Assembly (NCBI RefSeq): GCF_001633105.1
Contig: NZ_LUKZ01000028.1
Location: 1-45,098 of the forward strand
Source of the DNA: Acidovorax sp. GW101-3H11
GTDB taxonomy: Bacteria; Pseudomonadota; Gammaproteobacteria; Burkholderiales; Burkholderiaceae_C
Direction: 5' to 3'
DNA: 45,098 bases
In this document: positions 1 to 45,098 of the stretch, in pieces
Numbering within the stretch: position 1 is the stretch's first letter
Layout: every line of letters begins with the position of its first letter
Made by a program: the position numbers and the translations under genes
The notes under the pieces: model-generated
The model's input: the letters and a program-made list of their open reading frames with translations, nothing else
The model's database searches: none
What the model was told of the DNA's origin: nothing

Positions 1-141
1 GAACTCGGCCACTTCCACCCAGTTGTCTGCGCCTGCGATGGTGGCGCACAGTGCCACGGCGAGGATGGATTGGAGTTCATGGCGGCGCGTGCGCGCAAGG
101 CGTGGGTCGGGGATGAGTTGCAGGTGCTGCAGCAGGGTCAT
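1..141 (-). CDS. ISAs1-family transposase, 5' fragment (runs off the left edge)
   Basis: Reading the minus strand from an ATG at 139-141 gives 47 in-frame residues to the window edge with no stop. The peptide starts MTLLQHLQLIPDPRLARTRR and goes on through HELQSILAVALCATIAGAD and NWVEVAEF. This matches the N-terminal DDE_Tnp_1-associated region of ISAs1 (H-repeat) transposases: a PDPR motif, then a conserved hydrophobic helix, then the CGAD-W-E-EF pattern (here AGADNWVEVAEF). The catalytic DDE part lies outside the window. The 227 bp between this start and the GntR gene should contain one terminal inverted repeat, but its partner is outside, so the boundary cannot be set. Whether the full copy is intact is unknown. 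Confidence 0.85.
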   Translation of the reverse strand, partial: MTLLQHLQLIPDPRLARTRRHELQSILAVALCATIAGADNWVEVAEF

Positions 142-368
142 GGGACGTGGATCGGGTGATCGAACGCCACAGTTTCGCTCTGATTTGAGGAGGGGTTTAG
201 ATGCGATTGCCTTGGCAATATGCCTAAGTTGCTATCAAATATGTGGCATATCAACAATGTGGCGGGGGCTAATCCAGCCGTCACCCCGCCACAAGCCCAC
301 GCGGATGCGTGCTGCGCCACCAGCGCGACGCGTTCAAGCCAGTCGCACAGGCATCTCAGCGATGCATC

Positions 369-1148
369 TCAGAACACCAGCGGTGCGGATGCCGCCACCA
401 GCGGCTGGGCCAGCCGAGCGCCGTCTTGCGCCCAGAAGGTGAGGTCGGCCTGCTCGATGCGGGCCAGCGCGTTTTTCATGTGCTGCGCGGCGGCGGCGCG
501 TGCAGCCACCGGGTCGCCCGCCTCGATGGCGTGCACGATCTGCGTGTGTTCGTGGGTCACGGCGTCGGCAAAGTCCGCGCGCCGCGCTTCGTTGGCGCGG
601 GTCACGCGGGTCGCGCCTTTCAGGAACTGGGCGAGGTAGTCCAGCGTGCTGATCATGAACGGGTTGCCCGCTGCCTGCGCAATGGCGCGGTGGAACAGCA
701 CGTCTTCCTCCACCCCGTCGCGGCCTGCGCGCACGGCGTCGGCAATGTGCTGCATGGCGGCGCGGATGGCGGCCATGTCTTCATCGGTGCGCCGCAGGGC
801 TGCCAACTCGGCCACCTCGGCCTCCAGCGCACGGCGCACCTCCACGATCTGCATCACAGCCTCGCGCGATGCGGCGAGGGGTACATCAAACTGCAAGGGC
901 TCGATGCCGGGGCTAAGCACATACACGCCGCTGCCCTGCCGCGAGTCCACCAGCCCCAACGACTTGAGGCGCGAGATGGCCTCGCGCACCACCGTGCGGC
1001 TCACCTGGAACTGCTGCGCCAGCACGGCCTCGGTAGGCAGCTTTTGCGCAGCCTGGATGCGGCCCGCGCGGATCTCGGCCTCCAGCGCGCTCGCCACCTG
1101 GTCGGAGAGCTTGGCGCTGGGTTTGACGGCGGAAAAAGGTGACGACAT
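369..1148 (-). CDS. GntR-family (FadR/FCD subfamily) transcriptional regulator
   Basis: 259 aa. Residues about 15-78 form the winged helix: KLPTEAVLAQQFQVSRTVVR, then EAISRLKSLGLV and the wing RQGSGVYV. Residues about 95-245 are all-helical with the His-rich FCD ligand pocket (LFHRAIA, HEHTQIVHAIEAGD, AAQHMKNAL), which in the family binds a carboxylate metabolite, often with a metal. The target is unknown. It follows the hydrolase gene on the same strand after a gap of about 110 bp. Downstream lies the ISAs1 insertion, so any operon it once controlled on that side may have been displaced. No operator is convincing in its own upstream gap. Confidence 0.93.
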   Translation of the reverse strand: MSSPFSAVKPSAKLSDQVASALEAEIRAGRIQAAQKLPTEAVLAQQFQVSRTVVREAISRLKSLGLVDSRQGSGVYVLSPGIEPLQFDVPLAASREAVMQIVEVRRALEAEVAELAALRRTDEDMAAIRAAMQHIADAVRAGRDGVEEDVLFHRAIAQAAGNPFMISTLDYLAQFLKGATRVTRANEARRADFADAVTHEHTQIVHAIEAGDPVAARAAAAQHMKNALARIEQADLTFWAQDGARLAQPLVAASAPLVF

Positions 1149-1256
1149 GGGCGAAGGGGGCAGAGGTGGCGGCAGCAGTCCCGAGGGACGGCCGACTGTA
1201 CCCCAAGCGTCGGCGCAAGGCGCCGTACCGAAGGCCCCCCGTCGCGCCTAGTCAGA

Positions 1257-2513
1257 TCAATTCGCCACCCTGAGGCGCTGCACCAGCCAGTTCGCCGTGA
1301 AATCAAAGTGCTCCCGCATGTGCAGCTCCGCTGTGTGTCCATCGTCCCCATAGACCAGCTGGGTCACGTTGAAACCGAGCGCGGCCAGAGAAGTAGGCTC
1401 CTCCCTGGACACCAGGTCTTCGTGGATCCCGTTCACCATCAGAATGGGTTTTTGCAACTGTCCCTTCGTCGGTGTCTTCAACTGGCGGGAGAGCTGGAAG
1501 GTTTCGTAGTAGTTGCACATCGTCTGCCGGGGCGTGGTCCGTGGATCCATGTTCGCAAACATGGTGTACGGCGCGACGATCCATGCCGGAGCCACCATGC
1601 AATGCGCGCTTCCAAAGCTGGAGTCGCTGGGGCCGCCGATGTTGACAACCGCTTTGTAGAGGTCGTTCTTCAGCCCGCCAAGCGTTGCCAGATAGCCGCC
1701 CATGCTCCAGCCATACACCGCCACCCGGCTGGCATCCAGATCACTGCGTTGCTGGATGTAGTCGGCAATCGCGTCGAACATCACATGGGCGTCGGGGTGG
1801 AACGCCAGCTGGTTCTCCCCGGTGTCCGGGTTCTCCACAACGATGGTTGCGAACCCCCGGCTTGCGAAGTAGTCGCTGTGCCGGATCATCTCCGTCTTCA
1901 GGTTGTCCAGGCCGCCAAGGATCACCAAGGTCGGCAGCTTGGCATCGCCGCTGGGCCGTGTGGAGGGGGCCCGGAAGTAGCCAATGAACTCTTTGCCGCC
2001 GGCCTTGAAGGCAATCCGCTGCAGCGGTTTGCCCAGGGCTGCATAGGCCTGTTCGGTCGCTTGCAGGTCCGCAGCCGGGAGTCGCTTGGGAATCCGGTTC
2101 ATCCGCCAGTAGAAAGCCGCTTTTTTGTAGGCGGCCGATGCCGCCAGGTTGTCGCCTTGCTCGGCGGCAGTGCGTGCCCTTTCCGCGTACATCTGCGCGG
2201 GCTTGCTGAACGTTGCCTGCCAGACCGGCTGCGAGGGCCCCGCGTGTTCTGGCAACGCTCCAATGACCTCGTCAAAGGTCCGCGCTTCGATCCCGGCATC
2301 CTCCAGCCACCAGCAGATGTTGAATTTGAACGAGGGGTGCAGGCGGGCGATGCCGCCCGGGTACTCGGCCTGCCCCTTTGCGCAGAATTCGGCCATGCTG
2401 TTCGCCGCCCGGGCTGCAGGAATTCCCTGCGCGGCGGACTCTTGTGGTGCGACGGCTGCCAGCAAGGCAGCGCCGAAGGTCGTCCATAGTTTCCAAGCCA
2501 GTCTGTTCGTCAC
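1257..2513 (-). CDS. Exported alpha/beta hydrolase (esterase-like)
   Basis: 418 aa from a GTG at 2511-2513, preceded by AAGGAGAGACC at good spacing. An upstream in-frame ATG at 2573 lacks a ribosome site and would put 20 residues before the signal peptide. Residues 1-28 look like a signal peptide (hydrophobic stretch, cut near SAAQ). The fold is a late-placed alpha/beta hydrolase: oxyanion region LVILGGLDN near 196-203, nucleophile elbow GWSMGG with Ser270, probable acid Asp366 and catalytic His393 (DGHTAE). The helical N-terminal half resembles FrsA/pseudooxynicotine-hydrolase-like members. The substrate is not known. It lies downstream of the SDR gene on the same strand (153 bp gap) and may share its TetR control. 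Confidence 0.85.
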   Translation of the reverse strand: MTNRLAWKLWTTFGAALLAAVAPQESAAQGIPAARAANSMAEFCAKGQAEYPGGIARLHPSFKFNICWWLEDAGIEARTFDEVIGALPEHAGPSQPVWQATFSKPAQMYAERARTAAEQGDNLAASAAYKKAAFYWRMNRIPKRLPAADLQATEQAYAALGKPLQRIAFKAGGKEFIGYFRAPSTRPSGDAKLPTLVILGGLDNLKTEMIRHSDYFASRGFATIVVENPDTGENQLAFHPDAHVMFDAIADYIQQRSDLDASRVAVYGWSMGGYLATLGGLKNDLYKAVVNIGGPSDSSFGSAHCMVAPAWIVAPYTMFANMDPRTTPRQTMCNYYETFQLSRQLKTPTKGQLQKPILMVNGIHEDLVSREEPTSLAALGFNVTQLVYGDDGHTAELHMREHFDFTANWLVQRLRVAN

Positions 2514-2666
2514 GGTCTCTCCTTCAGGGTGGTAATGCGGTGGGAGCGTGGCAAGGCACGGGACACGTGGCACAAGGCCGATGAACGGCTGCCGAAGGTG
2601 CGTTGCACGCGTTGGGGGTTGGCTGCTCGCGCTCTGTACCAGGGCGACACAGCCGTGCGCCGGGCG

Positions 2667-3716
2667 CTATCGGTTCGGCATGCTGGGCAGCCAGCCATGG
2701 CCGCGGTACCAGGCCAGCGTGTCGGCCACGGTTTGCTCAACCGGGCGAAACTTCAGCTGAAGCTGTTGCTCGCTCTTGGCATGATTGAAATGGCTGCGTC
2801 CCGCCTCCTTGCGCATCAGCCGCACCGTAGCCAGGCTGAGCAGGATGGGCTTGCCGGTGATGCGTGCGTAAAGCTCCTGGACGCTCGCCAGGAGATACAG
2901 GAGCGGAAAGGGCAGGTGGCGTGTCGGCGTCTTGATGCCCGCGATCTTTCCTACCAAAGGCACCAGTTCCTGCATCGTCATGTGGCGCCCGGCTGCCAGA
3001 TAGCGTTCGCCCCGCAGCCCCTGTTCTGCAGCCGCAATCTGCGCATTCGCTACGTCGCGGGCATCCACAACGGAAAAGCTGCCGGGCACCAGCCCCGGCA
3101 GTTTTCCCAGCACCACGTCGTTGACAAACTGCCCGGAGGAGGTGGGGCCGATATCCGCCGGTCCCCACATCCATCCGGGCAAGACGAAGCTGGCATGCAT
3201 GTTCGGGTGCGCCGCCAAAAAGGCCGACACGGCCTGGTCGGCCAGTATCTTGCTGCGGTAGTAGTCGTCCTCGGCATCCGCCAGGTCGCGCAGGCAGGTC
3301 TCGTCCATGGGCAAGCCGGGCTCGCCATTGAGCACTGCAATGGACGAGGTCTGGATGAAGCGCCGGATGCCCGCGTGATAGGCCTGCTCGATGAGGTCTT
3401 TCGTGCCGTCCACATTGATGCGCTTGAGTTCTGCCCAGTGGCTGCCACCCTTGAAGTTGTCCCGAAAGAACGCGGCGGTGTGGAACACCACGTCGCAGCC
3501 CTGGAGCGCCCGGGAGAAGGCGGGCACGTCCGCCATGTCGCCCAACACCAGTTCGACCCCTTCCACCCCTGCAAACTGCTGCTGGCCCTTGGCCTTGGAG
3601 CGGACGAGTGCCTTGACGCGGAAGCCGCGCTCGACCAGTTCGCGCACAAGGTTGTTTCCGAGGAGGCCGGTAGCGCCGGTGACAAAAGCGGCCCGCAAGC
3701 CCGTGGATTGTTTCAT
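2667..3716 (-). CDS. Extended SDR family NAD(P)-dependent epimerase/dehydrogenase
   Basis: 349 aa. An N-terminal Rossmann fold carries TGATGLLG (13-20). The catalytic set is visible: Ser124/125 (QTSSIA) and Tyr152-x3-Lys156 (YYRSK). The family (dihydroflavonol reductase, 3-beta-HSD or HpnA-like) oxidises or reduces hydroxyl/keto groups, or epimerises sugars; the substrate here is unknown. The start is the ATG 5 bp before the divergent intergenic region. A near-perfect copy of the TetR operator lies at 3731-3748, 15 bp upstream of this start, so repression by the neighbouring TetR protein is likely. Confidence 0.9.
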   Translation of the reverse strand: MKQSTGLRAAFVTGATGLLGNNLVRELVERGFRVKALVRSKAKGQQQFAGVEGVELVLGDMADVPAFSRALQGCDVVFHTAAFFRDNFKGGSHWAELKRINVDGTKDLIEQAYHAGIRRFIQTSSIAVLNGEPGLPMDETCLRDLADAEDDYYRSKILADQAVSAFLAAHPNMHASFVLPGWMWGPADIGPTSSGQFVNDVVLGKLPGLVPGSFSVVDARDVANAQIAAAEQGLRGERYLAAGRHMTMQELVPLVGKIAGIKTPTRHLPFPLLYLLASVQELYARITGKPILLSLATVRLMRKEAGRSHFNHAKSEQQLQLKFRPVEQTVADTLAWYRGHGWLPSMPNR

Positions 3717-3730
3717 GTCGATTGAACTTC

Positions 3731-3748
3731 AAAAATCAAATGATCTTT
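3731..3748. promoter_or_regulatory. TetR-type operator copy 1 (imperfect palindrome)
   Basis: Arms AAAAATCA and TGATCTTT around AA. Seven of eight arm positions pair. It sits just upstream of the SDR start and matches the perfect copy at 3770-3787 in size and spacer. Confidence 0.6.
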
Positions 3749-3769
3749 CAGTTTATCGGTGTGCAAACT

Positions 3770-3787
3770 AAATATCAAGTGATATTT
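3770..3787. promoter_or_regulatory. TetR-type operator copy 2 (perfect palindrome)
   Basis: AAATATCA-AG-TGATATTT is a perfect 8+8 bp inverted repeat in the 145-bp gap between the divergent SDR and TetR genes. Its position and size fit an operator for the TetR protein. Confidence 0.7.
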
Positions 3788-3837
3788 GAAATCTGGCCCA
3801 GCCTGGCTGCTGCAGCACGGGCCCAAGGTCCATCTCG

Positions 3838-3855
3838 AAAGTTCATGTGATATCT
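3838..3855. promoter_or_regulatory. TetR-type operator copy 3 (one good half-site)
   Basis: AAAGTTCA-TG-TGATATCT: the right arm matches the perfect operator closely and the left arm only partly (5 of 8 pairs). It lies immediately before the tetR ATG at 3862, which would suit autorepression. Confidence 0.4.
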
Positions 3856-3861
3856 TTGGGC

Positions 3862-4494
3862 ATGAGCCCCACGACAGCAAGAAAGCGCTTGAGCCGAGAG
3901 GAAAGCCAGGCGCAAACACGCGAACGCCTGATCGACACTGCGCAGCAGTTGTTTGTTGCGAACGGGTATGGGGGCGCGTCCATCCGAGACATTGCGAACA
4001 AGGCGGGCTACTCCCAGGGCGCGTTCTATTCCAACTTTGCGAGCAAGGAAGACGTGCTGCTGGAGCTGCTGCGGCGCCACATGACGGCGGAGGCAACGCA
4101 CCTGTCCCGGGTCATGTCAGGTGACGGAGACGATTCCGAGCAGATATTTGCCGAGCTGGATGCCTGGGCTTCCACGCTCAATCACGACGCGGATTGGTGC
4201 ATGCTTTCCATTGAACTGCAATTGCACGCCAACCGCAGTCAGACGTTCGCCGCCGAGTACCAGAAGGTATGGGATCGGCACCGCAGCGACCTGGGCCAGG
4301 TGATTGGCCAGCTGTTCCACAAGCTCGGAAGGATTCCTCCTGCCGAGCCTGCCGAGCTGGCCGCTGCCTTCATGGCCCTGTCGCATGGCCTGGCGTTGCA
4401 GCGGATGAGCACGTGTCCCGATCCCTCGGGGAGCCTCATCATGGCGTTCCTGCGCGGACTGATTGCCAATGCGGAGCGAGAGAAGGCCGGATAA
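3862..4494 (+). CDS. TetR/AcrR-family transcriptional repressor
   Basis: 210 aa from the ATG at 3862. A GTG at 3847 in the same frame would add five residues but falls inside a candidate operator; neither has a strong ribosome site. The N-terminal TetR domain spans about 18-66: RERLIDTAQQLFVANGYGG, the recognition helix GASIRDIANKAGYSQGAFY, then SNFASKEDVL. The C-terminal ligand-binding domain is not assignable. It is divergent from the SDR gene, with two or three matching palindromes between them, the classic arrangement for a repressor of itself and its neighbour. Confidence 0.92.
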   Translation: MSPTTARKRLSREESQAQTRERLIDTAQQLFVANGYGGASIRDIANKAGYSQGAFYSNFASKEDVLLELLRRHMTAEATHLSRVMSGDGDDSEQIFAELDAWASTLNHDADWCMLSIELQLHANRSQTFAAEYQKVWDRHRSDLGQVIGQLFHKLGRIPPAEPAELAAAFMALSHGLALQRMSTCPDPSGSLIMAFLRGLIANAEREKAG

Positions 4495-4634
4495 CGGCCG
4501 CAAACCCTGGCGGATTCACTCGATGATCCAAGACGTCTATCGGGCATCGGTGCTGGCGTGCCAATCTTGGACTTCTGGCCCGCCTTTCTAGCCTTTCCAG
4601 CCTCTCCAGCCTGCTTTGCGCTGCCGAATCGCTC

Positions 4635-5693
4635 CTACTTGGCGGCCGCTGACGCCGCGCATGCCTCGCCCATCCCTGCCATGCCCGCCAGCCGCTGCAA
4701 GCGGCTGCGCTTGTCCATGCAGTCCTTGTACTCCGCTTCCCGCACCTTCTCCTGCGCCAGTTGCGCAGCCCGTGCGCGCTCGGCCTGCAGCTGGGCCACA
4801 CGCTCGCGGATCTGCGGCATCACGGCCAGGGCGGCCTTCTCGCCTTCCACGATGGCATTGGCGCGCTGGCTGAAGTCGGCTGCGCCGATGTCCAGCACCT
4901 GGGGGCGGACGATCACGTCGGCCCGCGCCAGCTCGGCCTGGCCCAGCTTCTGGCCCATGATGGCAATCGACTGGTTCAGCGCGCCCAGCATGTTGCCGGG
5001 CGTCTGGCCCCGGGCCTTGTTGGAGATGTCCACCGCGATCACGATGTCCGCGCCCAGCTGGCGCGCGGCATCCACCGGCACGGGGCTCACGATGCCGCCA
5101 TCCACAAAGTGGTACTTGCCGATGGTGACGGGCTGGAACACACCCGGCACGCTGCTCGATGCGCGCACGGCCTGGCCGGTGTTGCCGCGTGCAAACACCG
5201 TGCGCTCGCCGTCTTCCAGCCGCGTGGCGACGACGGCAAAGGGCTTGGCCATCTGCTCCAGCGGCTTGCGGCGCACCTGCTCGTTCACATAGTCTTCCAG
5301 CTTCTGCCCCAGCACCAGGCCGCCAGACGAAAGCTGCAGGTCGCGGATCTTGGCTTCGTCCAGCGCCACGGCTTTTTCCTGCATCTCAAAGGCGTTCATG
5401 CCGCTGGCGTACAGCGCACCCACCACGCTGCCCGCGCTGGTGCCCGACACCACCGCAGGCGCAAAGCCATTGGCTTCCAGCATCTTGATCACGCCGATGT
5501 GCGCAAAGCCCTTGGCCGCGCCGCCGCCCAGGGCGATGCCGATGCGGATGGGGGTCGTTGCGGGCGTGGAGGGCGTGGCGAGGGGCGCGGCTTCGCTGCC
5601 CGCGCCCGCCTGGGTCGGGGCCGTGCCGCCACATGCGGCCAAACCTGCTGCAGCCCCGAGGGCCAGAAGTCGCAAAAGAATGGTCAAGCGCAT
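4635..5693 (-). CDS. Patatin-like phospholipase, RssA-type lipoprotein
   Basis: 352 aa from the ATG at 5691-5693; upstream in-frame codons would precede the signal sequence. A lipobox LAAC puts Cys21 as the lipidation site, followed by an Ala/Pro/Thr linker to about residue 49. The patatin fold has its oxyanion loop GGGAAKG (56-62), nucleophile elbow GTSAG (Ser86) and catalytic Asp198 in VDGG, so the Ser-Asp dyad is complete. Family members are acyl hydrolases on lipids. The C-terminal 70 residues are helical and charged (coiled coil-like). It appears to be a single gene between the tetR gene and the ABC/deaminase operon. Confidence 0.9.
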   Translation of the reverse strand: MRLTILLRLLALGAAAGLAACGGTAPTQAGAGSEAAPLATPSTPATTPIRIGIALGGGAAKGFAHIGVIKMLEANGFAPAVVSGTSAGSVVGALYASGMNAFEMQEKAVALDEAKIRDLQLSSGGLVLGQKLEDYVNEQVRRKPLEQMAKPFAVVATRLEDGERTVFARGNTGQAVRASSSVPGVFQPVTIGKYHFVDGGIVSPVPVDAARQLGADIVIAVDISNKARGQTPGNMLGALNQSIAIMGQKLGQAELARADVIVRPQVLDIGAADFSQRANAIVEGEKAALAVMPQIRERVAQLQAERARAAQLAQEKVREAEYKDCMDKRSRLQRLAGMAGMGEACAASAAAK

Positions 5694-5823
5694 GCCGGGT
5701 GATCCTGCTGTCGTCCAAACGGGGCGGGCAGTATAGCGGCAGGGTGCCTGCGGCCGGTGTTGTGGGGGTGATTGCTCCAAAAAAGAGAGCAACGTGCGCT
5801 TTGTGGGCGGGCGGTGGGGCCGT

Positions 5824-6312
5824 TTATTGCCAGAAATCGCGGTGCAGGGCGGTGATCTCGTCCTGCAGCGCAGGCACGGGGCCCATCACTTCGGTGGGGC
5901 GCTGGCCGCTCGCAAACACCGTGCGGCAGGGCAGGGCCAGCGTGGGGTTGTCGGGGTGGTCGCCCGTCAGGGCGAGCAGGGCGGCTTCCTCGGCGCCATA
6001 CAACACGCGGCCGATGCCTGCCCAGTAGATGGTGCCTGCGCACATGGCGCAGGGCTCGAAGGTGGTGACCAGCGTGCACTGCGCCAGGTAGGCGCCCGGG
6101 TAATTGGCCGCTGCCGTGCGCGCAAGCGTGCTCTCGGCATGGTTCACGGTGTCGATGTTGCCCTGCTCGGCCAGCACGGTTTCGCCATCGGGCGCCACCA
6201 GCAGCGCGCCGAAGGGGTGGCGGCCCATGTCCATGGCGCGCTGGGCCACGGCGTTGGCGCGGCGCAGCAGCGTGGCCGCCTGGGCATCGCTCAATGCCGT
6301 CGCTTCATTCAC
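5824..6312 (-). CDS. Nucleoside/nucleobase deaminase (CDA fold, guanine-deaminase-like)
   Basis: 162 aa from a GTG at 6310-6312 whose codon overlaps the end of the permease gene (8-bp overlap), which implies translational coupling. An ATG at 6372 in the same frame would lie deeper inside the permease and is less likely. The zinc site is complete: His58-Ala-Glu60, then Pro87-Cys88-Ala-Met-Cys91. These define the cytidine-deaminase superfamily; the spacing and the small size resemble bacterial guanine/cytosine deaminases and TadA relatives. As last gene of an ABC importer operon it probably deaminates the imported ring compound. The substrate is inferred, not shown. Confidence 0.88.
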   Translation of the reverse strand: MNEATALSDAQAATLLRRANAVAQRAMDMGRHPFGALLVAPDGETVLAEQGNIDTVNHAESTLARTAAANYPGAYLAQCTLVTTFEPCAMCAGTIYWAGIGRVLYGAEEAALLALTGDHPDNPTLALPCRTVFASGQRPTEVMGPVPALQDEITALHRDFWQ

Positions 6313-7072
6313 CTTGCGAACCCCGGTGCGCCCAGCCAGTGGTGCGCTTTTCAATCCAGCTGAACAGCTCATACATCACCATGGCCATGGCGCCCACGAC
6401 CATCAGGCCCGCAAACGCCAGGCCCATCTGCATGGACGAGCCTGCGCTGATCAGCAGGTAGCCGATGCCTTCGTTGGCGGCGGTCATTTCCGACACCGTG
6501 GTGCCGACAAAGGCCAGCGTGATGGCGACCTTGAGCGAGCCGTAGAAGTACGGCATGGAGCGGGGCAGGCCCACCTTGGTGAGCACGTCCCAGCGCTTGG
6601 CGCCCAGCACACGCAGCACGTCTTCCAGCTCGGGTTCCAGCGTGGCCAGGCCGGTGGCGATGTTGACCATGATGGGGAAGAAGCTGATGAGGAAGGCCGT
6701 GAGGATGGCCGGGCCCACGCCGATGCCGAACCACACCACGAGGATGGGAACAAAGGCGGCCTTGGGCAGGGCGTTGAAGGCGGTCATCAGCGGGTACACG
6801 GCGGCGTAGGCCAGGCGCGAGCTGCCGATGACGAAGCCCAGCAGCACCCCCACCACGATGGCAATGCCAAAGCCCGCCATGGTGACCCAGTAAGTGCGCC
6901 AGGCGTGGGCGGCAATCACGCCGCTGAACTCGACCAGTTGCGTGGCAATGACCCAGGGGCTGGGGAACAGGTATTCAGGGACGCTGAAGGCCGAGCAGAC
7001 GATTTGCCACAGCAGGATGATGGCGACGAGCAGGATCCAGGGGGACCAGCGCTCCACGGTTTTCTTGTGCAT
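6305..7072 (-). CDS. ABC transporter permease (SsuC/TauC/ThiX type)
   Basis: 255 aa from the ATG at 7070-7072 (MHKKTVERW). About six membrane helices are visible, and the cytoplasmic EAA-like loop ALPKAAFVPILVVWFGIG that contacts the ATPase. The family moves sulfonates, nitrate or pyrimidine precursors with an NMT1-type binding protein. It lies between the ATPase gene (20-bp gap) and the deaminase gene (overlapping), so all are one transcription unit. A nucleobase or pyrimidine-like cargo is the best inference from the deaminase. Confidence 0.92.
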   Translation of the reverse strand: MHKKTVERWSPWILLVAIILLWQIVCSAFSVPEYLFPSPWVIATQLVEFSGVIAAHAWRTYWVTMAGFGIAIVVGVLLGFVIGSSRLAYAAVYPLMTAFNALPKAAFVPILVVWFGIGVGPAILTAFLISFFPIMVNIATGLATLEPELEDVLRVLGAKRWDVLTKVGLPRSMPYFYGSLKVAITLAFVGTTVSEMTAANEGIGYLLISAGSSMQMGLAFAGLMVVGAMAMVMYELFSWIEKRTTGWAHRGSQGE

Positions 7073-7092
7073 GGTGATGACGGGCCTTGTTC

Positions 7093-7917
7093 TTATTGCT
7101 GGATGGGCGCGCCGGATTTGCGCAGGGCTCCGATGTGGCCGCGCAGCTCGTGCACGATGTCGGTGAACTCCTTGGTGTAGGTGATCTCCAGGTCGCGCGG
7201 GCGGGGCAGCTCGATCTCCTTCTTCACCACAAACCGGCCGGGGCTCTTGCTCATCACATACACCGTGTCGGCCAGGAAGACCGACTCGCGCAGGTCGTGG
7301 GTGACCAGGATCACGTTGAACTGCTGCTCGGTCCACAGGTCGCGCAGGATGCACCACAGCTCCTCGCGCGTGAAGGCGTCGAGCGCGCCGAAGGGCTCGT
7401 CCAGCAGCAGCATCTTGGGTTCGTGGATCAGCGCGCGGCAGATGCTGGCACGCTGCTGCATGCCGCCCGACAGCTGCCAGGGGAACTTGTCTTCGTAGCC
7501 CGCCAGCCCCACTTTTTGCAGCAGCCTGCGTGCGCGCTCTTCGTATTCCTTGCGCTTTTGCTTGAAGTTGCTGCGGTAGGGCTCGACGATTTCGAGCGGC
7601 AGCAGCACGTTGTCCACCGTGGTGCGCCAGGGCAGCAGCGAGGGCGCCTGGAAGGCCATGCCCGAGACCTTGAGCGGCCCCGTCACCGGCTGGCCGTCGA
7701 TGAGGATCTTGCCCATGGAGGGCATCTTCAGTCCCGTGGCCAGCTTCATGAAGGTGGACTTGCCGCAGCCCGAAGGGCCAACGATGGCGATGAACTCGCC
7801 GCGCCGCACCTGCAGGTCGATGGCCTCCACCGCAAACTGGTTCTTCGCACGCAGCTCGTCGTTGTAGGCGAGCCAGACGTCACGGAAGTCCACAAAATAG
7901 GAATCAGCAGCCTGCAT
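7093..7917 (-). CDS. ABC transporter ATP-binding protein (SsuB/TauB type)
   Basis: 274 aa. Walker A GPSGCGKST (47-55), signature LSGGMQQR (about 149-156), Walker B MLLLDEP (169-175) and the H-loop THDLRESVFLAD are all intact, so the protein should be an active importer ATPase. It pairs with the permease immediately downstream. The binding-protein gene lies upstream after a 219-bp gap that holds a dispersed repeat. Confidence 0.95.
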   Translation of the reverse strand: MQAADSYFVDFRDVWLAYNDELRAKNQFAVEAIDLQVRRGEFIAIVGPSGCGKSTFMKLATGLKMPSMGKILIDGQPVTGPLKVSGMAFQAPSLLPWRTTVDNVLLPLEIVEPYRSNFKQKRKEYEERARRLLQKVGLAGYEDKFPWQLSGGMQQRASICRALIHEPKMLLLDEPFGALDAFTREELWCILRDLWTEQQFNVILVTHDLRESVFLADTVYVMSKSPGRFVVKKEIELPRPRDLEITYTKEFTDIVHELRGHIGALRKSGAPIQQ

Positions 7918-8012
7918 CAGGGGTCCGTTAAGAGAGTTTACGCATAGGGCCGCAGTGCGGCCCGTGCATTTGAGTTATCCACAGCGCTGCGCGCCACCCA
8001 ACACCGCACGCA

Positions 8013-8136
8013 ACTGGCGCGGCCTAAGCCAGCGCCCCCGTGCAAGGGCCGCCCCGCCGCACGGGGGGCGTCCCCCTCCCGACTCGCGCAGCGAGTTGAG
8101 AGAGGGGGAAGGCGCGAAGCGACTCAGGGGGGTGCT
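8013..8136. repeat. Dispersed intergenic repeat, copy 1
   Basis: The gap between the binding-protein and ATPase genes contains a GC-rich element. Read on the minus strand it has the blocks CCCCCTGAGTCGCTTCG, CGCCTTCCCCCTCTC, GGGGGACGCC and GCGCTGGCTTAGGC in order. The same blocks in the same order recur at 42241-42360 on the plus strand. It is an intergenic repeat of this lineage, not a gene. Confidence 0.75.
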
Positions 8137-9171
8137 TCATTTTTTCGGCAGGATGTTCAGCTCGGCCGTGCTGGGCAGGAAGCTGGGGTTCCACACGTCG
8201 TCGGCGTTCACGCGGGTCTTGGTGTTGAACGCGTCGGACACCTGCGATGCCATCAGCGACAGGCGGCCGGGTACGGCCTTGCCGAAGCCTTCGGCGCGCG
8301 CATCGGGGCTGTTGATCACGGTGTCGATGGCCAGCTGCAGGCGGCGGGTTTCGAGCGGCACGTTCACGATGCCGTCGCGCGCTTTCACATGCTCGATGGC
8401 GGCGGCGGGGTTGGCGATCACTTCCTTGGCGCCCTTGGCAAAGGCCGACAGGAAGGCCTTGATGGCGGCCGGGTTCTCCTTGATGAGCTTGGGGCTGGCG
8501 ATGATCACGTTGCCGTACAGCTTCACGCCAAAGTCGGCGTAGGGCAGCACCACCACGTCGGCGGCCTTGGCACCGCGCGCTTCCAGGTTCAGCAGGCTCG
8601 TGAAGGTGAAGCCGGTGATGGCGTCCACATCACCGCGCACCAGCATGGTTTCGCGCAATGGGGGGTCCATGGCGGTCCAGGTCACGGCGCCAATACCGTT
8701 GGCCTTCTGGAAGATGGGGAACGCGCGGCGGCCTGCGTCGAACACGGGGGCGCCCAGCTTCTTGCCTGCTAGGTCGGCGGGCTTGGTGATGCCGCTCTTC
8801 TTGAGCGCCATGACCGAGGCGGGCGTGTTGTTGTAGACCATCATCACCGCCACGGGCTTGTTCTGCGCGTCGGGGTTGTTGGCGTGGAACTCCATCACGG
8901 CGGCCAGGTCGGCAAAACCCATGTCGTAGGTGCCCGAGGCTACGCGCTGCACCGCACCGCCCGAACCGTTGCCTGCATCCACCGCCACATCCAGGCCCGC
9001 CGCCTTGAAGTAGCCCTTGGCCACAGGCTGCAGGAACAGGGCGGCAGGGCCCTCGAAGCGCCAGTCGAGCTGGAACTTGATGGGCGTGGTGGCCTGGGCC
9101 TGGGCCGTGCTGAAGGTGCTGGCGGTGGCGAGCAGGAGGGCGGCTTGCAGGAGGGTGCGTTTGTTCATCAT
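8137..9171 (-). CDS. ABC transporter substrate-binding protein (NMT1/THI5-like)
   Basis: 344 aa from the first ATG of MMNKRTLL at 9169-9171, with AGGA 8 bp upstream; the second Met is equally possible. A signal peptide ends at about residue 26 (AQAQA). The mature part follows the SsuA/THI5 pattern: FQLDWRFEGPAALFL, a pocket segment GNGSGGAVQRVASGTYDMGFAD, and the dimer of lobes expected of periplasmic binding proteins. Relatives bind sulfonates, taurine, nitrate or formylaminopyrimidine. The operon's deaminase argues for a nitrogen heterocycle here. Confidence 0.9.
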   Translation of the reverse strand: MMNKRTLLQAALLLATASTFSTAQAQATTPIKFQLDWRFEGPAALFLQPVAKGYFKAAGLDVAVDAGNGSGGAVQRVASGTYDMGFADLAAVMEFHANNPDAQNKPVAVMMVYNNTPASVMALKKSGITKPADLAGKKLGAPVFDAGRRAFPIFQKANGIGAVTWTAMDPPLRETMLVRGDVDAITGFTFTSLLNLEARGAKAADVVVLPYADFGVKLYGNVIIASPKLIKENPAAIKAFLSAFAKGAKEVIANPAAAIEHVKARDGIVNVPLETRRLQLAIDTVINSPDARAEGFGKAVPGRLSLMASQVSDAFNTKTRVNADDVWNPSFLPSTAELNILPKK

Positions 9172-9559
9172 GAAGAGGTTCCTGTCAAAAGACGGCGGGA
9201 GAAGGCGGTAGCACAACGGGGCACTGGGGCGGCCCCAGGGCTCGCCACCGTGCCATGGTGGGCCAGTCAGCAAAAACGATGCCTGGTTTCACCGGGGCGG
9301 GGAGGGGGTGCGGGCTATTGTTCGCCAGTTTGGTGCACGCGGTTCTACAGGCTTTCCCGAAATGGTGCAAAGGGGTTTTGGCGGTCCGAGGCCGGGGGCA
9401 ACAAGCTTTGCGCCCATGGGGTCCGCTAAATCGGTGCCGGGGCGCACATTGGGGCAAACGCGCAGGCCGTGCCCGCCCGCCGGTGGTACAACAAAAGCCC
9501 TGCATCCACTTTGTGGTTCCCGATCTCCATATCCACACCAACACTTGGGAGGGTTTCTC
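9172..9559. other. Gene-free divergent promoter region
   Basis: 388 bp separate the divergent binding-protein and HDOD genes. No credible coding sequence is present. A loose direct repeat TTTGGTGCAC / AATGGTGCAA lies near 9328 and 9361. A ribosome site GGGAGGG precedes the HDOD start. Promoters for both genes must lie here, but no -35/-10 or -24/-12 pair is convincing by eye. Confidence 0.5.
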
Positions 9560-10378
9560 ATGGCAGACATCCAGGCTTTTTTCGAGAACGTGCAACTACC
9601 CACCATCCCCGACGTGGCGCGCGAGCTGATCGCCACCATGAAGGACGATGACATCCCTTTCGAGAAGGTGCGGGCGGCGATCTCCAAGGACCCGGCCCTC
9701 ACGGCCAAGCTGATCCGCCTGGCCAACAGCGCGCGTTTTGGCCTGCCCCGCCAGGTGGCGTCGCTGGACGATGCCATCACCATGGTGGGGCTCAATCAGG
9801 TGCGCACGCTGGCGCTGGCGTCTTGCATGTCGGGCGTGTTCAAGGACGCGCCCGGGGTGGACGCCGATGCGTTCTGGAAGGAGAGCATGGCGATTGCGGG
9901 CTATTCGCAGTGGCTGGCCCGCACGCTGGGTTCCAACGTGCAGGAGTCGTGGCTCGCGGGCTTTCTGGTGCGGCTCGGTGAGTTGATCATTGCCCAGAAG
10001 GCGCCCGAGCAGATCCCGGCCATTGAGCAGCTGCCCCACCACGCGGGCGGCCGCTGGGAGCGCGAACGCACGCTGCTGGGCTTTACCGAAGCCCAGGTGA
10101 CGGCCGAGCTGGCGCGGCGCTGGCGCTTCCCCGACACCATCACCCGCGCGCTGGAGACAGCCGAAGACCCCGTGGCCGCCACCCCGTTCTGCCGCCTGGG
10201 CGGCATCCTGCATGTGGCCACCCTGCTGGCCGAGATCGGGCTGGAAGAGCCCATGTCCCCCGTCGAAACCATTGCCAGCTTGCCCGCCGAGATCAAGAAG
10301 GCGCTGCAGCTCGACTCCCACTGGCTGGCCGAGCACCTGCCGCCGGTGGCGGACTACGTGGATGTCTCTGTTCGCTGA
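9560..10378 (+). CDS. HDOD-domain signalling protein
   Basis: 272 aa from the ATG at 9560, with GGGAGGG upstream. Residues about 8-200 form an HDOD domain, the catalytically degenerate relative of HD phosphohydrolases: LPTIPDVARELI, KDPALTAKLIRLANSARFG, then SLDDAITMVGLNQVRTLALA. Typical members act in c-di-GMP, chemotaxis or stress signalling by protein contacts. There is no second output domain. It is a single gene closed by a strong terminator. Two GGDEF proteins lie elsewhere in the window, but no link is shown. Confidence 0.9.
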   Translation: MADIQAFFENVQLPTIPDVARELIATMKDDDIPFEKVRAAISKDPALTAKLIRLANSARFGLPRQVASLDDAITMVGLNQVRTLALASCMSGVFKDAPGVDADAFWKESMAIAGYSQWLARTLGSNVQESWLAGFLVRLGELIIAQKAPEQIPAIEQLPHHAGGRWERERTLLGFTEAQVTAELARRWRFPDTITRALETAEDPVAATPFCRLGGILHVATLLAEIGLEEPMSPVETIASLPAEIKKALQLDSHWLAEHLPPVADYVDVSVR

Positions 10379-10392
10379 AGCCGTCTGACTCA

Positions 10393-10424
10393 AAAAAGAA
10401 AGGCCCCGAGGGGCCTTTCTTTTT
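10393..10424. terminator. Bidirectional rho-independent terminator
   Basis: A 15-bp perfect stem (AAAAAGAAAGGCCCC / GGGGCCTTTCTTTTT) with a GA loop, so it has a T-run on both strands. It lies between the convergent HDOD and maeB genes and can terminate both. Confidence 0.95.
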
Positions 10425-10458
10425 GGCGTAGCGCGATCAGCGCTCTCCATTAGCGCCA

Positions 10459-12765
<2,307 letters not shown>

Positions 12766-12944
12766 ACGGAAATCCTGGAAGTCCTCGGCGGAATGCAAAA
12801 CAAGCGTACCCGATGGTGGGGTGGGTGCGCATGCCTGTTTATGCGGATGCGGCATGAAGCCAAAACCCTCTTGCGGCAGGGCCGGCAAGAGGGCAGGGCC
12901 CCGGGGTGCGGGGCAGGGTTCTTCGGCAGCGGGCAGACGGGACG

Positions 12945-14432
12945 CTAGTGGGCGTCGGCCTGGCGTGCGGCGTTGACAGCGGCGGAGGTGTCGCGGCTGG
13001 CGCCATTGAAGAAAACGTTCAGGGCCACGGCCGTGATCGAGGCCAGCAGGATACCGGATTCGATCAGGGGGTGGATCGCATGCGGCATCCACTGGCGAAA
13101 GCTCGGCGCAATCAGCGGGATCATGCCCACGCCGATGGACACGGCCACGATCATCGCGTTGAAGCGGTTGTGCTTGAAGTCCACCCCGCCCAGGATGCGG
13201 ATGCCGGTGGCGGCCACCATGCCGAACATCACCAGGCCCGCGCCGCCCAGCACCATGGTGGGCAGCGATTCGACCAGCGCCGCCATCTTGGGCAGCACAC
13301 CGAGCACGATCAGGATCACGCCACCCGCCACACACACGAAGCGGCTCTTGACGCCGGTGACGGCGACCAGCCCGACGTTCTGCGAAAAGCTGGTGTACGG
13401 AAAGGTGTTGAAGATGCCGCCCAGCAGCGTGCCCAGGCCGTCGGTGCGCAGGCCGCGTGTGAGGTCGGCCTGCTCGATCTTGCGGTCGGTCATTTCGCCC
13501 AGGGCCAGGAACATGCCGGTGGATTCGATCATCACCACGATCATCACCAGCGTCATGGTCAGGATCAGGATGGGGTCGAACACCGGGCCGGCAATCTCGA
13601 ACGGTAGCACCAGGTCAAACCACTGGGCCTTGGCCACTTTCTCGAACGACATCAGGCCCATGGCCACCGCAATCACGGCGCCGATGACGATGCCCAGCAG
13701 CACCGAAATGTTGGCGATGAAGCCCTTGGCAAACTTGGCGATCAGCAGGATGGACACCAGCACCACGGCCGAGATGCCCACGCCCGTGAGGTCGGCGTAC
13801 TTGGGGTTGGGCACCGTGGGCACCACCGCAAAGCCCTTGGGCACGGGCGGCAGCGATGAGCCGGGTGCACCGGCGACGGACTGCATCTCGCTGAGCCACT
13901 TGATGTGCTCGGGGTTCACCACATTGGGCGCGGTCGGCCCCACGGGGTTGCCAAAAATCCAGTTGATGCCCACGCGCATCAGGCTGATGCCGATGACCGC
14001 AATGATGGTGCCGGTGACCACCGGCGGAAAGAACCGCAGCATGCGGCTGACCAGGGGCGCGATGAGGATGGAGATGACCCCCGCGCCAATCACCGAGCCA
14101 AAAATCAGCCCGGCCCCGGCCGTGCCCCCGGTGCTCTGCGCCATGGACACCATGGGTGCCACCGAGGCAAAGGTCACGCCCATCATCACCGGCAGCCGGA
14201 TGCCGAACCACTGCGAGGCGCCCAGCGCCTGGATCAGCGTGACCAGGCCGCAAACGAACAGGTCGGCCGAGATCAGCTTGGCCACCTGGTCGGGCGTGAG
14301 GTTGAGCGCGCGGCCGACGATGAGCGGCACGGCCACCGCACCGGCATACATCACCAGCACATGCTGCAGGCCCAGCGCCGTGAGGCGCCCCAGGGGCAGG
14401 TGTTCGTCCACGGGATGCACGGGCGGGGTCAT
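12945..14432 (-). CDS. NCS2-family urate/xanthine permease
   Basis: 495 aa from the ATG at 14430-14432 with AAGGAA five bases upstream. About 12-14 membrane helices. The NCS2 signature is present as QNVGLVAVTG (351-360), and the conserved acidic residue of MIESTGMFLALG (Glu303) needed for purine recognition is present. Relatives (UacT, PucK, YgfU) are proton symporters for urate or xanthine. It stands at the head of the purine region, so urate uptake for PuuD is likely. The upstream gap has a GTATAC-cored site at 14507-14524 that may be a GntR operator. Confidence 0.93.
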   Translation of the reverse strand: MTPPVHPVDEHLPLGRLTALGLQHVLVMYAGAVAVPLIVGRALNLTPDQVAKLISADLFVCGLVTLIQALGASQWFGIRLPVMMGVTFASVAPMVSMAQSTGGTAGAGLIFGSVIGAGVISILIAPLVSRMLRFFPPVVTGTIIAVIGISLMRVGINWIFGNPVGPTAPNVVNPEHIKWLSEMQSVAGAPGSSLPPVPKGFAVVPTVPNPKYADLTGVGISAVVLVSILLIAKFAKGFIANISVLLGIVIGAVIAVAMGLMSFEKVAKAQWFDLVLPFEIAGPVFDPILILTMTLVMIVVMIESTGMFLALGEMTDRKIEQADLTRGLRTDGLGTLLGGIFNTFPYTSFSQNVGLVAVTGVKSRFVCVAGGVILIVLGVLPKMAALVESLPTMVLGGAGLVMFGMVAATGIRILGGVDFKHNRFNAMIVAVSIGVGMIPLIAPSFRQWMPHAIHPLIESGILLASITAVALNVFFNGASRDTSAAVNAARQADAH

Positions 14433-14506
14433 GGGAATTCCTTTTGTACGGGGCCTGACGGATGGGTGGCGAGCTGTGTGCAATACGGTGCACAGCAGTC
14501 CATACA

Positions 14507-14524
14507 AAAATCGTATACAAAATA
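14507..14524. promoter_or_regulatory. Candidate GntR (FCD) operator upstream of the permease
   Basis: The site reads AAAATCGTATACAAAATA and shares 12 of 18 positions with the perfect palindrome at 32988-33005, including the whole GTATAC core. A second ATACAAAA lies 13 bp away as a direct repeat (14502-14509 and 14515-14522). Confidence 0.45.
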
Positions 14525-14632
14525 TGTGAAACGGCTTATCCCGGTAAACCCTAGGTGCAGCAGCAGCGCCCTCCAGCGCGCAAGGCGGTGGAGGGGGAGG
14601 AGACTGGGGCAGACGCGGTGCCTGCGGGTGGT

Positions 14633-15319
14633 TCAGGGCATGCCGCGTGGCGTCGCCAAGGGGGCCAGCGACTCGCGCAGGCGGTCACGCACCAGCGGCT
14701 GGCCGGGGTTGAGTGCGGCTTCCACATGGCCGATGTGGGCGAGCAGGCGTTCGCGGGCCAGGGCCGCGTTGCCCGCTTCCAGGGCCTCGACGATGGATGC
14801 GTGCTCCGCGCACGACTGGCTGGCCTCGTGCCGCGACTGGTAAAGCGATGCCGCCAGCGTGGTGCGCGCCGTGAGGTCGCGCAAGATATCGCTCAGGCTG
14901 CGGTGGCCCATGGCCTCGGCCAGGCACACATGAAAGTCGGCCAGCAGGAAGGCGCGCGTGGCGGCGTCGGCACCTTCGATGGCGCGCTGCTCGTCGGCAA
15001 TGTGGGCGCGCAGGCGGGGGATGACTGCCTGCAGCGGGCGCCCGGCATCGGCCAGGATGCCTGATTCGATGATGCGCCGGGCCGAGAACGCATCGCGCGC
15101 GTCGTCCACCGAGGGCTCCACCACATACCAGCCCCGGCGCGGGCGCACTTCGACAAACCCGCGCGCCTGCAGCTGCATCAGCGCCTCGCGCACCAGGGTG
15201 CGGCTCACGCCGAAGAGGTCGGCCAGTTCCTGCTCGCCCAGGCGCTCGCCGGGTGAGAGCTTTTGCGCAAGGATGGATTCCACCACCTGCTGGGCGATCT
15301 GGGTCTGGTTGGTGCTCAT
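14633..15319 (-). CDS. GntR-family FCD transcriptional regulator (dctA-linked)
   Basis: 228 aa. The ATG overlaps the dctA stop by 4 bp (ATGA), so the two genes are translationally coupled. Winged helix at about 8-68: GERLGEQELADLFGVSRTLV, then REALMQLQARGFVEVRPRRGWYV. The FCD domain follows (SARRIIESGILAD, LLADFHVCLAEAMGHRSL, HASIVEALEAGN). It is clearly similar to the regulator at 32295-32963 in both halves, so the two may be paralogues with related operators. Likely ligand: an organic acid of purine or glyoxylate metabolism, by inference. Confidence 0.93.
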   Translation of the reverse strand: MSTNQTQIAQQVVESILAQKLSPGERLGEQELADLFGVSRTLVREALMQLQARGFVEVRPRRGWYVVEPSVDDARDAFSARRIIESGILADAGRPLQAVIPRLRAHIADEQRAIEGADAATRAFLLADFHVCLAEAMGHRSLSDILRDLTARTTLAASLYQSRHEASQSCAEHASIVEALEAGNAALARERLLAHIGHVEAALNPGQPLVRDRLRESLAPLATPRGMP

Positions 15320-16647
15320 GCGGCCGATTGTGGCGCGGGTTGTGGCTGCGCAGGCGATGGTTGCAGCGGGGGCTGCAAGGGGGGCAGGCTCTGCCCGTCC
15401 AGCACCGCATGGGCGCGGTCGCGGTCGATGTCGCCCTCCCACGCGGCAATGGCCACGGTGGCCACGCAGTTGCCAATCAGGTTGCCCAGGGCGCGGGCAA
15501 TGCCCATGAACCAGTCCACCGACAGCACCAGCACCAGCCCGATGGCGGGGATGGCCGGAATGGCATGCAGCGTGGCCGCCAGCACCACAATGGCCGAGCC
15601 CGGCACGCCGTGCGCGCCCTTGGACGTGACCAGCGAGATCGCCAGGATGGTCAGCAGGTCGGTCATGGTGATGGGCGTGTTCGTGGCCTGGGCGATGAAC
15701 ACGGCCGCCAGCGTGATGTAGATCGAGAACGCGTCCAGGTTGAACGAGTAGCCGGTGGGGATCACCAGACCCACGGTCGAATCACGGATACCCATGTGCT
15801 TGAGCTTGGCCATGATCTGGGGCAGCACGCTGTCCGACGACGTGGTGGCGAACACCACCGCCAGCTCTTCGCGCAGGTAGCGCAGCAGCTTGAACAGGCT
15901 GAAGCCCGAGACCCGCATGATCAGGCCCAGCACCACCACCACGAAGATGAACACGGCCGCATAGAACAGCACCACCAGCATGCCCAGCTGCTTGAGCGAG
16001 CCGATGCCGTACTTTCCCACTGTGAACGCAATCGCACCCAGCACGCCCAGCGGCGCCAGCTTGATGATCAGGCCCATGGTCTTGAACAGTACGTGCGACA
16101 GGTCTTCAATGAGGCCCGTGACCCGCGCGCCGCGATCGCCCATCAGCGCCAGCGCGCAGCCGAACACGATGGAGAACAGCAGCACCTGCAGCACGTCGCC
16201 ATTGGCAAAAGCGCTCACGGCCGTGGTGGGAATGAGCTTGAGCAAAAAGTCGCTGAAGCCGCCACCCGTGAGCTTGCTGGCGTTGTCTGCATAGGCGCCC
16301 ATCGCCTTGGGGTCGAGCGCCTTCGGGTCCACATTCATGCCCACACCGGGTTCAAACCAGAACGCGAGCGCCAGGCCCAGCACCAGCGCGATGGTGGTGA
16401 CCACCTCGAAGTAGATCAGCGACTTGATGCCCACGCGGCCCACACGCTTCAGGTCGCCCGTGCCTGCAATGCCGTGCACCACCACGCAGAACACGATGAG
16501 CGGGATCAGCATCTTGATGAGCTTGATGAAGCCGTCGCCCAGCGGCTTGAGCTGCACGGCCGTGTCGGGCCAGAGCAGCCCGATGGCCACACCGGCAATC
16601 AAGGCCAGGATCACCCGGCCAAACAAGGAGTTGAGGAAGCGGAGCAT
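15316..16647 (-). CDS. dctA: C4-dicarboxylate/cation symporter, DctA-type (DAACS family)
   Basis: 443 aa from the ATG at 16645-16647. DctA hallmarks: TTSSDSVLPQIM in the re-entrant hairpin (the serine-rich motif), IPTGYSFNLDAFSIYITLA with the cation-binding region, and GAHGVPGSAIVVLAATL. Size is typical (about 430-450 aa). DctA imports succinate, fumarate, malate and sometimes orotate with protons or sodium. Its coupling to a GntR regulator inside a purine-catabolic region suggests its real cargo may be an acidic intermediate here. The extended C-terminal tail after DRDRAHAVLDG is Pro/Gln rich. Confidence 0.92.
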   Translation of the reverse strand: MLRFLNSLFGRVILALIAGVAIGLLWPDTAVQLKPLGDGFIKLIKMLIPLIVFCVVVHGIAGTGDLKRVGRVGIKSLIYFEVVTTIALVLGLALAFWFEPGVGMNVDPKALDPKAMGAYADNASKLTGGGFSDFLLKLIPTTAVSAFANGDVLQVLLFSIVFGCALALMGDRGARVTGLIEDLSHVLFKTMGLIIKLAPLGVLGAIAFTVGKYGIGSLKQLGMLVVLFYAAVFIFVVVVLGLIMRVSGFSLFKLLRYLREELAVVFATTSSDSVLPQIMAKLKHMGIRDSTVGLVIPTGYSFNLDAFSIYITLAAVFIAQATNTPITMTDLLTILAISLVTSKGAHGVPGSAIVVLAATLHAIPAIPAIGLVLVLSVDWFMGIARALGNLIGNCVATVAIAAWEGDIDRDRAHAVLDGQSLPPLQPPLQPSPAQPQPAPQSAA

Positions 16648-16693
16648 GGGAACCCTTTGCGGAGAAAAAGGACGGAGTGGTGCTGCAATCAAT

Positions 16694-16705
16694 CTTGCAT
16701 ACAAG
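16694..16705. promoter_or_regulatory. Candidate GntR operator upstream of dctA
   Basis: CTTGCATACAAG is a near-palindrome with the same GYATAC core as the other candidate GntR sites. It lies 47 bp upstream of the dctA start, in the gap divergent from the glycerate kinase gene. Confidence 0.4.
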
Positions 16706-16863
16706 AACTGTAGACAACTGTTGAAAGCCAGAACATGGGGTTATCCCGCGCTGCGCACCGCTCTGGCGTGTTGCCATCCCCTGCCTGGGTTGAAGTAGTT
16801 TTGACTATGGCGCACTGCTGTGCGGGTGGCCATGGCCCCACAATCGCCCGCGGAGACAACCCC

Positions 16864-18204
16864 ATGAACATCACCGACGCCGTGCCCGACCCCGTTCGCC
16901 AGAGCGGGGATTTCCTCGAATACCTCTACCGCGTGGCCGTGCGCCGCGCGCTACCGCTGCACAACACCGCTGCTTTTCTGCCCGCCCCCCCCAGTCGCGA
17001 GAGCGGCGGCCGCACCCTGGTGCTGGGCGCTGGCAAAGCCGGTGGCGCCATGGCCCAGGCGGTGGAGGCGCTGTGGCCGGCCGATGCGCCGCTGTCGGGC
17101 CTGGTCGTCACGCGCTACCACCACACACCGCCCCGGCCCGACGGGCTGCCCCAGCGGATCGAGGTGGTCGAGGCTGCGCACCCTGTGCCTGATGCGGCGG
17201 GGCTGGCGGCCGCAGAGCGCATCCTGGCGCTCACCGAGGGCCTCACCGAAAACGACCTGGTGCTGTGCCTGATCTCGGGCGGGGGCTCGGCCCTGCTCAC
17301 GCTACCGGCGGATGGGCTCACGCTCGAAGACAAGCAGCGCATCAACAAGGCCTTGCTGGAGAGCGGCGCCGCCATCGACGAGATGAACTGCGTGCGCAAG
17401 CACCTCTCGCGCATCAAGGGCGGGCGACTGGCGGCGGCGTGCGCGCCCGCGCGCGTGGTCACGCTCACCATCAGCGACGTGCCGGGCGACGACCCCTCGG
17501 TGATCGCCAGCGGCCCCACGGTGCCCGATGCGACCACCTGCGCGGACGCGCTGGCCATCCTGGCGCGCTATGGCATCGAGGTGCCCCCCGCAGTGCGCGC
17601 TGCACTGGAAGCAGGCACGCTGGAAACCCCCAAGCCCGGCGACGCGGTGTTTGCGAACCATGTGGTGCACATGACGGCCACGCCCCAGCAGTCGCTGCAG
17701 GCCGCTGCCGAGGCCGCGCGGGCGGCGGATGTGGCTGCGTACATCCTGTCCGACGAGATCGAAGGCGAATCGCGCGAGGTGGGCAAGGTGCACGCTGCGC
17801 TGGCACGCGCCGTGGCGCGGCATGGCCAGCCGTTTGCGCGCCCCTGCGTGATCCTCTCGGGCGGCGAGACCACCGTCACCATCCGCCCGCGCGCACCCGG
17901 CGCCGCCAAGGGCCGGGGCGGCCGGGCGGGCGAGTTCTGCATGGGGCTCGCGCAGGCGCTGCAAGGCCAGGCGGGCGTGTGGGCGCTGGCGGCGGACACC
18001 GACGGCATCGACGGCGTGGAAGACAACGCCGGTGCCCGCGTGGCACCCGACACCCTGGCGCGCGCTGCGGCGCAGGGCCTGTCCATCGCAGACCACCTGG
18101 ACCGCAACGATGCCTATGGCTACTTCGATGCGCTGGGCGACCTGGTCATCACCGGGCCCACGCACACCAACGTCAACGACTTCCGGGCGATCCTGATTTT
18201 GTAG
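16864..18204 (+). CDS. ttuD: Glycerate 2-kinase / TtuD-type protein (MOFRL family)
   Basis: 446 aa from the ATG at 16864 (CGGAGACAACCCC upstream). N-terminal DUF4147 domain: VLGAGKAGGAMAQA, LCLISGGGSALLTLP, HLSRIKGGRLA and TISDVPGDDPSVIASGPT. C-terminal MOFRL domain: TDGIDGVEDNAGA and GPTHTNVNDFRAIL. Family members were first called hydroxypyruvate reductase (TtuD), but characterised ones are glycerate 2-kinases making 2-phosphoglycerate. With Gcl and GlxR nearby, the kinase role completes glyoxylate to 2-phosphoglycerate. It is divergent from dctA. Confidence 0.92.
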   Translation: MNITDAVPDPVRQSGDFLEYLYRVAVRRALPLHNTAAFLPAPPSRESGGRTLVLGAGKAGGAMAQAVEALWPADAPLSGLVVTRYHHTPPRPDGLPQRIEVVEAAHPVPDAAGLAAAERILALTEGLTENDLVLCLISGGGSALLTLPADGLTLEDKQRINKALLESGAAIDEMNCVRKHLSRIKGGRLAAACAPARVVTLTISDVPGDDPSVIASGPTVPDATTCADALAILARYGIEVPPAVRAALEAGTLETPKPGDAVFANHVVHMTATPQQSLQAAAEAARAADVAAYILSDEIEGESREVGKVHAALARAVARHGQPFARPCVILSGGETTVTIRPRAPGAAKGRGGRAGEFCMGLAQALQGQAGVWALAADTDGIDGVEDNAGARVAPDTLARAAAQGLSIADHLDRNDAYGYFDALGDLVITGPTHTNVNDFRAILIL

Positions 18205-18279
18205 CGGCTGGCGCTGGCTGGGTCTGGGCTGCAGGGGGGTAAAGGCAAGGGGTCGTGGCTGGCGCTGTGCCTGATCCTT

Positions 18280-18318
18280 CCCCCTCTCCCCAACCCTCTC
18301 CCGCGAGGGGAGAGGGAG
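18280..18318 (+). repeat. 39-bp inverted repeat, left arm
   Basis: Perfect reverse complement of 18444-18482. The arm is itself nearly palindromic (CCCTCTCCCC ... GGGGAGAGGG), so it can fold alone as a hairpin. Confidence 0.95.
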
Positions 18319-18443
18319 CCAGACGGGCGCCAGGACGGCCAGGATGTTGTGAAGAGCGCGCCTCCCGCAGTGCTTGCATGGCTCCAGCGAAGCGGCTCAT
18401 CCGGCCAAAGACCTCGCAACCACCAGCGGCGTCTCGGCCTTCA

Positions 18444-18482
18444 CTCCCTCTCCCCTCGCGGGAGAGGGTTGGGGAGAGGGGG
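18444..18482 (-). repeat. 39-bp inverted repeat, right arm
   Basis: Perfect reverse complement of 18280-18318, 125 bp away. The same kind of CT/GA-rich hairpin element is scattered in many GC-rich proteobacterial genomes. No target-site duplication flanks the pair. Confidence 0.95.
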
Positions 18483-18523
18483 TCTCCCGCCAGGGCGAGG
18501 CGTTGTCATCCCCCCGCCCCCCC

Positions 18524-19453
18524 TCACTTCCTCGCCGCCCCCTCGCGCGGCAGCGAAGCCACCCAGTCCTTGCCAAACCGCCCCTGCAGAAACGCCACAA
18601 ACGCCTGCACCTTCTGCGGCACCAGGCGCGGCGACGGGTACACCGCATGGATCTCCTGCTCGGGCAGGCGGCAGGTCTTGAGGACCTCCACCACGCGCCC
18701 GGCCGCCAGCGAATCCACCGCTACATAGTGCGGCAGCGCCGCGATGCCCATGTGCGCTCGCGCCGCCGCCAGCAGCGCGGAGAGGTTGTTGGACCGCAGC
18801 CGCCCGGTGACGGGCACCGACACCGCCTCGCCGCTCGCATTGCGCAGCCGCCACAGGTCGTTGCCCTGCACGCTGCTGTAGATCAGCGTGGCGTGGTCCT
18901 TCAGGTCCGACGGCCGGCGCGGCGTGCCGTGGCGGCGCAGGTAGGTGGGCGAAGCCACCAGCACCCAGGGGTTCATGCCCAGTGTGCGCGCGCCCAGGGC
19001 CGAGTCGGCCAGCTTGCCCAGGCGGATCGCCACGTCGATGCCATTGGCCACTAGGTCGGTGTAGCGGTCCTCAAAGCTCAGGTCCAGCTGCACCTGCGGG
19101 TTCTGCGCCATGAACTCCAGCGCCAGCGGCACCACCACGCGCCGCCCGAAGGCCACCGAGCTGCCCACGCGCAGCTGCCCGTGCACCTGCGTCTGGCGCA
19201 CGCGCACCACGCTCTCGGCTTCGGCCACATCGGTCACGATGGCCTTGCACTTCTCGTAGTACAGCGCGCCGGGCTCGGTCAGGCTCACGCCGCGCGTGTT
19301 GCGGTTGAGCAGCCGCACCTTCAGGTGCGCCTCCATCGCTGCCACCTGCTTGGTTACCGTGGGCTGCGTGGTGGCGAACTCCTGCGCCACCTTGGTGAAG
19401 CTGCCCGTCTCCACCACGCGCACAAACATCTCCATGGCATCGAGCCGGTCCAT
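18524..19453 (-). CDS. LysR-family transcriptional regulator
   Basis: 309 aa. N-terminal HTH: METGSFTKVAQEFATTQ-like segment (about 16-34), then PTVTKQVAAMEAHLKVRLLN with the RNTRGVSLTEPG wing. The periplasmic-binding-fold effector domain spans about 90-300. It is transcribed away from gcl with a 166-bp gap that holds a perfect TTATTCC palindrome (19503-19521), so it likely controls gcl-hyi-glxR. In other bacteria glyoxylate-carboligase regulators are of IclR (AllR/GclR) or LysR types. The effector is unknown; glyoxylate or an allantoin product is plausible. Confidence 0.93.
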   Translation of the reverse strand: MDRLDAMEMFVRVVETGSFTKVAQEFATTQPTVTKQVAAMEAHLKVRLLNRNTRGVSLTEPGALYYEKCKAIVTDVAEAESVVRVRQTQVHGQLRVGSSVAFGRRVVVPLALEFMAQNPQVQLDLSFEDRYTDLVANGIDVAIRLGKLADSALGARTLGMNPWVLVASPTYLRRHGTPRRPSDLKDHATLIYSSVQGNDLWRLRNASGEAVSVPVTGRLRSNNLSALLAAARAHMGIAALPHYVAVDSLAAGRVVEVLKTCRLPEQEIHAVYPSPRLVPQKVQAFVAFLQGRFGKDWVASLPREGAARK

Positions 19454-19502
19454 CGTGGTTGTCTCCTGTGCTGGGCATGGTGGCGCGGGCGTGCGCCGTG
19501 GC

Positions 19503-19521
19503 TTATTCCTGTGTGGAATAA
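19503..19521. promoter_or_regulatory. LysR-type operator (perfect palindrome) upstream of gcl
   Basis: TTATTCCTGTGTGGAATAA has 7+7 bp perfect arms around TGTGT and contains a T-N11-A core. It sits 49 bp before the lysR start and about 98 bp before gcl. Downstream TTTTAT may be part of the gcl promoter. Confidence 0.65.
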
Positions 19522-19619
19522 ATTTTATGGTCTGCCGCCACCTTCCGCCACAAGGGGTGCTTGCCTAGAGTTGCTTCATCTAACCGATTCAACCGACCAC
19601 AAACCAAAGGAGATGTGCA

Positions 19620-21410
<1,791 letters not shown>

Positions 21411-21444
21411 GGCGGCGCCTGGTTGCTCTGATCTATCCAACCAG

Positions 21445-21560
21445 CCGTTCGGCCTGAGCTTGTCGAAGGCTCGCTCCCGCCGTTCCTATCCCATCCGTTC
21501 AGCTTGAGCCTGTCGAAGGCCTCCCCTGTGCCCTGGCTTCGACAAGCTCAGCCCGAACGG
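21445..21560. repeat. Cluster of three CCGTTCGG...GTCGAAG repeats
   Basis: Copies at 21445-21470 and 21495-21520 on the plus strand and 21536-21560 inverted. Each runs from CCGTTCGG (or TTCAG) through TGAGC to GTCGAAG. The last two can pair into a hairpin with a 15-base loop, in the gcl-hyi gap. The same motif recurs at 44753-44777 and, degraded, at 44796-44820. A common intergenic repeat of beta/gamma-proteobacteria. Confidence 0.85.
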
Positions 21561-21634
21561 TGGATGGGGACGTGGACGGAGGGAGCGGGCCTCCCCTGTC
21601 CCTTGTTTTGATTCCTTGCCACCGGAGACTTTTC

Positions 21635-22414
21635 ATGCCCCGTTTTGCTGCCAACCTCAGCATGCTGTTCACCGAGGTTCCTTTTCTCGACCGCTTTGAG
21701 CGCGCCGCGCGCACCGGCTTTGAGGCCGTGGAGTTCCTTTTCCCTTACGAATTTCCCGCAGAAGAAATCCGCGCGCGCATCGACAAACACCAGTTGCAGA
21801 TCGTGCTGCACAACCTGCCCGCAGGCGACTGGGCCGCTGGCGAGCGCGGCATTGCCTGCGACCCGGCACGCATCGTGGAGTTTCGCGCCGGTGTGGCCCT
21901 GGCCATCACCTACGCCCAGGCACTGGGCGTGCCGCAGCTCAACTGCCTGGCGGGCAAGGCACCGGCAGGGGTGGATGCGGCGGTGCTGCGCCGCACCCTG
22001 GTCGATAACCTGCGCTTCGCGGCCACGGAGTTGAGGGCGGCCGGGCTGCGCCTGCTGATCGAGCCCATCAACCCCTTTGATATCCCGGGCTTCTACCTGA
22101 CTCGCACGGACCAGGCGCTGGACATCCTGGACGAAGTGGATGCCAGCAATGCCTTTGTGCAATACGACATCTACCACGCGCAGCGCACCGAAGGCGAAAT
22201 CGCGGCCACGCTGCAAAAGCACCTGCCACGCATCGGCCACGTGCAGCTGGCCGACAACCCCGGCCGCAACGAACCGGGCACGGGCGAGATCAACTACCGC
22301 TACCTGTTCGCGCACCTGGACCGCATCGGCTACGACGGCTGGGTGGGCTGTGAGTACCGGCCTGCACGCACAACCGAGATCGGCCTGGGGTGGCGCACGG
22401 CGCTGACCGCATGA
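21635..22414 (+). CDS. hyi: Hydroxypyruvate isomerase
   Basis: 259 aa from the ATG at 21635 (CCGGAGACTTTTC upstream); typical Hyi is 258-260 aa. TIM-barrel of the AP-endonuclease-2/xylose-isomerase-like family. Motifs: NLSMLFTEVPFLDRFERAA at the N-terminus, the metal-site Glu in LLIEPINPFDIPGF, QYDIYHAQRTEG, and ADNPGRNEPGTGEINY. It interconverts hydroxypyruvate and tartronate semialdehyde. It follows gcl after a repeat-filled gap and precedes glxR by 50 bp. Confidence 0.95.
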   Translation: MPRFAANLSMLFTEVPFLDRFERAARTGFEAVEFLFPYEFPAEEIRARIDKHQLQIVLHNLPAGDWAAGERGIACDPARIVEFRAGVALAITYAQALGVPQLNCLAGKAPAGVDAAVLRRTLVDNLRFAATELRAAGLRLLIEPINPFDIPGFYLTRTDQALDILDEVDASNAFVQYDIYHAQRTEGEIAATLQKHLPRIGHVQLADNPGRNEPGTGEINYRYLFAHLDRIGYDGWVGCEYRPARTTEIGLGWRTALTA

Positions 22415-22464
22415 GCCAGGACCCACGGATCGACGAATCACCACCACACAAGGAGAACAAGAAC

Positions 22465-23379
22465 ATGACCGACACCCCCCTCAAACTCGGTTTCATCGGC
22501 CTGGGCATCATGGGCGCGCCCATGTGCGGCCACCTCATCGCTGCGGGCCACCAGCTGTACGTGCACACCCGGGGCCGCGTGGCGCCGCAGATTGCACAGA
22601 GCAGCGCCACGCAATGCACCACCGCGCGTGGTGTGGCCGAGCGGGCCGACATCGTTTTTCTGATGCTGCCCGACACGCCCGATGTGGAGAAGGTGCTGTT
22701 CGGCGCCGACGGCGTAGCTCAAGGCTTGAAAGGCAGCGTGGGCAAGGTGGTGGTGGACATGAGTTCCATCTCGCCCGTGGCCACCAAGGACTTCGCGGCA
22801 CGCATCGAGGCTGTGGGCGCGCAGTACCTGGACGCCCCCGTCTCGGGCGGCGAGCTGGGCGCGAAGAACGCCACGCTGTCCATCATGGTCGGTGGCCCCG
22901 AGGCAGTGTTCGAGCGCATCAGGCCCTTGTTCGAGCGCCTGGGCAAGAACATCACCCTGGTGGGTGGCAACGGCGACGGCCAGACCGCCAAGGTGGCCAA
23001 CCAGATCATTGTGGCGCTCAACATCGAGGCCGTGGCCGAGGCGCTGCTGTTTGCCGCCCGCGCGGGCGCCGACCCGGCCCGTGTGCGCCAGGCGCTGCTG
23101 GGCGGTTTCGCTTCGTCCAAGATCCTGGAGGTGCATGCCGAGCGCATGATCAAGCGCACCTTCGACCCGGGCTTTCGCATCGGGCTGCACCAGAAGGACT
23201 TGAACCTCGCGCTGTCGAGTGCGCGGGCGCTGGGCGTGCCGCTGCCCAACACGGCGATGGCGCAGGAATTGTTCAATGCCTGCGTGGCCCATGGCGGGCA
23301 GGGCTGGGACCACTCGGCGATGGTGCGGGCGCTGGAGAAGATGGCGAATTTTGAGATGGGGCAAGCCGCAGCGGCTTGA
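22465..23379 (+). CDS. glxR: 2-hydroxy-3-oxopropionate (tartronate semialdehyde) reductase
   Basis: 304 aa from the ATG at 22465 (AAGGAGAACAAGAAC upstream). Rossmann motif GFIGLGIMG (9-17). Beta-hydroxyacid-dehydrogenase features: substrate loop DAPVSGGELGAKN (from 123) and catalytic Lys176 in GQTAKVANQ. It reduces tartronate semialdehyde to glycerate with NAD(P)H, feeding the kinase at 16864-18204. Final gene of the gcl unit. The relative GarR acts on the same compound in glucarate use; the gcl-hyi neighbourhood favours GlxR. Confidence 0.96.
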   Translation: MTDTPLKLGFIGLGIMGAPMCGHLIAAGHQLYVHTRGRVAPQIAQSSATQCTTARGVAERADIVFLMLPDTPDVEKVLFGADGVAQGLKGSVGKVVVDMSSISPVATKDFAARIEAVGAQYLDAPVSGGELGAKNATLSIMVGGPEAVFERIRPLFERLGKNITLVGGNGDGQTAKVANQIIVALNIEAVAEALLFAARAGADPARVRQALLGGFASSKILEVHAERMIKRTFDPGFRIGLHQKDLNLALSSARALGVPLPNTAMAQELFNACVAHGGQGWDHSAMVRALEKMANFEMGQAAAA

Positions 23380-23452
23380 TTGATCGGGGCCTCGTGCCCA
23401 CGGGCGGTGTGGCTTAAAGTCTGCGCAGTTCCAGACCACCCACATACCGTCG

Positions 23453-23800
23453 ATGAAGCACGACTGCCCCTACTGCGGAGCCGCCCTTGGGTGGCGACTG
23501 GTGACATCCAAGCCACTCCCCGGCGAGCGAAAGATATTGCCTCAGCGCGCAGTGCCGGTGTGCCCGGCGTGCAAGGGGGCGCTGGCCACCAACATCCATT
23601 GGTCGGAAGGTGTGCTGGGTTGCGCTGCGGCGCTGCTGGCCTTTCTGGTGCAGCAGTTGCTATCCAGGGCCGTACAGCCAGGTGCAGGGTTTTTTGCGCT
23701 CACGGGCGCGGTGGTGACCACCATGGTCGCGCTGATGGTTTTTTTCCATTTCCACTACTGGCGGCACTGGCAAAGGTACAAGCCCTACGTGTCCCCGTAA
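23453..23800 (+). CDS. Small membrane protein with zinc-ribbon-like head
   Basis: 115 aa, unrecognised. Two CxxC pairs (Cys5/Cys8 in CPYC and Cys37/Cys40 in CPAC) could bind one zinc. They are followed by two hydrophobic helices at about 53-70 and 76-98, and a basic/aromatic end (HYWRHWQRYK). The cysteine head and two-helix membrane anchor are common in small envelope proteins. It lies 73 bp after glxR on the same strand and may be a read-through gene rather than part of the pathway. The following hairpin is oriented for ggt. Confidence 0.72.
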   Translation: MKHDCPYCGAALGWRLVTSKPLPGERKILPQRAVPVCPACKGALATNIHWSEGVLGCAAALLAFLVQQLLSRAVQPGAGFFALTGAVVTTMVALMVFFHFHYWRHWQRYKPYVSP

Positions 23801-23859
23801 CTTTGCCGTGCGCCAAGCGGGGCAAAAGGGGATGCTTGGCAGGGCCAGAGGCACCAAAA

Positions 23860-23891
23860 AAATCCCGCACACCTTTCGGTGAGCGGGGTTT
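23860..23891 (-). terminator. Rho-independent terminator of ggt
   Basis: Stem AAATCCCGC-A-CACC / GGTG-A-GCGGGGTTT with loop TTTC, one A-A mismatch and one G-U pair. Read on the minus strand it ends in a run of seven T (complement of 23855-23861), so it stops ggt; it may also stop the convergent small gene. Confidence 0.8.
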
Positions 23892-23896
23892 CTGAT

Positions 23897-23954
23897 TCAA
23901 ATTGGCAGCTATCGCGCGTGCATCAAGCGCTAGTAGCTATCAATTAGATAGCAA
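23897..23954 (-). repeat. Comamonadaceae-type AGCTnCTnGCGC intergenic repeat
   Basis: Minus-strand reading starts TTGCTATC and continues TGATAGCTACTAGCGC, CGCGCGATAGCTGCCAA, TTTGA. It lies directly after the ggt stop. A 58-bp ungapped relative is embedded in puuD at 36107-36164, and a fragment (TGCTACTTTTTTGATAGCTG) lies near 40178. Confidence 0.65.
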
Positions 23955-25739
23955 TCAATATCCCAGCGTCTTCCCATCCGGGTTGCGCGGGTCTGAGTAG
24001 CCATACAGCGCGCCTCCCCGGATCTGGATGGTCTGCGTGCGGCCCATCGAGGGCTTCACGGCGATGTTGTGGCCGCGTTGCTTGAGCAGGGCCAGGGTGT
24101 CGGGCGAGAGGCCCTTTTCCACGCGCAGTTCGTCGGGCGTCCACTGGTGGTGCACGCGGGGTGCAGCAGCGGCTTCGGCGGGGTTCATGCCGAAGTCGAT
24201 GGTGTTGACCACTGTCTGCAGCACCGTGGTGATGATGCGCGCGCCGCCAGGGCTGCCGGTCACCAGGGTGGGCTTGCCGTCCTTCAGGACCAGGGTGGGC
24301 GTCATGGACGACAGGGGGCGCTTCTTGGCTGCGACCGCGTTGGCGTCGCCGCCGACCAGGCCGTAGGCGTTGGCCACGCCGGGCTTGGCCGAGAAGTCGT
24401 CCATCTCGTTGTTGAGCAGGATGCCCGTGCCCTTGGCGACGATGCCGCTGCCGAAGTTGGTGTTCAGCGTGTACGTCACGGCCACGGCGTTGCCCGCCTT
24501 GTCCACCACCGAGTAGTGGGTGGTCTGGTCGCTTTCATACGGCTGGGGCTGGCCGGGCTTGATCTCCTTGGCCGGGCGTGCACGGTTGGCGTCGATGCCC
24601 TTGGCCAGCGACTCGGCATAGCGCTTGGAGGTCAGGCCCTTCAGGGGAATCTTCACGAAGTCTGGGTCGCCCAGGTATTCGGAGCGGTCGGCGTAGGCCA
24701 GCTTGCTGCTCTCGGCCATGTAGTGGATGGTCTGCGCGCTGTTGGGACCCCACTGGGCCAGGGGCAGGGGCTCCAGCATGTTCAGGATCTGCACCAGGTG
24801 CGGGCCGCCAGAGGAGGGTGGCGGCATGGTCACGATCTCATAGCCCCGGTAGGTGCCGCGTGTGGGCACACGCTCGGCCACCTTGTATTCGCGCAGGTCT
24901 TGCAGGCTGATGGCGCCCGCGTGCGGGGCCATCTCGGCGGCGATCTTCTGGGCGATTTCGCCTTCGTAGAACGCCTTGGCGCCCTGCTGGCCGATCAGGC
25001 GCATGGACTGGGCCAGGTCTTTCTGCACCAGCGGGTCGCCCACCTTCAGGGGCTCGCCGTTCTTCCAGAAGATGGCCTGGGTGGCGGGCCAGTTGCCCAT
25101 GTTTTTCTTCTCTTGTTGCAGGATCTTGGCGAGTGTCTCGCTGACCGGGAAACCCTTGTCGGCCAGTTCGATGGCGGGGGCAATCACACGCGACAGGGGC
25201 AGGGTGCCCCAGGTCTTGAGTGCATGCTCCATGCCCGCCACGGTGCCGGGCACGCCCACGGCGTAGTGGGTGTAGAGCGACTTGCCGTCCACCACATTGC
25301 CCTTGGCGTCCAGGTACATGTCGCGTGTGGCCTTCGATGGAGCCACTTCGCGGAAGTCGAGCGCCACGCTCTTGCCGGTCTTGGCATCGTGCACCACCAT
25401 GAACCCGCCACCACCCAGGTTGCCTGCATTGGGCAGGGCCACGGCCAGCGCAAAGCCAATGCCCACGGCCGCGTCCACCGCGTTGCCACCGGCCTTGAGG
25501 ATGTCCAGGCCGATCTGCGAGGCCAGTTCCTGCTCGGTGGCGACCATGCCATTGCGTGCCACCACGGGGTGGAACACGTCCATGCTGAAGTCGTAGGCCG
25601 CGCTGGCGGCCTGGGCGGCTGCCGTCTGCTGCACGGCGGGTGCGGGCGCGGCTGCCGTGGTGGGGGCGCTGCCGCAGGCCGTGAGGCTGGCCAGGGCCAG
25701 CGCCAGGCTGGAGGCCAGCAGCGTGTGTCGGATGTTCAT
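23955..25739 (-). CDS. ggt: Gamma-glutamyltransferase (lipoprotein form)
   Basis: 594 aa from the ATG at 25737-25739. A signal peptide ends in a lipobox SLTAC (Cys22), then an Ala/Pro/Gln linker; so it is probably membrane-anchored in the periplasm. It is an Ntn hydrolase: the pro-form splits before Thr406 of TTHYSVVD, which becomes the nucleophile of the small subunit. Other family marks: NAVDAAVGIGFALAV, PPPSSGG, NNEMDDFSAKPG and GSPGGARIITTVLQ. It cleaves or transfers the gamma-glutamyl group of glutathione. Its purpose between two purine blocks is not evident. Confidence 0.95.
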   Translation of the reverse strand: MNIRHTLLASSLALALASLTACGSAPTTAAAPAPAVQQTAAAQAASAAYDFSMDVFHPVVARNGMVATEQELASQIGLDILKAGGNAVDAAVGIGFALAVALPNAGNLGGGGFMVVHDAKTGKSVALDFREVAPSKATRDMYLDAKGNVVDGKSLYTHYAVGVPGTVAGMEHALKTWGTLPLSRVIAPAIELADKGFPVSETLAKILQQEKKNMGNWPATQAIFWKNGEPLKVGDPLVQKDLAQSMRLIGQQGAKAFYEGEIAQKIAAEMAPHAGAISLQDLREYKVAERVPTRGTYRGYEIVTMPPPSSGGPHLVQILNMLEPLPLAQWGPNSAQTIHYMAESSKLAYADRSEYLGDPDFVKIPLKGLTSKRYAESLAKGIDANRARPAKEIKPGQPQPYESDQTTHYSVVDKAGNAVAVTYTLNTNFGSGIVAKGTGILLNNEMDDFSAKPGVANAYGLVGGDANAVAAKKRPLSSMTPTLVLKDGKPTLVTGSPGGARIITTVLQTVVNTIDFGMNPAEAAAAPRVHHQWTPDELRVEKGLSPDTLALLKQRGHNIAVKPSMGRTQTIQIRGGALYGYSDPRNPDGKTLGY

Positions 25740-25930
25740 GGAAGCTGCTCCTTGGTTTTTTTGCTTCAGGGAAATGGAAGGGGATGCGGCCCCACAAAAG
25801 GGGCCGCAGCAAGTGTAGGGGGCGCCTGCCTCTCTGTGGGCGGCGGTGATGCCGTAGCGTACGCAGCCCATGCGCGTGTGTCATTGCTGCGCGGCGTCGC
25901 GGCGTGCACTGGCCCGGGCACACGCCCTGT

Positions 25931-26650
25931 TCAACGTCGCAGGGATTCGCGCACCTGCGTCAGCGAGCGCCGCTGGCGCCCCTGGGCGTCCTGGTTGTCA
26001 TCCGACAGCCAGGCCTCGAAGGCCTGCCGGAGCAGCGGCCATTCGGTGTCGATGACCGAGAACCAGGCGGTGTCGCGGTTGCGGCCCTTGTAGACCACGG
26101 CCTGGCGGAAGATGCCCTCGAACTGGAAACCCAGGCGCGCGGCGGTGCGCCGCGAAGGGGCGTTGAGGCTGTCGCACTTCCACTCGTAGCGGCGGTAGCC
26201 CAGCGTGTCGAACACGTAGGCCATGAGCAGGAACTGCGCCTCGGTGGACGCGGGGGTCTGCTGCAGCAGGGGCGAGAGCATCACGTTGCCCACCTCAATC
26301 ACGCCGTGGGTGGGATCGATGCGCATCAGCGCCAGCGTGCCCACGGCCTTGCCGGTGGTCCGGTCCACCACGGCGAAGTGGCGCGGGTCGGTGCTCTGCG
26401 CGGCGCCTTGGGCGTAGCGCAGGTAGTCCTGCGGCGTATCGAACGGGCCGGTGAACATGTAGGTCCAGGCGCGCGGGTCCGGCGCGAGCCGGTAGGCGGC
26501 ATCCAGGTCAGCCGCGTGGCGTTCGGCCTGCAGGGGCTCCAGCAGGCAGTGGCGGCCCGCCAGGGTCACGCCGGTGGGTTGGGGGCGGGGCGTCCAGCCG
26601 GGCACGGGGGCGCCGATGGGCTGGGCCAAATCGTTGATCGAGGTGGACAT
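25931..26650 (-). CDS. GNAT-family N-acetyltransferase (RimJ/RimL-like)
   Basis: 239 aa from the ATG at 26648-26650 (MSTSINDLAQ). GNAT fold of the Acetyltransf_3 type: substrate side LEPLQAERHAADLDAAYRL, beta strands with FAVVDRTTGKAVGTLALMRI, then IEVGNVMLSPLLQQTPASTEA and the C-terminal YEWKCDSLNAPSRRTAARLG, FQFEGIFRQAVVYKGRNRDT block typical of RimJ/RimL. The acceptor is unknown. It is divergent from a MocR regulator, with a perfect inverted repeat GTGGATC/GATCCAC between them, so it is the probable regulated partner. Confidence 0.9.
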   Translation of the reverse strand: MSTSINDLAQPIGAPVPGWTPRPQPTGVTLAGRHCLLEPLQAERHAADLDAAYRLAPDPRAWTYMFTGPFDTPQDYLRYAQGAAQSTDPRHFAVVDRTTGKAVGTLALMRIDPTHGVIEVGNVMLSPLLQQTPASTEAQFLLMAYVFDTLGYRRYEWKCDSLNAPSRRTAARLGFQFEGIFRQAVVYKGRNRDTAWFSVIDTEWPLLRQAFEAWLSDDNQDAQGRQRRSLTQVRESLRR

Positions 26651-26707
26651 GGGTGGTGCAGTCGAAGCGGAAAAAAGAGAAATGGAGTGTGTGACTTTAG
26701 GGATCTT

Positions 26708-26729
26708 GTGGATCATCAAAAAGATCCAC
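26708..26729. promoter_or_regulatory. Candidate MocR operator
   Basis: GTGGATC and GATCCAC form a perfect 7+7 inverted repeat around an 8-bp AT-rich spacer (ATCAAAAA). It is in the 139-bp gap between the divergent GNAT and MocR genes; a further GGATC at 26701 repeats the half-site. Confidence 0.55.
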
Positions 26730-26789
26730 TGGAGCACAATCTGATGGTGCCACTGTGTTTGCCAACCAGTGGCTTTTTACAGGCACCCC

Positions 26790-28286
26790 ATGACCTCACT
26801 TACCCCTGTCACCGACTCCGTCCGCCATGTCCTGCTGGAAGCCCCGCTGGTGCGGGGGCGGCAGGGCGATTCGCTGCAGCGCCAGCTCCTGGGCCGCATC
26901 CGCGACGCCATCCTGGATGGTCGCTTCCCCTCGGGCTGCCGCTTGCCCGGGTCGCGGGACCTGGCGGCGGACCTGGGGGTGTCGCGCAACAGCGTGACGG
27001 CGGTGTACGAGCAGCTGGGGGCTGAGGGCTACATCGAGCTGAACCGCCGGGGCACCAAGGTGGCCGCGCTGGACCGCAGCCGCGCCCGGGGCCGTGCGGA
27101 CGCAGCCCGCGTGGTGCCGCCGCGCCTGTCCGAACGCAGCGCGCAGGTGGTCAGCCGCTTTGCCGATGCGGCCGACACCCTGGCGTTCAAACCCGGTGTG
27201 CCTGCGCTGGCGCGGTTTCCGGTGAGTGCATGGAAGAGCTGTTTTGACCGCGCGTTCAAGACGGCGGGCGTGGCGGCCCTGGGCTATGGCCACCCCGCAG
27301 GCGAGGCAGCCTTGCGCAGCGCCATCCTGCGGCACTTGGCGGTGGCGCGGGGCGTGCGCTGCGACATCGGTCAAGTGGTCATTACCGAAGGCGCGCAGGA
27401 GGCCCTGAACCTGTGCGTGCGGCTGGCAACCAACCCGGGCGACACCGCCTGGCTGGAAGACCCGGGCTACCGGGGCGCACACACGGCGTTCCGGTGTGGG
27501 GACCTGCGGGTGGAGCCCGTGCGGGTCGATGATGCAGGCTTGCTGGTGCCCGCCCAGGCCTGGGCGGCAATGCCACCCCGGCTCATCTACACCACGCCGT
27601 CCCACCAGTACCCCACGGGCGCCGTGCTGCCGGTGGCGCGCAGGCTGGCGCTGATCCGCCAGGCCCAGGCCTGCGGCGCCTGGATTATTGAGGACGACTA
27701 CGACAGCGAATTCCGCCACGCGGGCGAGCTGATCGGCGCCATGCAGGGCCTGGTGCCTGAAGCGCCGGTGATGTACGTGGGCACGTTCAGCAAGACGCTG
27801 TTCCCGTCGTTGCGGCTCGGCTTTGTGGTGCTGCCGCAGGCGCTGGTGGCCGTGGCCGCGCCCCTGCTCAAGGAGTCGCTGCGCGGCGGGCACCGCCACG
27901 AGCAGCTGGCGCTGGCAGAGTTCATCGAGAGCGGGCAGTTCAGCCGGCACCTGGGGCGCATGCGGCGCCTGTACCGCAGCCGACAGGCGCTGCTGCGCGA
28001 TGCATTGGCGCAGCACCTGGCCGTGCCCCACACGGTGCTGGGGGGCGACAGCGGCATGCACCTCACGGTGCGCCTGCCGCCCGCATACCCCGACCAGGCC
28101 ATTGCCGAGGCGGCCCGCGCCTACGACATGGCGCCCGCGCCGCTGTCACGCTTTGCCCTGCGCGCACAGCCCGAAGACAACGGCCTGGTGCTGGGCTACG
28201 GCAACACGTCAGAGTCGCAGTACCCGGCCCTGGTGCAGCGGCTTGCGCGGCTGGCGAAGGCGCAGCGGGCACACCGCAGCGCCTGA
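26790..28286 (+). CDS. MocR/GabR-family PLP-dependent transcriptional regulator
   Basis: 498 aa from the ATG at 26790 (MTSLTPVTDS). N-terminal GntR-like winged helix at about 28-95 (GDSLQRQLLGRIRDAILDGR, LPGSRDLAADLGVSRNSVT). A linker leads to an aminotransferase fold I domain at about 130-490, with EDDYDSEFR (301-309) and the PLP lysine Lys335 in GTFSKTLFPSLRLGF. MocR proteins sense a PLP-reactive amine and regulate a divergent gene, here the GNAT acetyltransferase. The PLP-binding residues seen are intact. Confidence 0.94.
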   Translation: MTSLTPVTDSVRHVLLEAPLVRGRQGDSLQRQLLGRIRDAILDGRFPSGCRLPGSRDLAADLGVSRNSVTAVYEQLGAEGYIELNRRGTKVAALDRSRARGRADAARVVPPRLSERSAQVVSRFADAADTLAFKPGVPALARFPVSAWKSCFDRAFKTAGVAALGYGHPAGEAALRSAILRHLAVARGVRCDIGQVVITEGAQEALNLCVRLATNPGDTAWLEDPGYRGAHTAFRCGDLRVEPVRVDDAGLLVPAQAWAAMPPRLIYTTPSHQYPTGAVLPVARRLALIRQAQACGAWIIEDDYDSEFRHAGELIGAMQGLVPEAPVMYVGTFSKTLFPSLRLGFVVLPQALVAVAAPLLKESLRGGHRHEQLALAEFIESGQFSRHLGRMRRLYRSRQALLRDALAQHLAVPHTVLGGDSGMHLTVRLPPAYPDQAIAEAARAYDMAPAPLSRFALRAQPEDNGLVLGYGNTSESQYPALVQRLARLAKAQRAHRSA

Positions 28287-28299
28287 GCACGAAACCGCG

Positions 28300-29535
28300 T
28301 CAGGCGAGCAGGTCGCTGAGCGAGCGCGCAATCACCTTGGTGGCGCGGCGCAGGTCTTCCAGCTGCAGGCGCTCGTCGGCACGTTTGGCGTGCGACTCAA
28401 GCACGGTGCGCGGGCCCGCGCCGTAGATCACGCCGGGAATACCGCGCTCCACATACAGGCGCACGTCGGTGTACAGCGGCGTGCCCACGGCGGGCACGGG
28501 CTCACCGATCACGGCCTGCGCGTGTGTCTGGATGGCATCGACCAGGGGCTGGTTGCCCGCCAGCGGCGTCATTGCGTTGGCCAGCAGCAGGCGCTTGATC
28601 TCCACGCGAATACCGTCGCGCTCGCCCGCTGCCTGCTCAATGATGCGGCGGATGGCGGCTTCGACCTCCACCGGGTTCTCTTCGGGGATCATGCGGCGGT
28701 CGAGCTTGAACATCACCTTGCCCGGCACAACGTTGGTGTTGGTGCCGCCTTCGATGCGGCCGACGTTCAGGTACGGGTGCTTGATGCCCGCCACGTTGGA
28801 CGTGACCTTCTTGTACTCATCGTTCTGCGCATACAGCGCGTTCAGGATGTGCACCGCGCCCTGCAGCGCGTCCACGCCCGTGTGGGGCACGGCGGCGTGG
28901 GCCATCTTGCCGTGCACAGTCACTTCCATCTGCAGGCAGCCGTTGTGGGCGGTGACCACTTCGTAGCTGAAGCCGGCGGCGATCATCAGGTCGGGTTGGG
29001 TCAGCCCCTTTTGCAGCAGCCAGCCGGGGCCGAGTTCGCCGCCGAATTCCTCGTCGTAGGTGAAGTGCAGCTCCACCGCGCCCCGGGCGGGCTTGGCGAC
29101 GGCTTCCAGCGCGCGCACGGCGAAGGTGAAGCTCGCAAAGTCGCTTTTGCTCACGGCAGTGGCGCGGCCATACATGGCGCCACCCTCAATCTCGGCGCCG
29201 TAGGGGTCGTGTGTCCAGCCTTCGCCGGGCGGCACCACATCACCGTGGGCGTTCAGGGCAATGGTCTTGCCGCCGTTGCCGTAGGGTCTGCGCACGATGA
29301 GGTTGGTGATGGATTCCATGCCGTAGGCCAACACGTCGGCGGCGGGCACGGCATGTTTCTCGGCCTCGTAGCCAAATTCCTTCAGCAGCTCGGCCGTGCG
29401 TTCGGCGTGGGGGGCGTTGTTGCCGGGTGGCGTGTCGGTGGGCACGCGCACCAGGGCCTGCAAAAAGCGCACTTCCTCGTCAAAGTGCTGGTCGATCCAG
29501 GCGTCCAGCGCGGCGTAGTGGTTAGGGGTGGTCAT
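28300..29535 (-). CDS. M20-family metallohydrolase (ArgE/DapE-like), substrate unknown
   Basis: 411 aa from the ATG at 29533-29535, overlapping the upstream fusion gene by 4 bp (ATGA), so the two are translationally coupled. Metal site: His98/Asp100 in NAHGDVVPPGEGW, Asp132 in SKSDFASF (the usual DMKG is altered), Asp161-Glu162-Glu163 in YDEEFGGELG, plus the dimer motif GGTNTNVVPG. It is therefore a di-zinc amidohydrolase, probably active. Most M20 relatives deacylate amino acids. Its place after allantoate amidohydrolase in a cluster without ureidoglycolate lyase makes a ureido substrate possible, but that is inference only. Confidence 0.9.
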   Translation of the reverse strand: MTTPNHYAALDAWIDQHFDEEVRFLQALVRVPTDTPPGNNAPHAERTAELLKEFGYEAEKHAVPAADVLAYGMESITNLIVRRPYGNGGKTIALNAHGDVVPPGEGWTHDPYGAEIEGGAMYGRATAVSKSDFASFTFAVRALEAVAKPARGAVELHFTYDEEFGGELGPGWLLQKGLTQPDLMIAAGFSYEVVTAHNGCLQMEVTVHGKMAHAAVPHTGVDALQGAVHILNALYAQNDEYKKVTSNVAGIKHPYLNVGRIEGGTNTNVVPGKVMFKLDRRMIPEENPVEVEAAIRRIIEQAAGERDGIRVEIKRLLLANAMTPLAGNQPLVDAIQTHAQAVIGEPVPAVGTPLYTDVRLYVERGIPGVIYGAGPRTVLESHAKRADERLQLEDLRRATKVIARSLSDLLA

Positions 29536-31310
29536 GGTTGTTGTTCCTCTGCAAGTTGGCGCAGCACCTGGGTGAAGGCGTCCACGGCCAGCTGCATGTC
29601 GTTGTTGGTGGTGGATTCGAGCGGGTTGTGGCTGATGCCCGAGTTCAGCCCGCGCACAAAGAGCATGGCCTGGGGCATGATTTCGTGGAGCTTCATCGCG
29701 TCGTGTCCCGCGCCGCTGGGCATGCGGAACACGGGCACACCCAGGGCGTCCACGGCGCGCTCCCAGTGGTGCTGCCAGGCGGGCGCGCTGGGCGCAGCCG
29801 CGGCGCGCATGGATTCCTCCAGCGTGTAGCGCAGGCCGCGCCGGGCGGCAATTTTTGCAAGCTGCTCCTTCACGTCGCTCACCAATGCATTGCGCTGCGC
29901 ATCGGTGGGCGCGCGCAGGTCCAGGCTGAATTGGCAGCGGCCGGGTACCACGTTGATGGAGCCTGCAGGCACCTGCAGCTGGCCGATGGTGCCGACCGAG
30001 TCGCCGTCCTGCGCGGCACGCTGCTCCACATACAGCGCCAGCTCTGCCACGGCCACGGCTGCGTCGCGGCGGCGGTCCATGGGGGTGGTGCCCGCGTGGC
30101 TGGCGGTGCCGATCATCTCGCACAGAAACCGCACGCTGCCGTTGATGGAGGTGACCACGCCCAGGGGCAGGTCCAGCTCGTTGAGCACGGGGCCCTGCTC
30201 GATGTGCACCTCGATGAAGCCCAGGTACTGCGCCGGGTCGCGCTGCAGCTTCGGGATGTCATCGATGCACAGGCCCGCATGCTGCATGGCCGCGCGCATG
30301 GTCACTCCGTCCACGTCCTTCTGGTCAAGCCAAGCGGGGTTGAAATCGCCAATGAGCGCGCCCGAGCCGAGGAAGGTGGCCTTGTAGCGCTGGCCTTCTT
30401 CTTCGGCAAAGCCCACCACCTCGATGCCGAAGGGCAGGCGCCTGCCAGCGCGGTGCAGCTCGCGCACACAGGCCATGGGCACAAAAATGCCCAAGCGGCC
30501 GTCGTACTTGCCGCCGTTGCGCACAGTGTCGTAGTGGCTGCCGGTCATGAGGTAACGCGCGCCTTCCGTGGCGGGGTGGTAGCGCCCCACCACGTTGCCC
30601 ACGGCGTCGATCTCCACCTCGTCAAAGCCGCAGTCGCGCATCCAGTGGCTGATGCGCTGGGCGCAGGCGCGGTGCGCGTCGGTCAGATACGTGACGGTGA
30701 GCTGGCCTTTTTCGGCGAAACCGGGGTCGGAGTGTTCGGCGAGCTTTTCCTGCCAGTCCCACACGTCGTTGCCCAGCACGGGCTCGGTGGCGAACTTGTC
30801 GTTCAGGCGGATCTCGGCGATGCGGTAGATGTTGCGCAATGCCTCGGCCAGCTCGAACTCGGGGTGGTTGTCCAGGCGCCGGGCAAAGGTGTCGATGATC
30901 GCCTGCTTGGGCAGGCCCGTGCCGCGCGGCCCGCGCACCGCCAGGATGAACGGGAAGCCGAAGCGTTCGTTGTAGGCCGCGTTGAGCTGCTGGATGCGCT
31001 CGAACTCCTCGGGCGTGCACTGCGTGAGGCCCGCTTTGCTCTGCTCGTTGGTGGACTCGGCCGTGAGATTCTTGGCCACCATGGCCTTGCCCGCCAGTTC
31101 GGGGTGGGCGCGGATCAGCGCGAGCTGCGCGTCCTGCCCCGCCGTGCGCACGACCTGGGCCAGTGCGTGCTGCAGGTGGGCCTGCGAGCGGAAGGGGCGC
31201 TGCGCCAGCGCGCGCTCTGCAATCCAGGGCGAGTGTTCGTACAGGCCGTCCAGCAGCTGCAGGGCCTCGGCGGGGCTGGCGGCGTTGAGTTGTTCCAGGG
31301 TCAGGGCCAT
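29532..31310 (-). CDS. OHCU decarboxylase-allantoate amidohydrolase fusion
   Basis: 592 aa with two catalytic domains. Residues 1-172 are 2-oxo-4-hydroxy-4-carboxy-5-ureidoimidazoline decarboxylase (UraD): catalytic His69 in RAHPELAGK, SKAGL, then NERFGFPFILAVRG. Residues about 190-592 are an M20 amidase/carbamoylase domain like allantoate amidohydrolase: His259 in GSHYDTV, Asp270 in YDGRLG, EEEGQR (303-308), FIEVHIEQGPVL and a C-terminal His in SGISHNP. Together they take OHCU to S-allantoin and allantoate to ureidoglycine plus CO2 and ammonia. PuuE, the enzyme between these steps, is encoded 3 bp upstream. Confidence 0.95.
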   Translation of the reverse strand: MALTLEQLNAASPAEALQLLDGLYEHSPWIAERALAQRPFRSQAHLQHALAQVVRTAGQDAQLALIRAHPELAGKAMVAKNLTAESTNEQSKAGLTQCTPEEFERIQQLNAAYNERFGFPFILAVRGPRGTGLPKQAIIDTFARRLDNHPEFELAEALRNIYRIAEIRLNDKFATEPVLGNDVWDWQEKLAEHSDPGFAEKGQLTVTYLTDAHRACAQRISHWMRDCGFDEVEIDAVGNVVGRYHPATEGARYLMTGSHYDTVRNGGKYDGRLGIFVPMACVRELHRAGRRLPFGIEVVGFAEEEGQRYKATFLGSGALIGDFNPAWLDQKDVDGVTMRAAMQHAGLCIDDIPKLQRDPAQYLGFIEVHIEQGPVLNELDLPLGVVTSINGSVRFLCEMIGTASHAGTTPMDRRRDAAVAVAELALYVEQRAAQDGDSVGTIGQLQVPAGSINVVPGRCQFSLDLRAPTDAQRNALVSDVKEQLAKIAARRGLRYTLEESMRAAAAPSAPAWQHHWERAVDALGVPVFRMPSGAGHDAMKLHEIMPQAMLFVRGLNSGISHNPLESTTNNDMQLAVDAFTQVLRQLAEEQQP

Positions 31311-31313
31311 GGG

Positions 31314-32273
31314 TCAGCCTGCTTTCTGTGAAGGGTAGGGGTGCGCCTGTTTCCAGTGGCGCGCGATGTCGATGCGGCGGCACACCCACACGTCGCTGTG
31401 CTGCTGGATGTGGTCCAGAAAACGCTGCAGCGCCGTGATGCGGCCAGGGCGGCCCAGCAGGCGGCAGTGCATGCCGATGCTCATCATCTTGGGCGCGTTG
31501 TCGCCTGCCGGGTCGCCTTCGGCATAGAGTGCGTCGAAGGTGTCCTTCATGTACTGGAAGAACGGGTCGGCGTGCGAGTAGCCCTGGGGCAGCGCAAAGC
31601 GCATGTCGTTGCAGTCGAGTGTGTAGGGCACGATGAGCTGGGGCACGGTGGCTCCATTGCTTTTTTTCACGTCCATCCAGAACGGAAGGTCGTCGCCGTA
31701 GTAGTCGCTGTCGTACTCAAAGCCGCCGAAGTCGGCCACCAGTCGGTGGGTGTTGGGGCTGTCGCGGCCGGTGTACCAGCCCAAGGCTCTTTCTCCGGTC
31801 ATGCGCTCGATGATGGCCATGGCCTCGGCCATGTGCGCGCCCTCGACGTCTTCGGGGATATGTTGGTAGTGAATCCACTTGAGGCCATGGCAGGCGATCT
31901 CGTGGCCCAGTTCCACAAAAGCCTGGGTCAGGTCAGGGTGGCGTTGCAGCGCGCTCGACACGCCGAACACCGTGAGCGGCAGCTGGCGCTTTTCAAACTC
32001 GCGCAGGATGCGCCAGACGCCAGCCCGCGAGCCGTATTCGTAGATACCCTCCATGCTCATGTGCCGCTCTGGGTAGCTGGCGGGGTTGAACATTTCCGAC
32101 AGGAACTGTTCGCTGCCCGCATCGCCGTGCAGCACGGCGTTCTCGCCGCCTTCTTCGTAATTCAGCACAAACTGCACGGCAATGCGCGCACCCCCCGGCC
32201 ACTGCGCGTGGGGCGGGGTCTTGCCGTAGCCGATGAGGTCGCGGGGGTAATGCTGGGTGGAGTCGTAGATCAT
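31314..32273 (-). CDS. puuE: Allantoinase PuuE (polysaccharide-deacetylase fold, cofactor-independent)
   Basis: 319 aa; PuuE proteins are about 305-320 aa. Motifs: IAVQFVLNYEEGGENAVLHG, MEGIYEYGSRAGVWR, GHEIACHGLKWIHYQHI and GWYTGRDSPNTHRLV. It is unrelated to the metal-dependent AllB allantoinase. It opens the allantoin ring to give allantoate. It follows gntR by 21 bp and precedes the fusion gene by 3 bp, within the operon gntR-puuE-fusion-M20. Confidence 0.96.
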   Translation of the reverse strand: MIYDSTQHYPRDLIGYGKTPPHAQWPGGARIAVQFVLNYEEGGENAVLHGDAGSEQFLSEMFNPASYPERHMSMEGIYEYGSRAGVWRILREFEKRQLPLTVFGVSSALQRHPDLTQAFVELGHEIACHGLKWIHYQHIPEDVEGAHMAEAMAIIERMTGERALGWYTGRDSPNTHRLVADFGGFEYDSDYYGDDLPFWMDVKKSNGATVPQLIVPYTLDCNDMRFALPQGYSHADPFFQYMKDTFDALYAEGDPAGDNAPKMMSIGMHCRLLGRPGRITALQRFLDHIQQHSDVWVCRRIDIARHWKQAHPYPSQKAG

Positions 32274-32294
32274 GGGCGTCAGGGGTTCAAAGGG

Positions 32295-32963
32295 TCACGG
32301 CATCAGCGCGGCGGCCAGGTCGCTGGCCGGGCGTTTGCGGTCAAACGTCAGGCTGGCTTCCACATGTTCGAGGTGCGACTGCATGAGGGAGACGGCCAGC
32401 GCCTCGTCGCGTGCGGCCAGGGCGGCCACGATGTCGCCATGCTCCTCGTGGGAGTGTTCGGCGGCGCTGGCCGACTGGTACATCAACGTGATCAGCGCGC
32501 AGCGCGAGATCAGGTCGCCCAGCATTTGTGCCAGCACCTCGTTGCCCATGAGTTCGGCCATGCGCACATGGAAGTCGCCCAGCAACTCGGTGCGGCTGCT
32601 CGCGTCGGCCGTGCCCATGGCGGCCTTCTCGCTGGCCACATGGGCGCGCAGGGCCTTGATCTTGGCGGGGGTCACCGTTTGCACAAAGGCGCGCGTCATC
32701 TCGGTTTCGAGCATGCGGCGCACCGCAAATACTTGCCGGGCCTCTTCGACGGAAGGCGTGGAGACAAAAGCGCCACGCGCGGGCTCCAGCGTGACGAGGC
32801 GGTTTTGCGCGAGCTGGAACAGCGCCTGGCGCACCAGCGTGCGCGACACGCCGAAGTGGTCGGCCAGTTTCTGCTCGGCCAATTTGGTGCCTGGCTGCAG
32901 GCGGTGCTCCACGATGGCGCGGGTCAGCGCCTCGACAATCGCACTGGTGGATGAAGATTCCAT
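32295..32963 (-). CDS. GntR-family FCD regulator of the allantoin operon
   Basis: 222 aa. Winged helix at about 8-70: LQPGTKLAEQKLADHFGVSR, then TLVRQALFQLAQNRLVTLEP and RGAFVSTPS. The FCD effector domain follows (VEEARQVFAVRRMLETEM, TELLGDFHVRMAELMGNEVL, SHEEHGDIVAALAARDE). First gene of the minus-strand operon with puuE. A perfect 18-bp palindrome lies 25 bp upstream of its start and close to the divergent hiuH. It is probably autoregulatory and responds to a purine-ring product. Confidence 0.94.
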   Translation of the reverse strand: MESSSTSAIVEALTRAIVEHRLQPGTKLAEQKLADHFGVSRTLVRQALFQLAQNRLVTLEPARGAFVSTPSVEEARQVFAVRRMLETEMTRAFVQTVTPAKIKALRAHVASEKAAMGTADASSRTELLGDFHVRMAELMGNEVLAQMLGDLISRCALITLMYQSASAAEHSHEEHGDIVAALAARDEALAVSLMQSHLEHVEASLTFDRKRPASDLAAALMP

Positions 32964-32987
32964 GGTGGCATGATACGTTGGATGGCG

Positions 32988-33005
32988 AAAAGTGTATACA
33001 CTTTT
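32988..33005. promoter_or_regulatory. Perfect 18-bp GntR operator
   Basis: AAAAGTGTATACACTTTT, fully self-complementary, between the divergent gntR (start 32963) and hiuH (start 33072). The GTATAC core matches the sites upstream of the permease and, partly, dctA and puuD. Confidence 0.75.
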
Positions 33006-33071
33006 GGTCTACACGCTGCGATCTGGCAATCCTCGCCGATCGGCCGTGGTCCCCACTTCAGGAGATTCCCT

Positions 33072-33422
33072 ATGGGATTGAGCACCCACGTTCTCGACAC
33101 CATGAACGGCTGCCCCGCCGCCGGCATGGAGGTCGCCCTGTATGCCACCGACGGCGACAACGCCACCCTCATCAAACGTCTGGTGCTAAACCACGACGGC
33201 CGCACCGATGCACCGCTGTTTGACAACACCAGCCTGCGCACCGGCACCTACCGGCTGCGTTTTGATGTGGCGGGCTACTTCAAGGCCCGGGGCGTGCAGT
33301 TGCCCGAACCCAACTTTTTGAACCAGGTGAGCCTGGATTTCGGCATTGCGCATGCCGACCAGCACTACCACGTGCCCCTGCTGGTGAGCCCGTGGAGCTA
33401 TTCGACCTACCGAGGTTCGTAG
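33072..33422 (+). CDS. hiuH: 5-hydroxyisourate hydrolase (transthyretin-like)
   Basis: 116 aa from the ATG at 33072 with AGGAGATTCCCT before it. All marks of the family: STHVLDTMNGCPA at the N-terminus, the catalytic Arg in HDGRTDAPL, HYHVPLLVSPWSYSTYRGS with the diagnostic C-terminal YRGS. It hydrolyses 5-hydroxyisourate, the PuuD product, to OHCU for the decarboxylase domain encoded divergently. Tetrameric cytosolic enzyme. It shares the perfect palindrome at 32988-33005 with the opposite operon. Confidence 0.97.
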   Translation: MGLSTHVLDTMNGCPAAGMEVALYATDGDNATLIKRLVLNHDGRTDAPLFDNTSLRTGTYRLRFDVAGYFKARGVQLPEPNFLNQVSLDFGIAHADQHYHVPLLVSPWSYSTYRGS

Positions 33423-33448
33423 GCATTGCGGCCGCTCAGGGGATACCC

Positions 33449-33994
33449 CTAAAGCTGGCCTTCCGTGAGGGTATCCAGCTGAAAGTGCCCGCCCTTGTCC
33501 CACAGCCAGGTGTCGGTGTAGGTGACCTTGCCCATGCGCGTGGGCGCAGGGAAGGGCGCCGCAGCGCGCACGGTGCGCTCGATTTCGGCCACCACCTCGG
33601 GCGCGTGGCGCGGGGCGCGCATCCAGTGCAGGCGGGTGACCTTGCCGCTGCGGTCAATGTCCACCTGCAGCACGCCAATGGCGTACAACTGGGCGGGCAG
33701 CTTGCCTTTGAAGATGCGTTCGCGGTTCAGCCCATAAAGGTGCGTGGCCGCATCCTGCCGGTAGGCTTGGGGCGTGGCGGCGGCCGAGGGGCGTGCCGAC
33801 CCGGCGGCAGCGGGCACCGGGCCCTTCACGCCACCGGGCTCTGCGCTGGTGGACGGCACGCTGTCAGGAGGCGCCGGGGCGGGTTCTGGCGGCGATTTGC
33901 AGGCCGATACCAGGGCGGCACCAAGGGCCATGATGCCTGCCAGCAGCCAGTGGCTGCGCGGGCCGGGGGAGCGGTGGGGGGGCGTGTCGGGCAT
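33449..33994 (-). CDS. Putative lipoprotein with TonB-C-like domain
   Basis: 181 aa from the ATG at 33992-33994. Signal helix WLLAGIMALGAALVSAC with lipidation Cys32, then a Pro/Ala/Ser linker. The C-terminal region of about 90 residues (IGVLQVDIDRSGKVTRLHWM ... EVVAEIERTVRAAAPFPAPT) resembles the beta-alpha-beta TonB C-terminal/TolA-like domain, though the protein has no TonB proline spacer or inner-membrane anchor. Role unknown. It is convergent with hiuH and divergent from xdhC. Confidence 0.75.
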   Translation of the reverse strand: MPDTPPHRSPGPRSHWLLAGIMALGAALVSACKSPPEPAPAPPDSVPSTSAEPGGVKGPVPAAAGSARPSAAATPQAYRQDAATHLYGLNRERIFKGKLPAQLYAIGVLQVDIDRSGKVTRLHWMRAPRHAPEVVAEIERTVRAAAPFPAPTRMGKVTYTDTWLWDKGGHFQLDTLTEGQL

Positions 33995-34061
33995 GGTGTG
34001 GGTGTGGCAGGGGCCACCAGCGGTGCCAGTGGCCAGGGGCGTTAACGACAAAGGAATGGCG

Positions 34062-34874
34062 GTGACAAATTTGCGTTTGCTGTTGGACGGTTTGACCGCC
34101 GGGCCAGCATGCCTGGTAACCGTAGAGTCTACCCAAGGGTCGGTGCCCCGCGAGGCCGGGGCCTGGATGGCCGTGTTTGCCGACCGCCTGGTGGGCACCA
34201 TCGGCGGGGGGCACCTGGAGCTGCAGGCCATTGCAGAAGCGCGCCTGCGGCTGGCAGGCACGGCGGCCAGCAACCCAGCGCCCGTGCGGTACGCGCTGGG
34301 CCCTGCGCTCGGCCAATGCTGTGGCGGCGTGGTGCACCTGGGCTTTGTGCTGCTCACGGCGGCCGATGCCCCGGGCCTGGGCGCTCGCCTGGTGCCCCGC
34401 CACCACCCCGTGGCGCTGTTTGGCGGCGGCCATGTGGGCCACGCGCTGGCCCGTGTGCTGGCGCCGCTGCCGTTTGCGCTGACGTGGATCGACAGCCGCG
34501 ACGGCATCTTCCCCGAGCCGCCGCCCGACGGCGCAGTCTGCGAGCATTCCGACCCGGTGCAGGGGGCCGTGCCGGGCCTGGCGCCGGGCAGCCGCGTGCT
34601 GATCATGAGCTTCAGCCATGCCGAGGACCTGGATGTGGTGGCCGCCTGCCTGCAGCGCCAGCGGCAGCATCGGGACCTGCCCTTCATCGGGCTGATCGGC
34701 AGCCAGACCAAATGGGCCACCTTTGGCAGCCGCCTGCGCAGCCGGGGGTTCAGCCAGGACGAGCTGACCCAGGTGACCTGCCCCATCGGCATCCCCGGCA
34801 TCGGGGGCAAGGAGCCCGAGGTGATCGCCGTGGCTGTGGCGGCGCAGCTGCTGCTCAGCCTGAAGTCAGCCTGA
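34062..34874 (+). CDS. xdhC: Xanthine dehydrogenase accessory protein XdhC
   Basis: 270 aa from a GTG at 34062 with AAGGA six bases upstream; an ATG two codons earlier (34056) overlaps that ribosome site. The XdhC/CoxI N-terminal domain has ESTQGSVPREAGAWMAV, GTIGGGHLELQA and ALGPALGQCCGG. The C-terminal Rossmann domain has VALFGGGHVGHALARVL, then LIGSQTKWATFGSRL and PIGIPGIGGKEPEVIAVAVA. XdhC binds and sulfurates the molybdenum cofactor and delivers it to xanthine dehydrogenase. XdhA and XdhB are not in the window. Confidence 0.95.
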   Translation: MTNLRLLLDGLTAGPACLVTVESTQGSVPREAGAWMAVFADRLVGTIGGGHLELQAIAEARLRLAGTAASNPAPVRYALGPALGQCCGGVVHLGFVLLTAADAPGLGARLVPRHHPVALFGGGHVGHALARVLAPLPFALTWIDSRDGIFPEPPPDGAVCEHSDPVQGAVPGLAPGSRVLIMSFSHAEDLDVVAACLQRQRQHRDLPFIGLIGSQTKWATFGSRLRSRGFSQDELTQVTCPIGIPGIGGKEPEVIAVAVAAQLLLSLKSA

Positions 34875-34975
34875 GGGACGATGGCTGGAACGATTCATGC
34901 ACCTGCCGTCACAACAGCTTGAATGCGGGTAATTCCCGCCCCGCAGGCACCAGACTGGGGCTGGAAGCGGGAACA

Positions 34976-34993
34976 ATTTCTGCATACACTTTG
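34976..34993. promoter_or_regulatory. Weak GntR-like site upstream of puuD
   Basis: ATTTCTGCATACACTTTG shares 12 of 18 bases with the perfect palindrome at 32988-33005, essentially one good half (ATACACTTT). It is about 150 bp upstream of puuD. Confidence 0.3.
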
Positions 34994-35139
34994 ATTCACC
35001 GGTCGCAGCGGTGCCCAGCAGATTCTCTCTGCCCAGGTGCGCGACCCCCTTCTTCTGCTCAGAGCGCCCGCAGTGGTGAGCAGGTTGTACAAGCGGCATG
35101 CGCGGCACATTCGCCCGCACGCCGCCAAGGTTGAGAACT

Positions 35140-36402
35140 ATGGAAAGCTACCTTCTCGACTGGGCCAACCTGCTCTTGCGCTGGGTCCACGTCATCACCG
35201 CCATCGCCTGGATTGGCTCGTCGTTCTACTTCGTCTTCCTCGACAGCAGCCTCACGCCGCCCGAGGACGACGACCTCAAGAAGCAGGGTGTGAGTGGCGA
35301 ACTCTGGGCCGTGCACGGCGGCGGCTTCTACCACCCCGTCAAGTTCGCTGTATCGCCGCCCAAGCTGCCCGGGCACCTGCACTGGTTCTTCTGGGAGAGC
35401 TACAGCACCTGGATCAGCGGGTTTGCGCTGTTCACGGTGTCCTACCTGTTTAGCGCCAGCACCTACCTCATCGACAAGTCGCGCATGGACTGGGCGCCTG
35501 CCACAGCCATCGTCGTGGCGCTGGCGTTCTTCGTCGTGTTCTGGCTGCTGTACGACGCGATCTGCCGCATCTTTGGCCAGAGGAAAAACGGCGACGCCAT
35601 TGTGGGCGCGCTGGTGCTGGTGCTGGTGTGCATTGCCTCGTGGCTGGCCTGCCACTGGTTTGCGGGCCGCGCGGCCTTCTTGCTGGTGGGCGCGATGATT
35701 GCCACGGCCATGAGCGCCAACGTGTTCTTCTGGATCATCCCCGGCCAGCGCACCGTCATCGCCCAGATCAAGGCGGGCGAGCCGGTGGACCCGATCCACG
35801 GCAAACGTGGCAAGCAGCGCAGCGTGCACAACACCTACTTCACGCTGCCCGTGCTGTTTGCCATGCTCAGCAACCACTACAGCTTTACCTGGAGCCACCC
35901 GCAGAACTGGCTGGTGCTGATCCTGATGATGTTCGCGGGCGCGGCCATCCGCCAGTTCTTTGTGATGCGCCACGGCTACAAGCTGGGCCGCAACGGCAAC
36001 CCGCTGCCCTATGCGCTGGTGGGCGTGGTGGTGATTGTGGGCGCCATCGCCTGGATGCGCCCGGCACCCGTCGCGGCCGTGGCCACACCCATGCCTGCAC
36101 CTGGTGTTGCTCCTGTTTCAGGAGCTGCTGGGGCAAGCGCAGCGGGCGCAGGCAGCCAAATTGACTTCAAATCGGTGCAGGCCGTGCTGGCGCAGCGCTG
36201 CTATATGTGCCACGGCGAGCAGGTGCAGATGAAAAACATGCGGCTCGATTCCCCCGCGCTGGTCCAGCAACATGCCCAGGCCGTCTACCAGCAGGTGGTG
36301 GTGCAAAAGCTCATGCCCATGAACAACGCCACGGGCATGACGGATGCGGAGCGCGCGCTGGTCAAGCGCTGGTTCGAGGCAGGGGCGCCTACGGGGCCTT
36401 GA
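35140..36402 (+). CDS. puuD: Membrane-bound urate hydroxylase with C-terminal cytochrome c
   Basis: 420 aa from the ATG at 35140 (MESYLLDWANLLLRW). The N-terminal urate-oxidase domain (about 1-315) has some eight membrane helices and conserved His/Trp patches (LRWVHVITAIAWIGSSFYFV, LHWFFWESYSTW, SVHNTYFTLPVLFAMLSNHY). The C-terminal domain (from about 340) is a class I cytochrome c with CYMCH at 354-358. The protein oxidises urate to 5-hydroxyisourate and passes electrons to the respiratory chain. The Ala/Gly/Pro linker at about 315-342 is encoded by DNA resembling an intergenic repeat. Downstream is the low-GC patch. Confidence 0.96.
   Translation: MESYLLDWANLLLRWVHVITAIAWIGSSFYFVFLDSSLTPPEDDDLKKQGVSGELWAVHGGGFYHPVKFAVSPPKLPGHLHWFFWESYSTWISGFALFTVSYLFSASTYLIDKSRMDWAPATAIVVALAFFVVFWLLYDAICRIFGQRKNGDAIVGALVLVLVCIASWLACHWFAGRAAFLLVGAMIATAMSANVFFWIIPGQRTVIAQIKAGEPVDPIHGKRGKQRSVHNTYFTLPVLFAMLSNHYSFTWSHPQNWLVLILMMFAGAAIRQFFVMRHGYKLGRNGNPLPYALVGVVVIVGAIAWMRPAPVAAVATPMPAPGVAPVSGAAGASAAGAGSQIDFKSVQAVLAQRCYMCHGEQVQMKNMRLDSPALVQQHAQAVYQQVVVQKLMPMNNATGMTDAERALVKRWFEAGAPTGP
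36107..36164 (+). repeat. AGCTnCT-type repeat relative inside puuD
   Basis: Ungapped alignment with the intergenic copy at 23897-23954 (minus strand) gives 32 of 58 identities, with blocks TTGCT, AGCT-CT, G-GC, CG-GCG, GC-GCCAA and TTGA at the same spacing. It encodes residues about 323-342, the linker before the cytochrome domain. Confidence 0.5.
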
Positions 36403-36627
36403 GGGTTGCAGAGCGTGGCGGCAGGATTCGGTCAGGAGCTGCGGTGTAGTCAGCGGAGGCAGGCGCTCAACATAGAAGTAACCGGCGCCGAAGAGCGGAT
36501 CGCCGTGTAGCGGCAGTCCGCTCCTCGGTGTCCGTGTTGACTGATATGTTCGACTGCATTGCTCAATCGGCGACGACGCCCACTGCCCGCTGAGCTAGAC
36601 AACCGCCCTCCAAGCGGTTTCCATAAT

Positions 36628-37047
36628 TTAGTCCAAAAAGAACGCGCTATGAGAGCCAAGAGTCACCGTCACAGAGGAGATATCCGTTCCACAGCAAGCC
36701 AGATAAGGATGATTTTCCTCAAGGTCGGCCAACTCAAAAACAACTCGATCATCTACAACACGCCACCAGCTCTGAGCGCGCAACACGTAGAGGACTTTCC
36801 CGCGAGAGTGAATCAGCACGAATTTGGGTTGCTCTTCATCTGCCCATTGCAAGAGTTCCGAGACTCCCTCCCACGCTTGGTAAGCGCAGTGATTACGCAC
36901 TGGAGTGGGTAGCCCGTCTGGATACAGCACAGCATGGTTAGGGATTGAGATAGAGCAATTTGCGATCACGCAACGTTCGTCGATCTGCACGGGCAATAGC
37001 GACCTGAGATCTTGATCGCGTTGAGCATCGTGAGGTGGGCAAGCCAT
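36628..37047 (-). CDS. Hypothetical protein in low-GC patch
   Basis: 139 aa from the ATG at 37045-37047 (MACPPHDAQRDQD); an in-frame ATG at 37083 would overlap the upstream gene. Not recognised. No membrane helix or signal peptide. It is an alpha/beta-looking soluble protein with several Trp and Cys (CAYQAWEGVSELLQWADEEQ, VLIHSRGKVLYVLRAQSWWR). It begins 4 bp after the stop of the 37052-37735 gene, so the two are one unit. Base composition is much lower in GC than the flanks, suggesting transfer. Confidence 0.65.
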   Translation of the reverse strand: MACPPHDAQRDQDLRSLLPVQIDERCVIANCSISIPNHAVLYPDGLPTPVRNHCAYQAWEGVSELLQWADEEQPKFVLIHSRGKVLYVLRAQSWWRVVDDRVVFELADLEENHPYLACCGTDISSVTVTLGSHSAFFLD

Positions 37048-37051
37048 GCTC

Positions 37052-37735
37052 TTACGGCTTCCGACGGGTAGCTTCGATTTCACGCTCCATTCTTTTCATT
37101 CTTACGCAGAGCTTGACGTATTCAGCTGCTCCCCCCATGCGGTTTGCCGTGACGAAGTCGTTGTGAGCCTCCTTCTTACATTGGCTCTCATCACCCCCGG
37201 CGAACATGAACAAGCCGGCTACTACAACGAAGGCGGCACCACCGCCCATTACCCATATCAGCCGACCACCGACCCATGGAGTAGTCAAGGGTGCTGCACT
37301 AGGGGCAACAATAGCCGTTGCTTGAGGCAGAGGGGCCGCTCCGTTCGTATGTGCATCAAACGATGTAGCACTCACAGGCGCAGTCGCTGGAGCGAACGCA
37401 GGCGGAGGCATGTCTGGCACAGTCCAATTTCCTTGCACAACGGCCTCGATCAACTCTTTGGTGCGGGCTTTTCCCGACTCCCATATGTCGATGTTGTTGG
37501 GAAAGTCGCATTCAAAGTCGACCTGGATCATATTGGCCGCGACTGTTTTGAAGGTTACCGAGATGTCGAAAGAGTTCAGATAGAAGCGCCCCTTTCCTTG
37601 CAGCACGCCACTACTGGCGTTCACTGCAATGACCTTCCAACCCTTCTCTGAAATTGCCGACTTAACTCGATCAACGACAGCGGCGTACGACGCATAGGTC
37701 GTGACAGATAACTCTCCAACTTGGCTGAATTCCAT
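37052..37735 (-). CDS. Hypothetical single-pass membrane protein in low-GC patch
   Basis: 227 aa from the ATG at 37733-37735 (MEFSQVGELSV), with GAGAG at 8-12 bp. The frame stays open up to 38017, but that extra 94-residue stretch has a less protein-like look. Residues about 1-105 form a small alpha/beta domain (SYAAVVDRVKSAISEKGWKV, VLQGKGRFYLNSFDISVTFK). A Pro/Ala/Thr linker at 107-155 leads to one membrane helix (LIWVMGGGAAFVVVAGLFMF), followed by a charged tail with two Cys and a basic end. Topology: N-terminal domain probably cytosolic. Not recognised. Confidence 0.6.
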   Translation of the reverse strand: MEFSQVGELSVTTYASYAAVVDRVKSAISEKGWKVIAVNASSGVLQGKGRFYLNSFDISVTFKTVAANMIQVDFECDFPNNIDIWESGKARTKELIEAVVQGNWTVPDMPPPAFAPATAPVSATSFDAHTNGAAPLPQATAIVAPSAAPLTTPWVGGRLIWVMGGGAAFVVVAGLFMFAGGDESQCKKEAHNDFVTANRMGGAAEYVKLCVRMKRMEREIEATRRKP

Positions 37736-38226
37736 CAATCGTCTCTCGTTACAGATCGTGAATTCGAGTCTAGCCTTGGTTGGGAGCCCAAGCAACTCGC
37801 TGCAGTCGAACGTGATGTATCCCGAAAATCGTGCGAAATAAGCCGGATTGTTCGGGATATTCTGGACACGGATTCCTCCTGGAAGTGGCTTGCAGTTTGG
37901 GATTGCGGTCGATGCGCTGTGGAGGTGTCCATGTATAGAAATTCCGAGAAACCCGGCACGCCTTAGCCGAAAAACTATAGTCTGCGAAGTTGAAAAGCCG
38001 GGTGACCGCGACTCCAATTTGAGCCGCGCACAGAATCAATGACCTGATGGGGGCGGGCGCTCACAGTCGCGCCTGGGGCTGAGGCTGACTGGCCCACCGC
38101 GTGAATCGTCCAGTCCCTATGGCTGACTGAAGCCATGTTGCGGGGAAAGGGTCTCTGCGTCATTCGCAGGTTCATTGCGGTTGTTCGCCTCACGAGCCCA
38201 TCCACCTCCGCTGCTCCCTCCAGTCC
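37736..38226. other. 491-bp stretch with no supported gene
   Basis: Lower GC on the left half, rising to the right. Several overlapping short open frames on both strands compete and none has a ribosome site plus family look. It may hold the promoter of the two hypothetical genes, or decayed sequence. No tRNA or integrase remnant was recognised. Confidence 0.4.
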
Positions 38227-40104
38227 TCAAGCCGCCAGCACATCCTGCAGCACCCGCGTGGCCGCCAGTGCGCCCAGGCTGGATTCGGTGAAGCCGCCGT
38301 GCAGAACCACGCCGGTGGCGGCGAGCTTGGCCTCATGTTTGGCCACGGCGGCCAGGTTGGCCACCTCTTCGGCGTGCCGGAAGCGCCCGGGCGTGATGCG
38401 CACGGCACCGATGGCCAAGGTGGTGCACGGAAAGAACCGCCGCACGCCATGCCGGTCTTCTGCGTGGATGCCGCCTGCCTGCCGGGCGCCGTCGTCGAAC
38501 AGCGTGACGGCCTCGCGTGCAAACTCGTCCACGATGTTCTTGCAGCGCTGCAGCCAGTTGCTGCTCTGAAAGATCAGCATGAAATCGTCCCCGCCCACAT
38601 GGCCCACAAAGTCGCGGCGCGCGTCGCAGTGGGCCGTGGCCAGGCGCGCCACCAGGCGGATCATCTGGTCGCCACGCCAGTAGCCGTAGTGGTCGTTGAA
38701 GGGCTTGAAGTTGTTCAGGTCGGCGTAGCAGGCCACAAACTCGGTGCCACTTTCCAGCAGGCGCTGCATGTGCAGGCTGATGGGGATGTTGCCGGGCAGA
38801 AAGGTCAGCGGGTTGGCGTGCCGCGCGGCCTCGATGCGGGTTTCGGTCACGGCGCGCACCAGCTGGTCGCCCGTGCCCAGGCCCAGGTAGCGGCCGTTGT
38901 CGGTCACGATGTAGCCGTCGCTCAGGTAGCGCTGGTCCTGCGAGGTGAGGATGCCCACCAGCTGGTCCACGTCGCAGTCCAGCTCCACCACACGCGGCGC
39001 CTGGTTGGCAAAGGCCAGGCAGGACTTGCGGCCATGCACCTCGCGGAAGTACAGCGTGGCGTAGTGGTTCATGAACTGCTGGCGGTTGATGAGCGCCACG
39101 GGGCGTGTGCCGTCCACCACGGCCAGCGCGTGCAGGTCTGTGTGCTGGTGGAAGATCACGGCCACCGCATCGTTGCTGGTGGCGGGCGATGCGGTGGGCG
39201 CCTGCACCACCAGCAGGCTGCGCAGGATGCCCGGGCGCGCGGTCTGGCCCAGGTGCGGCAGCACGGCCACGCGGCGGTCCTGCATCACCTCCAGCGCCGC
39301 GCCCTCCACCGCGTTGCGTGGCTCGCGCGCCGGGCGGCCCAGCAGCCAGCCCTGGCCGTAGGGGATGTCCAGGTCGCGCAGCGCGCGCAGGTCGTCGCGG
39401 GTCTCGATGCCCTCGGCAATCAGCTTGGTGCCAAACACGTCGGCAATGCCCTTGATGGCCTGCAGCATCTGCAGGTTCTCGGGGTGGTCGCTGATGTCGT
39501 GGATGAAGTACTTGTCGATCTTCACGAAGTCGGGCTTGACCTCGGACCACAGCCGCAGGCTGGAGCGGCCGTCGCCAAAATCGTCGAGCGCCACGCGCGC
39601 GCCGCAGGCGTGCACGGCCTTGATGGCCTGGCGCAGCACGGGCATGTCGCTCACGCGCTCGTGTTCGGTGATCTCCAGCACCAGCATGCGGGCGCTCAGG
39701 CCAAAGCTGCGCACGGTCTCGCCCAGCATCTCGGCGCCCACCAGCGCCACGCCGTGCACCAGCGCATCGGCGCTGATGTTGACGAACAGGCGCCCCGGCG
39801 CTTCGTGCTGGCCCCATTGGGCGAGTGCGGTGAACACGCACAGCAGCTCGAAGTCCTGCAGGATGCCCTCCTGCCGCGCCAGACTCAGCAGCACGTCGGG
39901 GGTGTGGAGGGGGGAGTCCTGGGGGCCCCGGATCAGGGCCTCATGGGCATGGATGTTGCCCTCGCGCAGATCGGCCAGGGGCTGGAAGACGCAGTGCAGC
40001 CCACCCCCCTGCATGAGCCGGGCCAGTGGGCCGGTGCCATGGCGAGCAGCGGGCGACAGCAGCGCCATCATCGCCTCCAGCCGACTCCATTGGGTGTTCT
40101 GCAT
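38227..40104 (-). CDS. EAL-CBS-GGDEF cyclic-di-GMP protein
   Basis: 625 aa from the ATG at 40102-40104. Order: EAL domain about 35-285 with EALIRG (55-60), the metal/catalytic residues in NISADAL, EITEHE, DDFGDGRSS, KIDKYFIHD and AEGIET all present, so phosphodiesterase activity is likely. A pair of CBS-like repeats spans about 305-440. A GGDEF domain covers about 455-620 with GGDDF at 504-508 in place of GGDEF and no RxxD inhibitory site five residues before. This layout resembles CBS-containing dual proteins of Pseudomonas. It turns over c-di-GMP; the CBS pair probably binds an adenosyl ligand. Confidence 0.93.
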   Translation of the reverse strand: MQNTQWSRLEAMMALLSPAARHGTGPLARLMQGGGLHCVFQPLADLREGNIHAHEALIRGPQDSPLHTPDVLLSLARQEGILQDFELLCVFTALAQWGQHEAPGRLFVNISADALVHGVALVGAEMLGETVRSFGLSARMLVLEITEHERVSDMPVLRQAIKAVHACGARVALDDFGDGRSSLRLWSEVKPDFVKIDKYFIHDISDHPENLQMLQAIKGIADVFGTKLIAEGIETRDDLRALRDLDIPYGQGWLLGRPAREPRNAVEGAALEVMQDRRVAVLPHLGQTARPGILRSLLVVQAPTASPATSNDAVAVIFHQHTDLHALAVVDGTRPVALINRQQFMNHYATLYFREVHGRKSCLAFANQAPRVVELDCDVDQLVGILTSQDQRYLSDGYIVTDNGRYLGLGTGDQLVRAVTETRIEAARHANPLTFLPGNIPISLHMQRLLESGTEFVACYADLNNFKPFNDHYGYWRGDQMIRLVARLATAHCDARRDFVGHVGGDDFMLIFQSSNWLQRCKNIVDEFAREAVTLFDDGARQAGGIHAEDRHGVRRFFPCTTLAIGAVRITPGRFRHAEEVANLAAVAKHEAKLAATGVVLHGGFTESSLGALAATRVLQDVLAA

Positions 40105-40217
40105 CGCGTTGTGGGTCCCTGAGCAAGGACGCAAAGATACCCAGTCGCCGTGACAGTTTGGTTACAGAATCATGAATGCTACTTTTTTGATAGCTGGTAC
40201 GGCATGTCTGTAGCGCG

Positions 40218-40250
40218 GAGCGGGCCTTTTTTGTTCACAAAGGCCCGCTC
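40218..40250. terminator. Hairpin downstream of the porin gene
   Basis: Perfect 12-bp stem GAGCGGGCCTTT / AAAGGCCCGCTC with a 9-base loop. It lies 8 bp after the porin stop. There is no T-run after the stem on the minus strand, so it may be a processing/stability hairpin rather than an intrinsic stop. Confidence 0.5.
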
Positions 40251-40257
40251 AAGAGCC

Positions 40258-41307
40258 TCAGAAGCGGTGGCGAACGCCCACGCCCACGCTGCTGCCCTTG
40301 GCCTGGCTGGTGATGCGGTCGGCCATGGCCATCACGTAGAGGTCGGTGCGTTTGGACAGGAAATGGTCGTAGCCTACGGTGAAGGTCTTGCGCGAGATAT
40401 CGGTGGCGCTCAGCGTGGTCTGTGCCCACGATGCCAGCACCTTGCCGGTGGCGCCCACGGGCACCGACACGCCCAGTTGCGTGGTCTTGGCCTTGTTGGT
40501 GGTGTTGTCGGCCTTGGCCTGGCCATAGCTGGCAAAGGCCTTGACCACCGTGAAGTCGTAGGCGCCGCCCAGCATCCAGTCGGTCTTGGTGGTGCCCAGG
40601 TAGGTGCTGGGCACGGCGGGGTTGCTCATCTGGTCGCGCTCATAAAAGCCGGTGAGCGTGATGGGGCCGTTGAAGTACAGCGCGTTGATGCCCACGTTCT
40701 TCTTGCTGCTGTCGCCCGCGATCTCGCCAAACTGGTAATGCAGGTTGGCCGAGAGCCCGCCAAAGTTGGGCGTGCTGTAGATGATCTCGTTGGCCCAGCC
40801 TGTGTCCGACGGCGTGGTGGAACCCCAGCCGGTGCCGTTGAACAGCGGCACGTTCATGTGCAGGATTACGGGCGCGAAGGTGAACGAATCCCCCAGCGGG
40901 TTCGACACGATGGAGGGCAAAAAGTTGGGCGCCATGCCCCGGCCCACGGTGACGTTGCCGAAGCCACCCGACAGGCCCACGTTGGCATCGCGCGAGAAGA
41001 AGGTGTCGTTGGCGAAGCGGCCCTGCACGCCACTGTCCACCTTGATGAAGGAGGTGAGTGCGAAGTTGGCCTTGAGCCCGCCGCCCAGGTCCTCCGTGCC
41101 CTTGACGCCGAACCACGACGTGGTCATGCCACCGCTGCCCACCACTGCGCTGCGACCCGCGTCACCGGCGTTTTTCATGGAGCCCACATACACATCGGTC
41201 AGCCCCATCAGCTGGACCGAGCTTTGGGCCTGGGCCCCGATGGTGCACAACAGCAGTGCGCCGCCCAGCGAAAGAGACAGGGGCAGTGCGGACAGGTTTT
41301 TTTTCAT
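40258..41307 (-). CDS. Outer-membrane general porin (Omp32-like)
   Basis: 349 aa from the ATG at 41305-41307 (AGGAAAATCC upstream). Signal peptide cut after GAQAQ, typical SSVQLMGLTDVYVGSMKN start of 16-strand betaproteobacterial porins, PLFNGTGWGS-type loop, and the C-terminal beta signal ending in Phe (GVGVRHRF). It lets small anions and nutrients cross the outer membrane. It is divergent from a Crp/Fnr-type regulator with 313 bp between, which may control it. Anion selectivity is known for Omp32 but is only inferred here. Confidence 0.94.
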   Translation of the reverse strand: MKKNLSALPLSLSLGGALLLCTIGAQAQSSVQLMGLTDVYVGSMKNAGDAGRSAVVGSGGMTTSWFGVKGTEDLGGGLKANFALTSFIKVDSGVQGRFANDTFFSRDANVGLSGGFGNVTVGRGMAPNFLPSIVSNPLGDSFTFAPVILHMNVPLFNGTGWGSTTPSDTGWANEIIYSTPNFGGLSANLHYQFGEIAGDSSKKNVGINALYFNGPITLTGFYERDQMSNPAVPSTYLGTTKTDWMLGGAYDFTVVKAFASYGQAKADNTTNKAKTTQLGVSVPVGATGKVLASWAQTTLSATDISRKTFTVGYDHFLSKRTDLYVMAMADRITSQAKGSSVGVGVRHRF

Positions 41308-41620
41308 GGATTTTCCTGGAGGTGAAATGCCGGATGCCCGGCGTTGGGAAGGGGTGCTTGCAGCCCGGTGTGCACCGTGGTGCAGCGGCGGGCCCGCACG
41401 CAGGAATTCGCAATTTCCGTGCCTCTGCTGACACAGGTTCTTACAGCTGCACATCCCATCGCAGTGCAGGCAGGGCCGGGTGCAGGCACGCGGCGATAGC
41501 AGGTCCGCACGCAGCTTTCTTGTGTTTTTGCGCAAACCCTTGCAGGACGCGGCTTGCGACGTGGTTTGGCTTTGATCTTGCTCAATGCCCCGGGCGCGGC
41601 GACGCGGCAAAGTGGCTTCC
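41308..41620. promoter_or_regulatory. Divergent porin / Crp-type regulator promoter region
   Basis: 313 bp without a gene. It holds a Crp/Fnr-style box, TTGATCTTGCTCAA, at 41572-41585 (TTGAT-N4-CTCAA, one base from the FNR consensus), 35 bp before the regulator start. Several GC-rich short repeats of TGCAGG occur. The porin promoter must lie near 41320-41450. Confidence 0.45.
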
Positions 41621-42244
41621 ATGCTGCCCTCTACCCTTTTCTCCCTGCCCGCTGACACCGAGGTGATCGCCCCCGGCGAAGTGCTGCGCAGGCGCAATGA
41701 GGTCCTCACCTCCGTGTTGCACCTGGAAAGCGGCCGCGTGCTGCGCGGCGTGCTGGATGACGGCTTTCTGCGTCACCAGCTGGGCGCGGTGGAAGGGCCG
41801 TTCTGGCTCGATGCCGCATCGGCCCTGATGGGCCTGCCCTTCCCGGTGGACATGGTGGCTGACACGCGCCTGCAGGTGCGGCGCCTGCCCATTGAAGAGT
41901 TCCGCCGGAGCCTGGCCGCCATGACACCGGGTGCGCGCGGCCTGCTGCTGGACATGGCCCAGGGCTACCGGCAGCAGTCCGAACTGGCGGTAAGCCGCCT
42001 CGCGCAGGACGCGGAGTCGCGCTGTGCCCAATGGCTGCTCAAGCATGCCGAACCCGACCCCACGGGCGCCATGCAGGTCACGCTGCACCAGCGCAAGCGC
42101 CTGATTGCTGCGCAACTGGGCATTGCCCCCGAGACCTTCTCGCGCGTGCTGCGCCATTTGCGGGAGCTGGGGCTCATCCATGGCACCGGCAACGTGCTGA
42201 ACCTGCCCCAGCCCCGGGCATTGCAGTCGATGGCGGGGTGTTAG
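41621..42244 (+). CDS. Crp/Fnr-family transcriptional regulator (cNMP-like)
   Basis: 207 aa from the ATG at 41621. N-terminal beta-roll at about 1-110 (LFSLPADTEVIAPGEVLRRR, SVLHLESGRVLRGVLDDGFL) lacks the conserved cyclic-nucleotide phosphate cassette and the FNR cysteines. A dimer helix follows, then a C-terminal HTH_Crp at about 140-195 with RLIAAQLGIAPETFSRVLRH as recognition helix. The ligand is unknown. A TTGAT box in its own promoter matches the expected target and suggests autoregulation and porin control. Confidence 0.88.
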   Translation: MLPSTLFSLPADTEVIAPGEVLRRRNEVLTSVLHLESGRVLRGVLDDGFLRHQLGAVEGPFWLDAASALMGLPFPVDMVADTRLQVRRLPIEEFRRSLAAMTPGARGLLLDMAQGYRQQSELAVSRLAQDAESRCAQWLLKHAEPDPTGAMQVTLHQRKRLIAAQLGIAPETFSRVLRHLRELGLIHGTGNVLNLPQPRALQSMAGC

Positions 42245-42360
42245 GCATCACCCCCTGAGTCGCCTTCGGCGCCTTCCCCCTCTCCTGGGGGATGGGGACG
42301 CCAGCCGTGGCCTGGCGAAGCCAGCTCCACGGTGGCACTGGCTTGGGCTGCGCCAGTGCC
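42241..42360. repeat. Dispersed intergenic repeat, copy 2
   Basis: Plus-strand blocks CACCCCCTGAGTCGCC, CGCCTTCCCCCTCTC, GGGGACGCC, GGCACTGGCTTGGGCTGC and GCGCCAGTG match the element at 8013-8136 (minus strand), with a diverged middle. It begins within the regulator's stop codon. Confidence 0.75.
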
Positions 42361-42510
42361 GGGCTCAGGGTTTTTCCTTGCGTTTTTCCAAGGGTTCCAC
42401 CCAAGCCCCCGGCCCCGGGGGCTGCGTATATTTGTTGGGACATGTCTGCTGTGACCCGTCCCCATGCCTAACCTTCCGCGTGCCTGCGACGTTCCTGTGC
42501 CGGGGTGCCC

Positions 42511-44637
42511 ATGACGGCCCCTGCGCCATCGGCTGCGCCCGACGACGCTTCCGGCTGGCTGGTGCCGGGCACGCTGGTGCTGCGGCTCATGCTGGTGGCG
42601 GCGCTGGCTGTGGCCTTGTCGGGGGCGGTGGCAGCCTGGCTGGTCACCCGCGCATCGGGGCAAGAGGCCGTGCGCCGGGTGGTCAACCAGCAGACCGATG
42701 AGGTCGAAGTCGTGGCCCGCCTGCTGGCCAGCAAGATCGAACAAAGCCAGAAGGTGCTGCGCACCGTGGCCGCAGGCATCACGCCCGGCATGCTCGAATC
42801 CCCCTCGTCGCTCGAATGGCTGCTGCAGCAGGGCCTGCCCGCCGTGCAGTTCTTCGACACCATGCAGGTGGCCCGCGACAACGGCGAGCTGCGCCTGAAC
42901 CTGCGCGCCGGGCAACAGCAAAAAGCCTCTGAGCTGGACCCGGCCGAGCGCGACGCCCTGCGCCGCACCCTGGTGGACGGCAAGCCGCTGGTGTCTGAGC
43001 TGATCACCGGGCGCGGTGGCGAGCCGCGTGTGATGTTCACCATGCCACTGCATCGCGAAGACGGCACCGTGCTGGGCGTGGTGGCCGGGGCCTTGCGCCT
43101 GCAGTCGCAAAGCCTGCTGCCCCCGTCCATGACGCTGCCCGCGCGCGAAGACTCGCAGCTCATCGTGTTCACACGCGACGGCACCATCCTCTCGCACTCC
43201 GACTCGTCCCGCATCCTGGGCCAGGTGCGCGACGAAGCCGGGCTGGCGCCCGTGTACACCCGCTGGCTGACCCAGGCCCAGCCCGTGGTGGGCCGGGGCA
43301 TGAGCCATGTGCAGCCCGACCACATCGTGAGCATGGCGGGCATGCCCCTGCCGCAGTGGATCGTGGCGCGGGTCAGCACCTCGCAGGCATTGCTGGCGCC
43401 CTTGCGCGGCGCCCAGCGCGAAGCCTGGTGGCTGGCCGTGGCCAGCATGCTGCTGTGCATGCTGCTGGCCGTGGCCCTGATGGGCTGGATGGCGCAGCCC
43501 CTGGCGCAGCTCACCCACAAGGCGCGCCAGCTGCTCAAGACCAGCACCCGGCACCAGCAGCCCCCGGCCGACCAGGACTGGCCCCGCGCGGGCGGCGAGG
43601 TGGGCGAGCTGGTACGCGTGTTCCAGGGCCTGGTGCACCAGGGCCAGCAGCAACAGCAGCGCAAGGACACGCTCGATGGCCAGTTCCAGGCCGTGCTCGA
43701 CAGCGCCTCGGTGGGCATCATCATCTCGCGTCACGGCATGCTGGACGTGGTGGGCCGCCAGGCCTGCGTGATGCTGGGCTACACCGCGCAGGAGCTGCAG
43801 GGCCGCCCCGCACGCACCGTGTACGCCAGCGACGCCGACTATGCCCAGGTGGGCGAGCGCGTGCGCTCCGAAATGGCCGCGCATGGCGCGTTCGACGGCG
43901 ACATCTGCTTCATGCGCAAGGACGGCACGCCCGTGTGGGCCCGTGTGCAGGGGCGCGGCGTGCGGCCCGACGAGATGCATGGCGGCACCGTGTGGATCCT
44001 GGAAGACATCACCGCCGCCCGCGAAGCCCAGGTGCAGCACGCCTGGGAGCGCACGCACGATGCCCTGACCCAGCTCTACAACCGCGCTGCTTTCGACGAG
44101 CGTCTGGGCTTGCTGATGGCCGAGCGCTCCACGCGCCAGCGCAGCACCGCAGAGGATGAGGACGGCAATGAGCCGCAGGGCGACGGGGTGGTGCTGTTCC
44201 TCGATCTGGACCATTTCACCGTGGTCAACGACATTGCGGGCCACGACGCGGGTGACGATGTGCTGCGCCATGTGGCCCGCCTGCTGGCATCGCAGGTGCG
44301 CCAGATCGGCTGGGCGGCGCGCCTGGGGGGTGATGAGTTTGCGGTGGTGCTGCCCGGCTGCGCCCTGGCACGCGGCCAGGCGGTGGCCGAGCAGCTGCGC
44401 GTGGCGGTGCACGCCTGGGAGCCGTCGTACCAGGGGCGCAGTTTTACGCTGGGGGTGAGCATCGGGCTGGTGGTGCTGGATGCGAGCCTGCAGGATGTGC
44501 CGTCGGTGCTGTATGCGGCGGACATGGCTTGTTATGACGCCAAGCGGGCGGGGCGCAACCGGGTGGAGACGCGGCATGCGAGCCAGGCGACGGTGTCGGC
44601 TTCGGCGTCGGGGCGGATGGCGTTGGGGCCGGTTTGA
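42511..44637 (+). CDS. Membrane diguanylate cyclase (dCACHE-HAMP-PAS-GGDEF)
   Basis: 708 aa from the ATG at 42511; an in-frame GTG at 42505 is close. First membrane helix about 18-46, then a periplasmic double-CACHE-like sensor (to about 290), second helix about 305-330, HAMP about 330-385, PAS about 388-505 (QAVLDSASVGIIISRHGMLD, GYTAQELQGR, FDGDICFMRKDGTPVWARVQ), then GGDEF about 515-680 with canonical GGDEF at 606-610 and no RxxD inhibitory site. It should make c-di-GMP in response to an external small molecule. A poly-Gln run (QGQQQQQRKD) marks the HAMP-PAS joint. Confidence 0.94.
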   Translation: MTAPAPSAAPDDASGWLVPGTLVLRLMLVAALAVALSGAVAAWLVTRASGQEAVRRVVNQQTDEVEVVARLLASKIEQSQKVLRTVAAGITPGMLESPSSLEWLLQQGLPAVQFFDTMQVARDNGELRLNLRAGQQQKASELDPAERDALRRTLVDGKPLVSELITGRGGEPRVMFTMPLHREDGTVLGVVAGALRLQSQSLLPPSMTLPAREDSQLIVFTRDGTILSHSDSSRILGQVRDEAGLAPVYTRWLTQAQPVVGRGMSHVQPDHIVSMAGMPLPQWIVARVSTSQALLAPLRGAQREAWWLAVASMLLCMLLAVALMGWMAQPLAQLTHKARQLLKTSTRHQQPPADQDWPRAGGEVGELVRVFQGLVHQGQQQQQRKDTLDGQFQAVLDSASVGIIISRHGMLDVVGRQACVMLGYTAQELQGRPARTVYASDADYAQVGERVRSEMAAHGAFDGDICFMRKDGTPVWARVQGRGVRPDEMHGGTVWILEDITAAREAQVQHAWERTHDALTQLYNRAAFDERLGLLMAERSTRQRSTAEDEDGNEPQGDGVVLFLDLDHFTVVNDIAGHDAGDDVLRHVARLLASQVRQIGWAARLGGDEFAVVLPGCALARGQAVAEQLRVAVHAWEPSYQGRSFTLGVSIGLVVLDASLQDVPSVLYAADMACYDAKRAGRNRVETRHASQATVSASASGRMALGPV

Positions 44638-45098
44638 GGGTTTTTGGGGTGCTGGCGCCTACTGGGTTTGCCTTGGTGGCTATTGTTTTTGTAGTGAATC
44701 ATTCCTGCCTGTTTGGGCTGCGTTTGTCGTCGCTCGGGCGCTGCTTCCCTACCCGTTCGGGCTGAGCTTGTCGAAGCCTTGGCGCTACCTCGGAACCGAT
44801 CGGGCTGAGGTTTTCGAAGCTGGAGCGTGTTGGTTTGAAAGGCGTGCTTGGGTTGAGTGCGGAGGCCGGGAGTCGCCCGGCGCGCGAGTAACTTTCTTTC
44901 GCGTCGCCGAAAGAAAGTCACCAAAGAAAGGGCGATCCCCAGTCTGCGTCCCCTGCGCTGCGCTCCGGGGCAAACCTGCGTCGGGGCGGTTGCGGGGTGC
45001 GCCGTGGAACTCGCTTTGCTGCTACGCAGCGCCGCTCGGACAACCACGGCGAGTCAGAGCACGAAGCACGCGCGCTCCGACGCGCGTGCCACCCCACA
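44638..45098. other. Repeat-rich gene-free right end
   Basis: No coding sequence is supported. It contains two CCGTTCGG-type repeats (44753-44777, 44796-44820), a perfect 11-bp hairpin at 44891-44918, and a GC-rich tail with TACGCAGCGCCGCTCGG-type motifs often seen in intergenic repeats of this group. Confidence 0.6.
44891..44918. repeat. Perfect hairpin ACTTTCTTTCG/CGAAAGAAAGT
   Basis: 11-bp arms with loop CGTCGC, followed by CACCAAAGAAAGG. This is the start of a conserved multi-copy intergenic block in many Burkholderiales and Xanthomonadales, so it is probably a dispersed repeat, not a terminator. Confidence 0.7.

Follow-up and report, generated by a model that had tools for sequence, protein, structure and literature searches.

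A gene for an M20-fold protein in a purine-degradation island of Acidovorax sp. GW101-3H11 is our leading, though tentative, candidate for an enzyme that takes over from AllA in splitting ureidoglycolate to give glyoxylate, probably as a urea-releasing lyase without a dinuclear metal centre. Judged from sequence and genome comparison, placement of the gene in the pathway beside allantoate amidohydrolase (AAH) is reasonably supported and ureidoglycolate as the substrate is moderately supported; that the protein is an enzyme at all is likely, and its metal-free lyase chemistry is something we only infer.

The M20 gene lies in a purine island

The window, by which we mean the whole stretch of 45,098 nucleotides analysed, comes from a genome (G000 in our genome set) of 38 contigs and 100% completeness. 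Genes identified by profile search bear out the account given in an initial annotation, of a cluster that covers the steps from urate to ureidoglycine and from glyoxylate onward, with an M20 gene overlapping a fusion gene by four bases (Table 1). Upstream of the fusion and M20 genes, in the same direction, lie the genes for PuuE and a GntR-family regulator; those for 5-hydroxyisourate hydrolase, XdhC and urate oxidase are divergent from this operon, and the carboligase, isomerase, reductase and DUF4147 genes occupy 16.7–23.4 kb of the window. The UraD–AAH fusion falls slightly below the cut-off of NF010373 (1084 bits against 1087). We take the membrane-type urate oxidase to be PuuD-like, and the DUF4147/MOFRL protein is presumably a glycerate 2-kinase.

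Other genes of the window include a xanthine/uracil permease family protein (PF00860; 12945–14507, minus strand), a likely purine importer belonging to the island; a gamma-glutamyltranspeptidase near the purine genes (PF01019; 23955–25871, minus strand), which recurs in fewer than half of the related loci (the best 80 of 581 relatives); and, at 26769–28286 on the plus strand, a MocR-type regulator with GntR and aminotransferase domains, convergent with the M20 gene and 13 bases from its stop, which recurs in three of these 80 loci (L008, L010 and L011).

Table 1. Features of the purine island and of the M20-fold protein in the window
Feature	Position	Strand	Basis
Glycerate 2-kinase-like DUF4147/MOFRL protein	16735..18204	+	PF13660, PF05161
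Glyoxylate carboligase	19620..21410	+	TIGR01504
Hydroxypyruvate isomerase	21632..22414	+	TIGR03234 (ORF scanned as 21560-22414)
Tartronate semialdehyde reductase	22462..23379	+	NF011633, TIGR01505 (scanned as 22390-23379)
M20-fold protein, 411 aa, subject gene	28300..29535	-	ORF call; PF01546 + PF07687, TIGR01910
K384, where ArgE/DapE carry the last metal-ligand His	28384..28386	-	Register on three PDB chains
A187-G188, where ArgE/DapE carry the ligand Glu of GEPT	28972..28977	-	Alignment
E162 (catalytic general base position) and E163 (ligand position), kept	29047..29052	-	121/121 each
V128-S129-K130-S131-D132 (VSKSD), where ArgE/DapE have DMK(G/S)G	29140..29154	-	Register on 7uoi, 3pfo, 5vo3
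ATGA, fusion stop overlapping M20 start	29532..29535	-	Sequence
UraD (OHCU decarboxylase)–AAH fusion	29532..31310	-	TIGR03164, TIGR01879 over cut-off
Allantoinase PuuE	31314..32273	-	TIGR03212 502 bits, cut-off 424.6
GntR-family regulator	32295..32963	-	Profile search, no family above own cut-off
5-Hydroxyisourate hydrolase	33069..33422	+	TIGR02962
Xanthine dehydrogenase accessory protein XdhC	33924..34874	+	TIGR02964
Membrane-type urate oxidase	35098..36402	+	PF06181 424 bits; no NCBIfam match

A distinct subfamily is linked to AAH and enters the AllA slot

We detected a member of the M20 subfamily (a match at E ≤ 1e-100) in 38 of 250 Burkholderiales genomes, a set that includes G000 and in which each genome is at least 95% complete, and in 19 of 299 Pseudomonadota genomes. 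In the latter set all matches at E ≤ 1e-40 had E-values below 1e-135, which sets the subfamily apart. A protein search over 8000 candidates gave at least 120 relatives among the matches listed, which is a lower bound on abundance.

Among the close loci (the best 80 of 581 relatives), the UraD–AAH fusion lies directly upstream of the M20 gene on the same strand in 80 of 80, and a start codon at the position of the four-base overlap is available in 51 of the 80, with one locus left out of that reading. Across the 38 Burkholderiales genomes with the M20 gene, AAH is adjacent (<400 bp) on the same strand in 30, upstream in 29 and downstream in one; in four more it lies about 2.4–2.6 kb away on the opposite strand, and in the remaining four (G006, G108, G151 and G223) it is not near the M20 gene. 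Of these last copies, that of G223 stands beside allantoicase, that of G108 near MsrA and kynurenine-pathway genes, and that of G006 adjoins an alanine racemase gene. Outside Burkholderiales, the G501 copy lies near a D-glutamate cyclase gene, and among the genes tested no purine neighbour was found for it or for a second copy in G338. On the tree, copies unlinked to AAH are scattered among AAH-linked ones; a single separate clade of off-purine copies was not seen, the pattern taking four changes, three of them forced by starred branches. The root of this tree is unsure because the outgroup branches are very long. In one locus (L235 of G204, about 7947–8700), the M20 gene between PuuE and AAH has no stretch matching residues 225–362, which could reflect decay or an assembly fault.

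The M20 gene also appears beside allantoicase. Of the 23 genomes with allantoicase, 22 have an AllA gene downstream of it on the same strand, at a distance of at most 100 bp. The odd one out is G223, whose allantoicase is followed directly by the M20 gene, with AllA 9.7 kb further along in the same cluster. Its genus mate G523 has the order GntR–PuuE–allantoicase–M20, with no AllA found in the 19.9 kb around the cluster (two AllA references, E ≤ 1e-10). The M20 gene is present in two of the five genomes of this genus, and this slot evidence comprises two genomes of one genus. The gene thus keeps the position typical of ureidoglycolate-cleaving enzymes, next to the allantoate-consuming enzyme and in the AllA slot. 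It pairs both with AAH, whose product is ureidoglycine, and with allantoicase, whose product is ureidoglycolate, and the common downstream compound is ureidoglycolate. In G058, a class-V aminotransferase gene sits between AAH and PuuE, the position that the M20 gene holds elsewhere; a similar aminotransferase coexists with the M20 gene in G055 and with the incomplete one in G204.

The M20 gene and recognised enzymes for the missing step tend to exclude one another

The initial annotation had noted that the cluster has no AllA, ureidoglycine aminohydrolase (UGHY) or allantoicase, and this absence extends to the whole genome. Profile searches of G000 found neither AllA, whether in the cluster or elsewhere (E. 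coli control positive), nor UGHY at E ≤ 0.001 (E. coli control over cut-off), nor allantoicase, for which the search was positive in none of 14 control genomes but in 23 of the 250 genomes. Besides AAH, G000 has one further hydantoinase/carbamoylase-family protein. Statements on AllA and UGHY come from profile searches throughout, except for G523, where the two AllA references were used.

PuuE is over cut-off in 36 of the 38 M20 genomes, and we compared co-occurrence across all 71 PuuE genomes (three of 74 fell below cut-off and were left out), with p values that ignore shared ancestry. The M20 gene and allantoicase avoid one another (2 genomes with both, 34 with M20 only, 20 with allantoicase only, 15 with neither; p = 1.9e-6). 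For M20 and full AllA, defined as a PF04115 match of at least 100 bits (weaker matches, in 6 of 38 genomes, were left out), the counts are 9, 27, 21 and 14 (p = 0.004), and for M20 and any PF04115 match they are 11, 25, 23 and 12 (p = 0.004). Allantoicase occurs in two of the 38 M20 genomes; PF04115 gives a full AllA in nine, a weaker match of 31–54 bits, above the Pfam cut-off, in four (G021, G121, G200 and G210) and none in 25. UGHY is over cut-off in 3 of 250 genomes and in none of the 38, once matches below the curated cut-off (46 of 49 genomes) are left out. The nine M20 genomes with a full AllA, and the four with a weaker match, count against the proposed role. Two of the nine, G108 and G223, also have allantoicase. 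The other seven have no allantoicase, and their AllA lies away from the purine genes fetched: within 10–14 kb of it we found no purine gene of the window's set except in G147, which has an AAH-family protein there (35% identity), and in G002, which has a carboligase-type TPP enzyme (27%), and we found no ureide-pathway family among the ten AllA neighbours scanned in six of the seven. In G147 (L226, 6854–8577), about 45 bases separate AllA from a second hydantoinase/carbamoylase-family gene; the two stand apart from the PuuE cluster and possibly belong to another ureide route.

Twelve M20 genomes contain a single hydantoinase/carbamoylase-family protein (E ≤ 1e-60), and nine of these (G016, G037, G054, G085, G117, G141, G198, G221 and G239) are also devoid of AllA, allantoicase and any UGHY over cut-off. 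In these nine, no candidate other than AAH and the M20 protein is recognised for the steps from allantoate to glyoxylate. As for the 15 PuuE genomes with neither M20 nor allantoicase (fourteen loci fetched, G093 left out), five are accounted for: the contig of G129 ends inside the fusion, the M20 gene of G204 is incomplete, G176 has AllA and UGHY, the class-V aminotransferase occupies the slot in G058, and a similar one adjoins PuuE at a contig end in G180. The remaining 10 of 15 have no recognised enzyme for the step either, so a gap in the pathway does not by itself indicate the M20 protein. Three PuuE and AAH clusters without M20, AllA or UGHY over cut-off (L230, L231 and L234, from G011, G056 and G154) contain a second PuuE-like gene.

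Of the 38 M20 genomes, 35 encode urease or urea carboxylase, a larger share than among the remaining PuuE genomes (23 of 35; p = 0.008). Both are absent from G085 (a single contig), G141 and G247, where urea would thus be waste. As evidence that urea is the product, urease is weak, since both enzymes are likewise missing from 4 of the 20 allantoicase genomes that have no M20 gene.

It is unlikely that the M20 protein instead replaces ureidoglycine aminohydrolase, taking ammonia off the AAH product ureidoglycine and leaving ureidoglycolate to decay or to be cleaved by another protein. In G223 and G523 it follows allantoicase, which yields ureidoglycolate and not ureidoglycine; 29 of the 38 M20 genomes would still be without a full AllA; and the aminotransferase and the M20 gene coexist in G055.

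The M20 protein has lost three of the five ligands of its family's two-metal site

The PF01546 (85.8 bits) and PF07687 (78.3 bits) matches of the protein, both over cut-off, correspond to catalytic and dimerisation domains, and the M20 fold was also matched by the model; at E ≤ 1e-3 these were the only two domains, with no PF04115 (AllA) domain found. On its TIGR01910 score (228.5 bits, cut-off 217.6) the protein is a member of the ArgE/DapE branch, although two of five relatives scanned (L217 and L139) score slightly below this cut-off. Database names for its relatives are 'ArgE/DapE family deacylase' and 'succinyl-diaminopimelate desuccinylase'.

The initial annotation had argued for ureidoglycolate from the M20 membership of plant ureidoglycolate amidohydrolase (UAH), an argument that does not hold. 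Neither plant UAH (4pxb/4pxe) nor AAH is among the 31 PDB sequences that the M20 protein matches at E ≤ 1e-3, and TIGR01879 is not among the best 25 of the 57 families matched. It is the AAH domain of the fusion that matches UAH and AAH chains (7e-48 to 1.5e-43; 4pxe, 7e-48), and we therefore rejected plant UAH as a close homologue.

Sequence comparisons also bore on the claim that the protein keeps a metal site. We aligned 121 distinct subfamily members of 53–100% identity, the window protein included (160 matches merged into 127 rows on removing identical proteins, 121 of them in the subfamily), and set the register on three solved ArgE/DapE chains that share the fold—E. faecium DapE (7uoi), an R. 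palustris protein (3pfo) and DapE (5vo3)—together with the paralogues of the genome itself. We take the dinuclear site of ArgE/DapE to comprise five ligands, namely His, a bridging Asp, Glu, Glu/Asp and His, at the positions we ascribe to them. The M20 protein does not have this full set, the canonical ligands left being His97 and Glu163. Val128, Ser129, Lys130 and Asp132 are each found in 121 of 121 members and Ser131 in 107, giving the motif VSK[SGC]D. The reported change from DMKG was real, with the register shifted: VSKS rather than SKSD aligns with DMKG, and Asp132 follows, so the bridging Asp is replaced by Val128, in all 121 members. At the Glu of GEPT, whose register is Ala187 or Gly188 depending on the aligner (a one-residue difference), position 187 is Ala in 118 members and Pro in 3, position 188 is Gly in 116, Ser in 4 and Ala in 1, and none of the 121 has Asp or Glu at 185–190. 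At position 384, 107 members have Lys and 14 have His, the latter of 53–59% identity; His382, considered as the last metal ligand, was rejected because alignment with the outgroup and PDB chains moves the ligand position to 384.

Other positions are fixed. His97, Asp99, Val128, Ser129, Lys130, Asp132, Glu162, Glu163 and His213 occur in 121 of 121 members, and Arg281, Asn268 and His213 are invariant in 44 sequences. In the same operons, AAH retains its His, Asp, Glu, Glu and both later His residues (79 or 80 of 80 at each position, every locus read). Because the changes run through the subfamily while the neighbouring AAH ligands are intact, the loss of metal ligands is conserved, and retention of the site is ruled out by the alignment of the 121 members and the three PDB chains. 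The dN/dS of the M20 gene (about 0.06–0.29, nine pairs) indicates purifying selection and, with the residue invariance, rules out a pseudogene. A rearranged site may still bind metal.

With such a site (for example His97, Glu163 and Asp132), the version in the initial annotation would become a metal-dependent, ammonia-releasing ureidoglycolate amidohydrolase, which we consider rather improbable. His97, Asp99, Glu162, Glu163 and Asp132 are all invariant, and ammonia release would pay better in the three M20 genomes without urease and urea carboxylase; set against this, three of the five ligand positions are altered, with Lys at one of the three in 107 of 121 members. Since plant UAH groups with AAH and the canonical metal site is lost, plant-like amidohydrolase action is less likely than other chemistry.

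Loss of the ligands would also fit a pseudoenzyme that binds, regulates or stabilises AAH or allantoicase, as would the tight operon coupling (every one of the best 80 of 581 relatives, with an overlap start in 51 of 80); M20 proteins, moreover, dimerise through the lid domain. We nevertheless find such a non-catalytic partner distinctly improbable: its gene occurs beside that for AAH or that for allantoicase, enzymes unrelated to each other, and in some genomes beside neither; Glu162, His213 and the substrate-side residues are invariant; and, were it a pseudoenzyme, nine genomes would have no recognised gene for making glyoxylate. An ordinary N-acyl amino acid deacylase placed in the operon by chance, a substrate class that had been raised earlier and that gene context does little to favour, is very improbable, given the coupling to the fusion throughout the best 80 of 581 relatives and the missing dinuclear site on which deacylases of this branch depend, even though TIGR01910 is over cut-off and subfamily copies occur outside purine clusters, as in G006 (alanine racemase) and G501 (D-glutamate cyclase).

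A putative metal-free route from ureidoglycolate to glyoxylate

The proposal that the M20 protein releases glyoxylate from ureidoglycolate thus draws on the AAH linkage, the missing enzymes and the AllA slot in G223 and G523; its original props, the plant-UAH argument and a retained metal site, have fallen away. To eliminate urea from a carbinolamide, an enzyme needs acid and base groups and does not have to activate water. A lyase would suit the protein better than an amidohydrolase, because the general base Glu162 and the carboxylate-side residues are kept and the metals shed. Ureidoglycolate arising by the AAH or allantoicase product route would be taken up by the M20 protein; Glu162 would deprotonate its carbinol hydroxyl in a general acid/base elimination, with the carboxylate held by Arg281, His213 and Asn268, which we presume to be carboxylate-side residues from their roles in DapE. 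The urea nitrogen would be protonated on departure, and the glyoxylate released with urea would enter the carboligase–isomerase–reductase–kinase genes of the same window. In AAH-linked clusters, conversion of ureidoglycine to ureidoglycolate would still need a separate enzyme or spontaneous decay. Excerpts of published accounts describe the intermediates of the ureidoglycine–glyoxylate segment as unstable (PMC5270733) and ureidoglycolate as losing urea enzymatically or spontaneously (PMC3527362).

Set beside known systems, the proposed reaction is that of AllA and DAL3 (PF04115), and the slot downstream of allantoicase is the same in G223 and G523, whereas the fold families are unrelated: AllA is described in an excerpt of PMC3793230 as a nickel-dependent, cupin-fold, urea-releasing lyase, and plant UAH there as an ammonia-releasing enzyme. 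From ArgE/DapE the M20 protein differs in its replaced bridging Asp, third-ligand Glu and last His, in its VSK[SGC]D motif and in its purine operon, and from UAH and AAH in that these match the AAH domain of the fusion, which retains its ligands. The 5-nitroanthranilate aminohydrolase (5k8m–5k8p), compared by sequence identity with its ligand set aside, is about 20–23% identical and acts in a different pathway. YgeY-type proteins of anaerobic purine clusters are likewise M20 proteins in a purine gene cluster, as an excerpt of PMC4016543 describes, but the M20 protein scores 68 bits on TIGR03526 (cut-off 321.5) and the gene set differs. In the open literature, a scope that took in few subscription papers, we found no paper naming an M20 gene in the ureidoglycolate role; in the excerpt of a review of inactive metallopeptidases (PMC11266112), 'M20' appears within the reference list only.

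On a broader scale it is possible, though rather doubtful, that a large proteobacterial M20 subfamily lost its metal centre and became a metal-free ureidoglycolate lyase, a third independent answer beside nickel AllA and hydrolytic plant UAH. Many Comamonadaceae and their relatives have an allantoin pathway without a recognised enzyme between ureidoglycine and glyoxylate, for which the M20 gene is the best candidate. If the assignment is true, the deacylase and desuccinylase names in databases would be wrong, and correcting them would fix a systematic annotation error that bears on nitrogen recycling by soil and water bacteria. If the proposed chemistry is true as well, a two-metal hydrolase site would have been remade for metal-free C–N elimination, turning a hydrolase fold into a lyase.
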